From positions 806,001 to 870,000 of the forward strand of contig JABTUA010000003.1 of NCBI GenBank assembly GCA_015075635.1: a DNA stretch of 64,000 nt, in the 5' to 3' direction. Numbering within the stretch: the stretch's first letter is position 1; each line of letters starts with the position of its first letter. The notes under the pieces are model-generated. The model was given only the letters and a program-made list of their open reading frames with translations, did not search any database and was not told the DNA's origin. This DNA is from Polyangiaceae bacterium. GTDB taxonomy: Bacteria > Myxococcota_A > Polyangia > Polyangiales > Polyangiaceae. Made by a program: the position numbers and the translations under genes. Positions 1-64,000 of this stretch are shown here, one piece after another.

Positions 1-73
1 AGCCGATGGCGACCACGCTCCCGGCGAGCGCGCCGAGGGCGCCGCGACGACTGACCGTTCTCTCGCTCTGCAT
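1..73 (-). CDS. N-terminus of a Tat-exported protein (partial)
   Basis: Only the first 24 codons lie in the window; the gene continues past the left edge. The start is ATG at 73 reading leftwards. The encoded peptide has a twin-arginine motif (S-R-R-G-A-L-G-A-L-A-G) followed by a hydrophobic Ala/Val/Gly stretch, which is the pattern of a Tat signal peptide. The mature protein is unseen, so no function can be given. Many Tat substrates carry cofactors or fold before export, but that is family knowledge and not visible here. Confidence 0.5.
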   Translation of the reverse strand, partial: MQSERTVSRRGALGALAGSVVAIG

Positions 74-132
74 GTCCGGAGCATGACGCGCGGCGGGTCC
101 CGCGGCCATTAGAATGATGAGAACCCGTCGTT

Positions 133-1092
133 CTACAATCTCGAACGAAGCTTGCGGGGCGACCGGGCCGCCTTCGGCGCGGGAGCGCGAGGCGCTGCGC
201 CGAGCGCGGCCTCGACGCGCTCGATGACCTCGGCGGTGAAGCTCGCCTGCGCGTCTTCGGCGCGGCAGGCCGCGTACACGGCCGTCTCGGGCACCGGCGC
301 CGGAGGCAGGCGCCTGAGCCGGCCAGCCGCGAGCTCGGCGTGGGCCACCACGTCCGGCAGCACACACACGAATCGACCCGAGAGCGCGACGCGGAGGTTC
401 GTCGAGAGCATCGTGATCTGGAAGCCCACCTTGCGCGGCACCTCGACGGGCCAGCCGTCCATGGGTGTGCCGCGGTCACCGATGGCGGCGACGCTGAAGT
501 CGTGCTCGACCACGGCCGGCAGGTTCACGCCCTTGGCGCCGAACAGCGGGTGCCCTTTGCCGCAGTAGAGCGAGTTCGTCAGCGAGCCGATGCGCCGGCA
601 CTCGATGCCGGGCATCGCGGTCGCGTCGTAGTAGAAGGCAACCTCGATCTGTCCGCTCACCAGCTGCCGGTTGGCGTCCTTGGACGAGAGAGTCGTCATG
701 CACGGCACCACGGCCGGCCTCTCCTTCTGCAGCGAGAGCAGCGCGGGCAGCACGAAGTAGTCGGTGAGCACGCCGAGGGAGGCCACGCGGTAGTCACCCG
801 TGAAGTCGTGGGAGAGCACGCCGTGCATCGCGTGCTCCAGCGAAGTCACGCTGCGGCGGATGGCCTCGAGCAGGCGCTGGCCGGCCCGGTTCAGCGTGAT
901 GCGTCGGGAGCCGCGCACGAAGAGCTCCTCACCGAGCGTCTCCTCGACCAGCTTCACGCTGCGAGAGAGCGCTGAGGGGCTCACGTGCAGGCGCCCCGCG
1001 GCGGTCGGCAGGTGCTCGGTCTCTGCGACGGCGCGGAACGCCGGGATCCACGGCCAGATCAGCTGGAGCTTCTTGGCGGGGTCGGCGCTCAC
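133..1092 (-). CDS. LysR-family transcriptional regulator
   Basis: Predicted 319-residue DNA-binding regulator, the usual length for the LysR family. The N-terminal helix-turn-helix (residues about 10-70) contains the family pattern A-A-x-R-L-H-V-S-P-S-A-L-S-R-S with a following L-G-E-E-L-F-V-R. The rest (about 90-300) is the substrate-binding-like co-inducer domain. The chosen start is GTG at 1092, which overlaps the TGA of the upstream thioredoxin-fold gene by four bases (GTGA), so translation is probably coupled. Longer in-frame extensions would run inside that gene and are unlikely. The inducer and target are unknown; unlike most LysR genes it is not divergent from an obvious target operon. 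Confidence 0.85.
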   Translation of the reverse strand: MSADPAKKLQLIWPWIPAFRAVAETEHLPTAAGRLHVSPSALSRSVKLVEETLGEELFVRGSRRITLNRAGQRLLEAIRRSVTSLEHAMHGVLSHDFTGDYRVASLGVLTDYFVLPALLSLQKERPAVVPCMTTLSSKDANRQLVSGQIEVAFYYDATAMPGIECRRIGSLTNSLYCGKGHPLFGAKGVNLPAVVEHDFSVAAIGDRGTPMDGWPVEVPRKVGFQITMLSTNLRVALSGRFVCVLPDVVAHAELAAGRLRRLPPAPVPETAVYAACRAEDAQASFTAEVIERVEAALGAAPRAPAPKAARSPRKLRSRL

Positions 1093-1871
1093 AGCGTCTT
1101 CGCGTTCTTGGCGGTCTCCACCGCTTTCTCCAGCGCGCGCGGGCTGAACCCCACCAGGATCTGCCCCATCACGTCGATCACCGGGATGGAGGCGCCGGCC
1201 ATCTTCACGCGCTCGAGCTTCTTCTGCATCTCGGCCTGCGCGGCCTCGTCGGCGTCCACGTCTTTCTCGATCACCGTCACGCCGCGCTGCTTCAGGTAGG
1301 CGGCCGCGTCGTGACACGGCTTGCACCAGTCGGCGCCGTAGACGATGGCGACCACCTTGTTGGCGGCGACCTTCGGCGTGGGCGCGGGCCCCGGCCCCGC
1401 CGAGCCCGACGCGACGGCGGAGGCGGGCGCCGAGGCGCTCGGCGGCGGCGCCAGCGCTTCGAGGCGGGCCTTGCGCCGGCTCGCGCCCTTCTCGTCCCAC
1501 TCACTGCGCGAGATCACCTTCACCGGGTAGGTGCCGTCCGGGCCCTTCTTCGAGAGGTCGGCCACGTAAACCAGCTTGCCGGTGCCTTCTTCACGCGTGG
1601 TGTCGACCACGCGCACCTCGGCGCGCCCCGGCTCGGGCACGTCGGGGACCTTCTGCACCACGTGGAAGTCGCCCTTGTCGTCGATCCAGGTCAAGAGCAG
1701 GCTCGGAGTGTCGTCCTTGACCTCCAGCGGAGGCAGCTCGCTCTTGGTCGGCTTCGCGCCGGTCGTGTCCTCGCCGCTCGGAGCGTCGGGCTTCCCCTTG
1801 CACGCGCCCGCCAGGACCAGCGGCAGCGCGCACAGGCAGAAGAGGAGAAGGGCCCGCCAACGACGCATCAT
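1089..1871 (-). CDS. Lipoprotein with C-terminal glutaredoxin/thioredoxin-like domain
   Basis: 260-residue predicted lipoprotein. A basic N-terminus and hydrophobic stretch end in the lipobox L-A-G-A-C, so the protein should be lipid-anchored in the envelope. An Ala/Pro-rich linker (about residues 140-165) leads to a C-terminal thioredoxin-fold domain with C-K-P-C in the context GADWCKPC, a redox-active CxxC site, followed by the glutaredoxin-like S-I-P-V cis-proline motif. The likely role is thiol-disulphide exchange on envelope proteins. ATG at 1871 was preferred because GGAG lies 11 bases upstream; GTG at 1883 and ATG at 1868 are alternatives. It overlaps the downstream LysR gene by four bases. 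Confidence 0.75.
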   Translation of the reverse strand: MMRRWRALLLFCLCALPLVLAGACKGKPDAPSGEDTTGAKPTKSELPPLEVKDDTPSLLLTWIDDKGDFHVVQKVPDVPEPGRAEVRVVDTTREEGTGKLVYVADLSKKGPDGTYPVKVISRSEWDEKGASRRKARLEALAPPPSASAPASAVASGSAGPGPAPTPKVAANKVVAIVYGADWCKPCHDAAAYLKQRGVTVIEKDVDADEAAQAEMQKKLERVKMAGASIPVIDVMGQILVGFSPRALEKAVETAKNAKTL

Positions 1872-1950
1872 CTTCAAACGCACTCCGGATCCGACCGCTC
1901 ATTTCTAGCACGTGATCCGGAGGGGCCGACAAATGCCGAGATTTCCCGCG

Positions 1951-3894
1951 TCATCCCTCGGTCGTGCTGCTGCGGAGCTCGTCGGCGAGCTTCACCCACT
2001 CGGCCACGAGCTGCTCGACCTTGCCGGCGAGGCCGCGCTCTTGCTTCGCCCACTCGTGCAGCTTCTCCCAGTCGCCCTCGGGGGGCGACCTGAGCTTGGC
2101 CCGAAGCTCCTCCAGGTCCTTCTCGCCGCGTGAGACCAGGTCCTCGAGCTCGCCGACTCGGCGCCGCTTCTTCTCCAGCTCCCGCGCCGCGGCCTGGCGT
2201 TCCCGATGGCGCGCGGCGCCGCTCGCCTCCGCGGCCGCGCGCGCCTTGCGCTCGTTCGCGGCGCGTACGGCGTCGCCTTCGCGCTCGACGCGGGCCCGGC
2301 GCTCGAGCATCGCGGTCCAGTCGCGAAATCCGCCCTCGTACACGTCCAGCTCGCCGTCGTGGAACGCCAGCGTGCGCGTGGTCACCGTCTGGAGGAAGCG
2401 CCGGTCGTGGGACACCAGGAGCACCGTGCCTTCGAAGCCCACCAAGGCCTCCTCCAGGATCTCCGCGGCCGGGATGTCCAGGTGGTTGGTCGGCTCGTCG
2501 AGGAACAGCAGGTTCTTCGGCTCGAGCAGCATCTTCGCCAGCGCCAGGCGCGTGCGCTCGCCGCCCGACAGGCTCGCGACCTGGCGAAAAGGGTCGTCCC
2601 CGTAGAAGCGGAAGCGCGCCAGGTACTGGCGCGCGCCGTCCGCGTTCAGATCGCCGCGCACGCTGCGCACCTCTTCGATGCAGCTCTTCTGTGCATCGAG
2701 GCTGCCCAAGTGCTGGTCGAAGTAGCCCTCGAACAGGTTGGTGCCGCGCCGCACGGCACCCGTGTCTTCGGGCAGCCCCAATCCGGCAATCAGCTTCAGC
2801 AGCGTGCTCTTGCCGGAGCCGTTCGGTCCGACGATACCGACGCGATCCCCGCGGCGCACGAGCAGATCGACGCCGTCGAACAGCCGGCGCCCCCCGCGGG
2901 ACGCGCCGAGCCCTTTGCACTCGAGCACGATGTCGCCGCTGCGTGGCGCGTCGGCGAAGCGAAAGCGCACGCGCTCGGCGCGCGCCCAGACGTCTTCGGG
3001 TCGCTCGACCTTGTCGAGCTTCTCCAGCATCTTGCGCCGGGACTGGGCTTGCTTGGTCTTCTGCCCCGCGATGTTCTTGCGGATGAAGTCCTCGGTCTTG
3101 GCGACGAAGGCCGCCTGCTCCTCCGCCAGCGCGCGCTCTCGCTCGAGATCGACGGCGCGTTCGTCGTGGTACTCGGTGTAGTGCAGCGGGTAGACGCGGA
3201 ACGTGGTGCGCCCGAGCTCCATCGTGATGGGGCAGACGTTGTCGAGGAACGCGCGGTCGTGGGACACCACGAGCGCGGCGCTCTTCTGGGCGGTGAGCCA
3301 GCCCTCCAGCCACTGGATGGTGTCCAGGTCCAGGTGATTGGTCGGCTCGTCGAGAAGCAGCAGCTCGGGCTCCGTCGCCAGCACCGCGCCCAGGTTCAAG
3401 CGCCCACGCTCGCCGCCGGACAAGCTGCCGACGTCGCGCTCGAGATCCGCCGCCGAGAAGCCGAGCCGGGTCGCGATGGTCGCGACCCGCTGTTCGAGCG
3501 TGTCGGCGCCCGCCGCGTGGTAGCGGTCCATGGCCTTGGCGAGGGCGTCCAGGGCCGCCTCCGTACCGCTCGCGGCCGCGTGCTGGGCGTCGTGGAGCGC
3601 GTGGCGCAGCTGGACCAAGTCCGAGAAGCCGCCCATCAGCGCGTCCATCAGGCTGCCGGAGCGGAGCGTCTCGTGGCTCTGACGGTAGAAGCCCAGGCTG
3701 GCGCCCTTCTCCAAGAGCACGCTGCCGCGGTCGGCGTGGAGCTCCCCGCAGATGAGGCGGAGCAGCGTGGTCTTGCCGGCGCCGTTCGGAGCCACCAGCG
3801 CCGCACGCTCGCCGGCGTTCAGCCGAAAGGTGACGCCGGAGAACAGCGGATCGACGTAGCCGAAGCCGAGATCTGCGACTTCGAGGATCGACAC
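1951..3894 (-). CDS. ABC-F family ATPase (Uup-like)
   Basis: 647-residue protein with two ATP-binding cassettes and no membrane segments, the hallmark of the soluble ABC-F family that acts on ribosomes. Cassette 1 has Walker A A-P-N-G-A-G-K-T-T, signature L-S-G-G-E-R-G-R-L and Walker B followed by D-E-P-T-N-H-L-D. Cassette 2 has G-P-N-G-S-G-K-S-T, L-S-G-G-E-R-T-R-L and again D-E-P-T-N-H-L-D. A charged coiled-coil linker joins them, and a long Arg/Glu-rich coiled-coil tail (about residues 540-640) resembles the Uup C-terminal domain. Exact subfamily (Uup, YheS or a myxobacterial clade) cannot be settled by eye. A second ABC-F gene lies at 14705-16324. Confidence 0.88.
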   Translation of the reverse strand: MSILEVADLGFGYVDPLFSGVTFRLNAGERAALVAPNGAGKTTLLRLICGELHADRGSVLLEKGASLGFYRQSHETLRSGSLMDALMGGFSDLVQLRHALHDAQHAAASGTEAALDALAKAMDRYHAAGADTLEQRVATIATRLGFSAADLERDVGSLSGGERGRLNLGAVLATEPELLLLDEPTNHLDLDTIQWLEGWLTAQKSAALVVSHDRAFLDNVCPITMELGRTTFRVYPLHYTEYHDERAVDLERERALAEEQAAFVAKTEDFIRKNIAGQKTKQAQSRRKMLEKLDKVERPEDVWARAERVRFRFADAPRSGDIVLECKGLGASRGGRRLFDGVDLLVRRGDRVGIVGPNGSGKSTLLKLIAGLGLPEDTGAVRRGTNLFEGYFDQHLGSLDAQKSCIEEVRSVRGDLNADGARQYLARFRFYGDDPFRQVASLSGGERTRLALAKMLLEPKNLLFLDEPTNHLDIPAAEILEEALVGFEGTVLLVSHDRRFLQTVTTRTLAFHDGELDVYEGGFRDWTAMLERRARVEREGDAVRAANERKARAAAEASGAARHRERQAAARELEKKRRRVGELEDLVSRGEKDLEELRAKLRSPPEGDWEKLHEWAKQERGLAGKVEQLVAEWVKLADELRSSTTEG

Positions 3895-3903
3895 GGCGGG
3901 CCG

Positions 3904-4101
3904 CTAGCGCTGCACCGGCTCCTGGACCTCGCCCAGGACTTCCTCGTCCGGCCCCACGATCCTGACCAGCTCCCCGCGGTGCTTCCGCGACAGGTCACGG
4001 GCCTTCTTGAGCTGACCCTTCTTGAAGACTGCGTTGACGGCGTCGCGGTCCGCCGCCTTCCACTTCGCGGTCGCTGCTGCGCTCAAGCGGACGATCTGCA
4101 T
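3904..4101 (-). CDS. Small conserved-looking basic protein, function unknown
   Basis: 65-residue product from ATG at 4101 (an upstream in-frame ATG at 4140 would add 13 residues). It is rich in Lys/Arg with predicted helices (K-W-K-A-A-D-R-D-A-V-N-A-V-F-K-K-G-Q) and no membrane segment or recognisable motif. It sits co-directionally between the GMC oxidoreductase (47 bases upstream) and the ABC-F gene (9 bases downstream), so it may be co-transcribed with the ABC-F ATPase. The spacing and lack of a competing frame favour a real gene, but no function is recognised. Confidence 0.45.
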   Translation of the reverse strand: MQIVRLSAAATAKWKAADRDAVNAVFKKGQLKKARDLSRKHRGELVRIVGPDEEVLGEVQEPVQR

Positions 4102-4147
4102 GGTGCTCCGGGGCGCGAGCCTAGTCGGTTCCGCTGGCATGTCCAGC

Positions 4148-6133
4148 TCACCCCAGCCGCCCGTCGATGATCTCCGCGGCCCTCAGCGCCAGCGCCATGA
4201 TGGTGAGCTGCGGGTTCACGCCCAGGCTCGAAGGGATGGCGCTGCCGTCGGTGACGTACACACCGGGGGTGTCGAAGGACTCGTGGCTCGGGTCGATGGC
4301 GCCGCGCTCCGGGCTCGTGCCCATGCGACAGGTGCCCAGCGGGTGGAACGCCGTCACCTCGAAGTCTCCCGGGCGCAGGCGCATCTTCTTCAGCCGAGCG
4401 AGGCCAGCCTCGGAGGCGAGCTCGTCGCAGCCGTGAACCAAGGGCAATACACGCCGGGCGCCGGCGCGCAAGAACACTTCGCTCAGGATCTCGATGCCGC
4501 GCTGCATGCGGGCGGTGTCCTTCCGCGAGAGGTTGTAGAAGATGAGCGGGCTGCCTCTCGGACCCTGGCGCACCTCGCCCCGGCTCTCGTCCTGGATCAT
4601 GAAGCCGAAGGTCGCGAGGTTCATGAAGCGGTCCATCAGGTGCATGAAGCGCCGCCCGACCCAGGGCACGCCGAGGGCCGTGATGTCGATGGGGGTCGAG
4701 CCGCCCTCGAACATCAGGCCCTCTTCGGCCCACTGGTCGATGGAGTAGCTCTGGGGGATGCCGCGCGACATGTCGATGGTCTCGGTGAACTCGGCCATCA
4801 CCTTCGCCGCCGGGTGGATCGAGAGGTTCTTGCCGAGCCACGGCGAGCGCACGCACACGCCGCTCCGGCGCAACAGGAGCGGCGTGGAGAACGCTCCAGC
4901 CGCCACCACCACCGCCTGGGCGCGCACCGAGAGCCGCCGGCCGGACGCGAGACGTCCGCTGACGCCGCGTGCGCGACCGCGCGTCACGTCGACGCGCTCC
5001 ACCCGAGCGCCGGTCACGAGCTGGGCGCCGCGCTTCAGCGCCTCGGGGACGTAGCTCACGTCGGTGGAGCGCTTGGCGCCGGTCGGACAACCGAAGCAGC
5101 ACACGCCTTGCCCGTCGCAGTCGGGCGCGTTGCGCCGGAGCGGGCCGTGCGCGAGCCCCATGAGCTGGGCGCCCCGCGCGATGACTCGCGCCGGTCCTCC
5201 CAGGTGTTCCGCCGGCGCCTCCGCCACCCCGAGCATCTGCTCCACGCGCTCGTAGTAGGGACCGAGCGTGGCTGCGGAGATCTCGCCCAGGCCGTGCTGC
5301 TCCGCCCAGAGCCGGAAGGTGTGTGCTGGCGTGCGATAGCACGTGCCCGAGTTGATGACGGTGCTGCCGCCCACGGCGCGGCCCGCCCAGACCGGCGCGG
5401 CAACGTTGCCGAGCGCGATGGTGGTGCCGCGACCGAGGTACATCTTCTGGAACGCCGGCTGCGCCCGGGCGGCGAAGCTGTCGCGCCGGTGGTAGTCCCC
5501 GTCCTCCAGCATCAGCACCGCGCGCCCGCGCCGGGCGAGCTCGTAGGCGGCCGCCGCGCCGCCCGCGCCGGTCCCGACGACCACGACGTCGCACTCGAGC
5601 TCGAGGTCCTCGTCGATCTCGCGGCCGTTCGTCACCTGCTCCATGAAGCGCTCGCGCTCGGGCTTGGGAGGCTCGACCGAGTAGCGACAGCCGACCTCGG
5701 CGAACACGCGCGGGTCGTCGAAGTGCGCGGCCTTGAGCGGCGTCACCACCGCGCGCAGGAGCCAGCGCAACCCGCGCGGCCCGGCCTGGCTCCAGGCCTC
5801 GAGCGCCGCCATGCGCTCCTCGCCGGAGAGCCGAGAGAACGGCCGACCCCGTCGTCCGAGCGTCGAAGCCTCCACCGCCCACAGGCTCGCGCGTACGCCG
5901 CGGAAGAAGGTCTCACCCTGGCGCGAGGCGAAGCGCTCGAGCCGTGCCACGCTCTCCAGATCCCCACCGGGGATGCGGCCGCTGAAGGGCAGCACGGCCT
6001 GGGCGAGCGCGAGCGCGATGCGGCGTTCGGCGTCCGAGAACTGGGGCTCGTCGGTTGGGGACACGTGCTGGTGAGCGGCAGGATAGCTCAACAGCCGAGC
6101 GGCTCGCTCCAGCGTTCGGGCGTCCTCGACCAT
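4148..6133 (-). CDS. GMC-family FAD oxidoreductase (long-chain alcohol oxidase-like)
   Basis: 661-residue flavoenzyme. Residues 1-175 form a helical N-terminal extension like that of long-chain alcohol oxidases. The FAD-binding beta-alpha-beta motif V-V-V-G-T-G-A-G-G starts near residue 183. The C-terminal GMC domain has F-H-P-L-G-T-C-R-M-G (His near 597) and S-S-L-G-V-N-P-Q, the catalytic His/Asn region of the family. It probably oxidises an alcohol to an aldehyde using FAD; the substrate is unknown, though the extension favours fatty alcohols or sterols. ATG at 6133 is used; it is divergent from the adenosine deaminase gene with a 27-base gap, so promoters must overlap the coding ends. A much longer in-frame opening upstream is antisense to that gene and is not real. 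Confidence 0.85.
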   Translation of the reverse strand: MVEDARTLERAARLLSYPAAHQHVSPTDEPQFSDAERRIALALAQAVLPFSGRIPGGDLESVARLERFASRQGETFFRGVRASLWAVEASTLGRRGRPFSRLSGEERMAALEAWSQAGPRGLRWLLRAVVTPLKAAHFDDPRVFAEVGCRYSVEPPKPERERFMEQVTNGREIDEDLELECDVVVVGTGAGGAAAAYELARRGRAVLMLEDGDYHRRDSFAARAQPAFQKMYLGRGTTIALGNVAAPVWAGRAVGGSTVINSGTCYRTPAHTFRLWAEQHGLGEISAATLGPYYERVEQMLGVAEAPAEHLGGPARVIARGAQLMGLAHGPLRRNAPDCDGQGVCCFGCPTGAKRSTDVSYVPEALKRGAQLVTGARVERVDVTRGRARGVSGRLASGRRLSVRAQAVVVAAGAFSTPLLLRRSGVCVRSPWLGKNLSIHPAAKVMAEFTETIDMSRGIPQSYSIDQWAEEGLMFEGGSTPIDITALGVPWVGRRFMHLMDRFMNLATFGFMIQDESRGEVRQGPRGSPLIFYNLSRKDTARMQRGIEILSEVFLRAGARRVLPLVHGCDELASEAGLARLKKMRLRPGDFEVTAFHPLGTCRMGTSPERGAIDPSHESFDTPGVYVTDGSAIPSSLGVNPQLTIMALALRAAEIIDGRLG

Positions 6134-6160
6134 GGCGCCGCCAGCGTCTAGTCTCGCTCG

Positions 6161-7903
6161 ATGGTGGCTCTCCTCGCGCGCGCTTCGTTCGGGCTCCTGG
6201 CGATCTGCCTGACGGCGGGCTGCGGCGGAGACGATTCGGGTGGGTCGGGTCAGCCGCTGCCGGACGCGGGCCTGGAGGACTCGTCCGCCTCCGACGCGGG
6301 TGACGCCGGCGAGGACTCGACGCCTCCGGACGGCGACCTGCCCGACGACGGCTCGACGCCGCTCGACGCGCCGCCCGACGCAAGCAGCCCCTGCACAAAG
6401 TCTCCGGCGGAGTGCGCGCTCGACGACGAGCAGGCCGCGTCGGACCAGATGGACTCCGTGGCGGGCGACGAGGTCGCGCTCCGCCAGTTCTTGACGGCGG
6501 TGCCGAAGGGAGGAGACCTGCACAACCACCTGTCCGGTGCGGTCTATGCCGAGACGTACCTCGACTGGGCCAAGACGGAGGGCGGGTACTGCATCAACAA
6601 GAGCACCCTCGCGCTCTCGACCTCGTGCAGCAACACCTCGACCACCTCGCCCGTTCCGACGCCTGCCGACGCCTTGTTCCTGCCCGTGGTCCGCGCCTGG
6701 TCGATGCTGGACTTCGTCCCGGGCGCCGAGACGGGCCACGACCACTTCTTCGCGACCTTCGGCAAGTTCGGCGCCATCTCCGGACCCGCGCACCACGCCA
6801 AGGGTCTGGCGGACGTGATGAAGCGCGCCGACAGCGAGAACGTGCTGTACATCGAGCCGATGCTGTTCTCGAACTCGAACGCCAGCAGCTGGGGGTCGAG
6901 CGTCTGGACCGGCGGCACGCTGACCACCGCGGATCTGCCGGCTTTCCACGCGGCGCTCCTGGCTTCGAGCGGCTACGGCGCCGCCGTGCAGGCCATCCTC
7001 ACCGACATCCAGAGCTCGGAGTCTGGCGCGCTGAACCTGCTCGGCTGCAAGGGCGCGAACCCCCAGAGCGCTTGCCGCGTGGGCGCGCGCTACATGGTCT
7101 ACATCTCGCGCAGCGGCGGCGGTCCCAGCGTCTTCGCGCAGATGGTCGCGGCGTTCGAGGCGGCGAAGACGGAGCCGCGCTTGGTCGCGTTGAACCTGGT
7201 CGGCCCCGAGGACGGCTCCACCGCCCTCAGCTCCTACGACCGCTCGATGGCCATGCTGGGTTACCTGCACGACGCGTACGCCGGAAAGAGCCCGCTGCAC
7301 GTCACCCTGCACGCCGGCGAGCTCACCGAGAAGTACCTGCCCTCCGGCTACGCCATCTCCCAGATCGATCACATCCGCAAGGCCGTGCAGGTGGCGCGCG
7401 CGGAGCGGATTGGACACGGACTGGACGTGCTCGGGGAATCGAACCCCACTGCGCTGCTCGCCGAGCTGAAGCAACTTGGCGTGATGATCGAGATCGGGCT
7501 CAGCAGCAACGTGCAGATCCTCGAGGTCAGCGGCCCGGCCCACCCGCTGGCGACCTACCTGAAGAGCGGCGTGCCCGTCGCCCTCGCGACCGACGACCAG
7601 GGCGTGTCGCGCTCCAGCATGGCGGGGGAGTACCTGCGCGCCGTCCAGGACCAGAAGCTCGACTACAAGACGCTGAAGTCGATGGCGCGCACGAGCCTGG
7701 AGAAGTCGTTCCTCCCCGGCGCGAGCTTATGGACGTCGATGGACACGCTCCAGGCGGTGCCTGCCTGCGCGCCCACGCCGACCAGCTACTTCGGCGACGA
7801 CCCCGCGCCGGCCACCTGTCAGACCCACCTCGGCGGAAGCGCCAAGGCGACCGCGCAGTGGGAGCTCGAGCGGCGCTTTCGCGAGTTCGAGTCCAAGCAG
7901 TAG
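6161..7903 (+). CDS. Secreted adenosine/AMP deaminase-like lipoprotein
   Basis: 580-residue predicted lipoprotein: signal ending in T-A-G-C, then an Asp/Pro/Ser-rich low-complexity linker (residues 25-80) typical of myxobacterial surface proteins, then an amidohydrolase of the adenosine deaminase superfamily. Zinc and catalytic motifs are all visible: H-N-H (H121, H123), H-A-G-E (H384), R-I-G-H-G (H419), and T-D-D (D478, D479). It would convert adenosine or a related aminopurine nucleoside to the inosine form outside the cell, as in eukaryotic ADGF/ADA2 proteins. Several extra Cys residues after the catalytic core suggest disulphides. Neighbour across a short divergent gap is the GMC oxidoreductase. 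Confidence 0.85.
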   Translation: MVALLARASFGLLAICLTAGCGGDDSGGSGQPLPDAGLEDSSASDAGDAGEDSTPPDGDLPDDGSTPLDAPPDASSPCTKSPAECALDDEQAASDQMDSVAGDEVALRQFLTAVPKGGDLHNHLSGAVYAETYLDWAKTEGGYCINKSTLALSTSCSNTSTTSPVPTPADALFLPVVRAWSMLDFVPGAETGHDHFFATFGKFGAISGPAHHAKGLADVMKRADSENVLYIEPMLFSNSNASSWGSSVWTGGTLTTADLPAFHAALLASSGYGAAVQAILTDIQSSESGALNLLGCKGANPQSACRVGARYMVYISRSGGGPSVFAQMVAAFEAAKTEPRLVALNLVGPEDGSTALSSYDRSMAMLGYLHDAYAGKSPLHVTLHAGELTEKYLPSGYAISQIDHIRKAVQVARAERIGHGLDVLGESNPTALLAELKQLGVMIEIGLSSNVQILEVSGPAHPLATYLKSGVPVALATDDQGVSRSSMAGEYLRAVQDQKLDYKTLKSMARTSLEKSFLPGASLWTSMDTLQAVPACAPTPTSYFGDDPAPATCQTHLGGSAKATAQWELERRFREFESKQ

Positions 7904-7923
7904 GGGCTCTGTTTCGCCTCTAC
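7900..7923. terminator. Hairpin spanning the two convergent stop codons
   Basis: GTAGGGGC (7900-7907) pairs with GCCTCTAC (7916-7923), one G-T pair, 8-base loop. Both stop codons (TAG at 7901 on +, TAG at 7922 on -) sit in the stem. There is no long T-tract, so it may be an RNA-end stabiliser or a weak bidirectional terminator. Confidence 0.4.
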
Positions 7924-9173
7924 GTACCAGGTCCCAGCCGCCAGGCGAGCACGCGTGTCTGCACCGCCTCGCGGAACATGCAGGTGACCTGACCGTCCTC
8001 CGACGCCACGAAGACCACGCTGCCAGGATGCTCGGCGGCGTAGGTCGCCCCGGCGCGGTGACGCACCCCTCGACTGCCCAGATCGACGGGCTGAGCCGTC
8101 ACGCCTTCACTGTCGAGCGCCTCGTCGACCGTGGCGGTGTGACCCACGGGCAAGATCACTCCGAACGCGACCAGCGCCAGCGCGCGATTGAGCAGGGTCG
8201 CGCCGTCGATCCCAGTCAGCGCCCCCAGCTCTTCGACGACGCGCTCCGCCTCCGTGAGGAAGGCGTTGCGAAGCAGCTCGCCAAAGGCGCGGGCGTCACT
8301 GCTCTGCGGAGGCTCGGACGACCTGCGCGAGCCAACCTCGGGCCAGAACGGGCGCGACGGCGGGGCGGAGTCCCGCCTCCGCTCGATGTGCCGCGCCAGC
8401 CGCAGCAATGCGGCCAACGACGAGTCGCCCACCATCCTGTAGGTGGCCGACTCGGCCGCTGACGGCTGCTCTTCCGGAGCGATGATCAGGATGCCTCCCC
8501 GACCGTGTGCTGCCATCTCACGTACGAGCGAGCGAATGGCGTCGAGATAGTCCGCGACGCCCGGCTCTTCCAGTCCGGCAGCCCGAGCATTCTCCTCCAG
8601 GGCGAGCCTGACTGGACCGGCGGAGAACAAGACGTCCTCGCCGCCGGTGAGGATCGCGCCGCGCTCGTAGCCGAGCAAGAGGTCGCGGCCGTTGCGTATG
8701 GACAGGCAGCCGGGCCGGGCCGCGACGATCTTCAGGAATGGATCCCGATCCACGTTGAGGCCTTCGCGGGCAAGGCCGGTGATGGCGAGGTGCGCCTCGT
8801 CGAGCACGTGGACCGCGGAGTAGATCCGGCGATCGAGCCCGGCGACCGCAAGCTTCGCGAACTCCGGGATGCTGAAGGGCCGAGGTGCGTCGAAACGATG
8901 GACCTTCCACTGGTAGAGAGACGCGGCTCCCGACTCGGCACCCTCGGGCAGCACGACGTCGCCCTCGCTCCGACCGAGCAAGACTACGCCCACCGGGTTG
9001 CGCTCGCCCTCGTGGGTCTCGAGACCGGCGAAGAAGACGGTCGTGAGCAGGTGGACGAGCAAGTCGTCGTCCACCTCCCCCAAACAGCAGCTCCTGGATA
9101 CCGCCCGATGCCGCAACACTGGCACCAGCGCTGGCGGGAACACGTGTGCACCGAGCTCGCCAGTCGTGGGCAT
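7920..9173 (-). CDS. Diadenylate-cyclase-like (DisA_N/DAC fold) signalling protein
   Basis: 417 residues, no signal or membrane segment. The C-terminal ~100 residues match the DAC (DisA_N) domain: D-G-A at 323-325, a hydrophobic strand ending I-L-P, G-V-R-H-R-A (RHR at 371-373) and V-F-V-A-S-E-D-G at about 387-394. In true diadenylate cyclases D-G-A and G-T-R-H-R bind ATP and catalyse c-di-AMP formation; here both are kept apart from Thr to Val in front of RHR and SEE to SED. The N-terminal ~300 residues are not recognised and may be a sensor. It starts four bases after the stop of the response regulator gene, so the two form an operon. It may be an active c-di-AMP synthase or a DAC-derived nucleotide sensor (a DACNV-like family is possible); the sequence cannot decide. 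Confidence 0.65.
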   Translation of the reverse strand: MPTTGELGAHVFPPALVPVLRHRAVSRSCCLGEVDDDLLVHLLTTVFFAGLETHEGERNPVGVVLLGRSEGDVVLPEGAESGAASLYQWKVHRFDAPRPFSIPEFAKLAVAGLDRRIYSAVHVLDEAHLAITGLAREGLNVDRDPFLKIVAARPGCLSIRNGRDLLLGYERGAILTGGEDVLFSAGPVRLALEENARAAGLEEPGVADYLDAIRSLVREMAAHGRGGILIIAPEEQPSAAESATYRMVGDSSLAALLRLARHIERRRDSAPPSRPFWPEVGSRRSSEPPQSSDARAFGELLRNAFLTEAERVVEELGALTGIDGATLLNRALALVAFGVILPVGHTATVDEALDSEGVTAQPVDLGSRGVRHRAGATYAAEHPGSVVFVASEDGQVTCMFREAVQTRVLAWRLGPGT

Positions 9174-9177
9174 GGGA

Positions 9178-9669
9178 CTAACCCGAGTGGGGCGAGCTCG
9201 GCTCGTCCGATGATCCGAGGAGCGTCGCGGCCACGGACTCGAGGTCGCTCAGATCGAAGGGCTTGCGCAGCAGGACGGCCCTGCGCCCGAGCGCTCGGAC
9301 CTGCGCCGGGATGCGCTCATCTCGGAGCGCGGTCATCACGATGACCGCGGCGCCTACGCCGGCGGTGCGCGCCGTGGCCATCGCCTGAAGACCGCTCATC
9401 CACGGCATCGCGATGTCCGTGACGACGAGCGCGAAGGGACCCTCGTCGGCCAGCTTCTCGATGAGCTCGGCGCCGCTCCCGGCGCTCACCACGTCCGCCC
9501 CCAAGTCGGCGAGCGCCTCGGCCACGGCGTCGAGCAGCTCGGGGTCGTCGTCTGCCACCAGGATCCGCGCGTAAGCACGGCCCGTGCCGGGCGCGAGCTC
9601 GTGTGCCCGTCCCGGAAATATCGACTGCGCCCCATGCAGGGTGTTCGCGGCGTGAGGGCGACCGCGCAC
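9178..9669 (-). CDS. Single-domain response regulator
   Basis: About 163 residues from GTG at 9669; most of the length is one receiver domain. Key residues are present: acidic pocket in I-L-V-A-D-D-D, phosphoacceptor Asp in V-T-D-I-A-M-P (about residue 85), Thr in V-M-T-A, and Lys in L-R-K-P-F. There is no DNA-binding or enzymatic output domain, so it must act by protein contact. It is the first gene of an operon with the diadenylate-cyclase-like gene (gap TCCC) and is divergent from a histidine kinase that lacks a receiver, so the three may form one pathway. The start is uncertain: no ATG fits the frame and about 40 residues precede the domain. Confidence 0.75.
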   Translation of the reverse strand: MRGRPHAANTLHGAQSIFPGRAHELAPGTGRAYARILVADDDPELLDAVAEALADLGADVVSAGSGAELIEKLADEGPFALVVTDIAMPWMSGLQAMATARTAGVGAAVIVMTALRDERIPAQVRALGRRAVLLRKPFDLSDLESVAATLLGSSDEPSSPHSG

Positions 9670-9785
9670 TCCCTGCGCGGGTCGAGAGGTCGTCGAGTCT
9701 CGGATCCCCCATGCAGAAGTCCCGGATCGGGCCTGCGGGGTGATGCCTGGCACACGATCACGCGGCGCGCAGGAGTTGCGCGAAG
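9670..9785. promoter_or_regulatory. Divergent intergenic region of the receiver/DAC operon and the histidine kinase
   Basis: 116 bases separate the two divergent start codons. It must hold both promoters unless they lie inside coding sequence. I see AGGAG at 9771-9775, ten bases before the kinase GTG, but no convincing -35/-10 pair and no clear operator palindrome. Confidence 0.3.
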
Positions 9786-12650
9786 GTGCCGCTGGCGAGC
9801 GGCATGCCTCTTGTACCCATCGCCGGCATGAAGCTCCGGCTCCGGGCCAAGCAGCTCTGGCGCGGGTTTGCGCCGGCTGTTGGGCTGCTGGCGGTCGTGC
9901 TCGGCGGCGGCGTGCTCGTCGGCTGGTGGGGCGACCTCGCCGCGCTGCGCGCCCCCGTTCCGGGCGCTCCAGCGATGAAGCCCAACACGGCGCTGATGTT
10001 CGTGCTGTGCGGGCTCGCGCTCTTCTCGCGTGGTCGCGCGGAGCCCAGCGTGCGCCACGAGCGAGCGGGCATCGCCCCTGCTCTGATCGCGCTCGCGATT
10101 GCGGCTGCGACACTGTTCGAGCACGCGGCGGGCGTCGAGCTGGGTATCGACGGCCTGGTCGCGGGCGCTTCGTCCGGAGCGCCCTCGCCCAGCACCGCTT
10201 CGGCCTTTCTGCTCCTGAGCGTCGCGCTGCTCCTGCCTAGAGCCCCGGACCGCCGTCGCGCCATGCTGGTCGAGGCACTCGCGCTAATTGCGGCGACGAA
10301 CGCCATGCTCGCGCTGCTCGGCTTCTCGCTGGGGGTGGTGTTCTTCGACGCGGAGGTTCGCTTGCCCGTCGCCATCGGTATGGCGCCGCACAGCGCTGCC
10401 GGGCTCCTGCTGCTCGCGGCGGGTGTGCTCGTCGCCCGGCGCGACGCGGTGCTGACGAGCCTCCTGACCAGCAGGGGCTCCGGCGGCGAAGTGGCTCGGC
10501 GCCTGCTGCTCGTCGCGCTCGTGACCATTCCGGTCACGACGGTCGCGGCCTTTGCGCTGGAGCGGCGCGGCTGGTGGCCGACACCGGGCGCGGCGGTCGT
10601 GGCCGCGACGACGAGCGCCATGGTGCTGGTCCTGGCCCTTCGGATCACCGGCCGCCGCCTCGACGCCGTGGAGTCCCAGCGCACGCGCCTGGCCGCAGAT
10701 CTCCAGCGCGCCATGGCGGAGAGCGCGCGGCTCGCGGCGCTGGTCACGTCCGCCGACGACGCCATCATCGCCGAGAGCCCCGAGGGCGTCGTGCTCGACT
10801 GGAACCAAGGCGCCGAGCGCCTGTACGGCTGGAGCGCGGCCGAGATGCTGGGCCGTTCGATCGACGCGATCATCCCCGAGGAAGACCGTGCGGTGCGGCG
10901 CGACCTCCGCGAGCGCGCCGCCGCGGGCGTCGTCATGCGCGGCCTCGAGTGCGTGATCGTCAACAAGAACGGCGGGCGCATCCCGGTCTCGCTGACGCTG
11001 TCCCCGATCGGCGACGAGGCCGGCAGCGTGAGCTCCATTTCGCGCGATCTGACCGAGGTGAAGGCGGCGCAGGCCGTACTGGCCAAATCCGGCGAGCTCT
11101 TCGCCGAGGTCGCCCGCGCCAACTTGCTGGTGACCGAAGCCACTGCCGCGATGCCCGAGACCGGTCTGCCGCGCGTGCTTGAGGTGATCGCCGAGCAGGC
11201 CCGCAAGCTCACGGGAGCCGAGCTCGCGGGGGTCGGCCTGGGCGCGCGGGCTCCCTTCCAGCACTGGGTCCGGGTCGGAGCGGCTGCGGAGCAAGGCAGT
11301 GACGAGCATCCGCTGCTCGCCGCCTCTGCCGAGCTGGGCGAGATCGTACGCGTGGCGAACGTGCGCGAGGATCCGCGCTTTCGCGACGGAGTCCCGGAGC
11401 ACTCGCAGATCGAGAGCCTGATGGGCATCCCGGTCAGATACCGCGGGGAAATCACCGGACACCTGTGCTTGGCCAACAAGCACGGTGGTGGGGGCTTCAG
11501 CGCTCAGGACCAGAGCGCCGTGGAGCTGATCGCGGCCCACGTCGGCGCCGCCATCGAGGCTTCGCGGCTCTACGAGCGCGAGGCGATCCAGCGCGCCCGT
11601 CTGGAGTCGATCGTCGCGCAGCTGCCGGTGGGCGTAGTCGTCATCGATGCACAGGCCCAACTGGTGCTGCAGAACCAGGCATCACTCGAGCTGGCGAAGA
11701 GCATTCGACCCATGGTGCACGACGTGCGCTTGCCGTCCGGCGAGGCGCTGCCAGCCGAAGACCATCCGGTGATCCGCGCGCTACGGACCGGCGAGCGCAT
11801 CGCGTCTCAGGAGCTCAAGCTCGAGCTCGGCTCGGGGGAGCAGGTGCCCATCCTCGCCAGCGCCGCCCCAGTGCGCAGCGGTGACGAGATCGTCGGAGCC
11901 GTCACCGCCTTCCGCGACATTCGGGCCATCAAGGAGCTCGAGCGCATGCGGGAAGAGTGGGCCTCGGTCATCGCCCACGACATGCGGCAGCCGGTGAACA
12001 GCATCTGGCTCAACAGCGATCTCCTGAAGGGGGCGCCTCTGTCCCAGCGCGAGCAGAACCAAGTGGCCCGCATCCGTCGCGCCGCGGAGCGGCTCAATCG
12101 CATGGTCGAAGACCTCCTCGACATCTCTCAGGTCGAGTCGCGTCATCTCGCGCTCTGCCGGGAGCCGCTCCGGCTCGGCTCGGCGCTCGCCGAGGCGCTG
12201 GCGGGCGTGCCGGACATCGGCGCACGCTGTCAGCTGGAGCTCGACGACGCCGAGCTGCTGGTGCTGGCCGACTCGGTGCGGTTCCAACAAATCCTCGAGA
12301 ACCTGCTGTCCAACGCCGAGAAGTACGGGGAGCCCGGCACACCGGTGGTCGTGCGCAGCCGGCGCGAGCAGAGTCAGGTCGTGATCAGCGTCGAGAATCG
12401 CGGGCCGGGCATCTTGCCCGACGAGCTCCGCACGCTGTTCGAGCGCTTCTCACGCGCCCGCTCGGCGCACGCCGGCCCGGCGCGGGGCCTGGGACTTGGC
12501 CTCTACATCTGTCGCGGCCTCGTCGAGGCCCACGGCGGCCGCATCTGGGTGGAGAGCGTGCCCGGCGGCACCACCACGTTCCACTTCACGCTGCCCATCG
12601 CGCTGGAGGCCGAGCTGGCCCAGACCATGGCGCACGCTCGGGCCAGCTGA
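9786..12650 (+). CDS. Membrane sensor histidine kinase with PAS, GAF and PAS domains
   Basis: 954 residues from GTG at 9786, chosen for the AGGAG ten bases upstream; ATG at 9804 or 9828 would trim 6 or 14 residues. Residues 30-290 contain about eight hydrophobic segments. A PAS domain (about 316-430) is followed by a GAF domain (about 450-600), a second PAS (about 610-720), a HisKA domain with phospho-His in I-A-H-D-M-R-Q-P (H731), and an HATPase_c domain with N-L-L-S-N-A-E-K-Y and G-L-G-L-G-L-Y. It would autophosphorylate in response to membrane, small-molecule or redox signals and pass phosphate to a separate receiver. It carries no receiver itself, and the divergent single-domain receiver at 9178-9669 is the obvious candidate partner. 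Confidence 0.88.
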   Translation: MPLASGMPLVPIAGMKLRLRAKQLWRGFAPAVGLLAVVLGGGVLVGWWGDLAALRAPVPGAPAMKPNTALMFVLCGLALFSRGRAEPSVRHERAGIAPALIALAIAAATLFEHAAGVELGIDGLVAGASSGAPSPSTASAFLLLSVALLLPRAPDRRRAMLVEALALIAATNAMLALLGFSLGVVFFDAEVRLPVAIGMAPHSAAGLLLLAAGVLVARRDAVLTSLLTSRGSGGEVARRLLLVALVTIPVTTVAAFALERRGWWPTPGAAVVAATTSAMVLVLALRITGRRLDAVESQRTRLAADLQRAMAESARLAALVTSADDAIIAESPEGVVLDWNQGAERLYGWSAAEMLGRSIDAIIPEEDRAVRRDLRERAAAGVVMRGLECVIVNKNGGRIPVSLTLSPIGDEAGSVSSISRDLTEVKAAQAVLAKSGELFAEVARANLLVTEATAAMPETGLPRVLEVIAEQARKLTGAELAGVGLGARAPFQHWVRVGAAAEQGSDEHPLLAASAELGEIVRVANVREDPRFRDGVPEHSQIESLMGIPVRYRGEITGHLCLANKHGGGGFSAQDQSAVELIAAHVGAAIEASRLYEREAIQRARLESIVAQLPVGVVVIDAQAQLVLQNQASLELAKSIRPMVHDVRLPSGEALPAEDHPVIRALRTGERIASQELKLELGSGEQVPILASAAPVRSGDEIVGAVTAFRDIRAIKELERMREEWASVIAHDMRQPVNSIWLNSDLLKGAPLSQREQNQVARIRRAAERLNRMVEDLLDISQVESRHLALCREPLRLGSALAEALAGVPDIGARCQLELDDAELLVLADSVRFQQILENLLSNAEKYGEPGTPVVVRSRREQSQVVISVENRGPGILPDELRTLFERFSRARSAHAGPARGLGLGLYICRGLVEAHGGRIWVESVPGGTTTFHFTLPIALEAELAQTMAHARAS

Positions 12651-12665
12651 CGGGCGCGGTCTCCG

Positions 12666-13523
12666 TCAGGCCTTGGGTCCGAAGGCCGTGACCACGAAGC
12701 CGCCGCCCTTCTCGTCGACGTGCATCTCCAAGAGGCCGCGGCGCTGCGCGTCCTCGAGCAGATCGTTGAACGTCCGGTAGCCGTGGAAGCGCTCCGAGAA
12801 GCTGGGTCGCTTGCGCTTGAGCACCTGCTTGACCATCGAGCCGTGCACCGAGCCATCCCGATCGGAAAACAGCGCCTCCACGGTCTCGAGCACGAGCTCG
12901 AGCGCCTCGGTCTGGCGCTGATCGACGCTCTTCTCGCTCTTGTCCGGGTCGCCTGCCGCGGCCGGCGTCGAGACGCGCGCCGGAGGTGGCGGTGGGGGCT
13001 TGGGCTGGGGGCGCTTCTCCTTCTCGCGCCGCTGCTCGCGCTTCGCGCGCACCAGGTCGTCGTAGTAGATGAACTCGTCGCAGTTCTCGATCAAGAGGTC
13101 GCTCGAGCTGTTCTTCACGCCGAGCCCGATCACTCGCTTGTTGTTCTCGCGCAGCTTCGAGACCAACGGCGAGAAGTCGCTGTCCCCCGACACGATCACG
13201 AACACGTCGACGTGCGACTTCGTGTAGCACAGGTCGAGTGCGTCCACGACGAGCCGGATGTCGGCGGAGTTCTTCCCCGAGTACGAGACGTGGGGGATCT
13301 CGATGAGCTCGAACGAGGCCTCGTGCAGCATGCGCTTGGAAGACTTGTAGCGGTCCCAGTCCGCGTAGGCGCGCTTGACCACGACCTTGCCTTTGTCCAG
13401 CAGGCGCTCGAGCACGAAGTTGACGTCGAAGTCCTCGTACTTTGCGTCGCGGACTCCGATCGCTACGTTCTCGAAGTCGCAGAAGATCGCCATGTTGAGG
13501 GTGTCGTCGAGTCGTTCGGTCAC
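12666..13523 (-). CDS. NYN-domain putative RNase with C-terminal LOTUS/OST-HTH domain
   Basis: 285 residues. Residues 10-160 form a NYN (PIN-like, LabA/DUF88) nuclease fold: F-C-D-F-E-N, S-A-D-I-R-L-V-V-D and V-S-G-D-S-D-F supply the acidic metal-binding residues. A charged, Pro-rich linker (about 165-200) leads to a winged-helix LOTUS/OST-HTH domain (about 205-283, ending in F-V-V-T-A-F), an RNA-binding module. The protein is likely a cytosolic ribonuclease or RNA-binding regulator; bacterial NYN-LOTUS proteins are widespread but mostly uncharacterised. It ends convergently 15 bases after the histidine kinase and starts divergently from the lipoprotein at 13625, about 100 bases away. Confidence 0.85.
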   Translation of the reverse strand: MTERLDDTLNMAIFCDFENVAIGVRDAKYEDFDVNFVLERLLDKGKVVVKRAYADWDRYKSSKRMLHEASFELIEIPHVSYSGKNSADIRLVVDALDLCYTKSHVDVFVIVSGDSDFSPLVSKLRENNKRVIGLGVKNSSSDLLIENCDEFIYYDDLVRAKREQRREKEKRPQPKPPPPPPARVSTPAAAGDPDKSEKSVDQRQTEALELVLETVEALFSDRDGSVHGSMVKQVLKRKRPSFSERFHGYRTFNDLLEDAQRRGLLEMHVDEKGGGFVVTAFGPKA

Positions 13524-13624
13524 GGGCGCACCATAGCCCGACTTGCGGCGCTCGGCGCCAGGCAGTGCTTCCGTCTGCGCCGCATGGGCTTCCCGCCGGA
13601 CGCGATCTGAGCGAAGCTCGGGCC

Positions 13625-14680
13625 ATGTTCCACGGCATGGGAAGGGCAGCCGTGCTCGCAGCCGTGCTCGCCGGCTGCAGCAGCAGCTCGACCAACGAGC
13701 CGTCCGGGACGTGCGAGTCCGGCGCGACGCGGAGCTGCATCGGGCCGGCGCAGTGCAAGGGCGGACAGTCCTGCGGTGCCAACGGGAAGTGGGAGGCGTG
13801 CGCGTGCGGCGCCGGCGGGGGCGGCGGTGCAGCCGGCAGCGGCGCGACCAGTGGCGGCGGCGGCACCAGCGGCGGCGGGGGCAGTGGCGGCAGCGGCGGC
13901 AGCGGCGGAACGAGCGGCGGCAGCGGCGGCGGTGGCGGCGGCACCGCGGGGCCGGCAGCCGGCTACCTGTTCTGGGGCAAGGACGCGGGGGACTTCGCCA
14001 TCGTTCCGGTGGATGCTGCCGGCCTCACCGGCAGCGCTGTGACCGGCGCCGTGGCGGGCTGCGCGCCGCGCGCGCTGGTCGGCGACGGCTCGACTAGCGC
14101 GCTCTACTTGTTCTGCACCACCAACAACGGGGCAAACGTCTACTTCGTCGAGCCGGCTACCCTCCAGGTCGAGACCACCACAGTGACCCCTCTGGCCAAG
14201 ACCGGGCTGGTGGCCGTGGCCTTCGACTGGGTCGACCCCGGCAGCTACCACGTGCTCTGGCAGCCGGCCGTCGGATCGGATGGCACGGTCCGCGAAGAGC
14301 TCAAGCAAGGGAGCGGCTCGAGCGATTCCAGCATGTCGCCGCCCACCGGGATGCGCGGGACCTTCATCGACGCCAAGAAGGAGTTCGTGCTCTGGTCGAG
14401 CGCTGGAGCGTGCGTGCGCACGAGCTACGGCTCGTTCAACACGAACACCACGCTGGCGGCCTTTGGTGGGCTGTTGTGCCGTTCGCTCGTGCTCGACGGG
14501 AGCGTCTGGCGCATGGCCTGGGGCTCGGAGGCGAACGACAGCGCGAAGATCTGTACCTTCGCCGCCGAGCCGGCGGACGCGACGGTCCCAAGCGGAACCG
14601 GCTGGACCGCCGACACCTGCAAAGACTTCTCGTACACCGGCAGCGGCTGGCGCTTCCGCGGCTACTTGCCCAAGCCGTGA
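13625..14680 (+). CDS. Gly-rich surface lipoprotein, function unknown
   Basis: 351 residues from ATG at 13625. Signal peptide ends in a lipobox (V-L-A-G-C-S-S-S-S). A short Cys-containing segment (C-x5-C pattern around G-A-T-R-S-C-I-G) is followed by a Gly/Ser-rich linker of about 60 residues encoded by an imperfect GGC/AGC repeat, and then a roughly 230-residue globular part with four or more Cys residues and many beta-type strands. The architecture resembles the many myxobacterial surface lipoproteins of unknown role. It converges on the ABC-F gene. Confidence 0.65.
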   Translation: MFHGMGRAAVLAAVLAGCSSSSTNEPSGTCESGATRSCIGPAQCKGGQSCGANGKWEACACGAGGGGGAAGSGATSGGGGTSGGGGSGGSGGSGGTSGGSGGGGGGTAGPAAGYLFWGKDAGDFAIVPVDAAGLTGSAVTGAVAGCAPRALVGDGSTSALYLFCTTNNGANVYFVEPATLQVETTTVTPLAKTGLVAVAFDWVDPGSYHVLWQPAVGSDGTVREELKQGSGSSDSSMSPPTGMRGTFIDAKKEFVLWSSAGACVRTSYGSFNTNTTLAAFGGLLCRSLVLDGSVWRMAWGSEANDSAKICTFAAEPADATVPSGTGWTADTCKDFSYTGSGWRFRGYLPKP

Positions 14681-14682
14681 GG

Positions 14683-14703
14683 TCGCGGCCCGCGCGGCCG
14701 CGA
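14683..14703. terminator. Perfect hairpin between convergent stop codons
   Basis: TCGCGGCC (14683-14690) is perfectly complementary to GGCCGCGA (14696-14703) around a five-base loop. It occupies nearly all of the 24 bases between the stop of the lipoprotein and the stop of the ABC-F gene. It lacks a T-tract, so it is best read as a symmetric mRNA-end structure. Confidence 0.5.
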
Positions 14704-14704
14704 G

Positions 14705-16324
14705 CTACGAGGCTTCGCGCTGCTGGTAAGTGCCGTGCTTGACCAGGAACTGGCCGTCGTGGAACGCGCTGGGGCTGACCTCGCGGATGCCGTCGGCGCT
14801 CATCTCCAGGATGCGGCTGGCGACGCGGTCGACCATGTTGCGGTCGTGCGTCACGAAGACGCACGTGCCCTGATACACGCTGAGCGCCTCGGTGAGCGCG
14901 CGGATCGACTCCAGATCCAGGTGATTGGTCGGCTCGTCCAGCAGTAGGACGTTCGGCTCGGCGAGCATCAGCTTGGCCAGGAGCAGCCGCACGGTCTCTC
15001 CACCCGAGAGCACCTTGGTGGGCTTCATCGGCTCTTCCTTCTTGAACAAGAGCTTGCCGAACAGCGCGCGGAGGTTCTCCTCGTCGGCCTTGCTGTTGAA
15101 GCTCCACAGCCACGAGTGCGCCGTCTGGTCGGAGCGCGGCAGGATCTCGGAGTGCTCCTGCGGCATGTACTCGACGCGAGCCTCGTAGCCCCAGCTGACC
15201 GTGCCGGCGTCGGGCTCGAGATCGCCAGTGAGCATGCGCAGCATGCTGGTCTTGCCGATGCCGTTGGGACCCACCAGCGCGATCTTGTCGCCCCGCATCA
15301 CGCTCAGGTTGAAGCCCTTGCAGATGCTGATGCGGTCGAACGCCTTGCACAGATTCTGCACGCTCAGCACGCTGCGCCCGCTGGCTCGCGCCTGCTCGAA
15401 GCGGATGAAGGGTCGCTGGATGTTGGACCGCTTCAGATCGACCATCGCCCGCTTCTCGCGCTCCGCGTGCTTCTCGCGAGATTTGACCTGGGTCGCGCGC
15501 GTGCCCGCGCCGAAGCGCCGCACGAACTCCTGGAGCTGGTCGATCTTCTCTTGCCGAGCCGCGTTGGCGAGCTCGACCCCGGTGCGGGCCTCGGCCTTCG
15601 CCCGGACCATGTCGTCGTAGTCGCCCGGGTAGACGATGATGCTCTCGTAGTCCACGTCGGCGATCTTGGTGCAGACGGCGTTGACGAAATGCCGGTCGTG
15701 GCTGATGACCACGAGCGCGCCGTCGTATTCGGTGAGGAAGCTCTCGAGCCAGCGGATGCTGGCGATGTCGAGGCTGTTGGTGGGCTCGTCGAGCAGCAGG
15801 CTGTCGGGCTTGCCGAACAGCGCCTTGGCAAGGAGCACGCGCACGCGGTCGCCGCCCTGGAGCACCTCGAGCTTCTGCTCGTGGAGCTCTGCGGGGATGC
15901 CGAGGCCCACGAGCAGCGTGGTGGCCTCGCCTTCGGCGGTGTACCCGTCGTGCTCGGCGATGGTCATCTCGAGCTCGCCGAGCAGCATGCCCTCGTCGTC
16001 GTCGAGGTCGTTGCCCTTGGCCAGGAGCTCTTCTTTCTTCGAGAGCGCTGCCCAGAGGGCCTGGTGACCGGAGAGGACCACGTCGAGGATGCGCTGATCG
16101 GCGTAGGTCGAGTGGTCCTGCTCGAGGACCCCGAGGCGGCCTCGGATCGAGACGCTCCCGTTGACCGGCTCGAGCTCCTTCGAGAGGATCTTCATGAAAG
16201 TCGACTTGCCAGCGCCGTTCGGCCCAGTGAGTCCGTAGCGCTCTCCGTCGTTGAACGTGACGTTCACGCGGTCGAAGAGCACCCGCTCTCCGAAGCTCAT
16301 CGATATTTCGTGTGCGGTGATCAT
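14705..16324 (-). CDS. ABC-F family ATPase (YbiT/EttA-like)
   Basis: 539 residues, two ABC cassettes, no membrane segments. Cassette 1: G-P-N-G-A-G-K-S-T (about 34-42), D-E-P-T-N-S-L-D. Cassette 2: G-P-N-G-I-G-K-T-S, L-S-G-G-E-T-V-R-L, D-E-P-T-N-H-L-D. The interdomain linker (about 235-310) is Arg/Lys-rich, as in ribosome-binding ABC-F proteins, and there is no long C-terminal tail, unlike the gene at 1951. The first signature is L-Q-G-G-D-R-V-R-V instead of L-S-G-G-Q/E, a pattern seen in the YbiT-like branch. It should act on translation rather than transport. The upstream region of about 250 bases is shared with the divergent kinase gene. Confidence 0.88.
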   Translation of the reverse strand: MITAHEISMSFGERVLFDRVNVTFNDGERYGLTGPNGAGKSTFMKILSKELEPVNGSVSIRGRLGVLEQDHSTYADQRILDVVLSGHQALWAALSKKEELLAKGNDLDDDEGMLLGELEMTIAEHDGYTAEGEATTLLVGLGIPAELHEQKLEVLQGGDRVRVLLAKALFGKPDSLLLDEPTNSLDIASIRWLESFLTEYDGALVVISHDRHFVNAVCTKIADVDYESIIVYPGDYDDMVRAKAEARTGVELANAARQEKIDQLQEFVRRFGAGTRATQVKSREKHAEREKRAMVDLKRSNIQRPFIRFEQARASGRSVLSVQNLCKAFDRISICKGFNLSVMRGDKIALVGPNGIGKTSMLRMLTGDLEPDAGTVSWGYEARVEYMPQEHSEILPRSDQTAHSWLWSFNSKADEENLRALFGKLLFKKEEPMKPTKVLSGGETVRLLLAKLMLAEPNVLLLDEPTNHLDLESIRALTEALSVYQGTCVFVTHDRNMVDRVASRILEMSADGIREVSPSAFHDGQFLVKHGTYQQREAS

Positions 16325-16580
16325 GCTCGTGCGCCTCAGGTTTCCGCTCGTCGCGGCGGGCCCTTGGGGCCGACGGTCGAAGCTTGCGTCCCGGACCAGC
16401 GGCGCTCGAGGTCGAGCGCTGGGAGGAGCCGGGCAACGCGAGGGGCGCGGAACCTAGCAGAAGTTCGGCCGCCGCGCCCCAAATTCTTGCCGGCCTCGGA
16501 CAATGGGGCACCGGGGAGGCAGCCTGCGCCGCGCGCCGACGGGGCGGTGTACGGGTCAGCGCTCGCGTATCCTCGCTCGA
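16325..16580. other. Divergent intergenic region, no recognisable element
   Basis: About 256 bases between the ABC-F gene and the Ser/Thr kinase. I see no clear promoter hexamers, RNA gene or repeat. If the kinase starts at the ATG at 16503, its upstream part would be coding. Confidence 0.3.
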
Positions 16581-18299
16581 GTGGAGAACGAGGGCCCGAC
16601 CGTCGTCGAGACTCCCGCTGCAGGAGCCAAGGGCGGGGCGGGCCACGATGACCCTTCGGTGTCGCCGACGGGCGGCGTTCGTGAGCCCTCCACCACTCAG
16701 CTGCCGAGTCCGGAGACGGTCCTGCTCACCGCCGAAATCGAGCAGACGCGCCGGATGGCGATCACGGGCACGCTGTTCAACATCGTCGGTCTAGCCAGCT
16801 GGCCGCTCGTTGGAGGCGATCGCACTGCCAAGACCATTGCGACCGTCGGGCTCGCGGGCGCGGCGGTCAACAACGCGTGGCTCTGGTACGTGGCGTCCGA
16901 CGTGCGCCGTTATGCCCAACGCACGCTGATCGTCTATTTCGCACTGTCGGCGATCCTGAACACCGGCATCATCTACTACCTCGGCGTGTTCGGGCCGATT
17001 CTGGTCATGTTCGTGCTGAACTTGTACGCCGCGTGCCTCGGCTACGATCGGCGGGTCGCGCTGGTGACTTTGGCCGGCAGCGTCGTGCCCTATGTCCTGC
17101 TAGCCGGCTCCGTCGCAATCGGATGGCTTCCCGACCCCGGCTTGATCACGGCGACGCCGCACATCGGGACCGTGGGGCGGAGCATCGTCGTATTCTGCTT
17201 CGCCGCATTTCTCGGCCTCGTCTACGCACAGGCGCGACGCACGCGGGAGCTGATGGTCGAGTCTCTGGTGCAGCGAGACGAGGCCGTCCGCAGAGCCTCG
17301 CACCGAGAGGCGCTCTTCCTCGAAGCGCGGCAGGATCTCGAGCGCGCGCTGCATGGGGGCGGTCTCGGTCGATTCACCGACCAGACGCTCGGCTCGTACA
17401 AGCTCGGCGCCGTGCTCGGGCGCGGCGGCATGGGTGAGGTGTACGCGGCCACCCACGTCGCCGATGGGCGGCCCGCGGCCGTCAAGATGCTGCTGCCGGA
17501 GGTGATCGCGCGACCGAACTACGCACGGAGGTTTCTGCGCGAAGCCAGGATCGCTTCCTCGCTCGACTCGCCGCATGTGGTGCGCGTGTTCGAGGTCGGT
17601 GACGAGTCGGCGCCGTTGCCGTACCTGGCCATGGAGCGACTCGACGGCGAGGCCCTCGCCCAGATCCTGCGACGGGAGGAGCGGCTGGCGCCCAGGCTGG
17701 TGATCGACATGGTGCGACAGGTGGGACGAGGCCTGAGCGCGGCAACCCTCGCGGGGATCGTCCACCGCGACCTCAAGCCGCAGAATCTGTTCTTGTCGCG
17801 GGGTGAGGTCACGGTCTGGAAGATCCTCGACTTCGGCGTGTCCAAGCTGACGGACGGTGGCGGAACACTCACGCAAGGCGAGGTCGTCGGCACGCCGCAG
17901 TACATGGCGCCCGAGCAAGCGCAGTCCGCCGATGTCGGCCCGCGTGCCGATCTCTACGGGTTGGGCGCGATCGCGTACCGCGCGCTCACGGGACACCCAC
18001 CCTTCCCGGCGCGCGACATCGCGGACGTCATGCTCGCCGTCATCACGGAGATGCCCACTCGTCCGAGTCTGCTCGCGCCGCTCCCCCCTGACGTGGACTT
18101 GGTGTTGGCCATCGCAATGGCGAAGGCGCCGGGCGATCGCTTCGAGTCCGGGGAAGAGCTCGCGGTCGCGCTCGAGGCGGCGCTGGCAGGCCGGCTGGAC
18201 AGCGCGTTGCGCGGACGTGGGGTGAAGCTCCTCGAAGAGCTGCCGTGGAGCGAACCTGGGGCCGTCTCGCGTCGCCGTCGAAGGCCGCGCCGTGCCTGA
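16581..18299 (+). CDS. Membrane-anchored Ser/Thr protein kinase
   Basis: 572 residues from GTG at 16581; an ATG at 16503 would add 26 low-complexity residues, and neither start has a clear ribosome site. Residues about 60-218 contain five to six hydrophobic segments, followed by a short coiled coil and then a cytosolic eukaryotic-type kinase domain (about 272-545). Kinase motifs are complete: G-R-G-G-M-G-E-V-Y loop, A-V-K, H-R-D-L-K-P-Q-N catalytic loop, D-F-G, and G-T-P-Q-Y-M-A-P-E-Q. Placing the membrane domain at the N-terminus is the reverse of the common PknB layout and suggests sensing by the membrane part. The last eight bases overlap the next gene, so that product is probably co-expressed. 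Confidence 0.88.
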   Translation: MENEGPTVVETPAAGAKGGAGHDDPSVSPTGGVREPSTTQLPSPETVLLTAEIEQTRRMAITGTLFNIVGLASWPLVGGDRTAKTIATVGLAGAAVNNAWLWYVASDVRRYAQRTLIVYFALSAILNTGIIYYLGVFGPILVMFVLNLYAACLGYDRRVALVTLAGSVVPYVLLAGSVAIGWLPDPGLITATPHIGTVGRSIVVFCFAAFLGLVYAQARRTRELMVESLVQRDEAVRRASHREALFLEARQDLERALHGGGLGRFTDQTLGSYKLGAVLGRGGMGEVYAATHVADGRPAAVKMLLPEVIARPNYARRFLREARIASSLDSPHVVRVFEVGDESAPLPYLAMERLDGEALAQILRREERLAPRLVIDMVRQVGRGLSAATLAGIVHRDLKPQNLFLSRGEVTVWKILDFGVSKLTDGGGTLTQGEVVGTPQYMAPEQAQSADVGPRADLYGLGAIAYRALTGHPPFPARDIADVMLAVITEMPTRPSLLAPLPPDVDLVLAIAMAKAPGDRFESGEELAVALEAALAGRLDSALRGRGVKLLEELPWSEPGAVSRRRRRPRRA

Positions 18300-18978
18300 C
18301 CTGGCCCGAGCGGCCACTCGACTGAAAGGTAGCTCGGGTCCGCGGCGTTCCACCCCCGTGGGAAAGCGCTCGGTCGTCGCCGTCTCCCTGGCCCTCACTC
18401 TGGGCTGGGCGACGCGCCCGGTGCTCGCCGCGGAGACGCCCCGCGTGGCAGCCGAGGCGACCATCGCCACTGGGCCGAGCGCGCCTCCGGTTAGGGGCGA
18501 GCTCTGGTCCCGGATCTCGGTCAAAGTCGACGGAGGCGTCGCGATCGTGCCCGGGCAGTCCTTGGGAGGTTATGCACGCCTGGGCGCTGACCTCGCGCTC
18601 AGCGCGGACCCCGCGCGCGCCCGATGGGTCTGGGGGATCTGGGACGCGTACGAGGGTTGGTTCGGCGACGACGCCGGCGGCTTCGCGATTCCGTTCGTGT
18701 TCTTCGCCGGGTATCGAGCGCCGCCTTTCGTGGCGACCCTGGGTGGTGGCTTGAACCTGCTCACGATCGACCACCTCGCGGACGACACCGGCGCTGGCAT
18801 CCTCTCGCCGCGCGGGGAGGTTCGCCTCGGCCTCGACTTCGGCCGGGCGTTCGTGCTCGCCACCTCGGAGGTTCAACGCCGGTGGATGTGGGGCCGCGAC
18901 GACATCACGCTCGTCCAAGCCGGCATCGCGGTCGGGTACGGCACGCCGTTCGAGCAGCGTGCCGAGCCGGCGCGCTGA
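18292..18978 (+). CDS. Predicted outer-membrane or secreted beta-rich protein
   Basis: 228 residues from GTG at 18292, overlapping the kinase stop by eight bases; GTG at 18358 is an alternative that gives a more compact signal peptide. The hydrophobic segment V-V-A-V-S-L-A-L-T-L-G-W ends in V-L-A-A-E, a signal-peptidase I site. The mature part is rich in alternating Gly/aromatic strands (for example F-V-F-F-A-G-Y) like small outer-membrane barrels. Translational coupling to the Ser/Thr kinase suggests a shared signalling or envelope role, but no family is recognised. Confidence 0.6.
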   Translation: MPDLARAATRLKGSSGPRRSTPVGKRSVVAVSLALTLGWATRPVLAAETPRVAAEATIATGPSAPPVRGELWSRISVKVDGGVAIVPGQSLGGYARLGADLALSADPARARWVWGIWDAYEGWFGDDAGGFAIPFVFFAGYRAPPFVATLGGGLNLLTIDHLADDTGAGILSPRGEVRLGLDFGRAFVLATSEVQRRWMWGRDDITLVQAGIAVGYGTPFEQRAEPAR

Positions 18979-19118
18979 GTGGCGGCGTTCGACCTACTGC
19001 TGCGAGTCGTGGACGCGGTGTTCGGCATCGACTTGCAGGACGTCGAGCGAGCGAAGGTAATCGTCGCAGAGCGGGCCGGGCTGTCCGCGCGCGACGCGAT
19101 TCACGTCGCCGTGATTGG
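18979..19118 (+). pseudogene. Fragment of a VapC-type PIN toxin
   Basis: Translation from 18979 gives about 46 residues that match the second half of VapC toxins: A-F-D-L-L-L-R-V-V-D-A-V-F, D-V-E-R-A-K, and G-L-S-A-R-D-A-I-H-V-A-V. This is the segment containing the S-A-R-D acidic motif of the PIN nuclease active site. The N-terminal half, with the first catalytic Asp, is absent, because the preceding gene ends at 18978. Similarity also stops abruptly near 19118, where a tRNA-like sequence begins. No VapB antitoxin is next to it. It is a double-truncated remnant. Confidence 0.6.
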
Positions 19119-19149
19119 GACCCTGCGGGTTCGAGTCCCGCACGGCAAA
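19113..19149 (+). other. tRNA 3'-end-like sequence (T-arm), possible old attachment site
   Basis: GCGGG-TTCGAGT-CCCGC at 19125-19141 is a perfect five-base-pair T-stem with a canonical T-loop, extended by one T-A pair, and followed by a possible acceptor 3' strand. No anticodon arm, D-arm or 5' half precedes it; instead the VapC fragment reads directly into it. This is what remains when an element recombines at a tRNA 3' end. Confidence 0.4.
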
Positions 19150-19682
19150 GGTTGGCCACCACCCGGAAGCGAGTCTTGCGTGGCCCTACGACCGCGAGAG
19201 CGGGAAGGAAGGCTGCGAAGCGTAGACAGCGAGGGCGTGGGCCGCGTGATCGAGCTTCGAGAGAGTGAACGTTGTCGAAGCTGGCGTGGTGCAAGACATC
19301 GCCGGCAACATCGATGCGCCGCGAGGCGGCGAGACCGCGAACGATGGTGAGGACTGAGGCACCGGCACGAAGGCGAGAGCCGCCGGCAACAGCAACTCCC
19401 CGCACCACAGTTCGTCCTCAGGGCTAGGCGCGGAGATTCGACCGGAGTCCAAGAGCGCGGCATGCGTCCGAGGGTCCCCCAGGAACCCAAGAGACCCCAT
19501 CGTCTCCGGGGCGCTGCGCGTCAGCGCCACCGGTACCGTCGAGCCAAGGGACAACCGAAGCGAAGCGGGACGGCCGGTGGGGAGTCGGAGTCGCACATAG
19601 TACCGAAGAAGCGGGGACAGTCGCCCGAACGACCCCGCGGAGGGAAGGAGCGGCCGGGTCACGGAACCGTTTGGAGGAAAGA

Positions 19683-21008
19683 ATGACCGGGACACCGAAT
19701 CCGGAATCAGTCTCAACGAAAATCGAACGGATAGCGAAACGCGCGAGGGAGATGCGCGGCGTGGGACTGAACACGCTCGCGCATTTCATCGACATCGATT
19801 GGCTACGCGAAGCGCATCGGCGCACTCGCAAGGATGGCGCCTCGGGCGTCGATGGACGGACTGCGGAAGAATATGCGGCGAATTTGGAGGGTAACCTCCG
19901 CTCGCTGCTCGACCGCGCGAAGTCCGGCGACGCCTATCGCGCGCCCCCCGTGCGGCGTGTGCACATCCCGAAACCGGGTGGGTCGAAGACTCGCCCGATC
20001 GGCATCCCCACCTTCGAGGACAAGGTCCTTCAACGGGCGGTGATGATGGTGCTCGAAGCTGTGTACGAGCAGGACTTCTTGGACTGCTCGTTCGGGTTTC
20101 GGCCGGGGCGCGGCGCACACGACGCACTGTACATGCTGCGTGAGAGCCTGATGTCGATGGCTGGGGGCTGGGTGCTCGAAGCGGACATCGAGAGCTTTTT
20201 CGATTCCGTGGACCGCACCAAGCTCCGAGAAATCCTCGAGCGGAGGGTGCGCGATGGGGTGCTTTTGCGACTCATCGGCAAGTGGCTGAATGCTGGTGTG
20301 ATGGAGGACGGGCATGTCTACCGCCCGGACTCCGGCACGCCGCAAGGTGGAGTGATCTCGCCACTCCTGGCGAACGTCTACCTGCACGAGGTGCTCGACG
20401 AATGGTTCGAGTGTCAGGTCAAGCCACGGCTGAAAGGCCGTGCGGTTTTGATCCGATACGCGGATGACTTCGTCATCGTCTTCGAGCGGGAAGAGGACGC
20501 TCGTCGCGTTCTGGACGTACTGCCAAAGCGATTTGGCAAGTACAACCTACGCCTCCACCCAGAGAAGACCCGGCTGGTTCCGTTCCGCAGGCCGCCTCGG
20601 CGTCGAGTCCCTCGTGGACCCGACCATCGGCGGCCGGGGACCTTCAACCTGCTCGGCTTCACGCACTTCTGGTGTCGGTCACGGAAGGGCTTCTGGGTTG
20701 TACTGAGGAAAACCGAGACATCCCGCCTCAGCCGGGCGCTCAAGGGCATCTCGCTCTGGTTGCGCCAGAACCGGCACGAGCCGATTCGCAGACAGCATCG
20801 AGCGCTGGTGAAGAAGGTCAGCGGCCACTACGCGTACTACGGTGTCACCGGGAACTACTTGGCGCTGGACTCGTTCCGGTACTGGGTCCGGGTGCTGTGG
20901 TGCAAGTGGTTGTCGCGTCGTTCCAACACCAGCGGCGGAATGCAGGCGATGAACGTGCTGTTGGAAGCGTACCCGCTTCCTCGGCCGGTCATCTCGCATG
21001 CGATCTGA
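19683..21008 (+). CDS. ltrA: Group II intron reverse transcriptase/maturase
   Basis: 441 residues from ATG at 19683, with GGAGG five bases upstream. The reverse transcriptase domain includes [35 protein letters not shown], and the catalytic Y-A-D-D with downstream L-R-L-H-P-E-K-T. The C-terminal ~120 residues are the maturase (X) domain, needed for RNA splicing and target-primed reverse transcription. The protein ends there: the HNH endonuclease domain found in some group II proteins is absent, so retrohoming would depend on nicks or replication forks. The frame is intact, so the intron may still be active. Confidence 0.9.
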
Positions 21009-21035
21009 TCAAGCGCAGTGAACCCGTGGCCTGAC

Positions 21036-21101
21036 GAGCCGGATGCAGGAAATCTGCACGTCCGGATCCGTGGGAGCCCTGGAGGAGCAATCCTCCAGGG
21101 C
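21036..21101 (+). ncRNA. Group II intron domains V and VI
   Basis: Domain V is 21036-21068: it starts GAGCCGGA, has the inner stem GCAG/CTGC with a GAAAT loop, the two-base bulge region ACG, and closes with TCCGGATC. Domain VI is the perfect 11-base-pair hairpin GCCCTGGAGGA/TCCTCCAGGGC (21076-21101) with a GCAA loop. Together they form the catalytic core and branch-site helix of the intron. Confidence 0.8.
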
Positions 21102-21155
21102 CACCCGGCGCCGTGATCGGGCAAAGCCCGGCCGCGGTGCCGGACAGGGGGTCCC

Positions 21156-21512
21156 ATGTCTCGGAAGCCCACTCACTCGCGCGTCATCGAAGCTCGGGCG
21201 CGCGCCATGCGCTTCGCGCAAACGCCTACGGAAGAGACGCTGTGGCAGGCGCTCCGCGGCGGGAAGCTTGGCGTGGTCGTCCGCCGCCAGTACGTCATCG
21301 GCCAGTACATCGCGGACTTCGCCGTGCCCTCGGCGCGGCTCGCGATTGAAGTCGATGGCGCGTATCACGCCGCACGGCGGGCCGCCGACGCGCGGCGGGA
21401 CCGCGAGCTCGGGCGCCGCGGGTGGCGCGTGCTGCACCTGCCGGCGGAGCTGGTGGCCAACGATCTGGCGCAAGCAGTCGCGCTCGTGCGCGCGGCGCTC
21501 GCTTCCGCGTGA
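21156..21512 (+). CDS. DUF559 family (Vsr/PD-(D/E)XK-like) nuclease-domain protein
   Basis: 118 residues from ATG at 21156. It matches the DUF559 pattern: M-R-x-x-x-T-P-T-E-x-x-L-W-x-x-L-R near the N-terminus, R-R-Q-Y-V-I-G-Q-Y-I-A-D-F, A-I-E-V-D-G and R-D-R-E-L-x-x-x-G-W-R-V-L. The Asp in A-D-F and the E-x-D pair are the predicted metal-binding residues of a restriction-endonuclease-like fold. Family members are small, often solitary and poorly characterised. It lies immediately downstream of the group II intron and is followed by a hairpin terminator, so it may be part of the same accessory insertion. Confidence 0.8.
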   Translation: MSRKPTHSRVIEARARAMRFAQTPTEETLWQALRGGKLGVVVRRQYVIGQYIADFAVPSARLAIEVDGAYHAARRAADARRDRELGRRGWRVLHLPAELVANDLAQAVALVRAALASA

Positions 21513-21521
21513 ACAAAAGCA

Positions 21522-21553
21522 AAGAGGCAGCACCCTCGCGGGCGCTGCCTCTT
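21522..21553. terminator. Bidirectional intrinsic terminator
   Basis: AAGAGGCAGC (21522-21531) pairs perfectly with GCTGCCTCTT (21544-21553). On the minus strand the stem is followed by TTTGCTTTTG, a good U-tract for the CFA-type gene; on the plus strand the tail is weaker. It separates the convergent DUF559 and methyltransferase genes. Confidence 0.75.
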
Positions 21554-21570
21554 CGTTACGCTAGTGCGCT

Positions 21571-22761
21571 TCAGCTCCAGCTGCGCGGTTGACCGTTGCC
21601 GCTCGCATGCGCGGGAGGCGAAATGTCCTTGGCGCGGTCGCCGAGGATGGTCGCCTTGCGGTTGATCCAGCGCTCGCGGTCGTAGTTGTCGAGGTTCTTG
21701 TTGAGCACGACCTGGAAGCAGGCGGCGTTGCCCTGGCGGGCGATGATCGACGACCAGGCGAGGAAGAAGTGCCAGATGCGGTACCAGCGCTCGCCGTAGG
21801 CCTTGAGGACCGCGTCCTTGTTGCTGATCCAGTTGTCGTGCCAGCGGCGGATGGTCCAGCCGTAGTGGGTGGAGACGTTCTCCACGCTGTGGGTCTCCCA
21901 GCCGGCCTTCTCCATCGCCTTCAGCATCGGCGCGGGCGGTAGGCTCGCGTCGGCTCCCGGGAAGATGTACTTGCCCATGAACATGATCCAGATCATGTCC
22001 TCGGCGCGCATGCCGCGGCGCAGGCCCGTCCACTGGAGCAGGAACAGGCCCTCGTCGGTGAGCAGGTCGCGGACCTGCTCGTAGAAGCTGACCAGGTTCT
22101 TCACGCCGACGTGCTCGACCATCTCGAGCGAGACGATCTTGTCGAACTTCTGGTTCGGGATGTCGCGGTAGTCCTTGCACAGGATGCGCGCGGTCTTCTC
22201 CAGGCCCCAGTCGGCGATGCGCTTGTTGCCGAACTCGGTCTGGTTCTTCGAGATCGTCACGCCGGTGGAGTCGACGCCGTAGTACTTGGCGGCGTGGCGG
22301 GCGAGGGTGCCCCAGCCACAGCCGATGTCGAGCAGGCGCTCGCCGGCGTCGAGCTGGAGCTTGCGGCACACCAGGTTCATCTTGTTGTCCTGCGCTTGCT
22401 CCAGCGACTCGCCGCGGTTCTCGAAGAACGCGCAGGTGTAGACCATGCGCTCGCCGAGGAACCAACCGAAGAAGTCGTTGCCGCGGTCGTAGTGCTCGCG
22501 GACGATGCGCTCGTCCTGGCTCTTGGAGTGGATCAGGGCCTCGGGCACGAAGTGGGTGAAGGCCCACTTGAAGTGATCCTGCGTCAGCGTGTTGGTGACG
22601 TACTGGTGGCGGTTCTCGAGGAACTCGTAGATGTCGCCCGGAATGTCGATGTCCCCGTCGAAGTAGGCCTCGTACAGGTGCGCCATCGGCATCCGCTTGT
22701 TGGCGTACTTCTGGGCGAGCTTCTTGTCGTTGAAGACGATGTGGTCGGTGAGCTTGGGCAT
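21571..22761 (-). CDS. Cyclopropane-fatty-acyl-phospholipid synthase family methyltransferase
   Basis: 396 residues from ATG at 22761; an upstream in-frame extension to 22827 is possible but less likely. The SAM-binding motif is L-L-D-I-G-C-G-W-G-T-L-A, preceded by the family-specific H-Y-D-R-G-N-D-F-F and followed by G-V-T-I-S-K-N-Q. M-V-E-H-V-G and W-F-L-G-E-R-M-V-Y-T-C-A-F-F also match the CFA/mycolic-acid cyclopropane synthase family. It should transfer a methylene or methyl group from S-adenosylmethionine to an unsaturated fatty acyl chain or related substrate. It is somewhat shorter in its N-terminal lipid-binding region than E. coli Cfa, so a related methyltransferase activity is possible. 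Confidence 0.82.
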   Translation of the reverse strand: MPKLTDHIVFNDKKLAQKYANKRMPMAHLYEAYFDGDIDIPGDIYEFLENRHQYVTNTLTQDHFKWAFTHFVPEALIHSKSQDERIVREHYDRGNDFFGWFLGERMVYTCAFFENRGESLEQAQDNKMNLVCRKLQLDAGERLLDIGCGWGTLARHAAKYYGVDSTGVTISKNQTEFGNKRIADWGLEKTARILCKDYRDIPNQKFDKIVSLEMVEHVGVKNLVSFYEQVRDLLTDEGLFLLQWTGLRRGMRAEDMIWIMFMGKYIFPGADASLPPAPMLKAMEKAGWETHSVENVSTHYGWTIRRWHDNWISNKDAVLKAYGERWYRIWHFFLAWSSIIARQGNAACFQVVLNKNLDNYDRERWINRKATILGDRAKDISPPAHASGNGQPRSWS

Positions 22762-22986
22762 TGGGAGCAGGGCCTTTCGAGAGGGTCGCGGACCATACTC
22801 ATGTACGGCGCGGGCGCATCTCTTCATTTGATGTGCCGCAAAAACCTCGCAATTATCGGGGTAGTTCCGGTCCTGGGTGTCCGCGCTGGGAACAGACTGC
22901 CGGCCGGCCGGGCGGGTTCAAGGCCCGCGCCGGGCGGCGTATGCTCTCGCGTCGCGCCGGGCGGAACCGGCGGGAGGCACCCCCAC

Positions 22987-23754
22987 ATGCGACCTTGGGC
23001 AAACACCACCATCACCTGCACTGCAACGCTCGCGCTCGCGCTCCTGGCCTGCAAGAAGGAGAGCGCGCCGTCACCTGCGGCCACCGAGACCAAGCCGGTC
23101 GCAACGGCGGCGGCCACGGCCCCAGGCCCGGAGGCGACCGGCGCTGCCTCGACCGGTGCCGCGAAGGGGCCGAGCTTCAAGGTCTCGGAGGTCCCCGACA
23201 TCCCGAGCGAGAAGTCGAACCCGCCGCAAGGCACCGAGTGGGATCAGGGCGTGGCGGTGAACACGCAGGGCGCCAATTCCCGCGCCAAACGTTGCAGCAT
23301 GCACGTGCTCCGCGAGTGGCTGCGCATCTACTGCTCCGGCAAGATCACGGGCTACGAGAAGAAGGAAGACTTCGGCGAGCTCCAGCACGACTACTTCGAG
23401 CAGATCGTGCAGGGGAAGTATGCCTCCTTCGTGATCCGGCTGAAGAAGGGCAAGAACCAGAAGATCCGCATCTGCCGGGAGGGGGACAGGGCGTCCCTCT
23501 TCGTGAGCTGGCCGCCGTCCACGGACAAACCGAAGAACATCGCGCTCGGCCAAGGACCGGAGTGCGACGGCTCCGACTGGGGCGCGGGCTACGGCAAGGC
23601 CGGCGGCCAGGCGATGAAGGCGGGGCCCGCGGCGGGCGCCGACGGCCCCGACCTCGCAGCGCTCAAGGCCGCCGACGACGCAGCAGCCAAGGAGTGCAAG
23701 GGCGGCAACACCGACGCCTGCTGGTTCTACTGCGGCGCCGCGAGCTGCAACTGA
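22987..23754 (+). CDS. Predicted lipoprotein with Cys-rich C-terminus
   Basis: 255 residues from ATG at 22987. The signal peptide ends L-A-L-L-A-C-K-K, a lipobox. An Ala/Thr/Pro-rich linker (about residues 25-70) leads to a compact domain with a repeated basic/aromatic character and a Cys-rich tail (A-C-W-F-Y-C-G-A-A-S-C-N). No family is recognised. It is divergent from the CFA-type gene across about 225 bases and converges on the phosphatidylserine synthase gene. Confidence 0.65.
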   Translation: MRPWANTTITCTATLALALLACKKESAPSPAATETKPVATAAATAPGPEATGAASTGAAKGPSFKVSEVPDIPSEKSNPPQGTEWDQGVAVNTQGANSRAKRCSMHVLREWLRIYCSGKITGYEKKEDFGELQHDYFEQIVQGKYASFVIRLKKGKNQKIRICREGDRASLFVSWPPSTDKPKNIALGQGPECDGSDWGAGYGKAGGQAMKAGPAAGADGPDLAALKAADDAAAKECKGGNTDACWFYCGAASCN

Positions 23755-23764
23755 CCCGGGACGG

Positions 23765-24589
23765 TCATTCCGCGGGCGGAACCGTGTCCCGGGGCCGCAA
23801 GAGCCAGGCGGCGACGGCGCGGATCGACTCCACCAGACCGATGGTGATGTACATGCCGAGCAGCCAGATCAGCACGAAGTGCGGCCTGAGGATGTGACTG
23901 ACCGCCAGGCTCGAGCCCATCACGAACAGCACGAACAGGATCGACGCGGTGTTCAGCCGCAGATCCTTGAACGAGCGGAAGCGCACGTTCGAGACCATGA
24001 GCAGCGCGACGACCACCGTGACGCCGAAGAATGCCAGCGTGTTCTGCTCCGAGCCAAGCGTGCCTCCCACGGCCGAGTCGGCGACGGCGAGGGAGATGAG
24101 CACACCCGAGGCCGGCGGGGAGGGCAGACCCACGATGTACTTGCCGGGTTTGACCGGTGCGCCGCTCGGGGCGGACGACAGAACGTTGAAGCGCGCCAGA
24201 CGCGCAGCGGCGCAGGCCACGTAGAGGAACGCGACCAAGAGGCCCGGGATCGGGTGGCGGTGCAGCACCCACTGGTAGACGAGCAGCGCGGGGGCGACGC
24301 CGAAGGAGACCAGATCCGCCAGCGAGTCGAGCTGTAGGCCGAACGCGCTCTGCGTCTTGGTCAGGCGCGCGACGCGGCCGTCGAGCAGATCGAACAGCAT
24401 CGCGAACATCAGGAGCACCGCGGCGCGGTGGAAGTCCTCGACCTCGGCTCCCGGCTTGGCGCAGATCCGGATGGCGTTGAAGCCGCAGAACACGGCCGCC
24501 ATCGTGATCATGTTCGGCAAGACGAAGAGCGTCTTACGTAAGTCGAGCCGCCGGCGGCGCTCCCCTCCCTTTCGGGCCCTCAGCTTCAC
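23765..24589 (-). CDS. pssA: CDP-diacylglycerol-serine O-phosphatidyltransferase
   Basis: 274-residue integral membrane protein of the CDP-alcohol phosphatidyltransferase family. The catalytic signature D-G-x2-A-R-x8-G-x3-D-x3-D is seen in D-L-L-D-G-R-V-A-R through F-G-x-Q-L-D-S-L-A-D (about residues 68-92). About seven hydrophobic segments follow. The N-terminal F-V-L-P-N-M-I-T-M and the size match PssA rather than PgsA, so it should condense serine with CDP-diacylglycerol to give phosphatidylserine, the precursor of phosphatidylethanolamine. No phosphatidylserine decarboxylase gene is next to it. Confidence 0.85.
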   Translation of the reverse strand: MKLRARKGGERRRRLDLRKTLFVLPNMITMAAVFCGFNAIRICAKPGAEVEDFHRAAVLLMFAMLFDLLDGRVARLTKTQSAFGLQLDSLADLVSFGVAPALLVYQWVLHRHPIPGLLVAFLYVACAAARLARFNVLSSAPSGAPVKPGKYIVGLPSPPASGVLISLAVADSAVGGTLGSEQNTLAFFGVTVVVALLMVSNVRFRSFKDLRLNTASILFVLFVMGSSLAVSHILRPHFVLIWLLGMYITIGLVESIRAVAAWLLRPRDTVPPAE

Positions 24590-24731
24590 GCCTCCGAAGC
24601 TAGCTGCGACGGCGCGCCTCGTCCAGAATGGGGCGAGCGGCGTTCACCCCAACATCCGTGCCAAGGTCCCCCGCAGGTTGGAGCCCCGGAGTTTTTGGCC
24701 CGAGGCCACGGCGAATTCTAGACTTTCCCCG

Positions 24732-25235
24732 ATGCGGAGCCTTCTGTCCCAAGTCCGGCGTCGCGCCCTGGGCGCCGCGCTCCTCCCGTGCGCACTCTTT
24801 GCCGTCGCCTGCGGCGGCGGTAACAAGGAGACGCTCGAGAAGCGCGTGGCGAACCTGCAAGAGGAGCTGACGCGCGTGCAGAACACGAACGACCGATTGG
24901 CGGAGCGGGTCCAAGCGCTCGAGATCGTCGGGATGCGCGCGCCGAAGGCGGCGCCCGAGGCGGCCCCCGAGGCGGCCCCCGCCGCCGAGCCCGGGTCGGA
25001 ACGCGTCGCCCGGCCGACGCTGAAGGTGGTGAAGCTCGCGCCCGGCGCTACGGCGCCCGCCGGCGAGCCCGAGGCCGAAACGCCGGCCGCGGAGGACGAG
25101 AAGGGTCCCCGGCCGGTGATCAAGGACCACGGCGTTCGCGCTCCGGCCTGGGCCAAGCCGCCCGCGCCCCGTGCGACCGGGGCGCCCATGGGCCAGAATG
25201 CGGGAGCTCGCCGCCCCGCTCCACAGGGGACTTGA
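24732..25235 (+). CDS. Small coiled-coil lipoprotein
   Basis: 167 residues from ATG at 24732. The lipobox is V-A-C-G. Residues about 27-60 form a heptad-rich helix (K-R-V-A-N-L-Q-E-E-L-T-R-V-Q) as in murein-lipoprotein-like coiled coils, followed by an Ala/Pro/Glu-rich disordered tail. It is two bases upstream of the LysM gene, so the pair is an operon likely acting at the cell wall or periplasm. No family name can be given. Confidence 0.65.
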   Translation: MRSLLSQVRRRALGAALLPCALFAVACGGGNKETLEKRVANLQEELTRVQNTNDRLAERVQALEIVGMRAPKAAPEAAPEAAPAAEPGSERVARPTLKVVKLAPGATAPAGEPEAETPAAEDEKGPRPVIKDHGVRAPAWAKPPAPRATGAPMGQNAGARRPAPQGT

Positions 25236-25237
25236 AC

Positions 25238-26581
25238 ATGCGCAAGGGACCGAGGGCTTTTTGGTGTGCCGCGACGCTGCTCGGCGTCGCGCTGGTGAGC
25301 CCGCGCGCGCCCGCGCAGGAAACGGGAGGCGGCGGCGAAGGGAGTGGGCAGGTCCAGGTCGCCCCTGCGCAGACCACGACGACGACCTACACCACACCGC
25401 CGCCGGGGTTCCCACAACCGGGTGCGGGTGACCCGAACGAGCACCTGCCGTCGAGCTCGCGCCCGACGATGGACCCGACCAAGGGCGACGGCTTCGATCT
25501 CGGCCGCGGCTCCGCGGGCGCCGGCTCGGTCCGCGGCGCGAAGGGCTCGAGCGCGGTGCTCGGTCAGGGCGGCGCCATGCGCGTGCCGTCGTTCCACACC
25601 GTGCGTCGCGGCGACACTCTTTGGGATCTGTCGGGCTACTACTACGGCAACTCCTGGAACTGGCCGAAGGTCTGGAGCTACAACCCGCAGGTCTCCAACC
25701 CGCACTGGATCTACCCCGGCGATCAAGTGCGCATGAAGCAGGGCGGAGACATTCGCGACGCTGGGACGCTCGGGGAAGGCGGAGGGATGGTCGATCGCCG
25801 CGCGGCCGTGCCGCGCGACACCGTGTTCCTGCGCAGCGCCGGCTACATCGACGACCCCAAGCGCCAGGTGAAGGGCGAGCTGCTCGGATCGCGCGAGGAC
25901 CAGATGCTGCTCTCCGAAGGCAACCACGTCTACCTCCAGATCAAGAAGGGCGTGGACGTCGTTCCCGGGCAGAAGCTCACCATCTTCACCACGGTGCGGA
26001 AGCCGGCGGCGGTGAAGGGGGCCCGCCGGCCGCCGGGTCAGATCATCGCCATCAAGGGCACGGTGCGGGTCGATCAGTGGGACTCGAAGAAGCGAATCGC
26101 CCGCGGCGAGATCGTCGAGTCCACCGACGCCATCGAGCGCGGCGCGCTGGTCGGCGAAGTGGGCCGGCGCATCGACGTGGTTCCGCCCAAGCCTTCCCGC
26201 GTGAATCGCTGGGCGCGGGTCCTGACCAGCATCTACCCCCACGAGTTCATGGGGCAGAACCAGGTGGTGTTCATCGACCGCGGCACGGAGGACGGGCTGT
26301 CCGCCGGCAACCGACTGTTCGTGGTGGCCAAGGGCGATGCTTGGCGCGCCTCGCTCAAGACGGCGGCGCGTAGCGCGAGGGATCGCATGCGCACCGACGT
26401 GGCAGAGTGGGCGGCCGTCGAGACGACGCCGCTCAAGGGCAGCGAGAAGGACTTCCCCGAAGAGATCGTCGGTGAGCTGCGCGTGCTGCGCGCCAACAAG
26501 TACAGCTCCGTCTGCCTGGTCACGGTCTCGCACCGCGAGATCGAGCCCGGTGATCGAGCTGTGGCCCGCAAGGGCTTCTAG
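25238..26581 (+). CDS. Secreted LysM-domain protein
   Basis: 447 residues from ATG at 25238, with AGGGGA about eight bases upstream. A signal peptide ends near A-P-A-Q. A Gly/Pro/Thr-rich region precedes one LysM domain (about 110-160) with T-V-R-R-G-D-T-L-W-D-L-S and N-P-x-I/W-I-Y-P-G-D, the peptidoglycan-binding fold. The following 280 residues contain repeated V-x-G-E-L/I-V-x-S segments that resemble proteins anchored to the envelope with a LysM head. It probably binds peptidoglycan. Its TAG stop overlaps the convergent downstream gene by four bases (CTAG). Confidence 0.8.
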   Translation: MRKGPRAFWCAATLLGVALVSPRAPAQETGGGGEGSGQVQVAPAQTTTTTYTTPPPGFPQPGAGDPNEHLPSSSRPTMDPTKGDGFDLGRGSAGAGSVRGAKGSSAVLGQGGAMRVPSFHTVRRGDTLWDLSGYYYGNSWNWPKVWSYNPQVSNPHWIYPGDQVRMKQGGDIRDAGTLGEGGGMVDRRAAVPRDTVFLRSAGYIDDPKRQVKGELLGSREDQMLLSEGNHVYLQIKKGVDVVPGQKLTIFTTVRKPAAVKGARRPPGQIIAIKGTVRVDQWDSKKRIARGEIVESTDAIERGALVGEVGRRIDVVPPKPSRVNRWARVLTSIYPHEFMGQNQVVFIDRGTEDGLSAGNRLFVVAKGDAWRASLKTAARSARDRMRTDVAEWAAVETTPLKGSEKDFPEEIVGELRVLRANKYSSVCLVTVSHREIEPGDRAVARKGF

Positions 26582-27288
26582 CCCTCTGCGAACACGAAAG
26601 GCACCGCTACCACCAGCGCGGCGCTCGCGGGGCCGAAGCTCCAGGCCCGCACCTCGCCGGCGACACAGCTCGCGAGCCCCGGGTAGTCTGGCGGGCTCGC
26701 GCCCGCCTTGACCGCGGTGACGCCGCCGTTCGCCTCGATGGTGAAGGTCACGCTGAGCCTCACGGTGCTCGCCGCGCCCTCCTTGCGCTTGGCGAGCGCG
26801 GGCTCCCAGCAGCGCTCCTTCACCTCGTGCCGGTGGCGCGCGACCACCGCCTGGATCTCGGCGGGGCTCCGCGCGCTCGCTTCCGGCTCGGGCTCGGCGC
26901 TCGAGAGCGAGGCCGCGGCCGCGGGTGTGGGAGCGGGGGGGGCCGCGCGCGCGATGGGAGGTTTGGGCGGCGGTGTGGGCTCCGGCGCGGGCGTGCTCGG
27001 GTTGGGCGCTGGTGCTGCGGCCGCCGGGACGGACGCGGGCTCGCCGTGGATTGAAGTCGGCTCCGGCTGCTTCGCCAGCTGCCAGGCGCCGACGGCGACG
27101 GCGACGCCCGCCGCCAGCGCCAAGGCGGCGACGGCGAGGCCACGGCGCGAGCCGCTGTCGCGTCGGGGAGGGAGCTCGCCCGATGGTGCCCGTCGCACCT
27201 GCTCGCGCACCCGCGGCAGCAGTCGCTCCAGGTACACCAGGTCCGGGTCTGGTGCGCCAGAGCGGTCCCAGAGGTAGTCACCCGCCAC
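26578..27288 (-). CDS. Membrane protein with AgmX/PglI-type C-terminal domain, ECF sigma partner
   Basis: 236 residues with one membrane segment (about 50-68). The N-terminal cytosolic part (about 1-45) resembles the short sigma-binding region of anti-sigma factors. After the membrane come a long Pro/Ala-rich spacer and a C-terminal domain with R-C-W-E-P-A-L and T-V-R-L-S-V-T-F-T-I, matching the AgmX/PglI (TonB-like) C-terminal domain found in myxobacteria. Its start lies 11 bases inside the end of the upstream ECF sigma gene, so the two are translationally coupled; this supports an anti-sigma or sigma-partner role. The identity as an anti-sigma factor is inference. Confidence 0.65.
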   Translation of the reverse strand: MAGDYLWDRSGAPDPDLVYLERLLPRVREQVRRAPSGELPPRRDSGSRRGLAVAALALAAGVAVAVGAWQLAKQPEPTSIHGEPASVPAAAAPAPNPSTPAPEPTPPPKPPIARAAPPAPTPAAAASLSSAEPEPEASARSPAEIQAVVARHRHEVKERCWEPALAKRKEGAASTVRLSVTFTIEANGGVTAVKAGASPPDYPGLASCVAGEVRAWSFGPASAALVVAVPFVFAEG

Positions 27289-27898
27289 GCTCGCCTCCCT
27301 CCCCCAGGCGCTTCCTGAGGAGCTTCAGCCCTCGGCCCAGCTTCACCCGCACGTAGCCTTCGGTCAGGCCCAGGCGCTCGGCAATCTCCGGTCCCGTCAT
27401 GCCCTCCACGAAGCGCAGCACCAGGAGCTCCGCGTGGCCCTCGGGCAGGGCCTGGATCTCGCGCAAGATGCCCAGCGCCCGCTCGTCCAGTGAAACCACC
27501 CCGAGCGCGCGTTCGTCGGGCTCGCGGATCGGCGCCGTCCGGCGCGCGACGTCGATCGCGCGATTGCGAGCGATGGCCGCCAGCCAGGTCGGGAACGCCA
27601 GCGGGACGCGCAGCGAGCCGAGCCGCGTGAGCACCGTCACGAACACGTCGTGGAGGACGTCCCGGGCCTGCTCAGGCGAGACCCGGGCCAGGGCGATGCC
27701 CCGTACCGTCGGCTCGAACTGGTCGTACAGCTGGGCGAACGCCGCGCGGTCTCCCTGCTGGGCGGCCTCGACCAGCGGGACGAACGCCGGCGCTGCCTCG
27801 GCGGCAGGCGCCTCCTGGCCGGGTTCTGCTCGGGCCACCACGATCCTCACGAGGGATTGGACGTGGCAGGGGCCAGGAACGTTATCGAAGGCCCCCAT
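27278..27898 (-). CDS. ECF-type RNA polymerase sigma factor
   Basis: 206 residues. Region 2 is seen at F-A-Q-L-Y-D-Q-F-E-P through D-V-L-H-D-V-F-V-T-V-L and W-L-A-A-I-A-R-N-R-A-I-D; region 4 has E-L-L-V-L-R-F-V-E-G-M-T-G-P-E-I-A-E-R-L-G-L-T-E-G-Y-V. Both are in the order of an extracytoplasmic-function sigma factor. ATG at 27898 is used, with AGGAAA about ten bases before it; GTG at 27850 is an alternative that would remove 16 residues. It overlaps the AgmX-domain membrane gene and may control it. Confidence 0.85.
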   Translation of the reverse strand: MGAFDNVPGPCHVQSLVRIVVARAEPGQEAPAAEAAPAFVPLVEAAQQGDRAAFAQLYDQFEPTVRGIALARVSPEQARDVLHDVFVTVLTRLGSLRVPLAFPTWLAAIARNRAIDVARRTAPIREPDERALGVVSLDERALGILREIQALPEGHAELLVLRFVEGMTGPEIAERLGLTEGYVRVKLGRGLKLLRKRLGEGGERGG

Positions 27899-28026
27899 CC
27901 CCTGGATTTTCCTGCCTCGGAGCGCTCGGGTGTTGCCGGTCGGCGGCGCCGCGCGTAGAGCCCACCCCGGCGGAGAGCCGCTCTGTCGTCCCGCCCCTTC
28001 GCAGCGTGTAGGATCCAGGCTCGGGT

Positions 28027-28428
28027 ATGAGAAACCGCGTGTTCTTCCCGCAACGAGCCCTCGACCAGCTGATGGCCGCCGATCGCGTCGATCTCGTGGG
28101 GAGCGAGCTGGTGGTCAAGGCAGAGGGCCGGAAGTACCGCGTGGTGGAGGCCGTCCGGGTCCTGAAAGAGGTGACGGGCGGGCTGGACGAGCACGAGCTC
28201 GTCGGCAAAGTGAAGTCCATGAGCTTCATGACCGAGCTCGGGGCCGAGATCCTGGACACCTCGATGGTGCTCGGGGACCTCGCCTACGAGGTCGTCCCGG
28301 GCTTCGCCGGGACACCGATCGGGACGTTCGCCGAGCATCGCGCCGTCAGCGTCCCCCCGGGCGACGGCCCCATCCCCAGCAGCGACGAGGAGATGCTCTC
28401 CGAGTACCTCGCGCGCTTCACCGAGTGA
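28027..28428 (+). CDS. Hypothetical protein, first gene of the heme operon
   Basis: 133 residues from ATG at 28027, no signal or membrane segment. The sequence has a mixed alpha/beta look (for example L-V-V-K-A-E-G-R-K-Y-R-V-V-E-A-V-R-V-L-K) and no motif that I recognise. It ends two bases before the hemX-like gene, so it is almost certainly transcribed with the hemX-hemA-hemC-lpxK series. A role linked to heme or cytochrome biogenesis is possible only by position. Confidence 0.6.
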   Translation: MRNRVFFPQRALDQLMAADRVDLVGSELVVKAEGRKYRVVEAVRVLKEVTGGLDEHELVGKVKSMSFMTELGAEILDTSMVLGDLAYEVVPGFAGTPIGTFAEHRAVSVPPGDGPIPSSDEEMLSEYLARFTE

Positions 28429-28430
28429 CG

Positions 28431-29252
28431 ATGGAAGGCATCGCGACCGCAGCGTTCTATCTCGGCGCCGCCGCTTATGCGGCTGCGGCGATCCTGTTCT
28501 TTCTCGATCTGGCGCGGCGTCAGGGGTCTGCACCCGCGGCGGCCTCGGCCCCGGTGGCGCTCGGGGTCGGCGCTCTGCTGCACGCCGTCCACGTGGTCAG
28601 CGCCAGCCTCTTCTCGCGCATCTGTCCGGTGGAGTCGCTGCACTTCTCGCTCAGCTTGTCCGCGCTGATCCTCGCCGGCGTCTACCTGGGACTGCGCTCG
28701 CGTTTCCGGCTGCAGGCCGTCGGCGCCGTGGTGGCTCCGCTCGCGCTCACCTTCCTGATCGGCGCGCAGTTCGTCGGCGCCGAGCAGAGCTCCATCGCTG
28801 GCGTGTCGAGGCAGCTGCTCATCCTGCACATCACCGCGAACCTGGCCGGAGTCGGCCTGTTCATGCTGGCCGGGGCCGCGGGCGCCTTCTATCTGGTGCA
28901 GGAGCGCAGCCTGAAGGAGAAGCGCCCCACCTGGATCACCGCCAAGCTGCCCCCGCTCGACGCCTTGGACCGCACGGAGCACCGCCTGCTCCTGACCGGG
29001 TTTCCCCTGCTGACCTTCGGCGTGGTCACCGGCGGCTTCTTCGTGAGTCGCATCGGCGCCGCCGGTGGCGCCGAGATCCTGCGCGCAGCGCTGGGCTACG
29101 CCACCTGGATCCTCTTGGCAGCCGTGTTGGTGATGCGCGCGGCGGCGGGCTGGCGCGGGCGCCGCTCGGCGTACGGCACGCTGGCGGGCGTGATGTGCGT
29201 CACCGCCGTCATCGTGCTCTACGCCATCAAGAGCAGCGGGGGCCCGGGATGA
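28431..29252 (+). CDS. hemX: HemX/CcsA-like integral membrane protein
   Basis: 273 residues, eight hydrophobic segments. The position directly before hemA with an ATGA overlap, and the pattern H-x-V-x3-S through S-x-L-H-x-x-A-N (L-H-I-T-A-N), match HemX/CcsA cytochrome-assembly-type proteins. The W-rich heme-handling motif of true CcsA is not visible, so HemX, thought to tune HemA levels, fits better than cytochrome c synthase. The assignment rests on gene order plus topology. Confidence 0.7.
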   Translation: MEGIATAAFYLGAAAYAAAAILFFLDLARRQGSAPAAASAPVALGVGALLHAVHVVSASLFSRICPVESLHFSLSLSALILAGVYLGLRSRFRLQAVGAVVAPLALTFLIGAQFVGAEQSSIAGVSRQLLILHITANLAGVGLFMLAGAAGAFYLVQERSLKEKRPTWITAKLPPLDALDRTEHRLLLTGFPLLTFGVVTGGFFVSRIGAAGGAEILRAALGYATWILLAAVLVMRAAAGWRGRRSAYGTLAGVMCVTAVIVLYAIKSSGGPG

Positions 29253-30631
29253 TCGTCGTCGTCGGCCTCTCGCATCGCACCGCCCCCATTGCCGTGCGCG
29301 AGAAGATCGCGCTGCCCAAGGCGGAGCTCCCCCGCGTGCTGACGCAGCTCGTCGAGCGCAAGAGCGTGGGCGAGGCGATGCTGATTTCGACCTGCAACCG
29401 CGTCGAGCTCGTCAGCGCGGGACGTCGCGGCCCGGCGTCCGACCTGGCGGAGGTCGGCCAGGACGCCGTCGAGGGACTGTCGGCGCTCGCTCCCGGCGTG
29501 CGCCCCCACCTCTACGTCCACGAAGGCATGGACGCGGTGCGCCACCTGTTCCGCGTGGCCGCCTCCCTCGACTCGCTGGTGCTCGGCGAGCCTCAGATCT
29601 TGGGACAAGTGAAGGACGCGTTCGAGACCGCGCGCGTCGCCGGTACCATCGGCGGCTGCCTGCACCGCACCGTGCCGCGGGCCATCCGCGCCGCCAAGCG
29701 CGTGCGAACCGAGACCCAGCTCGGTGCCGGGCAGGTCTCCGTTCCCAGCGTCTCCGTCGATCTGGCCCGGCAGATCTTCGGCGAGCTGCGGGGCCGCACG
29801 GTCGTCCTCTTGGGCTCCGGCGAGATGGCGGAGACGGTGGCCAAGCTGCTCAAGAACGCCGGCACGCGGCTCCTGGTGGTCGGTCGCAACGAGGCGCGCG
29901 TGGGCGTCTTGGCCGCCGCCGTGGGCGGTGAGCCGCGGGGGTGGACCGAGCTCGCCGCTGCCCTGACCGAGGCCGACGTCGTCATCACCAGCACCAGCGC
30001 CCCAGGTTTCGTGGTGGACTACGACCTGATCTCGGGCATCCGCAAGAAGCGCCGCGGCCGCAACCTGTTCTTCATCGACCTGGCCGTGCCGCGCGACGTC
30101 GATCCGCGGGTCGAGAGCCTGAACGAGGTCTTCCTCTACAACATCGACGATTTCGAGCGCGTGGTCGGCGAGACGCGGCAGAGCCGCGCGCGCGAGGCGG
30201 AGCACGCCGAGCGCATCGTGGTCGAGGAGATGGCGGGCTGGGAGCGCTGGGCCGAGACCACGCAGATCACGCCGGTGGTGGTAGCGCTCCGGGCGCGGCT
30301 CGGCCGTTACCTCCACGCCGAGCTGGACAAGAGCCTGAAGAACCGCCTCAAGCACCTGGGTGCCGAGGAGCGCGCTGCCCTCGAGACCATGCTGGACGCC
30401 GCGCTGAACAAGATGCTGCACGCGCCGACCGCGCACCTCCGGCACGTGGTGACCGACAAGGACTACGAGAGCTACCGCGTGGAACAGCTGATGAGCGCGC
30501 TGACCGAGCTGTTCGAGCTGGACGCGGAGCCCCAGGCCGTGTCATCGACGCCGTCGCGGCCACCGGCGGCGACCGAGGCGGAGAACGCCGAGCAGTCGGA
30601 GCGCCGCGCCACCGGAACCAACGGAAAATGA
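29249..30631 (+). CDS. hemA: Glutamyl-tRNA reductase
   Basis: 460 residues from ATG at 29249. It starts V-V-V-G-L-S-H-R-T-A-P-I and contains the catalytic-Cys context I-S-T-C-N-R-V-E, L-G-E-P-Q-I-L-G-Q-V-K, and the NADPH-binding L-L-G-S-G-E-M-A. It reduces glutamyl-tRNA to glutamate-1-semialdehyde, the first committed step of tetrapyrrole synthesis by the C5 path. The end overlaps hemC by four bases (ATGA), and the start overlaps hemX the same way. An Ala/Ser/Glu-rich tail of about 30 residues is extra. Confidence 0.95.
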   Translation: MIVVVGLSHRTAPIAVREKIALPKAELPRVLTQLVERKSVGEAMLISTCNRVELVSAGRRGPASDLAEVGQDAVEGLSALAPGVRPHLYVHEGMDAVRHLFRVAASLDSLVLGEPQILGQVKDAFETARVAGTIGGCLHRTVPRAIRAAKRVRTETQLGAGQVSVPSVSVDLARQIFGELRGRTVVLLGSGEMAETVAKLLKNAGTRLLVVGRNEARVGVLAAAVGGEPRGWTELAAALTEADVVITSTSAPGFVVDYDLISGIRKKRRGRNLFFIDLAVPRDVDPRVESLNEVFLYNIDDFERVVGETRQSRAREAEHAERIVVEEMAGWERWAETTQITPVVVALRARLGRYLHAELDKSLKNRLKHLGAEERAALETMLDAALNKMLHAPTAHLRHVVTDKDYESYRVEQLMSALTELFELDAEPQAVSSTPSRPPAATEAENAEQSERRATGTNGK

Positions 30632-31530
30632 CCCAGAAGCTCGTCGTCGCCACGCGCAAGAGCCAGCTCGCGCTCGCGCAGGCCCGCGCCTTCATGCGCG
30701 CCCTCGAAGCCCGACACCCGGGCCTCGTGATCGAAGAGAAGCACGTGGTGACCACGGGCGACCGCATCCAGGACCGCGCGCTCTCCGAGATCGGCGGCAA
30801 GGGGCTGTTCATCAAGGAGATCGAAGAGGCCCTGCTCGACGGGAGCGCCGACATCGCCATCCACTCCCTCAAGGACGTGCCGGCGGAGCTCGCGCCCTCG
30901 CTGGCCATCGGCTGCGTGCCCATGCGCGAGGACCCTCGCGACGTGATCGTGACGCGCACCGGCCAGAAGCTCGCGGAGCTGCCCGCTGGGGCGAAGCTCG
31001 GCACCTCGTCGTTGCGCCGCAAGGTCCAGTTCGCGGCGGCGCGACCCGATCTCGAGATCGTCCCGCTGCGCGGCAACGTGGACACGCGGCTGCGCAAGTG
31101 CAGCGAGGGCGTCGTGGACGCCATCGTGCTGGCGTGCGCGGGGCTCAACCGCTTGGGCCTCGGAGAGCGCGCGACCGAGCACATCGAGCCCGAGCTGTCC
31201 TTGCCCGCGGTGGGGCAGGGGGCCCTGGCCATCGAGATGCGCGCCGGCGACGACGCGACTCGGGCGCTGCTCGCGCCCCTCGCGCACGCCGAGACCAGCA
31301 TCGCGGTCGCCGCCGAGCGAGGCGTGATGCGAGCGGTGGAGGGCAGCTGCCAGCTGCCGATCGCCGCGTTCGCGGTCCGCGCGGGGCAGGAGCTCTGGCT
31401 CCGCGCGCTGCTCGCCGAGCCCGATGGCTCGAAGCTGCGCCGGAACGAGGGTCGCGTCGCCTATCCGAAGGACGAGGCCGAGGCGGAGCGCTTCGGCTTC
31501 GAGCTCGGAAAGGCGCTCCGGGCGAGCTGA
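30628..31530 (+). CDS. hemC: Hydroxymethylbilane synthase (porphobilinogen deaminase)
   Basis: 300 residues, standard length. Family motifs are R-K-S-Q-L-A-L-A-Q, G-D-R-I-Q-D, G-G-K-G-L-F-I-K-E-I-E, A-I-H-S-L-K-D-V-P, G-T-S-S-L-R-R, L-R-G-N-V-D-T-R and the dipyrromethane-cofactor Cys in E-G-S-C-Q-L-P (C241). It polymerises four porphobilinogens to hydroxymethylbilane. It is coupled to hemA upstream and shares one base (TGATG) with lpxK downstream. Confidence 0.96.
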   Translation: MTQKLVVATRKSQLALAQARAFMRALEARHPGLVIEEKHVVTTGDRIQDRALSEIGGKGLFIKEIEEALLDGSADIAIHSLKDVPAELAPSLAIGCVPMREDPRDVIVTRTGQKLAELPAGAKLGTSSLRRKVQFAAARPDLEIVPLRGNVDTRLRKCSEGVVDAIVLACAGLNRLGLGERATEHIEPELSLPAVGQGALAIEMRAGDDATRALLAPLAHAETSIAVAAERGVMRAVEGSCQLPIAAFAVRAGQELWLRALLAEPDGSKLRRNEGRVAYPKDEAEAERFGFELGKALRAS

Positions 31531-32513
31531 TGCTGCGGCGCCGGGTAGCGCAGGCGCTCGAGCGCGGCGCGCTCGGCGGACCGGTCGCGCGCACGCTCGG
31601 GTCGCTCTGGGCGCGGGCCGCCGATTCAGCGCGGCCCGTTCGCCTGCCCCCAGGGGTCCGCGTCGTCGGCGTGGGCGGAGCCACCCTCGGGGGGTCCGGC
31701 AAGACCCCGCTCGTGTTGGCCCTGGCTCGCGAGCTCGCGCGAACGCGTCGCGTCGCGGTGGTGGCCAGCGCGTATTCCGCCCGCGTCCGCGCGCCGCGAG
31801 TCGTGCGGCCGAGCGACGACGTCGGGCTGGTCGGCGACGAGGCGCTCTGGCTCGCGCGCGCGCTGCCGAACGTGCCAGTGGTCGTCGGCAAGGATCGCAC
31901 CGAGGCGCTCGCGCTCGCGGCGCGGGACGTCGAGCTGGTGATCGTGGACGGGCTCTTGCAGGCTCGCCCCGAGCGGCTCGCGTGCTCGCTGCTCGTGCTC
32001 GACGAGCGCCAGCCGTGGGGCAGCGGGCGCTGCCCGCCGGCAGGGGATTTGCGCGCAGCGCCCGGCGAGCTCTTGGCTCGGGCCGACGCGGTGGTGATGC
32101 CGCGCGGGTCGCTCCTGGGTGCGAGGACCGACCAGGGCGAGCTGCTCTCGGTGGCGGCGCTCCGTGGGCGGCGCTTGGGACTCGCGCTGGCCATTGCCCG
32201 ACCCGAACGGGTCCTTCGCGATCTGCGCGCGCAGGGCGTGGAGCCCGAGCTGGTGGCGACGCAGGCCGACCACGGACGCTTCCCAGCGCCCCACGCCAGC
32301 GACGTCGAGGCCTGGCTCACCACCCCGAAGTGCGCGACCAAGCTCGGGTCACGGCACGGTGGCGCGCCGGTCTGGGTCCTGGAGCGGCCGCTGATCGTGC
32401 CGCCTGCGCTGCTCGGGCTCGTGCTCGGCTCCGGCGAGGCGAGCCAGGAGAGGGCGAGCCTCGCCTCGCCCGGGGTTTCGTGCGAAACTCTCTCGCCTTC
32501 CCCGGGCAGGTAG
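31530..32513 (+). CDS. lpxK: Tetraacyldisaccharide 4'-kinase (divergent)
   Basis: 327 residues. The P-loop G-G-S-G-K-T-P (about 53-59) follows G-V-G-G-A-T-L, as in LpxK, and V-G-D-E-A-L-W-L-A-R plus W-G-S-G-R-C-P-P-A-G-D-L-R match the family order. The usual D-D-G-F/L-Q-H motif is altered to V-D-G-L-L-Q, losing one of the paired Asp residues. LpxK adds the 4'-phosphate to lipid A disaccharide at the inner membrane; here no clear N-terminal membrane helix is seen. It is the last gene of the heme operon. The divergence may reflect a changed lipid A or a rapidly evolving lineage. Confidence 0.8.
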   Translation: MLRRRVAQALERGALGGPVARTLGSLWARAADSARPVRLPPGVRVVGVGGATLGGSGKTPLVLALARELARTRRVAVVASAYSARVRAPRVVRPSDDVGLVGDEALWLARALPNVPVVVGKDRTEALALAARDVELVIVDGLLQARPERLACSLLVLDERQPWGSGRCPPAGDLRAAPGELLARADAVVMPRGSLLGARTDQGELLSVAALRGRRLGLALAIARPERVLRDLRAQGVEPELVATQADHGRFPAPHASDVEAWLTTPKCATKLGSRHGGAPVWVLERPLIVPPALLGLVLGSGEASQERASLASPGVSCETLSPSPGR

Positions 32514-32528
32514 ACAGGAGACTCCGCG

Positions 32529-34157
32529 ATGATTCGAGGTCGCTTCGCCGCCGTGTTGTTTTTGGGCACGATCGCCTTCGCGGGCTCCGCGCTGGCGGCG
32601 CCGCAGTACGCGCGCCTCTCGTACACCGCGGATCCGCAGAACAGCGTGGCGGTGGCCTGGAACACCACCGCGAACACCAGCGGCGAGGTCCAGTACGGCA
32701 CCGCCTCGGGCAGCTACACCAAGACGGTGACGGCCAAGACGACCCAGGCCAACGCGGGTCTCGGTTACATCCACGAGGCGGAGCTCACCGGCCTCACGCC
32801 CAACACCAAGTACTATTACATCGCGGGCGCCACGGCGGACGGCTTCACGGGCGAGGCGAGCTTCACGACCGGGCCCGTTCCCGACCCGAGCTGCGGCAGC
32901 GTCAAGTTCTCGTTCCTCGCCGACAACCGCCCCGACCCGATCTTCGGCGGCGGCGAGAACTGGCCGCAGATCATGGGCCAGGCCGCGAATCACAAGCCGG
33001 CTTTCATGCTCAACGGCGGGGACCTGGTGATCGACGGCGACAAGATCGATCAATGGCTCAAGCTCCTGGGCTGGACCTCTCCGGTCGCCAAGAGCATCCC
33101 GTTCATGCCCGCGATGGGCAACCACGACACCGGGCCCGGCGCGGGAGACGGCGCGAACTACAACCAGATCTTCGCGCTGCCGCGCTCCACCGGCCCGAAC
33201 GGCAGCAACACCGAGGACTACTACTACTTCACCTACGCCAACGCGATCTTCGTCTCGCTGAACACGGAGAACCACAAGACCGGCAGCATCCCGTTCGCCG
33301 ATCAGGCGGCGTGGCTCGATGGCGTGCTGACCGCCAACCCCAAGAAGTGGAAGTTCGTGTACTTCCACAAGCCCGTCTACACCACGGGCACGGCCGTCTC
33401 TCACCCGCCCAACGAAGAGAAGCAGAACGCGGCCTTCGTGCCGGTGTTCGACAAGCACCACGTGGACGTCGTCTTCCAGAGCCACAACCACTGGTACGAG
33501 CGCTTCGAGCCGAGCGCCTGCGCGACCAAGGGCAACCCGGGCTCGTCGAACCCGTGCTCCGTGGGTGCCACGAACTTCGCGCAAGGCACGGTCTACATCG
33601 TGAGCGGCGGCGCGGGCGCGTTCACCGTCCCGGCGTTCCTGTGCGGCAACACGGCGGGGCGGGCCAAGTGCCTCGACCCGCACCACTACGTGCTGGTCGA
33701 CATCAAGAACGAGACGATGAAGGTCGAGACCTGGGGGGCGTTCCCGCAGGCGAACCAGGTCATCGACACGATCACCGTGACCAAGGTCCCCGATCCGCTG
33801 TGCGGCACGCCGCCGGATGCGGGGGTGGACTCCGGGAGCGGCGGCGCTGCCGGCGGCGGCGGCTCCGCCGGGGCGAGCGGCAGCGCTGGCTCGGCCGGCA
33901 GCGCGCCGGACGCCTCCGTCGGCGGGGCGTCGAGCGGCGGCGGCGCGGGCGTGTCGAGCGGCGGGGCGTCGAGCGGCGGGGCGTCGAGCGGCGGGGCGTC
34001 GAGCGGCGGGGCGTCGAGCGGCGGCGCGAAGTCCGGCGACTCCGGTGACGACGGCGGCTGCGGCTGTCGCACCGCCGGCTCGGCGTCGGGGCCCGCGGCG
34101 CTCCTCTTGCTCTCGGGCCTCGGGCTAGCGCTGGCTCGACGGCGCCGGCGCGACTGA
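32529..34157 (+). CDS. Secreted metallophosphoesterase with Fn3-like and MYXO-CTERM regions
   Basis: 542 residues. Signal peptide ends A-L-A-A; residues about 28-115 resemble the N-terminal fibronectin-like domain of purple acid phosphatases. The calcineurin-like phosphoesterase domain (about 125-400) has F-L-A-D-N-R, N-G-G-D-L-V, G-N-H-D-T, F-H-K-P-V-Y and Q-S-H-N-H-W-Y, supplying metal ligands. A Gly/Ser/Ala-rich spacer with four perfect 15-base repeats leads to a C-terminal sorting tail: G-C-G-C, a hydrophobic stretch and R-R-R-R-R. It should be a surface-displayed phosphatase or phosphodiesterase. It converges on, and overlaps by 33 bases, the next minus-strand gene. Confidence 0.88.
   Translation: MIRGRFAAVLFLGTIAFAGSALAAPQYARLSYTADPQNSVAVAWNTTANTSGEVQYGTASGSYTKTVTAKTTQANAGLGYIHEAELTGLTPNTKYYYIAGATADGFTGEASFTTGPVPDPSCGSVKFSFLADNRPDPIFGGGENWPQIMGQAANHKPAFMLNGGDLVIDGDKIDQWLKLLGWTSPVAKSIPFMPAMGNHDTGPGAGDGANYNQIFALPRSTGPNGSNTEDYYYFTYANAIFVSLNTENHKTGSIPFADQAAWLDGVLTANPKKWKFVYFHKPVYTTGTAVSHPPNEEKQNAAFVPVFDKHHVDVVFQSHNHWYERFEPSACATKGNPGSSNPCSVGATNFAQGTVYIVSGGAGAFTVPAFLCGNTAGRAKCLDPHHYVLVDIKNETMKVETWGAFPQANQVIDTITVTKVPDPLCGTPPDAGVDSGSGGAAGGGGSAGASGSAGSAGSAPDASVGGASSGGGAGVSSGGASSGGASSGGASSGGASSGGAKSGDSGDDGGCGCRTAGSASGPAALLLLSGLGLALARRRRRD
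33961..34020 (+). repeat. Four perfect 15-base tandem repeats inside the phosphoesterase spacer
   Basis: The unit GCGGGGCGTCGAGCG is repeated exactly four times and encodes the Gly-Gly-Ala-Ser-Ser spacer of the metallophosphoesterase. Unit length is a multiple of three, so copy number could change without breaking the frame. Confidence 0.9.
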
Positions 34158-34736
34158 GTCGTCGGTCCGGACGACGAGGCGCTCGAGCAGCGCGTAGTCG
34201 GTCTGCTTCACCTCGCGCTCCCTGAGCTCCTTGGCCAGGCGTTCCATCTCCTCGGCGGCGCGGGTCCGCCGGATCACCACCCGGTACCCGGAGAGATCGC
34301 CACTGCACGCCGGGGCTCCGGCATCCGCCGGCTCCCCGCCCGAGCTCTTGCAGTACGCCTCGAGGTCGGCCCGGCTGAGCTTCGCGTCGAAGCTGCGCTC
34401 GAGCTCGGCCTTCAGGGCCTGAGCCAGCGCAGCGCGGATCTTTGCCGCCACCTCTGCCTTGCCGAGCGCTCCCTTCTGCTTGCCCTCTTCGGCGAACAGC
34501 AGATCGAGCACCAGGCGCTTCTCGAGAAGCCCTCGGCGGACCTCGCCGGCGGTCTTGCCGTAGGTCTCACGCTCGAACTCGTGCAGGCGGCCGAGCAGGA
34601 AGCGAAGCTCACTGGCCCGCGCTTCGCTCTCGCCGACCCGAACCACCACCGGATCCGGACCGGCGTCAGTGGCCTGCGAGTCCGCCCCGAGGCTCAGCAC
34701 GAGCGCGGCGACGGGGAGGAGGCTCCGGGAGCGCAT
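34125..34736 (-). CDS. Secreted SurA/PpiC-N-terminal-like protein
   Basis: 203 residues from ATG at 34736 with a signal peptide (S-L-L-P-V-A-A-L-V-L-S-L-G-A). The mature part reads V-V-V-R-V-G-E-S-E-A-R-A-S-E-L and L-L-E-K-R-L-V-L-D-L-L-F-A-E-E, like the helical N-terminal chaperone part of SurA-type peptidyl-prolyl isomerases. There is no rotamase (parvulin) domain; the C-terminal region with two Cys residues does not show it. It could be a small periplasmic chaperone. Its last 33 bases overlap the convergent phosphoesterase gene, so one stop assignment should be checked. Confidence 0.6.
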   Translation of the reverse strand: MRSRSLLPVAALVLSLGADSQATDAGPDPVVVRVGESEARASELRFLLGRLHEFERETYGKTAGEVRRGLLEKRLVLDLLFAEEGKQKGALGKAEVAAKIRAALAQALKAELERSFDAKLSRADLEAYCKSSGGEPADAGAPACSGDLSGYRVVIRRTRAAEEMERLAKELREREVKQTDYALLERLVVRTDDSVAPAPSSQR

Positions 34737-34749
34737 GGCGCTCAGGGTA

Positions 34750-35691
34750 TCAGAGCGAGCGCCGCCGGCGACCGAGCGCGAGAGCCAGCGCGAACGCCAG
34801 CGCGGCCGAGCCTCCGGCGCGACGCCCCGGCGTGGAGCACCCGCAGCCGCTCTCCTCCTCCGTCTCGGCGCCGGCGCTCCCGCCGCCGCCGCCGCCATCG
34901 ATGGGCGCGATCCCCGAGTCCCCCCATTGTCCACCGCTACCGCCGCCGCCGCCGGCCCCCGCGTCGCTTCCGCCGGCCCCCGCGTCGCTGCCCGCATCGC
35001 TCGCACCCAGGCACGGGTTCGTGTCGCCCAGATCGAAGGCCTTCGCGATGAACACCGCCGCTTGAGCGCGGAGGATCTCGCTGTCGGGACAGAACTCGGT
35101 GGGCGAACAACCCGCGGTCACGCAGTTGGTCTTCAGCGCTTCCACGTGGCCGTAGGCGATGTGCGACGCCGGCACGTCGGTGAAGCTGGGCGTGGCTGGG
35201 GCGAGGAGCGCGAACCCAGCGCCTTTGGCGACGAAGACCGCCGCATGAGCGCGGGTGGCCGGTGCTTCGGGACAGAACATGCCGGCGCTGCAGCCGAGCG
35301 AGATCCCGGAGTCCGCGGCGGTCTCGATCTCCTTGAAGAACGGGTGCGTCGTCGGGACGTCCGAGAAGGTCGGCTGCGCCGGGGTCACCAGCGGGAGCTT
35401 GGCCGCGCGCACCACCAGCGTGACCAGCGCCGCCCGCGAGAGCTCACAAGTCGGACAGAACAGCAGGGGGTTCGCCTGACAGCCTTGGGTGACGCCCGCC
35501 GAGTACAGCGCTTCGGCCTCGACGGCGCCCGCGCTCCCCGGCGGCAGGTCCTTGAAGGTCGCGTTCTCGGCGCCGCTCACCGTTGCCGGGGTGCAAGGAT
35601 CCAGGATCCCATCCGTCGGCGTCGCACCGGCGGACGCGGCGGCGGTCGACAGCCCGAGCGCCAGGGCCAGCGAGGGGAGCGGCTTGGGCAT
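34750..35691 (-). CDS. Secreted SLH-domain protein with MYXO-CTERM tail
   Basis: 313 residues from ATG at 35691. After a signal peptide come three S-layer-homology-type repeats: A-T-F-K-D-L-P, T-F-S-D-V-P-T-T-H-P-F-F and S-F-T-D-V-P-A-S-H-I-A-Y, each with a C-x4-F-C-P segment and R-A-x-A-A-V-F-V/I-A-K end. A Gly/Asp/Ala-rich spacer leads to G-C-G-C-S, a hydrophobic stretch and R-R-R-R, a MYXO-CTERM tail. SLH domains normally bind cell-wall polymers; in Gram-negatives the ligand is less clear. It lies 13 bases upstream of the SurA-like gene in the same direction. Confidence 0.8.
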   Translation of the reverse strand: MPKPLPSLALALGLSTAAASAGATPTDGILDPCTPATVSGAENATFKDLPPGSAGAVEAEALYSAGVTQGCQANPLLFCPTCELSRAALVTLVVRAAKLPLVTPAQPTFSDVPTTHPFFKEIETAADSGISLGCSAGMFCPEAPATRAHAAVFVAKGAGFALLAPATPSFTDVPASHIAYGHVEALKTNCVTAGCSPTEFCPDSEILRAQAAVFIAKAFDLGDTNPCLGASDAGSDAGAGGSDAGAGGGGGSGGQWGDSGIAPIDGGGGGGSAGAETEEESGCGCSTPGRRAGGSAALAFALALALGRRRRSL

Positions 35692-35802
35692 CGGTTCCCA
35701 GAGTATCAGGAGCCGAGCGGGCTGCACCCCCGCGCGCGCCCGGGTTTTCCGCAGCCGATCGGGGGTCCATTCAGGGCCCATCCCCGTGGTAGGCTGCGCG
35801 CC

Positions 35803-36417
35803 ATGTTTCTCCGGCGCTCACTCTTCCCGCTCCTCTGCTCGGTGGCCGTCGCCGCGCCGCTCGCTGTCGGCGCGCTCGGCTGTGACAACAAGCCCCCGCC
35901 CAAGGTCGCCGCCGTCAAGGCCGGCGACATGCCCGAGGGTGGCGATTGGACCGGCGTCTACTACGACCAGACCAACGGCTACCTGCACGCAGTGAAAGAA
36001 GGCGACACGGTCAGCGCCAAGTGGCGCACTACTGCTGGCGACGCCTGGGGCGAGCTCAGCGGCAAGGTGACCGGCGATCTGCTCAAGTTCGAGTGGAAGG
36101 AACACCGCATCGGCATGGTGGGACCCACCGCCACGCGCAGCGGACGAGGCTACTTCAAGTACACCGTTCCGAAGGCCGACGAGGCGCACGTCATCAAGGG
36201 CGAGTGGGGGCTCGGCACGGACGAGACCGGTATGAAATGGGAGGGCGTGAAGCAGCTCAACCGCAAGCCCGATCCCAACTCCGTGATGCCGGACGAGATC
36301 GAAGGTCGCGGCCAGGGAGGGGGCTGGGACGACACTCCAGGCGGCAAGCCCGAGGGTGGCGGCAGCTCGGGCGGGGGCGAAGAGAAGAAAGACGACATGC
36401 CCCCCGCGGTCGAGTGA
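35803..36417 (+). CDS. Predicted lipoprotein, function unknown
   Basis: 204 residues from ATG at 35803. Signal peptide ends in G-A-L-G-C-D, a lipobox. The mature protein has a compact beta-rich region (W-T-G-V-Y-Y-D, G-E-L-S-G-K-V-T-G-D-L-L-K-F-E-W, G-R-G-Y-F-K-Y) followed by a Gly/Glu-rich disordered tail. The W-x-G-x-Y start of beta repeats suggests a small barrel or lipocalin-like sheet, but that is inference. It ends two bases before gcvPB. Confidence 0.6.
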   Translation: MFLRRSLFPLLCSVAVAAPLAVGALGCDNKPPPKVAAVKAGDMPEGGDWTGVYYDQTNGYLHAVKEGDTVSAKWRTTAGDAWGELSGKVTGDLLKFEWKEHRIGMVGPTATRSGRGYFKYTVPKADEAHVIKGEWGLGTDETGMKWEGVKQLNRKPDPNSVMPDEIEGRGQGGGWDDTPGGKPEGGGSSGGGEEKKDDMPPAVE

Positions 36418-36419
36418 GC

Positions 36420-37910
36420 ATGAGCAAGGAAGCAGCTTCGGGCCTCCAGTTCGAAGAACCTCCGATTTTCGAGCGCGGCGCGCCGGGGCGCAGCGGCGCC
36501 AGCCTGCCGGAGCTCGACGTGCCGGCCGTGGACGTCGCGCGGGTTCTGGGCGGGCTCGCGCGCAAGAATCCCGCCGGGTTGCCGGAGGTGAGCGAGCCCG
36601 AGGCCTTCCGCCATTTCGTGCGCCTCTCGCAGTGGAACTTCTCGATCGACACCCAGTTCTACCCGCTGGGCTCGTGCACGATGAAGTTCAACCCGAAGGT
36701 GAACGAGTGGGCGGCGAGGCTGGAAGGTTTCGCGCAGCTCCACCCGCACACCCCGGAGCACCTCGCCCAGGGGGCGCTCGAGCTCATGGTTCGGCTCCAG
36801 GACTTGCTCGCGGAAATCGCCGGGATGGACGGCGTGAACCTTCAGCCTGCTGCGGGTGCCCAAGGCGAGCTGACGGGCCTGATGATGATCCGCGCGTTCC
36901 ACACCGCCGAGGGACGCGCGCCCAAGAAGGTCTTCATCCCCGACAGCGCGCACGGCACGAACCCCGCGAGCTCCACCCTGAACGGTTACGAGAGCGTGGC
37001 CTTCCCCGCCGGCAGCGCGGGGGTGGTCGAACCGGAGACGCTGGCGCGGGCGCTCGAGGCGGCGGGCGGCGACGTCGCCGGGCTGATGCTCACCAACCCG
37101 AACACGCTCGGCTTGTACGAGAGCGCGATGCCGAAGCTCACCGCTCTGGTTCACGACAAGGGCGGGCTCGTCTACGGCGACGGAGCGAACATGAACGCCG
37201 TGCTCGGCCGCGCACGCCCGGGGGACATCGGCGTGGACGTGATGCAGTACAACCTGCACAAGACCTTCACCACGCCGCACGGTGGCGGCGGACCGGGCTC
37301 GGGCCCGGTGGCGTTCAAGCAGAAGCTCGCGCCTTTCCAGCCGTCGCCGGTGGTGCTGCGTCGAGGGGAGAGCTACGGCGTCGAGTGGGACCGCCCCCAG
37401 AGCATCGGTCGAGTGCGCTCCTTCTTCGGCAACTTCGGCATGATGGTCCGCGCCTACGCCTATATTCGAGAGCTCGGCGCGTCGGGGCTCGCCGGTGTCA
37501 GCGACATGGCGGTGCTGAACGCCAACTACGTCGCGGCGCGCCTCGCCAGCGTGTTGCCGATTGCGTTCCCGACGCCGCCGCTCCACGAGGCGGTGTTCAC
37601 CGACAGGGAGCTGGAAGCCGAGACCGGCGTGAAGACCCTCGATCTGGCCAAGCGCCTCATCGACTACGGGTTTCACCCGCCCACCGTCTACTTTCCCCTG
37701 GTCGTGCGCGGCGCGCTGATGGTCGAGCCCACGGAGACCGAGACCAAGCAGACCCTGGACTCGTTCGCCGACGCGGTCGCGGCCATCGTGCGCGAGGCGA
37801 AGGAGACGCCCGAGCTGGTGAAGAGCGCGCCGCACGACACCCGGCATCGACGCCTGGACGAGGCCCGCGCCGCGCGCCAGCCGCGCTTGCGCTGGACCAA
37901 GCAGGACTAG
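36420..37910 (+). CDS. gcvPB: Glycine dehydrogenase (decarboxylating) subunit 2
   Basis: 496 residues from ATG at 36420. It is the C-terminal half of the P-protein, found as a separate subunit in many bacteria: S-H-G-T-N-P-A-S, G-D-G-A-N-M-N-A, and the pyridoxal-phosphate Lys in N-L-H-K-T-F-T-T-P-H-G (K281). With the alpha subunit it decarboxylates glycine and loads aminomethyl onto lipoyl-H protein. The partners gcvPA, gcvH and gcvT are not next to it in this window, so they must be elsewhere. It may share a transcript with the lipoprotein just upstream. Confidence 0.95.
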   Translation: MSKEAASGLQFEEPPIFERGAPGRSGASLPELDVPAVDVARVLGGLARKNPAGLPEVSEPEAFRHFVRLSQWNFSIDTQFYPLGSCTMKFNPKVNEWAARLEGFAQLHPHTPEHLAQGALELMVRLQDLLAEIAGMDGVNLQPAAGAQGELTGLMMIRAFHTAEGRAPKKVFIPDSAHGTNPASSTLNGYESVAFPAGSAGVVEPETLARALEAAGGDVAGLMLTNPNTLGLYESAMPKLTALVHDKGGLVYGDGANMNAVLGRARPGDIGVDVMQYNLHKTFTTPHGGGGPGSGPVAFKQKLAPFQPSPVVLRRGESYGVEWDRPQSIGRVRSFFGNFGMMVRAYAYIRELGASGLAGVSDMAVLNANYVAARLASVLPIAFPTPPLHEAVFTDRELEAETGVKTLDLAKRLIDYGFHPPTVYFPLVVRGALMVEPTETETKQTLDSFADAVAAIVREAKETPELVKSAPHDTRHRRLDEARAARQPRLRWTKQD

Positions 37911-37915
37911 GCGCC

Positions 37916-38119
37916 GTGACCGCGCCGTGGAGCTCGCTGGCGCTGGCTCTGGCCTGTTCGGCCGTCGCCTGCGCCAAGGCCCAGACCGCGCGCCCCTGTC
38001 CAGAGGCGCGCGACACGCGCTGCATGACGCGGGTCAGCTGCTCCTACGACGAGGCGCGGGACTGCGAGGTCTGCCACTGCTCGCCGCCGACGCCGGAGCC
38101 CGTGCAGTCGTCCAAGTAG
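37916..38119 (+). CDS. Small Cys-rich lipoprotein
   Basis: 67 residues from GTG at 37916. The hydrophobic N-terminus ends A-V-A-C-A, a lipobox; the mature ~45 residues contain six Cys in the order C-P-x4-D-T-R-C, V-S-C, C-E-V-C-H-C. This is a compact disulphide or metal-binding module. It follows gcvPB closely, but no functional link is visible. Confidence 0.5.
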   Translation: MTAPWSSLALALACSAVACAKAQTARPCPEARDTRCMTRVSCSYDEARDCEVCHCSPPTPEPVQSSK

Positions 38120-38128
38120 GGGAGAGGC

Positions 38129-40087
38129 TCAGCCCCGGCGCACGGCCTCGATCGCGTCGAGTAGGGCTTCGAGCGTGAACGGCTTGGGCAAGAACACGAC
38201 CCGGGGTCGTTCTCGGAGCTCGGCGGCGACGTCGTCTGCCGAGTAGCCGCTCGCCAGGACCACGGGCAGGCCAGGCGCGATCTGCTCGAGCTCTCGGAGC
38301 ACCTCGACGCCCGACAGGTCCCCCATGGTCAGGTCGAGGATCACCACCTCGATCCGCGCTCGCTCTGCCCGGAGCGTTGCCAGGCCGGATCTGCCGTCCT
38401 CGGCGGTGAGCACCCGGAAGCCGGACTGCTCGAGCAGGCGTCGACTCACGTTGCGGATGGCGGGCTCGTCGTCCACGACCAGCACCGTTGCGCCGTCCCC
38501 TTGGGCCGAGGGCGTGGGGGTGGCGCGGTCCCGTGGCTCGGCGCGGGCGGCGGTGCGAGGGAAGTGGACTCGGAACGTGGTGCCTCGCCCCGGCGAGCTC
38601 TCGAGCTCGATGGCGCCCCGATGCCCCCGCACGATGCCCAACGTCGCGGCCAGGCCGAGCCCGCGTCCGGTCGCCTTGGTGGTGAAGAACGGGTCGAAGA
38701 CGCGCCGCTTGGTCTGCTCGTCCATGCCGCGCCCGGTGTCCGTCACCTCCAGGAAGACGTACTCGCCGGCAGGCAGGTCGTCGTCGACGTAGGTTCGGGC
38801 CAGCTCCGCGCGGCCGAGCTGTCGCACGCCAGTGCGCACGTGCACCGCGCCCACTCGGTCCAAGGCGTCGGAGGCGTTCAAGATCAGGTTCATCACGACC
38901 TGGTGAATCTGCGCCGGGTCGGCCTCGATGGGCGGCACGTCCGCGAGCTCCAGGCCCAGGGTGGCGCGCTTCGAGACCACCGTGGACAAGAGCTCCGCCA
39001 TCTCCCGCACAGCTGCCGAGAGGCTGAGCGGCTTCCGATCCACGCTGCCGCGGCCCGCGTAGGTGAGCATCTGCCGGGTCAGCTCGGCAGCGCGCTGAGC
39101 GGCGGTCTCCACGGCGTTCAGGCACTCGAGGGCGTCGCCGCCCGCGTCGAGCTCGAGCCGAGCCAGGCGGGCGTTGCCCAGGATGGCCGCCAGCAAGTTG
39201 TTGAAGTCGTGCGCCACCCCGCCGGCCATCAAGCCCAGGCTCTCCAGCTTCTGCGCGTGTCGCATCTGCTCTTCGAGCGAGCGCACGCGCTCTTCGGCGC
39301 GCCTGCGCTCGCTGACGTCGAGGAAGGTGACCACCGCGCTCGAGACCTGGCCGCTCTGGAGGTCTTTGACCGGCACGGCGCGGAAGACAGCCCACGAGAC
39401 CTCTCCGTCCGGGCGCTTCACGCCGATGGTGTGCGGCGGCGGCTGCTCTCCGGTGACCAACGCCTGGGTCACGGGGTAGTGCTCCGCCGGACAGTGAGTG
39501 CCGTCCTCGTGGATGGTCTCCGGATCGAAGTCCCGGGTATAGCGCTGCGCCAGCTCGTCCTGAGAGAGCCCGAGCACGCGCAGCGCCTCGGCGTTGGCGT
39601 GGGTGATCGCGCCGTCCGCTCGGACGTTGACGACGCCGCCGGGGATCGCCTCCAAGATGCGGCGGTTCAGCTCGAGCGCGGCCTGGAGCGCCAGCTCCTT
39701 CTCGTGCAGGTCGGTCACGTCCACCGATAGGCCACGCAACACCGGGCCGTCGAGCATCGCGGAGAGCAGGAGTTGCCGGATCACCCCGTCTTTGGCGCGC
39801 AAGGTCACGCCGAATGCGCTCACCGAGCCGGTCTCTGCGAGCTCGGTCAGGAGACGCTGGCGTTGCCCCGGGTCGACGTAGAAATCGAGGATGTTCTCGC
39901 CAATCAGCGCGTCCGGTTGGTCGAACCCCGCGGCGCGGGCCAGGGCGGCGTTGGCGAAGCGGATCGTGCCGTCGAGCTGCACCTCGAACACGCCGACGGG
40001 CCCCTGCTCGAGGATGCCCGCATAGCGCCGCGCGACCGCGACCAGCTCGTCGTCCCCATCCCGGCTCAAGGCATCCTCCGACCTCAA
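38129..40087 (-). CDS. Hybrid histidine kinase (PAS-PAS-HisKA-HATPase-receiver)
   Basis: 652 residues, cytosolic, no membrane segment. Two PAS domains (about 20-140 and 145-275), a short coiled coil, HisKA with phospho-His in G-V-A-H-D-F-N-N-L-L (about residue 299), an HATPase_c domain with N-L-I-L-N-A-S-D-A and G-R-G-L-G-L-A, and a C-terminal receiver with V-V-D-D-E, L-D-L-T-M, A-S-G-Y and L-P-K-P-F. The N-N-L-L after H-D-F is the NtrB-like HisKA variant. It likely works in a phosphorelay because the receiver is attached. No downstream partner gene is adjacent; two tRNA-Ser genes lie upstream. Confidence 0.9.
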   Translation of the reverse strand: MRSEDALSRDGDDELVAVARRYAGILEQGPVGVFEVQLDGTIRFANAALARAAGFDQPDALIGENILDFYVDPGQRQRLLTELAETGSVSAFGVTLRAKDGVIRQLLLSAMLDGPVLRGLSVDVTDLHEKELALQAALELNRRILEAIPGGVVNVRADGAITHANAEALRVLGLSQDELAQRYTRDFDPETIHEDGTHCPAEHYPVTQALVTGEQPPPHTIGVKRPDGEVSWAVFRAVPVKDLQSGQVSSAVVTFLDVSERRRAEERVRSLEEQMRHAQKLESLGLMAGGVAHDFNNLLAAILGNARLARLELDAGGDALECLNAVETAAQRAAELTRQMLTYAGRGSVDRKPLSLSAAVREMAELLSTVVSKRATLGLELADVPPIEADPAQIHQVVMNLILNASDALDRVGAVHVRTGVRQLGRAELARTYVDDDLPAGEYVFLEVTDTGRGMDEQTKRRVFDPFFTTKATGRGLGLAATLGIVRGHRGAIELESSPGRGTTFRVHFPRTAARAEPRDRATPTPSAQGDGATVLVVDDEPAIRNVSRRLLEQSGFRVLTAEDGRSGLATLRAERARIEVVILDLTMGDLSGVEVLRELEQIAPGLPVVLASGYSADDVAAELRERPRVVFLPKPFTLEALLDAIEAVRRG

Positions 40088-40101
40088 GCTACACGGACTT
40101 C

Positions 40102-40190
<89 letters not shown>

Positions 40191-40294
40191 AGGTGGGGAC
40201 CCCCGAGCGCTTGCGCTCAGGAGTCCGAGCCGTCGAGCTCGACCGGGTTCACCCGTTTGGTTGACCGATCGAGACGACGACCCAGGCTCGCAGC

Positions 40295-40380
40295 GGAGAG
40301 AGTGGGATTCGAACCCACGGTACCCGTCAGGGTACGCCTGATTTCGAATCAGGTACCTTCGGCCGCTCGGTCATCTCTCC
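40295..40380 (-). tRNA. tRNA-Ser (anticodon CGA)
   Basis: 86-base gene; acceptor GGAGAGA/TCTCTCC. The anticodon loop is TT-CGA-AA, reading UCG. Long variable arm GTACCC/GGGTAC and T-arm GTGGG-TTCGAAT-CCCAC. It lies 104 bases upstream of tRNA-Ser(GGA) in the same direction and is closely similar to it, so the pair probably arose by duplication. Confidence 0.95.
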
Positions 40381-40517
40381 GCGGCGGACTCTGGCAGCCG
40401 ATTTCCCGTCTGTCAACGTCGTCCGGGTGGGGCCGGTGGCCCGGGCTTTCGCCGAGGAAAACGCCAGTTTCGCGCCGCCCGCTTCGCCCGCGCGGCGCGC
40501 CGTTCTATGCCTCGAAC

Positions 40518-41129
40518 GTGGTGCGTCCCCGCCGGACCTACAAGAAGAGCGAGGCCAGCCGACAGCAGGTGCTCGACGCCGCGATCCGCGCGCTCGCGGA
40601 GCACGGCTACGCCCGGACCAGCGTGAGCGACATCGCCGAGGCGGCCGGCATGAGCAAGGGCGCGGTCCACTACCACTTCGAGAGCAAGGACGACCTGATC
40701 GCGCAGGTGCTGGTGCGCTGCGCGGAGGTGATGCGTGAGCGAGTGAGGGCGGCGTGGGACGCGCCCGGCGAGCCCGCGGAGAAGATCCGGCGGGCGCTCC
40801 GAGAGATGCGCGCCGCGCGCACTGGGGGCAGCGCCGAGCTGCGCGTGCTCGCGGATCTGATGGCGCAGGGCATCTACGAGCCCAAACTCAGGAAGGCCCT
40901 CTCCGCCATGTTCGAAGCCAACCGGGAAGAGGTGCACAGACACCTCGAGCAGAGCTTCCGAGAGCTCTCCCTCGTTCCGCGGGTGCCCCTGCACGTGATG
41001 CCGCGACTGGTGATTGGCATCCTCGACGGGCTGGCGCTCCACGACTTCTTCGACCCGATGAGCCCCGACGACGAGGACGTCCTGCAAGCGGCCCTCGAAA
41101 CCATCGCCCTGTCGCTGATCCAGGTGTGA
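40518..41129 (+). CDS. TetR-family transcriptional regulator
   Basis: About 203 residues from GTG at 40518 (GTG at 40521 is an equivalent alternative). The N-terminal HTH reads Q-Q-V-L-D-A-A-I-R-A-L-A-E-H-G-Y through S-V-S-D-I-A-E-A-A-G-M-S-K-G-A-V-H-Y-H-F-E-S-K, a near-consensus TetR DNA-binding domain. The remaining helical part is the ligand-binding domain. Its target is not evident; it may control its own promoter or the genes to its right. Confidence 0.9.
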   Translation: MVRPRRTYKKSEASRQQVLDAAIRALAEHGYARTSVSDIAEAAGMSKGAVHYHFESKDDLIAQVLVRCAEVMRERVRAAWDAPGEPAEKIRRALREMRAARTGGSAELRVLADLMAQGIYEPKLRKALSAMFEANREEVHRHLEQSFRELSLVPRVPLHVMPRLVIGILDGLALHDFFDPMSPDDEDVLQAALETIALSLIQV

Positions 41130-41211
41130 CGGCCTCCCGGGCGCAGCTGCGCCCGCGGCTTTTCCTCGCCAGCCGCCGGCGAGCCGAGATTTTCCCGTGG
41201 ATTTTGCCCCA

Positions 41212-41240
41212 TTGACACGGCGCGCCATCGTGCTTAAAAA
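41212..41240 (+). promoter_or_regulatory. Sigma70-type promoter
   Basis: TTGACA at 41212-41217, 17-base spacer, TAAAAA at 41235-41240, in a locally AT-rich stretch. It is followed by a ribosome site GGAGG and ATG at 41274. This is the best-formed vegetative promoter I found in the window. It may drive the small ORF and the overlapping outer-membrane protein gene. Confidence 0.6.
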
Positions 41241-41273
41241 CAATCCAACCGGCCAGTTTTTATTGGAGGCCCC

Positions 41274-41582
41274 ATGTTCGACGCCATCTTCTCCAGCTTT
41301 GGCCCCCTCGGTTCGGCGCTCGCGCTGCTCGCCATCGTCGCGCCCGTGTTCGCCATTGCCGCGGTCGAGACGCTGCGCCTGGCGCGCCCCACCTGGCCCG
41401 GCTCGCTGCTGGAGCGAGCTGGGGGCCTCGGTCGGCTCCGTCCGTGGATTGCCGGCTCGAGCGAGCGAGGCGATAGTCCCAGGTCTGATGCGTGGCGCGG
41501 TCCCTCGGGTGTTTCTGTTCGCGTTCGGTCTGTCTGGGGCCGCTTGGGCGCAGGTGCCGCCGCCCAACGTCGCTCCCGGTAG
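41274..41582 (+). CDS. Small predicted membrane protein overlapping the next gene
   Basis: 102 residues from ATG at 41274, with GGAGG about five bases upstream and a good promoter before it. The first 40 residues include a hydrophobic membrane segment (A-L-A-L-L-A-I-V-A-P-V-F-A-I-A-A). The C-terminal half is Arg/Gly-rich and runs in a different frame over the first 95 bases of the next gene, so that part may be non-functional shadow. It may be a real leader or small membrane protein; evidence is the translation signals, not homology. Confidence 0.4.
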   Translation: MFDAIFSSFGPLGSALALLAIVAPVFAIAAVETLRLARPTWPGSLLERAGGLGRLRPWIAGSSERGDSPRSDAWRGPSGVSVRVRSVWGRLGAGAAAQRRSR

Positions 41583-42507
41583 CCCGCTGCCGCCAGCCGA
41601 AGCGCCGCCCGCGGAGGAGAAGAAACCCGAGGCGGATGCTGCTCCGCCCCCCGGCGCGCCCGCACCCGGCGCTCCGGCGCCCGCACCCGGCGCTCCCCCA
41701 CCCGCTGAGCCTGCGCCCGAGGCTGCGCCGCCTCCCGCTGAAGCTCCGCCGCCTGCGCCGCCTCCACCCTTGGCGCCCGCGCCGGTGATCATTCCGCCCG
41801 TGATGCCCGCGTACCCACCTGGGACGATGGACGCGGCTCCGCCGAAGAAGTCCGCACCGCCGCCGCCGGAGACGACGCTCGGCTTCGAGCTCGCCGGCGG
41901 CGTGGTCGGACGTCTGGGCGGCAGCAGCGACTTCGACCTGAACCGCGAGGAGTCCGGAGGCTTCGTGTTCGGACCCAGCGTGTGGCTCGCGCCGAGCCGG
42001 CTCTGGTCCGTGGGCCTCGGCTACGAGCGCACCGGCCTGGGAGTGGACCGCTCTGCACCGGGCGAGAACAGCGTGGACGTGAAGCGTGACCTCGACGCGC
42101 TCTGGCTCCGAGGGCGCGCCTATCCGTGGCGCACGGACTCCGTCGGGCTGTTCGTCGGGCTCGGGCTCGGGGCCTCGTGGCAGCACGTCGAGGGGACCGG
42201 CACCCGGGACAGCGGCGGGTTCGTGCGCCCGCCCGAGCCGTTCTCTTGCAGCGGCAGCGACGGGCCCGGATTCGCCCTCGGCGGCGGTCTCGGGCTCGAC
42301 GTGGAGATGTCGCCGAGCTTCGCCTTCATCACCGGCCTGAACGCCGCAGCGCACCGCCAGACCGGCGACGTCGTCGAGAGCTGCGCGCCTGGCTCGGGGT
42401 CCATCACCTCGCTCGGCGCGCAGATCGGCTTTACGTACCGACTCGACCTGGACGAGAGCGACCGCGGGCGGGCCAAGCGCGGGTCGCGGTCGCTCGCCAA
42501 GAGGTGA
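41488..42507 (+). CDS. Outer-membrane beta-barrel-like protein with Pro/Ala-rich N-terminus
   Basis: 339 residues from ATG at 41488. A signal peptide ends A-A-W-A-Q. A long Pro/Ala/Glu-rich region (about 25-115) is followed by a beta-rich domain starting T-L-G-F-E-L-A-G-G-V and containing many Gly/aromatic strands (G-L-G-Y-E-R-T-G-L-G). The end F-T-Y-R-L-D-L resembles the last strand of an outer-membrane barrel, then a basic tail. Two Cys residues in the barrel could pair. Function is unknown. It converges on guaB with one base between them. Confidence 0.65.
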   Translation: MRGAVPRVFLFAFGLSGAAWAQVPPPNVAPGSPLPPAEAPPAEEKKPEADAAPPPGAPAPGAPAPAPGAPPPAEPAPEAAPPPAEAPPPAPPPPLAPAPVIIPPVMPAYPPGTMDAAPPKKSAPPPPETTLGFELAGGVVGRLGGSSDFDLNREESGGFVFGPSVWLAPSRLWSVGLGYERTGLGVDRSAPGENSVDVKRDLDALWLRGRAYPWRTDSVGLFVGLGLGASWQHVEGTGTRDSGGFVRPPEPFSCSGSDGPGFALGGGLGLDVEMSPSFAFITGLNAAAHRQTGDVVESCAPGSGSITSLGAQIGFTYRLDLDESDRGRAKRGSRSLAKR

Positions 42508-42508
42508 G

Positions 42509-43960
42509 CTAGGCCCGGTAGTTCGGCGCTTCTTCCGTGATGATCACGTCGTGGACGTGGCTCTCCTTGAGCCCGGCGCCGGTGATGCGGATGAACTTGG
42601 CGTTCTTCCTGAGCTCGGCCACGGTACGCGAGCCGGTGTAGCCCATGCCGGAGCGCAGCCCGCCGACCAGCTGATCGATGACGGAGCGTAGCGAGCCTCG
42701 GTGCGGCACGCGGCCCTCGATGCCCTCGGGGACCAGCTTCTCGTCCGCTGTGCCGGCCTGGCCGTAGCGATCCTTGCTGCCGCGCTTCATGGCGCCGAGC
42801 GAGCCCATGCCGCGGTACACCTTGTAGCTGCGGCCTTGGTACAGGACCATCTCGCCGGGTGACTCGTCGGTGCCCGCGAACAGCGAGCCGATCATCACCG
42901 ACGAGGCACCGGCGGCGATGGCCTTGGTCACGTCGCCCGAGAACTTCACCCCACCGTCGGCGATGACGGGGACGTCGTGCCGATCGGCGACACGCACGCA
43001 GTCCGCGATGGCCGTCACCTGGGGCACGCCGATGCCGGCGATGATCCGGGTGGTGCAGATGCTACCGGGGCCGATCCCCACCTTCACCGCGTCCACGCCG
43101 GCCTCGATTAGCGCTTCCGTGGCCTCCGCCGTGGCGATGTTCCCCGCTACGAGCTGCACGTTCGGGTGTCGCTTCTTGAAGGCGCGCGCGGCGTCGATCA
43201 CGCCCTTCGTGTGCCCGTGCGCGGTGTCGACGACGACCAGATCTGCGCCCGCCTCGACCAACAGGTCGGCGCGCTCCACGGCCTCGGGTCCGGGGCCGAT
43301 GGCCGCCCCGACGCGCAGGCGCCCGCGCTCGTCCTTCACGGCGCTCGGGTTGCGCTCGGCCTGGAGCAGGTCCTTGATGGTGATGAGCCCCACCAGCTTC
43401 TTGCCCTCGACCACCAGGAGCTTCTCGATGCGGTGCTTGTGCAAGAGCTGGCGGGCAGCGTCGTTGCTCACGCCCGCCTTCACCGTGACGAGCTCGGTGG
43501 TCATCAGCGCGCTGACCGGCTGATCGAGGTTCTTCTCGAAGCGGATGTCGCGGGCGGTCAGGATGCCGACCGGCGTGTCGCCCTCCACCACCGGCACGCC
43601 GGAGATGTCGTTGTCGTGCATGACGGCCAGCGCTTCGCGCAGCGACTGAGACGGGTGCACGGTGACCGGATCGGTGATGATGCCGCTCTCGGCGCGCTTG
43701 ACTCGGTCCACCTCCGCGGCCTGGTCACGCGGCGGCAGGTTCTTGTGGATGATGCCGATGCCCCCTTCGCGCGCGATGGTCACCGCGGCGCGGGCCTCGG
43801 TCACCGAATCCATCGCCGCGCTGACCAGCGGGATGTTCAGCTCGATGCCGCGCGTCACGCGCGTCTTCACGTCCACCTGGGCCGGCAGCACGTCGCTGTA
43901 CGCCGGCACGAGCATGACGTCGTCGAACGTCAGGCACTCTCGGAGCTCACCGTCAAGCAT
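42509..43960 (-). CDS. guaB: Inosine-5'-monophosphate dehydrogenase
   Basis: 483 residues, standard length. The N-terminal barrel half starts [10 protein letters not shown]; two CBS domains (about 95-205) interrupt the barrel; the active-site Cys is in G-P-G-S-I-C-T-T-R, and the flap contains K-R-G-S-K-D-R-Y. It oxidises IMP to XMP using NAD, the committed step of GMP synthesis. guaA is not adjacent. The first codon is ATG at 43960. Confidence 0.97.
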
Positions 43961-44086
43961 GCGGCAGCATACCCTCCGGGGCGGCGCCTCGGAAGGGCGG
44001 CGCCGGGCCCGGCGGGCCGGGAAGCTCAGGGTTCTTGCGCGGCCGCCTGGGCCCTGTACATTTCAGCTGCCTCCCGGGAGCCACAC

Positions 44087-45319
44087 ATGAAGCGCACCGC
44101 CTGCGTGTTGGGGATCGTCTGGTTCAGCGTGGGCTGCGGTAGCGGAGAACGCTACGACGTGCCCGAGACCCGCACCGCCGTGGGGCGCGTCATCGACGGT
44201 CAGGTCGACGAGACCGACAAGGCCGCGATCGGTCTGGCCATCAACATCTTCAACGCCTACTTCATGGGGCACTGCAGCGGCACGTTGATCGCTCCAAACC
44301 TGGTCTTGACCGCTCGACATTGCGTGGCGCTCACCTCGGGCGGCGGGCCGCAAGGCAGCGTGATCTGCGGGCAGACGAACTTCTCCAACACCGGCACCGG
44401 ATCCATCTTCCGCATCACGACCGAGACGGTGCGCCCCGAGCAGGACGGGCCGGAGTTCTACAAGGGGACTGGCACGGTCGTCGTGCCCAAGGAGTCGACC
44501 GACATCTGCGGCAACGACGTCGCGCTGATCATGCTCGAGGGTGCGGGCATCCCGGCTAGCGTCACCAAGCCCATCATTCCCCGCATCGACTCGCGCCCCG
44601 AGCCCGGCGAGAAGTACGCGGCCGTCGGCTACGGGCTCACCGATCCCAGCGACCAGAGCTCGAGCGGCACGCGCATGCGGCGCGACGGCCTCGAGGTGAA
44701 TTGCGTCGGCACCGACTGCGCGGGCTACAGCCTGGCCACCGAGTGGATCGGCGGGGAGGGCACCTGTCCCGGTGACTCCGGCGGGCCGGCGCTCGACGAC
44801 AAGGGCCGCGTGATGGGCGTGCTGTCGCGCGGGCCGCAACCCTGCGGCAACGCGACCTACGGCGACGTCAGTCAGTGGAAGGACATGATCATCGCGGCGG
44901 CCTTGGATGCCGCCGCGCAGGGGGGCTACGAGCCGCCGTTCTGGGCCACCACCGGATCGAGCTGGCCGCCTCCGGCGGAGCCGGATGGAGGCGCGGAGGT
45001 CGATGCCGGAACCAACCCTGCCGGGCAGGCGTGCAGCGCCACGGCGCCGTGCACGGGCGGTTACCTGTGTTACTCGGCCAGCGGCGGCGACAGCGGTTTG
45101 TGCGTGGCGCCCTGCGACCCCGCCGCGCCGGCCTGCGGCGCCGGGTCGAGCTGCGACGCGAACCTGAAGGCCTGCGTTCCCCAGTCGAATCCGGCGACGA
45201 ACGCCGACTCCGGGGACAGCGGCGGCTGCGCCGCGAGCGGACCCGCGAAGCCCGTGCCTTGGGTGTTCGGCGCGCTCGCCCTGGGCTGGCTCGCTGCCCG
45301 CCGCCGGCGCCGGGGCTAG
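44087..45319 (+). CDS. Trypsin-like serine protease lipoprotein with MYXO-CTERM tail
   Basis: 410 residues from ATG at 44087. Signal ends S-V-G-C-G, a lipobox. The trypsin-fold domain (about 33-270) has all catalytic residues: T-A-R-H-C (H78), N-D-V-A-L-I (D144) and G-D-S-G-G-P (S231). A Cys-rich module (C-x6-C-x5-C pattern) and spacer precede a C-terminal hydrophobic stretch and R-R-R-R, a MYXO-CTERM-type tail. It is probably a surface protease used in predation, nutrition or processing. A weak promoter candidate, TTGCGC (44035) with TACATT (44057), lies just upstream. Confidence 0.88.
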
Positions 45320-45335
45320 GCTAGACTCCTCTGCC

Positions 45336-46301
45336 TTGAGCGCTCGAGGACACGCGGACCACGACGACCATGGCCACGGTCACGGCCATGGCCACGAGCA
45401 CTGGTCCACGCCGTCGCGCGCGCTCGGCCTCGCCCTGGGTCTGACCGCCAGCTTCATGCTGGTCGAGCTCGTCGGCGGGCTGGTGAGCGGCAGCCTCGCG
45501 CTGCTCGCCGACGCCGGTCACATGCTGGCCGACGCCGGCGCGCTGGCGCTGGCCCTGGCCGCGCAGCGCTGGGCGGCGCGCCCTCGGACGGAGCGCTCCA
45601 CCTTCGGCCTGCGTCGCGCCGAGGTGCTCGCCGCGTTCGTCAACGGCATCGCGCTCGCGGTCACGGCGCTCTGGGTCGTCAAGGAGGCCGTCGAACGCTG
45701 GTTCGCCCCGTCCGAGATCCGCGCCGACGTGATGCTGGCGATCGCCGGGGCCGGCCTGGTGGTGAACCTGATCGTGGCGGGCATCCTGATGCGCGCACAG
45801 CGCGAGAGCCTCAACGTGCGGGCGGCTTTCGCGCACGTTGCCACCGACGCTCTGGGCTCGGTGGCCGCGCTGATCGCCGGCGCGGCGGTGCTCCTCTTCG
45901 GGATGAAGCGCGCGGACCCGGCGCTGTCGGTGCTGATCGCGGCGCTAGTGGCTTACAGCGGATGGCGCGTGCTACGGGAGACGACGACCATCCTGCTCGA
46001 GGCCACGCCCACGCACCTGGACGTCCCGGCGATCGAGGCAGCCATCCGAGCTTGCCCCGGGGTGGGCGAGCTCCACGACCTGCACGTCTGGCGCATCTCG
46101 GACCGCTTCGACGCGCTGACCGTGCACGTCACGCTCGAGCGTGGCTCGCATGGCGTCGAGGTGTGTCGGGCGGTGGCGGACAAGCTCCGCGCGGAGTTCG
46201 GGCTCGAGCACGTCACGATTCAGCCCGAAGCGCCGCCGCCGGAAGCGGTGGTCAGCGTGCGCGCGAGCCGCCACGGCGCGCCCATCACCAAGGGTGGCTG
46301 A
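45336..46301 (+). CDS. CDF-family divalent metal cation exporter (ZitB/CzcD-like)
   Basis: 321 residues from TTG at 45336. The His-rich N-terminus (H-D-D-H-G-H-G-H-G-H-G-H) is a metal-binding loop. Six hydrophobic segments follow, with the metal-site motifs H-M-L-A-D (preceded by D-A-G) and H-V-A-T-D (H and D in TM2 and TM5), then a C-terminal cytosolic domain (D-L-H-V-W-R-I-S). It should export Zn or similar cations in exchange for protons. There is no metalloregulator next to it. TTG is the only in-frame start before the His-rich loop. Confidence 0.9.
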   Translation: MSARGHADHDDHGHGHGHGHEHWSTPSRALGLALGLTASFMLVELVGGLVSGSLALLADAGHMLADAGALALALAAQRWAARPRTERSTFGLRRAEVLAAFVNGIALAVTALWVVKEAVERWFAPSEIRADVMLAIAGAGLVVNLIVAGILMRAQRESLNVRAAFAHVATDALGSVAALIAGAAVLLFGMKRADPALSVLIAALVAYSGWRVLRETTTILLEATPTHLDVPAIEAAIRACPGVGELHDLHVWRISDRFDALTVHVTLERGSHGVEVCRAVADKLRAEFGLEHVTIQPEAPPPEAVVSVRASRHGAPITKGG

Positions 46302-46378
46302 GCCGGCGAAGCGCTCGGGAAATTCCGGCGTTTCCCCCTCCCCACCCGGCCCCGGCCCCATGGTACCGTAGCGGTCCG

Positions 46379-46774
46379 ATGCTGAAGACGGATGAGGATC
46401 TCGAGGGGCTTCTGACCAGGCTCGAACGGCACTACGAGCGGCTCGAAAACGGGACCTTCCTGGTGGCCGTGGGCTCCAACCTGGCGCCCGTCGCGCTGCG
46501 CGTCGCGACGCCCGTGCTCGTGGCGCAAGTCGCAATCGGCGAGTCACCGAGCGGCGACCCAGCGCTGGAGGCGCAGGTGTTCCGCAAGCTCTTGCAGCTA
46601 AACGCCACCGACCTCTTGCACGCGGCCTACGCGCTGGAAGACGGGCGCATCGTGCTGATCGCGGCGCTGGAGCTCGAAAACCTCGACCACAACGAGCTCG
46701 AAGCCGTGCTCGCGGACATGGGCATGGCGCAGTCGAAACACGTCGGCATGTTGCGCGAACTGATGAAGAAGTAG
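46379..46774 (+). CDS. YbjN/T3SS-chaperone-like small protein
   Basis: 131 residues from ATG at 46379, no signal. The fold pattern (hydrophobic strand pairs, L-L-Q-L-N-A-T-D-L-L-H-A-A-Y, I-V-L-I-A-A-L-E-L-E-N) resembles YbjN and type-III-secretion chaperone-like small proteins. It sits 20 bases before pspA in the same direction, so the two are likely co-transcribed. Role is unknown; YbjN-like proteins are often stress-linked partners of other proteins. Confidence 0.6.
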   Translation: MLKTDEDLEGLLTRLERHYERLENGTFLVAVGSNLAPVALRVATPVLVAQVAIGESPSGDPALEAQVFRKLLQLNATDLLHAAYALEDGRIVLIAALELENLDHNELEAVLADMGMAQSKHVGMLRELMKK

Positions 46775-46794
46775 GCCTCGCTGGAGCAACGACC

Positions 46795-47628
46795 ATGGGA
46801 ATTTTCGCGCGCCTCGCCAGACTCATCAAATCCAATTTGAACGACCTGATCAGCCGCTCCGAGGACCCGGAGAAGATGCTGAATCAGATCGTCATCGACA
46901 TGAACGCGCAGCTGATCGAGGCCAAGAAGCAGGTCGCCGCCTCGATCGCCGACGAGAAGAAGCTGGCCAAACAAGCCGAGCAAGAAGCAGCGACGGCAGC
47001 CGAGTGGGAGCGCCGCGCGATGATGGCCGTGCGCGCTGGGGACGACAACCTGGCGAAAGAAGGGCTGGCCCGCAAGAAGGAGCACGAGCAACTCGCCGAG
47101 CAGTACAAGCTCCAGTGGCAGAAACAGAAGCAGTCCGTCGACTCGCTCAAGCTCGCGCTCAGGGCGCTGAACACCAAGATCGAGGAGGCGAAGCGCAAGA
47201 AGAACCTGCTGATCGCCAGGAAGAAGCGCGCGGAGGCCCAGAAGCAGATTCAAGAGACGATGAGCGGGCTCAAGAACGCCAGTGCCTTCGAGGCGTTCGA
47301 CCAGATGGAGCAGCGCATCAACCAGATCGAGGCCGAGGCCGAGGCGGGCGCCGAGATCGCGGAGGAGTACAGCGGCGATGTCCTGGCGACGAAGTTCGCT
47401 CAGCTGGAGCAGACCGCGGGCGCGGACTCCGACCTCGAGTCCCTCAAGCGCAAGATGGGCATCCTGCCGCCGGAGGCGCCGCCCCCGGCGCGCGAGGCCG
47501 TGCGGGTCGAGCACAAGGCCGAGGAGGAGGCCTTGCCCGAGCTCGACGCAGCGGAACAGGAGGAGCTGGCCCGCGCGCTCGCCGACCTGGAAGCGCAGGA
47601 ACAGGCGGAGCTGCGGATGAAGCGATGA
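46795..47628 (+). CDS. pspA: PspA/IM30 family membrane-stress protein
   Basis: 277 residues. It begins M-G-I-F-A-R-L-A-R-L-I-K-S-N-L-N-D-L-I, the amphipathic helix that binds membranes, followed by S-E-D-P-E-K-M-L-N-Q and almost continuous coiled coil to residue about 215, as in PspA/Vipp1/IM30. A Glu/Ala-rich tail of about 60 residues is extra. It should bind and stabilise stressed inner membrane and may form ESCRT-III-like polymers. No PspF, PspB or PspC gene is nearby; regulation must differ from E. coli. Its stop overlaps the next ATG (ATGA). Confidence 0.92.
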   Translation: MGIFARLARLIKSNLNDLISRSEDPEKMLNQIVIDMNAQLIEAKKQVAASIADEKKLAKQAEQEAATAAEWERRAMMAVRAGDDNLAKEGLARKKEHEQLAEQYKLQWQKQKQSVDSLKLALRALNTKIEEAKRKKNLLIARKKRAEAQKQIQETMSGLKNASAFEAFDQMEQRINQIEAEAEAGAEIAEEYSGDVLATKFAQLEQTAGADSDLESLKRKMGILPPEAPPPAREAVRVEHKAEEEALPELDAAEQEELARALADLEAQEQAELRMKR

Positions 47629-49547
47629 AGGCGTCGATCCTCGCGCTCGGTCTGCTCTCCGTCTTGGCTACCACAGCGCAGGCGCTGGCCGCCGGTCGGA
47701 CCCTCGAAGCCATCCCGATGGCCGGCACCAAGCTCCGTATCGACGGCGATCTGCGCGAGTGGCCCGGCAAGATGGCGGACCTCGCGCAGTCGGTTCAGGG
47801 CTCCGCCGACGCTGCTTCTGGCCACGTGGGCTACGACGACTCGAACCTGTACGTCGCGCTTCGCACCTCCGACAAGACACTGGTGCGCACCTCCGGCTAC
47901 GGCGCAGGCGAAGATCACGCGTCGCTGGTGATCGCGTTCCCGACCGGCAAGGGCGGGTACACCACGGAGGAGCTGCTGCTGTTCCACGGTGATCCGGGCA
48001 AGGTCGCCGGCTCGGTGCGCACCAAGTCCGGCGCCGTGAGCGGCGCCACGCTGGTCGAGGCGCCCAGCAAGACCGGTTTCGTCATCGAGGCGAAGATCCC
48101 TTGGAGCGCATTCTCGCGTGGGAGCACGGTGCGCGTGGGCCTGCGCGGCGCCTTGCGCTACACGGACTCGGACAGTCCGGGCTCCGTGAAGGGTGTGATC
48201 GCCACCGGCACCGGCAGCGGTGGCTCGCTGCCGCCGCTCTTGCTCGAGGGCGAGCAGGGCCTGGAGCTGAACCTGGTGCGCGGCAAGGGTCTTCCGGCCA
48301 CGCCGGCCCGACAGGCGTTCGGAGACCTGACGGGCGACAAGATGCTGGAGCGAGTCGCCGTGTACGGCGGCTTCCTGACCATCGTCGGGCCGCACTACAA
48401 GGGCGGGAACCAGTTCTACTTCGGCGAGCTCGGCGTGTCCGACGCCAGCATGGTGACGCGGCTCGAGGTGCGCGACCTCGACGGCGACAAGAAGGACGAG
48501 ATCCTGATTCAGAAGCGCATCGGCGCTTCCGACAAGTACCGCGAGGTCGTGCAGATCCTGAAGATCGGCAGCGACGACGCGCCCTGGGCGGCGTTCTCCC
48601 ACGAGATCGCCATCGTCACGGAGAAGGGGAAGATCGAGAACGAGGTCAGCCTCTCGACCAAGGGCAAGCTGCCGACCATCGAAGTCGCTCAGGGCAAGGC
48701 CGACGGCTTCGAGCCCGACACCTACGCCGAGCCGACCTCCGGTGACATGCCCGGCGCCTTGTTGCCCTGGGAGAGCGTGAAGAGCCGGACCTTCCAGTGG
48801 GACGGCAAGCAGTTCAGCAAGATCGACGAGGGCACGCAGACGCCCAAGGCTGGTGGGAAGAAGCCCGGGAAGAAGGCCGCGCCTGCCGGCCCGCCGCAGC
48901 CTCCCGCGCCGCGCCCGCCCACCGCAGACGAGATGCTCGACCGGCTGTACGCGCTGTACCGCAAGGATCGCAAGGTCGGCGCCAAGGCGCCGCGTTTCGA
49001 CTTCGTCACCGACGTGGCCGCAGGCTCGGAGACCGAGCGCGTGCTGGTGCACGACAAGGACATCGTGGTGTTCGGCAAGGGCTATCGCGGCGGCACCACG
49101 TACTCGTTCATCACGATCGGAGTGGCGGATCCCAAGGACATCCTGGACGTCACGGCGCGGGATCTGACCGGCGACGGCAAGGCGGAGATCATCGTGCGCG
49201 CGCTGCTCCACGCCAAGGCCAGCAAGGAGCTCGGTGGAGACGTCGTCGATCGCTACGCGCTGTTCGTGTACCAGCCGACCGAGAGCGGCGTGCGCCGCAT
49301 CTTCGCGGCCGAGACGGGGCGAGCGCTGAAGGAAAACCGCGTCGTCGGCTCCATCGCGTTCATCCCGGACAAGGCGGGCGTGCGCATCGAGCTGCGACCC
49401 GGGCGGGCCATCGGCTGGAGCGAGAAGACCTATCCGTTCCCGCCGGACACCACGGCCGCGGGCGGGCTCGAGCCCTTGCTCCTGCCGTGGGGCGACTCGA
49501 GCGGGCGCAAGTACAAGTTCGACGGGAACGGCTTCGCGCTGAGGTGA
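47625..49547 (+). CDS. Secreted multidomain protein coupled to pspA
   Basis: 640 residues from ATG at 47625, overlapping the pspA stop by four bases. Signal peptide ends A-Q-A-L-A-A. Residues about 30-200 resemble a carbohydrate-binding CBM9/DOMON-like sheet (L-R-I-D-G-D-L-R-E-W-P, V-G-Y-D-D-S-N-L-Y-V-A-L). Two later parts contain Asp-rich FG-GAP-like segments (D-L-D-G-D-K-K-D-E and D-L-T-G-D-G-K-A-E), separated by a Pro/Lys-rich linker. It is likely periplasmic or surface-exposed and may bind a polysaccharide or lipid. Translational coupling to pspA suggests an envelope-stress role, which is inference. Confidence 0.7.
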   Translation: MKASILALGLLSVLATTAQALAAGRTLEAIPMAGTKLRIDGDLREWPGKMADLAQSVQGSADAASGHVGYDDSNLYVALRTSDKTLVRTSGYGAGEDHASLVIAFPTGKGGYTTEELLLFHGDPGKVAGSVRTKSGAVSGATLVEAPSKTGFVIEAKIPWSAFSRGSTVRVGLRGALRYTDSDSPGSVKGVIATGTGSGGSLPPLLLEGEQGLELNLVRGKGLPATPARQAFGDLTGDKMLERVAVYGGFLTIVGPHYKGGNQFYFGELGVSDASMVTRLEVRDLDGDKKDEILIQKRIGASDKYREVVQILKIGSDDAPWAAFSHEIAIVTEKGKIENEVSLSTKGKLPTIEVAQGKADGFEPDTYAEPTSGDMPGALLPWESVKSRTFQWDGKQFSKIDEGTQTPKAGGKKPGKKAAPAGPPQPPAPRPPTADEMLDRLYALYRKDRKVGAKAPRFDFVTDVAAGSETERVLVHDKDIVVFGKGYRGGTTYSFITIGVADPKDILDVTARDLTGDGKAEIIVRALLHAKASKELGGDVVDRYALFVYQPTESGVRRIFAAETGRALKENRVVGSIAFIPDKAGVRIELRPGRAIGWSEKTYPFPPDTTAAGGLEPLLLPWGDSSGRKYKFDGNGFALR

Positions 49548-49876
49548 GCGAGCCCACACTCGGGCTTCGCCGTCTTGCCATGAGCAGATCGCGATCCGCC
49601 GCCGAGACCAAGACCCACGAGAGAACCGGCGAACGCGCTTCCCGAGAGCCACAGGGCTCATGATTGGTCACATCTCTGGCGGTGCCGCCTCGGATCGGGA
49701 GAGAACCGCCAAGACGCCAGAAAGTACGCCAAGTTCGCCAGGAAGAAACTCATTCTAGAGATTCGAAGGTTCAGAAATCTCTGACTTGGCGAACTTGGCG
49801 CCCTTGGCGTCTCGGCGGTTTTCTGAGGGTCCAGGCGCCGCGGGCGAAACACGGCGCGCCAAAGGCGAGAGCCAGG
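49548..49876. other. Intergenic region with long palindromic repeat
   Basis: 329 bases without a gene between the secreted protein and the outer-membrane gene. A weak hairpin (GAGCCC/GGGCTT) lies just after the stop at 49547. The main content is the ~125-base palindromic element described separately; no promoter is clear. Confidence 0.5.
49700..49825. repeat. Long imperfect palindromic repeat (interspersed-repeat-like)
   Basis: The left arm, about 49701-49745 (GAGAACCGCCAAGACGCC ... CGCCAAGTTCGCCAGG), is the near reverse complement of the right arm, about 49783-49825 (CTTGGCGAACTTGGCG ... CGTCTCGGCGGTTTTC). A smaller inner hairpin, AGAGATT/AATCTCT, lies at 49757-49782. The whole element could fold into one long stem. 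The AACCGCCAAGACGCCAAG motif is a type of hairpin repeat I know from many large bacterial genomes; it is sometimes mistaken for coding sequence. Confidence 0.75.
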
Positions 49877-50542
49877 TCAGAAGTCGATGAAGGCGCCGAA
49901 GGTGAGCCCGAGCTCGCGCTGTTCGAAGTCCCGCTCCTGCGTGCAAGGGCTGGGATCCGTGCTCGAGCACGGATCCCGCTCGAGCTCGGCCGTGCCGCTC
50001 ACGCTGGCCTCGAACATCCCGCCCAGCAGGAGGCCAAAGTGGTCGAGCGGCTTGAAGGCGAGGAGCACCTCGCCGCCGGGCAAGATCGCCGTGTAGCTCT
50101 GCGTGGTGCCGCCGAAATCGAGCGACGTTCGGGCGTAAGCGATGCCGCCGCGAAGCCAGATGGACGTGGAGCCGGACACCGGCAAGGCTGCGCCAACGCG
50201 GGCCCCGACCATGAGGAAAGTCCCGAAGTAGTCGTTGTCCGAGTAGCTGAGCAGGCCGCCGATGGAGATCGGCGGGGCCACGAAGTAGTGCAGGCCCAAG
50301 CGTGCGTGGCTGCCGAACGGACCCAGGAACGGCGTGAACAGGCCGAACTGCTGGTTGGTCACGGCGTCGGAGCCCTCGAACTCCAGGCGCTGGTTCGAGT
50401 AGCCCCCCAGGTGCTCGAGCGAGAGCACGAAGGAGCCCTTGCTGCCCAGGGCGTTGCCCTCTTGGGCCAGGGCGCTACCCGCCGCGACCCAAGTGGCCAC
50501 GCCGAGCAGAGTGGCCGTGCCCAAACGCGCGAGCGAGCTCAA
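49877..50542 (-). CDS. Outer-membrane beta-barrel-like protein (second of a tandem pair)
   Basis: 221 residues from TTG at 50542, overlapping the stop of the upstream gene (TTGA), so coupled to it. Signal peptide ends G-S-A-L-A-Q. The mature protein has repeated aromatic/Gly strands (F-V-L-S-L-E-H-L-G-G-Y, I-G-G-L-L-S-Y-S, F-G-L-L-L-G-G-M-F) and ends in T-F-G-A-F-I-D-F, a C-terminal Phe typical of barrel proteins sent to the BAM complex. It is similar in plan to the gene directly upstream. Function is unknown. Confidence 0.7.
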   Translation of the reverse strand: MSSLARLGTATLLGVATWVAAGSALAQEGNALGSKGSFVLSLEHLGGYSNQRLEFEGSDAVTNQQFGLFTPFLGPFGSHARLGLHYFVAPPISIGGLLSYSDNDYFGTFLMVGARVGAALPVSGSTSIWLRGGIAYARTSLDFGGTTQSYTAILPGGEVLLAFKPLDHFGLLLGGMFEASVSGTAELERDPCSSTDPSPCTQERDFEQRELGLTFGAFIDF

Positions 50543-51150
50543 TAGAACTCTCCCATGATGCCGGCGGTGAGGCCGTAGGTGCGGTAGTAGGGGTCGCCGT
50601 CGCCGCTGCCGGCGAGGTGGAAGTCGGCGTGGGGGCCCACCAGGATGCCCACGTGCGGCGCCGGGAAGAGCACGACGTAGCCCTCGCCGCCCACGCTGAA
50701 GGCCTGCTGCGAGTCGTCCTCCGAGAACGCGAACAGGGCGCCGGGTCCCACACGCACCCAGTAGCCAAAGCGCCCTTCCTTCTCCGTCCCGCCGTAGCCG
50801 ATGCGAGGCCGAAGCTGCAGCACGGTCGCCGAGACCTCCTCGTCGCTGCCGCCGAGGTCGTATTCGAAGCGAGTCGCTCCGAGCAAGGCGCCGAAGCTCA
50901 GCCCCGAGGAGCTCACGCTGAACAGGCCGAGGCCGGCCCAATACAGCGGGTGGAAGCCGGTCGCCTCGTAGCTGCCCCCGTCGTCGTCGAACTTCTGGTT
51001 CTGGAAGCCGAAGATCCGCTCCACGCTGAGGATGAGCTCGTCGCGCTGACCGAAGCGGCTGTCTTGGGCTGCCGCCGGGCTTGCCGAGAGGCCGAGCGCC
51101 AAGGCGACGGCGCTACCCGCCAGCGCGGCGATCCCCTTCTGCGACCCCAT
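50539..51150 (-). CDS. Outer-membrane beta-barrel-like protein (first of a tandem pair)
   Basis: 203 residues from ATG at 51150. Signal peptide ends A-S-P-A-A-A-Q. The mature start L-I-L-S-V-E-R-I-F-G-F-Q-N-Q-K-F parallels the L-S-L-E-H-L-G-G-Y-S-N-Q-R-L of the next gene, so the two are likely paralogues. Gly/aromatic strand pairs continue to a C-terminal G-I-M-G-E-F-Y. It probably forms a small outer-membrane barrel. It lies about 80 bases from jag but is expressed in the same direction. Confidence 0.7.
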   Translation of the reverse strand: MGSQKGIAALAGSAVALALGLSASPAAAQDSRFGQRDELILSVERIFGFQNQKFDDDGGSYEATGFHPLYWAGLGLFSVSSSGLSFGALLGATRFEYDLGGSDEEVSATVLQLRPRIGYGGTEKEGRFGYWVRVGPGALFAFSEDDSQQAFSVGGEGYVVLFPAPHVGILVGPHADFHLAGSGDGDPYYRTYGLTAGIMGEFY

Positions 51151-51230
51151 TCCCGGAATGGAACACGGCTCGCGGGTCCTCGTCAAATTCGGCGCGCGCC
51201 CCGCTCCGGGGAGCATGCAGGGAAGGGAGG

Positions 51231-51902
51231 CTACGCCGTCGTGGTGCGGCGGACCGGGATGATCTGCACCCGGCGGCTCGCGCCTTCGCCGTCGCTCTTC
51301 GTGACCACACCCTCGAACTTGGCGAGGGCCAGGTGCACGACGCGGCGGTCCCGGGGGTTCATCGGCTCGAAGGTGATGATCTTGCCCTGCTCCACCGCTT
51401 GCTTGCCCAGGCGTCGCGCCATGCTGGCGAGGGAGTTGTCGCGGCGGCTGCGGTAGCCCTCGGCGTCCACCAGCACGTGCCGCTTCTCGAGCCCCGAGCG
51501 GTTGACCACGCGGTGGGTCAAGAATTGCAGGGCCATCAAGACCTGACCCTTCTTGCCGATGATGCGGCCGGCGTCGGGTCCCGCGATCTCGATGGAGATC
51601 TCGGGGCTCTCGTCGTCGTCCTTGGGGCGACGCAGACGGACTCGGCAGTCCATCTCCATCTCCTTGACGACCTGCGCCACGAACTCGAGCGCCTGCATGG
51701 CGCGCTCATCGTCCTCGGGAAGGTAGTCCGGCTCGCCGTTTCCGCGAGCCCTGCGCCGCCGACGTGGGGCGCCTTCGCCCTCCGCGGAGGCTTCCGCCCC
51801 GTCCGCTTCGTCGCCTTCGCCTTCGCCGTCGCCGTCGTCGCCGTCGGCATCTTCCTGATCGTCCGCCCACTCTTGGTCGAGCTCTTGCTCCGAGTCGCTC
51901 AT
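51231..51902 (-). CDS. jag: RNA-binding protein Jag/KhpB-type (KH and R3H domains)
   Basis: 223 residues. A very acidic N-terminus (Asp/Glu/Gly runs to about residue 45) leads into an Arg-rich patch, then a KH domain with G-x-D-A-G-R-I-I-G-K-K-G-Q (about 110-122) and an R3H domain ending around N-P-R-D-R-R-V-V-H-L-A-L. Jag/KhpB is an RNA-binding protein often beside yidC. The acidic head replaces the usual Jag-N domain. It is the last gene of the rpmH-rnpA-yidD-yidC-jag series. Confidence 0.9.
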   Translation of the reverse strand: MSDSEQELDQEWADDQEDADGDDGDGEGEGDEADGAEASAEGEGAPRRRRRARGNGEPDYLPEDDERAMQALEFVAQVVKEMEMDCRVRLRRPKDDDESPEISIEIAGPDAGRIIGKKGQVLMALQFLTHRVVNRSGLEKRHVLVDAEGYRSRRDNSLASMARRLGKQAVEQGKIITFEPMNPRDRRVVHLALAKFEGVVTKSDGEGASRRVQIIPVRRTTTA

Positions 51903-51938
51903 TTGACTGGCCTTTCCATGGAGAGTGAAACGAGAGCC

Positions 51939-53684
51939 TCAGCTACTCGCTTCCTCCTTGATCTTCACGCCGATCTCCCGGCTTTTTTTTTCCGCTTCGC
52001 TCTTCAGCGTTTGGCGCTTCACGTAAGACTCGACGATCTGCTGCTGCGCGATGGTCAAGAGGCCGTTGGTGAACATGTAGACACCGAGGCCCGACGGCAG
52101 GAACAGCATGAAGACCGTGAACATCGCCGGCATGAAGTACAGCATCATCTTCTGCTGCATCGGGTCGCCCTGCATCGGCATCAGCTTCTGCTGAGCGAAG
52201 TTGGTGGCGCCGATGATGAAGGGCAGAATGAAGAAGCGATCCGGCTGCGACAGGTCCGGGAACCAGAGGAACGGGATGTTGAACAGCTCCACGGCGGTCT
52301 GCAGCGTCGTGTAGAGCGCGAACCAGACCGGCATGCTCGCGAGCTGGGGCAGGCAGCCCTTCAGCGGGTTCACGTTGTGCTTCCGCCAGAGCTCCATCTG
52401 CGCCAGGCCCTTGGCCTGGGCGTCGTCCTTGAACTTCTCGGTGATGGCGTCGAGCTCGGGCTTCAGCTCGCGCATCTTGATCATGCTCTTGATGCTGGGC
52501 ACGGCCAGCGGGAACAGGAGCACGCGCGCCGCGAGAGTCAGCAGGATGATGGCGATGCCCCAGTTCGGCAGGATCGAGTGGACCTTGAGCAGGAACGCCA
52601 CGAGCACCTTGGCGATGACGCTGAAGAAGCCGAGGTCGATCAGCTCGGTCAGGTCCCGCTTGCCGCCGCCGACTCCCGCCAGGACGTCGCGCTCCTTCGG
52701 GCCCACGTAGGTCAGCACCGCGTAGCGCGCGCTCTCCTTGGGGCCGAGCTCGACCGGCGCCCAAGCGAGGCGCGCTCGGTACATCGCACCGGCGCCCGGG
52801 TCCGAGCTCTTGGCCTTGAACCGAGAGACGTCCCAGCGGTCCTCGATCTGGAGCTGGCAGGTGGGCTTCGCGTCCCCCGGCGCCGCGACGGGCGCGATGG
52901 CATGGGAGAAGTAGGCGTTCGAGACGGCGGCGTATGCCGGGGGCTCCTTGGTCTCGTACCAGTCCCCCTGGTTCAATGGGCCCGAGAAGCCCTCGCCCTT
53001 GAAGCTGTCCGGCTCGAAATCCGGCGGGCGCATCCGGGTCGCCTTGTTCGCCTCCGACACGCACTCGACGTGCGTGATGAAGGGGCTCACGGCGAACATG
53101 CCGCTCTCGACTTCCTTGTTGGTACGCCAGGCGTCGGTGTGCACGGTCAGCGCGTGCTTGAGCTTCTTGTCCGCGAGGTTGGTGACGGTGGCCTCGGCCT
53201 CGAGCTCGTACGGATGCTCGGTGGCGCGCACGACGCGCCGGACCTCGACCTTCGCGTCGCGGTACACCAGCTCGCAGCTCTTGCCGTCCGCCTTCACCAG
53301 CTCGTAGTCGACCTCGTCGAAATCCAGCTGCCAGTCGTCGGCCGGGTGGAAGCGCTCGTTGCGGAAGTGGAAGCGGAGCTGCCGGCGGAGCTCCACGTCC
53401 GGCGTGGTGGAGAGATCGATCGACTTGCCCTTCTGCCGGTACTTGGCGGTGACCAGGTAGAAGTGCTTCAGCGAGGCGCCTTGGGTGGTCACCTGCGCGT
53501 GGAAGCGCGGCCCCCAGATGTCACACAGCTGCTCGGGCTTGCGCTCCGCCGGCAGCGCCGTACCCTCGAACTTCAGCGGCTGCTGCTCGGACGACCCTTC
53601 GCCGAACAGCTTCGGCAAGAAGGTGACCGCCAAGAGCACGGTGAGGCCGATGAACAGCCACCGCGCGATACCGCTTCGTTCCAT
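51939..53684 (-). CDS. yidC: Membrane protein insertase YidC
   Basis: 581 residues, the long Gram-negative form. An N-terminal anchor helix is followed by a ~290-residue periplasmic beta domain, then the five-helix core (about 360-560) with N-W-G-I-A-I-I-L-L-T, G-C-L-P-Q-L-A-S-M-P-V-W-F-A-L-Y and P-S-G-L-G-V-Y-M-F-T-N. It inserts and folds inner-membrane proteins alone or with SecYEG. A Lys/Glu-rich tail is present. It is 35 bases after yidD and 36 bases before jag. Confidence 0.97.
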   Translation of the reverse strand: MERSGIARWLFIGLTVLLAVTFLPKLFGEGSSEQQPLKFEGTALPAERKPEQLCDIWGPRFHAQVTTQGASLKHFYLVTAKYRQKGKSIDLSTTPDVELRRQLRFHFRNERFHPADDWQLDFDEVDYELVKADGKSCELVYRDAKVEVRRVVRATEHPYELEAEATVTNLADKKLKHALTVHTDAWRTNKEVESGMFAVSPFITHVECVSEANKATRMRPPDFEPDSFKGEGFSGPLNQGDWYETKEPPAYAAVSNAYFSHAIAPVAAPGDAKPTCQLQIEDRWDVSRFKAKSSDPGAGAMYRARLAWAPVELGPKESARYAVLTYVGPKERDVLAGVGGGKRDLTELIDLGFFSVIAKVLVAFLLKVHSILPNWGIAIILLTLAARVLLFPLAVPSIKSMIKMRELKPELDAITEKFKDDAQAKGLAQMELWRKHNVNPLKGCLPQLASMPVWFALYTTLQTAVELFNIPFLWFPDLSQPDRFFILPFIIGATNFAQQKLMPMQGDPMQQKMMLYFMPAMFTVFMLFLPSGLGVYMFTNGLLTIAQQQIVESYVKRQTLKSEAEKKSREIGVKIKEEASS

Positions 53685-53719
53685 GGAGTGCTCGGGGGGC
53701 GAGGGAGTTCTTCGGGAGC

Positions 53720-54025
53720 TCAGGCGGAATCAGCCGCTTGATCGCGCCTTTCGGGCGCGCCGCTGCCGGTCGGGTCGGCGGGAGGGAGTGCCGCATCGGG
53801 GTGGCCCTCCGGCAGAGGCGGCGGATCGTATCCACCCGGATGGAACGGATGGCAACGGGAAAGGCGCCGGAGGGTGAGCCAGCTGCCCTTGGCCGCCCCG
53901 TGCAGCTCGATGCAGCGCAGGCCGTAGCGCGAGCAGGACGGGTGGAAGCGGCAGACGTTGCCGAGCAGCGGCGAAAGCGTGAGCTGGTAGGCGCGGATCA
54001 GCAGGATCAGGAACCGCGCGATCAT
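53720..54025 (-). CDS. yidD: Membrane protein insertion efficiency factor YidD
   Basis: 101 residues from ATG at 54025, overlapping the rnpA stop (ATGA). It has the family core L-I-R-A-Y-Q-L-T-L-S-P-L-L-G-N-V-C-R-F-H-P-S-C-S-R-Y and H-P-F-H-P-G-G-Y-D-P. An acidic, Pro-rich extension of about 30 residues follows. YidD is a small inner-membrane-associated protein that assists YidC. Confidence 0.93.
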   Translation of the reverse strand: MIARFLILLIRAYQLTLSPLLGNVCRFHPSCSRYGLRCIELHGAAKGSWLTLRRLSRCHPFHPGGYDPPPLPEGHPDAALPPADPTGSGAPERRDQAADSA

Positions 54026-54483
54026 GGGCCCCGGGAGTCTCGCGCCTTTTCGCGGGCTCCGCCAGCCTCGGAGCCCGGGGCGGAGGGAGCAGCGGCGCGG
54101 CGCGCTCGGTCGGCGCGGGCGTCCTCCGTGCGCTTTTGGAGCACTCGGGCGACGGCCTGCCACTCGGCCACGACGTCGGCCAGCACTGCGTCGCCGGTGC
54201 TTCGCTTGACGATCACCACGACGTCGAGGTCGGCGCCGAAGAGCTCCGGCGTGGCGCGAAAAGCCTCGCGAATCAGCCGCTTCGCGCGGTTTCGTACCAC
54301 CGCGCAGCCGACCTTGCGCGAGACCACGATGCCGAGTCGGGCGCCGTCCTGCTCGGCGCGCGCGCTCAGCAGCAGCACGAACCCAGGCGTGGAGACTCGC
54401 CGCGCCGTGCGCTGGATCTCCTGGTACTCCGCTCGCTTGCGCACCCGGCGGGTGGGCGGGACCCGACCTCGGGGTCGGAGCAC
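54022..54483 (-). CDS. rnpA: Ribonuclease P protein component
   Basis: About 153 residues from GTG at 54483, whose first base overlaps the last base of the rpmH stop (TAGTG). The RNR motif is present as V-V-R-N-R-A-K-R-L-I-R-E-A-F-R, preceded by R-L-G-I-V-V-S-R-K-V-G. The N-terminal R-K-R-A-E-Y-Q-E-I-Q replaces the usual F-x-x-V segment. It binds the RNase P RNA to mature tRNA 5' ends. A C-terminal charged tail of about 35 residues is longer than usual. Confidence 0.92.
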   Translation of the reverse strand: MLRPRGRVPPTRRVRKRAEYQEIQRTARRVSTPGFVLLLSARAEQDGARLGIVVSRKVGCAVVRNRAKRLIREAFRATPELFGADLDVVVIVKRSTGDAVLADVVAEWQAVARVLQKRTEDARADRARRAAAPSAPGSEAGGAREKARDSRGP

Positions 54484-54632
54484 TACTTCTTGTAGGTGGA
54501 GACGGCGAGACGCCACCGCCCCTTGCGACGGCGGCTCTTGAGAACGTCGCGCCCGCCCTTGGTGCTGTTGCGCTTGCGGAACCCGTGAGTTCGGGCGCGG
54601 CTGGTGTTGCTCGGCTGGAAAGTGCGCTTCAT
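54483..54632 (-). CDS. rpmH: 50S ribosomal protein L34
   Basis: 49 residues: [20 protein letters not shown], then K-G-R-D/R-x-V-L and [12 protein letters not shown]. Standard sequence and length. The gene is too short for many gene finders. It is the first gene of the rpmH-rnpA-yidD-yidC-jag operon. Confidence 0.97.
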
Positions 54633-54820
54633 GGCGATACCCGCTTGGCTGCGGTGGGAGTCTGCCCCGGCTGGCCGGGCTGGGCCCGGAGGTCGAGGGG
54701 CCGGGAGTCAGCCACGCGCCCGGCTCCTAGTCAAGCCTGTCGCGAGACCCCTGGATTTCTGCGCAGGACCGCACGGTCCGCTTGCCCCGTCCTCAGCCGG
54801 GTGATAGTCCGTCGCCTCCC
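54633..54820. other. Divergent region between rpmH and rpmG
   Basis: 188 bases. On the minus strand CTTGACT (about 54728) could serve as a -35 for rpmH, but no good -10 follows. No DnaA-box cluster or AT-rich unwinding element is seen, so it does not look like an origin. Confidence 0.4.
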
Positions 54821-54988
54821 ATGCGCGACAACATCCGCCTCGTGTCATCGGCCGGCACCGGTTTCACCTATTACACCACCAAGAACAAGCGCACGCAGAC
54901 CGCGAAGCTCGAGCTGAAGAAGTACGACCCGGTCGCGCGCAAGCACGTGGTGTTCAAAGAAGCCAAGATGCCGCCTCACTCGAAGTGA
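54821..54988 (+). CDS. rpmG: 50S ribosomal protein L33
   Basis: 55 residues from ATG at 54821: [14 protein letters not shown] and [10 protein letters not shown], the L33 pattern. It lacks the two C-x-x-C pairs, so it is the zinc-independent form. It is divergent from rpmH. Confidence 0.95.
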
Positions 54989-55035
54989 GCGCGCGTCGAA
55001 CCCAGAGCTAGCCCTACGGTTCGAGGGGCGCGCGC
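54989..55035 (+). terminator. Strong hairpin after rpmG
   Basis: GCGCGCGTCGAACC (54989-55002) pairs with GGTTCGA (55018-55024) and CGCGCGC (55029-55035), with a four-base bulge, giving 14 pairs. It starts right after the rpmG stop. A T-tract is missing. Confidence 0.5.
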
Positions 55036-55092
55036 AGCCCGGTCGGATCCGGTGAGCGCCGCGCCCCCGCCAAGTCCGCCCGGACGGCCGCA

Positions 55093-55313
55093 GAAGAAAT
55101 GCGCCACGGCGCCACGAACGCACGGCGCCCGACTTCTTTCGTTGGACCTGACGGGGACCCTCCGACCTAGAAGTCCTGAGCAGGTCCTGGGATCAACGCT
55201 CGGTGGAACAGGAGCATCGCAGCGGGCGAGGCGCTCTCGGGGTCTGACACCAAGATCTTCTTGTTCTTCTTCATTCGTGGCGTCCGTGGCGTCGTTGCGT
55301 CGTGGCGCAAATT
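55093..55313. repeat. Second long imperfect inverted repeat
   Basis: The left arm (about 55093-55130, GAAGAAATGCGCCACGGCG, CCACGAACGCACGG) resembles the reverse complement of the right arm (about 55268-55313, CTTCATTCGTGGCGTCCGTG, GTCGTTGCGTCGTGGCGCAA). About 140 bases of unrelated sequence lie between. It lies in the gene-free 54989-55383 region between rpmG and the OmpA gene and is of the same general type as the element at 49.7 kb, but with a different motif. Confidence 0.6.
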
Positions 55314-55383
55314 CTCAGGTACCGAGACGCGTCAGAGCGCGCGCGCCCCGCCGGGACGCGCGCGCCGTTCGGCTCGGCCCGAG

Positions 55384-57123
55384 CTACTCGCCGCTCAGGA
55401 TCTTGAACTCCACGCGCCGGTTCTTCGCGCGGGCTTCTTTGCTGTCGTTCGGGACCAAGGGCTTCGTCTCACCGAAGCCCTCGCTCTCGAGCCGCGACTG
55501 CGCGATGCCCTTGCCGGTCAAGTAGCGCATGCAGCTGGCCGCGCGGTCCTTGCTGAGCTTCATGTTCATGGCGTCGGCGCCGACGTCGTCGGTGTGACCG
55601 TACACGCCGATCTTGAGCGCGGGCCGCGCCTTCATCAGCGCCACGACCTCGTCGAGGATCGGGAAGCTCACCGCCTTGATGACGGCCTTGCCGGTCTCGA
55701 ACTGGATGGGCTCGAGCAGCGCGACCTCGCCGTCCTCGGTGACTTTGGTCAGGCCGGGGCAGCCGTTCTTCTCTGCGATCTTGTTCTTGAGACCGGGCTC
55801 GAGCGGGCAGCGATCCTCGGTGTCGGGGATCTTGTCGTTGTCCGCGTCGTCCTCCGGGCAACCGTCGCTGTCGGCGATGCCGTCCTTGTCCTCGGGGTTG
55901 TCCGGGCAGGCGTCCGCCGTGTCGGGGATGCCGTCGTTGTCGCGATCGGAGCCCGCGGGGCAGCCGTCGCTCGGCTCCGGCGGCTTGCCGTCCTCCGGCA
56001 CGTCCGGGCACTTGTCGATGTCGTCCGGATAGCCGTCCTTGTCGCGGTCCGAGGCGTAGTCGTCGACGTCCGGCCGGACGCGCACCTTCTTGTCCGGCGA
56101 CTTCGGCTCGAAGTCGCTGATGTTCAAGTAGTGGCCGATGGAGACGAGCACGCGCAGATCCGGCGCGCCGTAGCCGCCGGTGAAGCGCGTGCCGGCGCCC
56201 ATCATGGCCCAGGTCTTCTGCTTCTCACCCAGGCCGAATCGTGCCTGCGCCAGCCACTCGAACGCGGTGTTGTGCGCGCTCATGAAGGTGCTCTCGCCAC
56301 CGGCCTTGGCGATGCCCGTGGTGCCGAAGATCTCGCCGCCCAGCCGGACGCGCCCGCTCCTGAGCGGGAAGTAGATGCCGCCGGCGAGCCTCATCTCGCT
56401 GGCCAGGTAGAGGTCGCCTTCCTGGCCGCCGATCGAGCGCTCGGGGCGGAAGTGCGGGCCCAGGTGGCCGGCGATCAGGAACTTGCCGGCGTCGTACTCC
56501 GTGGAGCCGAAGATCCAGCCCGTGGTCTGGTCGTCGCTGGTGAACGACTGCGGATCACCGGTGGGGGCCCAGAGGGCGCCGCCGAAGCCCAGGCGGAACT
56601 TGCGGTTGTTCGACTCGTAGGCCTTCACGCGCGCGTCGAGGCGAAGATCGTGGATGGTGAGCTTGCGCACGTCGAGGCCGTCGCTGGAGACTCCCCGCGT
56701 GGACGGGTCTTCGCCGGTGAACTGGTAAAAGGCGATGGGGAGCGCGACGTTGAAGCTGGCGCGGCCTGCGAGCTCCATGCCCACGCTCAGGTAGTCGATG
56801 ATCTGGCCCTGGACCGGGTTCTGGATGCGCTCCTGCACCGTGCCGTTGTCGGTGACGGAGGTGTCGCGCAGCGGATTGAGCGTGTAGCCGAGGGCCATCA
56901 TCCCGTAGAAGCGCGAGCGCTCCGCCATGTACGGGCGCCAGACCATGAAGCCGTCGTCCGGCGCGCCGGAGATCTGCGCGCGGTCGAGGTACCAGGTCCG
57001 GGTCTGGGCGGCCGCGGGGGCAGCCGTTGCCAGGGTTGCGAGCCCGGCCAAGAGGGCCAAGCCCTGCTTCGCGAAACGGGAGCCGGGAACAGCGAGAGTA
57101 TGGAGGAAATCCAGCATGCGCAC
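55384..57123 (-). CDS. OmpA-family outer-membrane protein with TSP3 repeats
   Basis: 579 residues (ATG at 57123; ATG at 57117 is an alternative). Signal peptide ends A-A-P-A-A-A-Q. A beta-rich barrel-like domain (about 40-340) is followed by a calcium-binding thrombospondin type 3 stretch (D-K-D-G-Y-P-D-D-I-D-K-C-P-D, D-N-D-G-I-P-D-T-A-D-A-C-P-D, repeated four to five times) and a C-terminal OmpA peptidoglycan-binding domain with Y-G-H-T-D-D-V-G and N-R-R-V-E-F-K. It should tether the outer membrane to peptidoglycan. Confidence 0.9.
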   Translation of the reverse strand: MRMLDFLHTLAVPGSRFAKQGLALLAGLATLATAAPAAAQTRTWYLDRAQISGAPDDGFMVWRPYMAERSRFYGMMALGYTLNPLRDTSVTDNGTVQERIQNPVQGQIIDYLSVGMELAGRASFNVALPIAFYQFTGEDPSTRGVSSDGLDVRKLTIHDLRLDARVKAYESNNRKFRLGFGGALWAPTGDPQSFTSDDQTTGWIFGSTEYDAGKFLIAGHLGPHFRPERSIGGQEGDLYLASEMRLAGGIYFPLRSGRVRLGGEIFGTTGIAKAGGESTFMSAHNTAFEWLAQARFGLGEKQKTWAMMGAGTRFTGGYGAPDLRVLVSIGHYLNISDFEPKSPDKKVRVRPDVDDYASDRDKDGYPDDIDKCPDVPEDGKPPEPSDGCPAGSDRDNDGIPDTADACPDNPEDKDGIADSDGCPEDDADNDKIPDTEDRCPLEPGLKNKIAEKNGCPGLTKVTEDGEVALLEPIQFETGKAVIKAVSFPILDEVVALMKARPALKIGVYGHTDDVGADAMNMKLSKDRAASCMRYLTGKGIAQSRLESEGFGETKPLVPNDSKEARAKNRRVEFKILSGE

Positions 57124-57198
57124 CCCGGCGGAAGCTACTCCGAGGGGCCGGCCATTGAAAGGAAGAATGCCCAGCCAGGCGGTTTTCCACGCGGGTTT

Positions 57199-58416
57199 TC
57201 AGCGCAGATCGGCGAAGACCTCGGTGACCCAGACGCCGTCGGGTCCGGTCACCGCGGCGATGCCCACCGAGTCGTAGCGACGCTCGAGCAGGTTCCCGCG
57301 GTGCGACGGGCTGGCCCAGATCGCTCGGTGCGCTCGCTCGGGGCTGGCCGCCCGGGCGACGTTCTCGCCGAATGCGGAGGGCTCGAGGCCCAGCGCTTCG
57401 AGGCGGGTCTTCACCGTCCCCTTGCCCACGTCGTGCCCGAGTGTCCGCTTGTCGCGCATCGCCTCGGCGTGCTCTCGGGCCGCCCGGTCCAGGTCCGCGT
57501 TCCGGGTCAACACGCCCACCCCTTCGGAGCGGCGCGCCGCGTTGACCATGGCGAACAGCGCTGCTGCAGGGTCCGCGACGCCGCGCCCAGCGTCCTCACC
57601 GGGAGCTCGGCTCGCGTGGAAGGCGGCTGGTGGGGTCGTGTCGGCGTGGATCAATGCCTCCAGCACGGGCCGCGGACCCTTGTCGATCTCCGCGAGCACC
57701 TGTACGAGCCAGGTGCCGGGGCTGCTCGGCGCGAAGCGCGCGCGGATCACCTTTCCGTCCAGCGAGGTCGGGAGCGCGCGGGGGGCGCCGTGGGGGCCGA
57801 GCACGACCACCTTGGCGTCGTGTGCAGTGACCAACATGCTGGCGGTCACGTCCACCCACTGGCCGGTGCGCGCGCGCACGGGGAGACGCTCCAGGTCGGC
57901 GAGCGCGTCGACGGCGACCAGGGTCACCGCCTCCTTTCCGGCTGCCTCGACGTGGGCGGCCCCGCAGCTGCGCTGGCCGCCGTCGCCGAAGCCGGCGAGC
58001 CAGCGCTGAGCGCGAGCACGCGTGTCCGCGGCGTCGAGCGCCGGTCCCGAATACGACCACGAGCGCGGCCATACATGCGGTGAGCCCGCGGTTCTGAGCT
58101 GATGGGCGAGCTCCGCTGGCTCCAGGGCGGGCTCGGTTTCGGCGCGCTCCGCCAGCCGCTGGGCGACCCGATCGAGCGCCGCGTCTTGGCGCGCGCAGAG
58201 CTCACCCAGCGTCCGAGCGAGGCCTTGGGCAGCGCTCGGCTCGGGCGAAAGCGTCACTTCTTGCCATCCCCCGCTGGCGCTGGCCGGTCCTGCATCGGAC
58301 GCACGTGCGCCGGCCTGGTCGAGGTCCGGCGCCTCGAGCGCTGGCAGCGCAGGTTCTCTGGGCGCGCAGGCCCCGAGCCCGGTGAGGACGCAGAGGACGA
58401 GCCCGACGACGCGCAC
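57199..58416 (-). CDS. Lipoprotein with C-terminal CAP (SCP/PR1) domain
   Basis: 405 residues from GTG at 58416; upstream in-frame sequence overlaps the region before the MCE gene and is not needed. The lipobox is G-L-G-A-C. A ~270-residue N-terminal part is followed by the CAP domain (about 290-400) with M-V-N-A-A-R, R-E-H-A-E-A-M, L-G-H-D, F-G-E-N-V-A and W-x-x-S-P-S-H-R-G-N-L-L, including the His and Glu cavity residues. CAP proteins bind lipids or have protease-like roles; the function here is unknown. Confidence 0.82.
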   Translation of the reverse strand: MRVVGLVLCVLTGLGACAPREPALPALEAPDLDQAGARASDAGPASASGGWQEVTLSPEPSAAQGLARTLGELCARQDAALDRVAQRLAERAETEPALEPAELAHQLRTAGSPHVWPRSWSYSGPALDAADTRARAQRWLAGFGDGGQRSCGAAHVEAAGKEAVTLVAVDALADLERLPVRARTGQWVDVTASMLVTAHDAKVVVLGPHGAPRALPTSLDGKVIRARFAPSSPGTWLVQVLAEIDKGPRPVLEALIHADTTPPAAFHASRAPGEDAGRGVADPAAALFAMVNAARRSEGVGVLTRNADLDRAAREHAEAMRDKRTLGHDVGKGTVKTRLEALGLEPSAFGENVARAASPERAHRAIWASPSHRGNLLERRYDSVGIAAVTGPDGVWVTEVFADLR

Positions 58417-58525
58417 GCCCGAGAGCCTAGCCGGGCTCGCCGCCGGGCGGCGGATCTCGGCGGAAATTGCCGTGAAGTCGACCCCAAAGGGGCCCCCTGG
58501 TACGCTGGAAGCTGCCCGGGCGCGC

Positions 58526-59989
58526 ATGAATCGGTTCTCGACAGCGGCGAAGGTTGGGGTGTTCGCGATCGTGACCGTGATCGCGAGCGTCTTCATCTAC
58601 CGCTTCGTGAGCAAGCAGACCGCCGGCTCCGGGGGCTACGTCGTCTGGGCGCTGCTCAACGACGCGACCGGCATCCCGAAGAACTCCCAGGTCAAGGTCG
58701 CGGGCATTCCCATCGGGCAGGTCGAGAGCATTCGGCTCCAGGACGGCAAGGCGCGCATCGACATCCGCGTGCGCCCCGACGTTCCGCTCTACGAGGACGC
58801 CGCTGTCGCCAAGACCAGCTCCAGCCTGCTCGGCGAGTACTTCCTCGCCGTGGCGCCGGGCACCGAGGGCAAGCCGCAGCTCCAGAACGGAGACCGGATC
58901 AACGCGGTCATCGAGGCGGCGACCACCGATCAAATCCTGAAGGACGTCGCCGACATCACCAAGCAGGTGAAGAAGGTCGCCGACAGCCTGGCCGGCTCCA
59001 TCGGCACCAAGAAGGGCGAGGAGAACCTCAAGGACACGCTGCAGAACCTGGCGGAGGTCACCGAGGCGCTCAACCAGACGGTGCGAGAGAACCGCGGCAC
59101 CATCAAGAGCATCCTGAACAACGTCGAGCGCATAACCGCCAAGGGCGAGCCGGAGATCGATCGCATTCTGGAGAACGTTCGGGTCACCACCAAGGACGTG
59201 CGCGAGCTCCTGCAGAAGGGTGAAGAAGGCAAGGCTTCCCCGGGAGAAGTCCGTCAGATCATCGAGCGCGTGAACAACGCCAGCGTGAACCTGGAGAAGA
59301 GCCTCTCCAACATCGAGAAGGTCAGCGGCCGGCTCGAGCGCGGCGAGGGCACCCTCGGCCGCTTGACCAAGGACGAGAAGCTGATCGATGAGGTCGAAGG
59401 CGTCGTCGAAGGTGTCGGGGAGTTCGTGGGTGGCGTCAACCGCCTGCAGACCATCGTCGCGCTGCGCACCGACTACCAGTTCCTCTCCAGCACGGTGAAG
59501 AGCTACGTCGAGCTGCGCCTGCAGCCGCGCGAGGACAAGTACTACTCGATCGAGGTGGTGAACGACCCCCGCGGGCTCACGCGCTTCGAGCAGATCGACG
59601 TGGACACCACCAACCCGAACGACCCACCGCACTACCGCGAGGTCCGCACCGTCACCACCAACTCGTTCCGCTTCTCGCTGCAGTTCGCCCAGCGCATGGG
59701 TCCGTTCGTCGGGCGCTTCGGCATCAAGGAGTCCACCGGTGGCGTCGGCCTCGACACGCTGCTGTTCGACGACCGGTTCGAGCTGCGCCAGGACTTGTTC
59801 GGCTTCGGTGAGGTCATCTTGCCGCGCTGGCGCGTCTCGCTCGGCTACGAGTTCGTCTCGCGCCTCTGGCTCTTGGCCGGCATCGACGACATCTTGAGCC
59901 CCGACCGGCGCGACTACTTCATCGGCCTGCAGCTGAAGTTCAACGACGAGGATCTCAAGACGATCCTGCCGTTTGCGCCGGGACCGTGA
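58526..59989 (+). CDS. MCE (MlaD-type) protein with extended coiled coil and beta-rich C-terminus
   Basis: 487 residues from ATG at 58526. One N-terminal membrane helix (about 10-26) is followed by the MCE domain (about 35-115, G-I-P-K-N-S-Q-V-K-V-A-G-I-P-I-G-Q-V and L-L-G-E-Y-F-L). A long helical region (about 130-310) then leads to about 170 residues rich in aromatic strands that end in D-Y-F-I-G-L-Q-L-K-F, like an outer-membrane barrel strand. MCE proteins ferry lipids between membranes. The tail could contact or enter the outer membrane. The partners mlaE, mlaF and mlaB are not in the window. Confidence 0.82.
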   Translation: MNRFSTAAKVGVFAIVTVIASVFIYRFVSKQTAGSGGYVVWALLNDATGIPKNSQVKVAGIPIGQVESIRLQDGKARIDIRVRPDVPLYEDAAVAKTSSSLLGEYFLAVAPGTEGKPQLQNGDRINAVIEAATTDQILKDVADITKQVKKVADSLAGSIGTKKGEENLKDTLQNLAEVTEALNQTVRENRGTIKSILNNVERITAKGEPEIDRILENVRVTTKDVRELLQKGEEGKASPGEVRQIIERVNNASVNLEKSLSNIEKVSGRLERGEGTLGRLTKDEKLIDEVEGVVEGVGEFVGGVNRLQTIVALRTDYQFLSSTVKSYVELRLQPREDKYYSIEVVNDPRGLTRFEQIDVDTTNPNDPPHYREVRTVTTNSFRFSLQFAQRMGPFVGRFGIKESTGGVGLDTLLFDDRFELRQDLFGFGEVILPRWRVSLGYEFVSRLWLLAGIDDILSPDRRDYFIGLQLKFNDEDLKTILPFAPGP

Positions 59990-60025
59990 GACCTCTTTAG
60001 CGCCGGCGCGTCCTCTGCCGCCGGC

Positions 60026-60703
60026 TCAATCCAGGGTCAAGCTCAGGCCCAGCATCGGAATGAACGTGTGCACCGTCGCCTCGACGTCCGTCTCCCTCAC
60101 GCTGAGCGGTGCGTACATGAGCCTCGCTACGAGACCCAAGCTGAGCTCCTTGCCGACGAAGCGATCGTAGCCCACACCGATCAGGTAGCCGAAACCGCTG
60201 GGATCGGGCGACGGGTCGCCGCCGTCGTAGCCTTCGGCGCTCTCGCCGTCCTTGTCGACGTTGAGCTCCGAGGGGCCTGCGGCGAAGAACACTCGGGGGC
60301 CTTCGCCACGGGTCAGGTAGCAGTCGATGTGCGGTCCCCAGAACACCTGGTCGATGTCGACACCAGTCATGTCGATCGGACCGGATCGCTCGTCGCGCGC
60401 GGCGACGGCGTGGGCTCGGTCGATGGCCAGCATGCCGCCGAGCGTGCACGTCTCGGTGATTGCGCCGCCGGCCGCGAAGGACCACGACAACGTCGTCGCG
60501 CTGACGCGCCGATCGCTCCTGCCCTCGGCGCGTCCGTAGGCGGCGAGCCGGCCGATCCCGAGGTCGAAGCGCCCGCGAAACCCCTCGTGGTGGTAGGCGG
60601 AGGCGCGACGCTGCTCCTGCTTCGCGGCTCGGGTCTCCACCGCCCACGCGGACTCGGGCTGAACGAGCCCGAGCAGGATCGACAGCGCGAGCCCGCGCTT
60701 CAT
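60026..60703 (-). CDS. Secreted beta-rich protein, partner of DUF2330 protein
   Basis: 225 residues from ATG at 60703, overlapping the stop of the DUF2330 gene (ATGA), so coupled to it. Signal peptide ends S-A-W-A. The mature part has many Gly/aromatic strands (F-D-L-G-I-G-R-L-A-A-Y-G-R, V-G-Y-D-R-F-V-G-K) and ends L-G-L-S-L-T-L-D, typical of a small barrel. No family is recognised. Confidence 0.65.
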   Translation of the reverse strand: MKRGLALSILLGLVQPESAWAVETRAAKQEQRRASAYHHEGFRGRFDLGIGRLAAYGRAEGRSDRRVSATTLSWSFAAGGAITETCTLGGMLAIDRAHAVAARDERSGPIDMTGVDIDQVFWGPHIDCYLTRGEGPRVFFAAGPSELNVDKDGESAEGYDGGDPSPDPSGFGYLIGVGYDRFVGKELSLGLVARLMYAPLSVRETDVEATVHTFIPMLGLSLTLD

Positions 60704-62136
60704 TCGGGGCGCGTCCTGCGCCGCGAGCCACGGCGCCCGAGCCAGAGGCCGAACAGCGAGCCGAAGGCCAAGGCCGTGTTCGAGCCCGTGAAGAGCGGGC
60801 CGCGGCAGGGAGGGTTCACGCTGTTCTCGGTCGAGAGCTGGTTCACGACGGTGGTCTGGGTCGCGTGCGGCGCGAGCTTCCTGTCGACCTTCAACGCGTT
60901 CTGCGACAGCTCGAGCTCGAGCCGGGTCAGCCAGACGTCTCCCGGCGCCATTCCGACCAGCGCAGCCGCGAGATCCGTCCACTTTTCGCACTCGAGCTCC
61001 TGCTTGGACACCTGCGCGGCGTTCAGCGGGTCGCACTTCGTGGGGTCCACGGGGTCGCAGTCGTCGATCACCTCGAGGCCGTAGTCGAGGGCGGCGAGCG
61101 CCGCCACGCAGCTCGTCGGAGAGTCCTCGTTCGCTCTGGCTTGTGCGAAGTAGAGCTCGCCGAGGCGCTGGACGCCGCCGCCCCAGTACGACGGTTGGTC
61201 GCCCGCGTTGAACGACGCCGTGCCGCTGCTCGGCGTTTGCAGCGTGATCCTGAACGCATCCCTCGCGGCGAAGGGCGTGATGTAAGAGGCGCCCTCGGCC
61301 TTGGCGAGGGTCGCGCCGCGCAGCGCGGCGTAGTTCGAGCTCCCGGCCGCGTAGTCCCAGACCAGTTGCTCGGTCGGCACAACGAGCTCCTGCAAGCTCG
61401 GGATCGCGTAGCGGGCCGTTCCGATGACGTACAGGGTCATCGGCACGCGCTCGCCGGCACCGGTGCCCGCGAGCCGCATGGGCAGCTCTGGATCGCCGCC
61501 GGGCGTGATCACGCGCACGGGTGTCATGGCTTCTGCGCCCGCGCCGGGCAAGAGCCGCAGCGCGATGAAGTCGAAGCCCTCGGCGACGTAGTCCGCGATG
61601 ATCGGGCGTACCGCGTCCGGGACGACGTAGCCGTGCTTCTCGAGCCAGCTCTCCAGCGCCTTCGGATCCGTCGAGGACAGCGTCACGGTCTCGTAGGGGC
61701 CGACACTTCCGTGGTGGACCACCGTCACCGTCGGCGGAGCGACCTGGCCGCCGCCCGCCGAGACCTCGCTGCTGCTGTCCGAGGAGCAGCCGCTCTCGTC
61801 TGGCTCCGCCTCTGCGCACACGGGCTCGATCTCGTAGACGCGGGTCGAGGTGAAGGCGTCGAGGGCCTCGAACCAGGCGTCGGTGCTGCTCTCGAGGTAC
61901 GCGCCCTTCTTCACTGGCAACACCCAGGAGAACTCGCCGGGTGGACCGTCGAAGGCGAGCTGGTGCCAGAGCACGGTGCGTTCGGGGCTGATCGCAAAGG
62001 CCACCTTGTGGCCGCTCACCGTCGTCTTGTCGCTGGTTGGCCCGTAGAACGGCGCGGCGCACGCCTGGGCGGCGCGCGGCGCGAGGGCGGGTACCAGCGA
62101 GATTCCGGCAGCGAGAAGGATCGGGGCGAATCGCAT
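60700..62136 (-). CDS. DUF2330 secreted protein with MYXO-CTERM-like end
   Basis: 478 residues from ATG at 62136. Signal peptide ends A-A-Q-A-C-A, and the mature start A-A-P-F-Y-G-P matches the DUF2330 family. Motifs include V-L-W-H-Q-L-A-F-D-G and F-S-W-V-L-P-V-K. The C-terminus has P-P-C-R, a hydrophobic stretch and R-R-x-S-R-R-R, like a sorting tail. Several Cys pairs suggest disulphides. The family's role is not known. It is coupled to the next gene. Confidence 0.75.
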   Translation of the reverse strand: MRFAPILLAAGISLVPALAPRAAQACAAPFYGPTSDKTTVSGHKVAFAISPERTVLWHQLAFDGPPGEFSWVLPVKKGAYLESSTDAWFEALDAFTSTRVYEIEPVCAEAEPDESGCSSDSSSEVSAGGGQVAPPTVTVVHHGSVGPYETVTLSSTDPKALESWLEKHGYVVPDAVRPIIADYVAEGFDFIALRLLPGAGAEAMTPVRVITPGGDPELPMRLAGTGAGERVPMTLYVIGTARYAIPSLQELVVPTEQLVWDYAAGSSNYAALRGATLAKAEGASYITPFAARDAFRITLQTPSSGTASFNAGDQPSYWGGGVQRLGELYFAQARANEDSPTSCVAALAALDYGLEVIDDCDPVDPTKCDPLNAAQVSKQELECEKWTDLAAALVGMAPGDVWLTRLELELSQNALKVDRKLAPHATQTTVVNQLSTENSVNPPCRGPLFTGSNTALAFGSLFGLWLGRRGSRRRTRPE

Positions 62137-62546
62137 GAGCTCCTCCGAGTGGAGCGGGGAGCAACGACCGTGCCGGAGCGGCGTCGGCAGCGCTTGCCCG
62201 ACTCTAGCCCTGTTTCCGTCGGTTTGTGCCAGCTTGTGTCGCCGCCGAGCGCGCGTGGAGCGATCCCGTGACAGCCCTGCCGGAGTGACGGCGCTGCCGC
62301 CTGACGCGCTTGGCGGTCGGGGCGGACTCGCGCAGCGCCCGCAAGAGCTGGGGTCCCGGCGCGCCGGGCATCGAGCGATCGAGCAGGATGACGTCAGCCG
62401 GCTCGCGCGCCAGCTCCGCGAGCGCAGCCGCGCCGTCGCTCGCGGTGCGTACCCGATGCTGCGCCGAGAGGACGGACGGTCCGCTCGCCGCGTCGGGCAC
62501 CGGTCGAGCTGCGGGCCCAGCGCCTCGGATCTGGCAGACTACGGGG
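62137..62546. other. Gene-poor region with a decayed receiver domain
   Basis: 410 bases upstream of the DUF2330 gene and before the lipoprotein at 62547. The only recognisable content is the minus-strand response-regulator remnant at 62306-62479. No clear promoter or RNA gene is seen. Confidence 0.5.
62306..62479 (-). pseudogene. Response-regulator receiver fragment
   Basis: The minus-strand frame encodes V-R-T-A-S-D-G-A-A-A-L-A-E-L and V-I-L-L-D-R-S-M-P-G-A, the middle of a receiver domain with the phosphoacceptor Asp, then L-L-R-A-L-R-E-S-A-P. The N-terminal acidic pocket (D-D) and the C-terminal T/S and K-P parts are missing; the flanking frame is low-complexity. It is a remnant of a response regulator or sensor gene. 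Confidence 0.55.
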
Positions 62547-63350
62547 GTGGGCCCCAGCAGAGTCTCGTGCGCTGCACTGTCGTTGCTCTTGCTGAGCGCC
62601 GCGTGCGGAGACGACTCCGCGCTACCCACTCAGTCCACCAAGTGTCGAGCGCTCGGCTGGATCGCGGAGACGGACGCCGAAATCGGCGTTGATTCGCTGG
62701 TCATGCTGGATGCCGCCGGCGAGCTCGCCGCCCGGACGGCGACGAGCGAGGTCATCGCGGCGCGCAAGGCCGACGTGTCGGCGAGCGAGCTCGCGGTCTA
62801 CGGCCTGCTGCTCGAACAGGCCAAGCCCCCGTTCGCAGCGGCGTCGCTCGAGGGCGTGCTGCCAAACGCCGGCACGCCCGACCCGAAGATGCCTGCGCCA
62901 ATGAACCCGAGCGGCGGCAGCCTGATCGAAGCCTGCCTGCAGGCGGCCCTCGACTGCCAGACTCCGCCCGAGTGCGAGAGCTACGCGAGCGCCACCGACA
63001 GCTGGGGCTTCGTGCTCACACACCAGGCGGTTTGGCTCCTGTTCGCGCATTGGCGCTCGTGCTCCGTGCCGGTGGACCTGGAGGCTCGGCGCCGATCGGT
63101 GGCGGCGAGCATCGTCAAAGAGGCGGCCATGGACCCCACCCCGGGAGACCTGTACGCCGAGCGGCTGGCGGTGCTGGGGCACCTGGGCTTCGGCCAGAGT
63201 TACGACCCCACGTGGATCACCTCGCTCCGCGCGCAGGCTCAGCCCTCGGGGTGCATCCGCGCGGTGGAGCACGGTGAATGCAGCACCCACACCACCTCGC
63301 TCGCCGTGCTGGCGCTGACACACGCCGGCGACATCGAGGAGTGCCGCTGA
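62547..63350 (+). CDS. Cys-rich lipoprotein, function unknown
   Basis: 267 residues from GTG at 62547. Signal ends L-S-A-A-C-G, a lipobox. The mature protein has eight or more Cys residues (for example C-L-Q-A-A-L-D-C-Q-x4-C, C-S-T-H, E-E-C-R at the very end), suggesting a disulphide-linked helical domain. No family is recognised. The following 237-base gap to 63588 holds no clear element. Confidence 0.6.
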   Translation: MGPSRVSCAALSLLLLSAACGDDSALPTQSTKCRALGWIAETDAEIGVDSLVMLDAAGELAARTATSEVIAARKADVSASELAVYGLLLEQAKPPFAAASLEGVLPNAGTPDPKMPAPMNPSGGSLIEACLQAALDCQTPPECESYASATDSWGFVLTHQAVWLLFAHWRSCSVPVDLEARRRSVAASIVKEAAMDPTPGDLYAERLAVLGHLGFGQSYDPTWITSLRAQAQPSGCIRAVEHGECSTHTTSLAVLALTHAGDIEECR

Positions 63351-63587
63351 CGCAACGCCCACACACGCGGACCGCGAACCCTCGCGAGAGCACGGTGCGC
63401 TCTTGCGGCTCGATCCGGCTCCCGAGCCTCACGTGACGACGCTGTAACTTTTCGCTCAGCTCGGAAAGCGCTGCCGGCCGCGAGACCGATGTCGGTTGTT
63501 GAGTGACAGCGTGTGTGCCGCACGGGTACTGTAGTCAAAGCTGGGCCGCGTTTTGTCGGCCTGTGCCGTGACCCCGGAGGGCCCGAA

Positions 63588-64000
63588 ATGGCGAGAAAGA
63601 CCAAGCGGAGCGCGAAGGCCGTCCTGGCGCTGGCCGTGTCCCTGGCGACGGGGTTGTACGCAGGTTGCACAGGCACCATCACCGAGCCCGGAGCGCGGGA
63701 CGGCGAGGTCGGGCCCGGCGGCACGCCCGCCAGCAAGGACCAAGACGCCGTCGCGCCCGCGGCCCGCGTGTCGCGGCTGACCCACCAGCAGTGGCAGAAC
63801 AGCGTACGGGATCTGTTCGGCATCCCGGCCTCGACGCCCATCGAGGCCGAGCTGCCGCAAGACCCGAAGACCGCGGGCTACCTTTTCGACAACGACGCTC
63901 AGTCGCTGAGCGTCGACCAGGCACTCTGGGGCGCCTATCAGCGCGGGGCCGACGCGGTGGTGGAGCTGGTCGTGGGCGACGCGGCGCTGTTCGCGAAGCT
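63588..64000 (+). CDS. DUF1587-type secreted protein (partial, N-terminus)
   Basis: 137 codons are in the window and the gene continues past the right edge. GGAGG lies eight bases before ATG at 63588. A signal peptide ends Y-A-G-C-T, a lipobox. It then has R-V-S-R-L-T-H-Q-Q-W-Q-N-S-V-R-D-L-F-G, the DUF1587 motif (usually R-L-T-x-x-Q-Y-x-N-T-V-R-D-L). Full-length members also carry DUF1592/1588/1585 domains and are common in Planctomycetes and Myxococcota, where a cytochrome-like or polysaccharide role has been suggested but not shown. Confidence 0.75.
   Translation, partial: MARKTKRSAKAVLALAVSLATGLYAGCTGTITEPGARDGEVGPGGTPASKDQDAVAPAARVSRLTHQQWQNSVRDLFGIPASTPIEAELPQDPKTAGYLFDNDAQSLSVDQALWGAYQRGADAVVELVVGDAALFAK

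Follow-up and report, generated by a model that had tools for sequence, protein, structure and literature searches.

Synthesis of c-di-AMP is known to be controlled by partner proteins (for example CdaR and GlmM) or, for DisA, by DNA structures, and direct routes from a phosphorelay to a dinucleotide signal are common for c-di-GMP. For the five characterised types of diadenylate cyclase (DAC; CdaA, DisA, CdaS, CdaM and CdaZ, PF02457), no dedicated receiver was found described (PMC10117811). Cyclic di-AMP is tied to a two-component system in KdpD/KdpE, where it binds the kinase KdpD and thus serves as the kinase input (PMC8214093, PMC4686210); at the locus described here the direction would be reversed, with a receiver controlling a cyclase. 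Control of an enzyme by a receiver has a precedent in myxobacteria, since EpsW, a single-domain regulator of Myxococcus xanthus, stimulates the enzyme EpsZ, to judge from modelling by promoting the EpsZ dimer (PMC12802240). No receiver-controlled DAC was found in the literature searched, in agreement with the original prediction that it is not standard for a c-di-AMP-type protein to be under two-component control.

The window, a stretch of 64,000 nucleotides from the 9.5 Mb genome of a Polyangiaceae bacterium, contains three adjoining genes, all with a clear coding signal. A DACNV-DAC protein (7920-9173, 417 aa, ATG start) and a stand-alone receiver (conserved part 9178-9594) are encoded on the minus strand, and a histidine kinase (9786-12650, 954 aa) is encoded divergently on the plus strand. 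The gene calls place the three genes where they had been predicted, with receiver and DAC-like gene four bases apart (the receiver ends at 9178, next to the ATG of 7920-9173). The receiver start codon is uncertain, with candidates from GTG 9558 to GTG 9669 and a conserved part from ~9575, such that the predicted gap of 116 bases to the kinase holds with GTG 9669 as the start and may otherwise be larger. Scans for promoters and terminators found none, as expected for a GC-rich myxobacterium.

The three genes are flanked by genes for an adenosine-deaminase-like lipoprotein (6161-7903) and an NYN/OST-HTH protein (12666-13523). Both have counterparts in two congeners (76-80% identity for the lipoprotein and 88-89% for the NYN/OST-HTH protein), where they are not neighbours, indicating that the stretch with the three genes has been rearranged or inserted. 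No clean empty site could be read in these two congeners, the flanking genes lying on different contigs and in other contexts. Further along the window (19752-21512), a reverse-transcriptase-like gene followed by a DUF559-like gene was recognized by eye, and a similar DUF559-like gene adjoins the DACNV-DAC gene of congener G002 (L177:629-934).

Homologues of the DAC protein, with ~40% identity or more over most of its length, were found in five genomes besides that of the window among 183 genomes of the order Polyangiales. A scan of 85,000 species genomes returned the same five, beyond which the only matches were Bacteroidota proteins, distant and without receivers. A homologous stand-alone receiver gene is adjacent on the same strand in four of these five genomes (G066, G158, G159 and G178). 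It lies upstream of the DAC gene in the window and in G066, where the two overlap by 14 bases, and downstream in G178, G159 and G158, with 22 to 73 bases between. Genomes G158 and G159 are syntenic here, so the five pair loci, from five genomes all within one order, amount to four neighbourhoods including the window. When all genes of the six neighbourhoods were compared, only the receiver and the DAC were common to the window, G066, G178 and G158/G159, and other cross-matches were generic kinase similarities. Because the pair is kept in four settings and in two gene orders, inherited synteny alone is hard to accept as an explanation: receiver and DACNV-DAC protein have evolved as a linked pair, and their shared history suggests that the receiver may control the DAC-like protein.

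In a tree of 58 DACNV-DAC proteins, the receiver-linked members form one group, accounted for by one label change, with modest support (83/65). The nearest row outside this group is G089, whose DAC belongs to the clade of the window and has no receiver, indicating that the receiver is not always needed. The G089 genome also encodes part (101 aa) of a second DAC domain from this clade (L034:7873-8178, 59% identity), probably a gene remnant. A receiver-like fragment beside a truncated DACNV protein in G048 (L173) was considered as a sixth pair and set aside, as it is a partial frame of another kind.

We hypothesize that the receiver and the DACNV-DAC protein form one output device, in which the receiver, once phosphorylated by a kinase, would bind its partner and switch dinucleotide synthesis, a reading that we judge about as likely as not.

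The original prediction was broader, and took the kinase 9786-12650 to be the cognate kinase of the receiver, with the three genes forming one pathway, to be judged by whether they are conserved together in relatives. The domain scan and the hydrophobic segments agree with its description of the kinase: about six hydrophobic segments are followed by PAS, GAF, a second PAS stretch, HisKA and HATPase_c, with no receiver domain, and H731 is correctly placed as the candidate phospho-acceptor. Conservation was found for the receiver and the DAC (five genomes, two gene orders) but not for the kinase. A search of 58 relatives detected no kinase homologue at E <= 1e-150. With the threshold relaxed to E <= 1e-60, the pair-bearing genomes had a single full-length match, a homologue with 34% identity on a different contig of G066, and none was found in G158, G159 or G178. 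None of the other four pair genomes has an orthologous kinase next to the pair. Directly downstream of the G066 pair is another kinase, which is RegB-like and has its own regulator, and in the three remaining genomes no kinase is adjacent. The kinase was therefore rejected as a conserved third member, and the three-gene module is not a conserved unit: its receiver-DAC half is supported, and the kinase is linked to it by position only.

That this kinase nevertheless serves the receiver in the window is possible but doubtful. It is encoded divergently at a distance of some 116 bases or more, and has no receiver of its own. At the thresholds used (E <= 1e-60 for the kinase), neither a DAC or receiver of these types nor a kinase homologue was found in the two congeners, and since the flanking genes lie elsewhere there, a recent joint gain of the three genes is possible. 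Against this kinase as the cognate one stand the different kinase beside the G066 pair and the lack of a homologue in the three other pair genomes. The proposed output device could receive its phosphate from the divergent neighbour or from another kinase.

The C-terminal half of the 417-aa protein is predicted to fold as a diadenylate cyclase and retains most catalytic residues. Both Pfam domains of the protein scored just under their cut-offs in the single-protein scan. The DAC profile (PF02457), matched at residues 304-401 (7971-8264, minus strand), gave 25.5 bits against a cut-off of 27; in the genome search it gave 25.9 bits, or 28.5 with neighbours in frame, and close relatives exceeded the cut-off with 28.0 and 27.9 bits. 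In an AlphaFold model built with 44 relatives (pLDDT 86.7), residues 176-417 matched solved diadenylate cyclases with Z 10.5-12.4, compared to Z 3.3 for the best non-DAC row. The published DAC motifs are GALI, DGAhh, GxRHRxA and (V/I)SEE (PMC7288161). The second and third are represented by DGATL (323-327, with DGA at 323-325) and GVRHRAG (369-375, with RHR at 371-373), in which the T of GTRHR is V and the last position is G, this being A in most relatives. The (V/I)SEE motif is replaced by ASED, hence the label DAC-like; the S-x-D pattern, with S391 and D393, occurs in 58/58 relatives, and the change of the second E to D keeps the acid. Among the same 58 relatives, D323 is invariant and the G and A that follow it are each found in 57, while RH is found in all 58 and the third R in 51, being Q in G178. 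Given the fold, the retained DGA and RHR, and SED for SEE, diadenylate-cyclase activity is plausible for this protein from sequence and model.

Compared to CdaA, DisA, CdaS, CdaM and CdaZ, the protein shares the DAC fold with DGA and RHR, and differs in carrying DACNV where those enzymes have transmembrane or DNA-binding domains, in S-x-D for SEE, and in an extra segment of ~90 residues (about 232-322). This segment separates the first DAC strand from DGA and contains two helices, one of 29 residues. Its size, the S-x-D pattern throughout the relatives and the altered RHR in 7/58 of them would also fit a nucleotide sensor, in which the DAC domain synthesises nothing, binds ATP or c-di-AMP, and either acts on the receiver or is merely scaffolded by it. 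A separate canonical CdaA-type cyclase gene elsewhere in the genome, which appears to lie between folP-like and ybbR-like genes, points the same way; canonical DAC genes are present in 56/57 genomes of the phylum. However, the near invariance of DGA and RH in a very divergent family may be more than mere binding needs, and the acid is retained at the E to D position, so we regard a pure sensor as rather unlikely.

The N-terminal DACNV domain (~residues 30-175; 8649-9086, minus strand) possibly has a degenerate DAC fold. Its Pfam profile (PF21751) matches ahead of the DAC domain at residues 36-135, with 24.5 bits against a cut-off of 27 in the single-protein scan and 27.1 bits, over the cut-off, in the genome search, and is clear in close relatives. 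The domain was also modelled alone (pLDDT 86.7). Foldseek alone gave no significant match to this model; when the 991 best-ranked chains were realigned to it, 70 PDB chains reached Z >= 2, and all of them are diadenylate cyclases. The matches to diadenylate cyclase chains have Z 6.4-8.5 over 109-134 residues, and as values under 8 can reflect a common arrangement according to the tool's own warning, it is the exclusiveness of the DAC matches that is striking. By hhalign, DACNV was not significantly similar to canonical DACs (P 0.12) or to the protein's own DAC half (P 0.24); its weak alignment with the former has the same register at the C-terminal end. DACNV may thus be a degenerate DAC domain, and given the hhalign result we treat this as a lead. 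DACNV-type domains were reportedly described by Burroughs et al. in 2015; no paper naming DACNV or PF21751 was found in the literature searched.

The receiver matches Response_reg (PF00072, 60.8 bits) and no other domain, consistent with its predicted lack of an output domain. Residues D16, D17, D60, T88 and K111, numbered in a 138-aa stretch, are invariant in the five DAC-linked receivers and provide the acid pocket, the phospho-acceptor Asp, the Thr and the Lys. With the window receiver as the query in nine genomes, DAC-linked receivers scored 103-147 bits and all others <=66, and no match at 1e-12 was obtained in the pair-less genomes among the nine (G001, G002, G022 and G089). A profile built from the five sequences scored 203-212 bits with these members, which are its training set, compared to <=105 for all others in the 183 genomes. 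By these scores, the receiver subfamily is found within the 183 Polyangiales genomes only beside this DAC clade. This exclusiveness, together with the two gene orders in four neighbourhoods, makes it very unlikely that the coupling is transcriptional or accidental, with unrelated genes travelling together by chance, even though the pair is known from five genomes only and the G089 DAC does without a receiver. We consider it highly improbable that the pair serves anti-phage nucleotide signalling. In favour are a weak NCBIfam DS2_3_antiphage match to the DAC region (16.6 bits against a cut-off of 630) and the Mrr restriction gene adjoining a different DACNV-DAC gene in congener G002. Against it, PADLOC matched neither the DAC protein nor the receiver, no effector gene was conserved with the pair, and phage and plasmid records gave no match; this last result also led us to reject a mobile element.

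For the receiver and the DACNV-DAC protein as one output device, the following steps are proposed. A histidine kinase would phosphorylate the receiver at D60, and the phospho-receiver would bind the DACNV-DAC protein directly. Since known DAC domains are active only as two copies placed face to face (PMC7288161), receiver binding could promote or block the DAC-DAC meeting and so start or stop production of c-di-AMP or a related dinucleotide. With its likeness to a degenerate DAC, the DACNV domain would be the likely built-in regulatory half. A more specific form, which we put forward only tentatively, is a phosphorylation-gated cyclase in which the receiver and the inactive N-terminal DAC copy would jointly decide whether two active DAC domains meet. 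Because the genome also has a CdaA-type cyclase, the DACNV-DAC protein would be a second, signal-dependent source of the dinucleotide.

We infer gating of the cyclase through direct binding of the phospho-receiver by analogy with EpsW-EpsZ. There too, in a myxobacterium, a single-domain response regulator is thought to contact an enzyme and to favour its active dimer. The enzyme in that case is a phosphoglycosyl transferase and the kinase input comes from the Dif chemosensory system; moreover, the EpsW-EpsZ interaction has been tested, and that of the receiver with the DAC protein is predicted from genetic linkage.

Other DACNV-DAC proteins (PF21751 and PF02457) have the same two-domain architecture, and DACNV was found in 50 of the 183 genomes, with 70 occurrences. 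Unlike the present clade, the other clades are not paired with a stand-alone receiver, although some lie beside CheB or histidine kinases. Two-component or chemotaxis genes make up 12/67 same-strand neighbours of DACNV-DAC genes compared to 18/451 background genes (p 1e-4, a value that ignores relatedness and includes the clade studied here). These signalling neighbours, namely receivers, CheB, RsbRD_N-GAF kinases and one hybrid kinase, fall in several groups of the tree. DACNV-DAC genes immediately follow CheB within a chemosensory cluster (L047:8133-10311, L168:2453-3559), and others are downstream of an RsbRD_N-GAF-HisKA-HATPase kinase gene (L050:7105-10112, L144:4059-7066, L146); another clade is convergent with CheB (L035, L036, L069, L070). 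The divergent DACNV-DAC gene of congener G002, which has GMRHQ, begins 9 bases after the Mrr-type restriction gene (L177:925-3009).

DisA has a role at DNA damage. In five Polyangiales genomes, a Ku gene is found directly upstream of a DACNV-DAC gene on the same strand (L035:9620-10570, minus strand, Pfam Ku score 177 bits; L036, L069, L070 and L171), and in Olivibacter a Ku gene (L081:6959-7804, minus strand, 174 bits) is convergent with the adjoining DACNV-DAC gene. Considering this adjacency and the role of DisA, a possible connection of DAC proteins with end joining deserves attention.

If the proposed control is correct, a DAC-dedicated receiver would link a phosphorelay directly to a dinucleotide signal. 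The DACNV-DAC proteins of myxobacteria, which are widespread and little studied, would thereby gain a function, and the DAC-like appearance of DACNV would explain why this domain keeps company with DAC domains.
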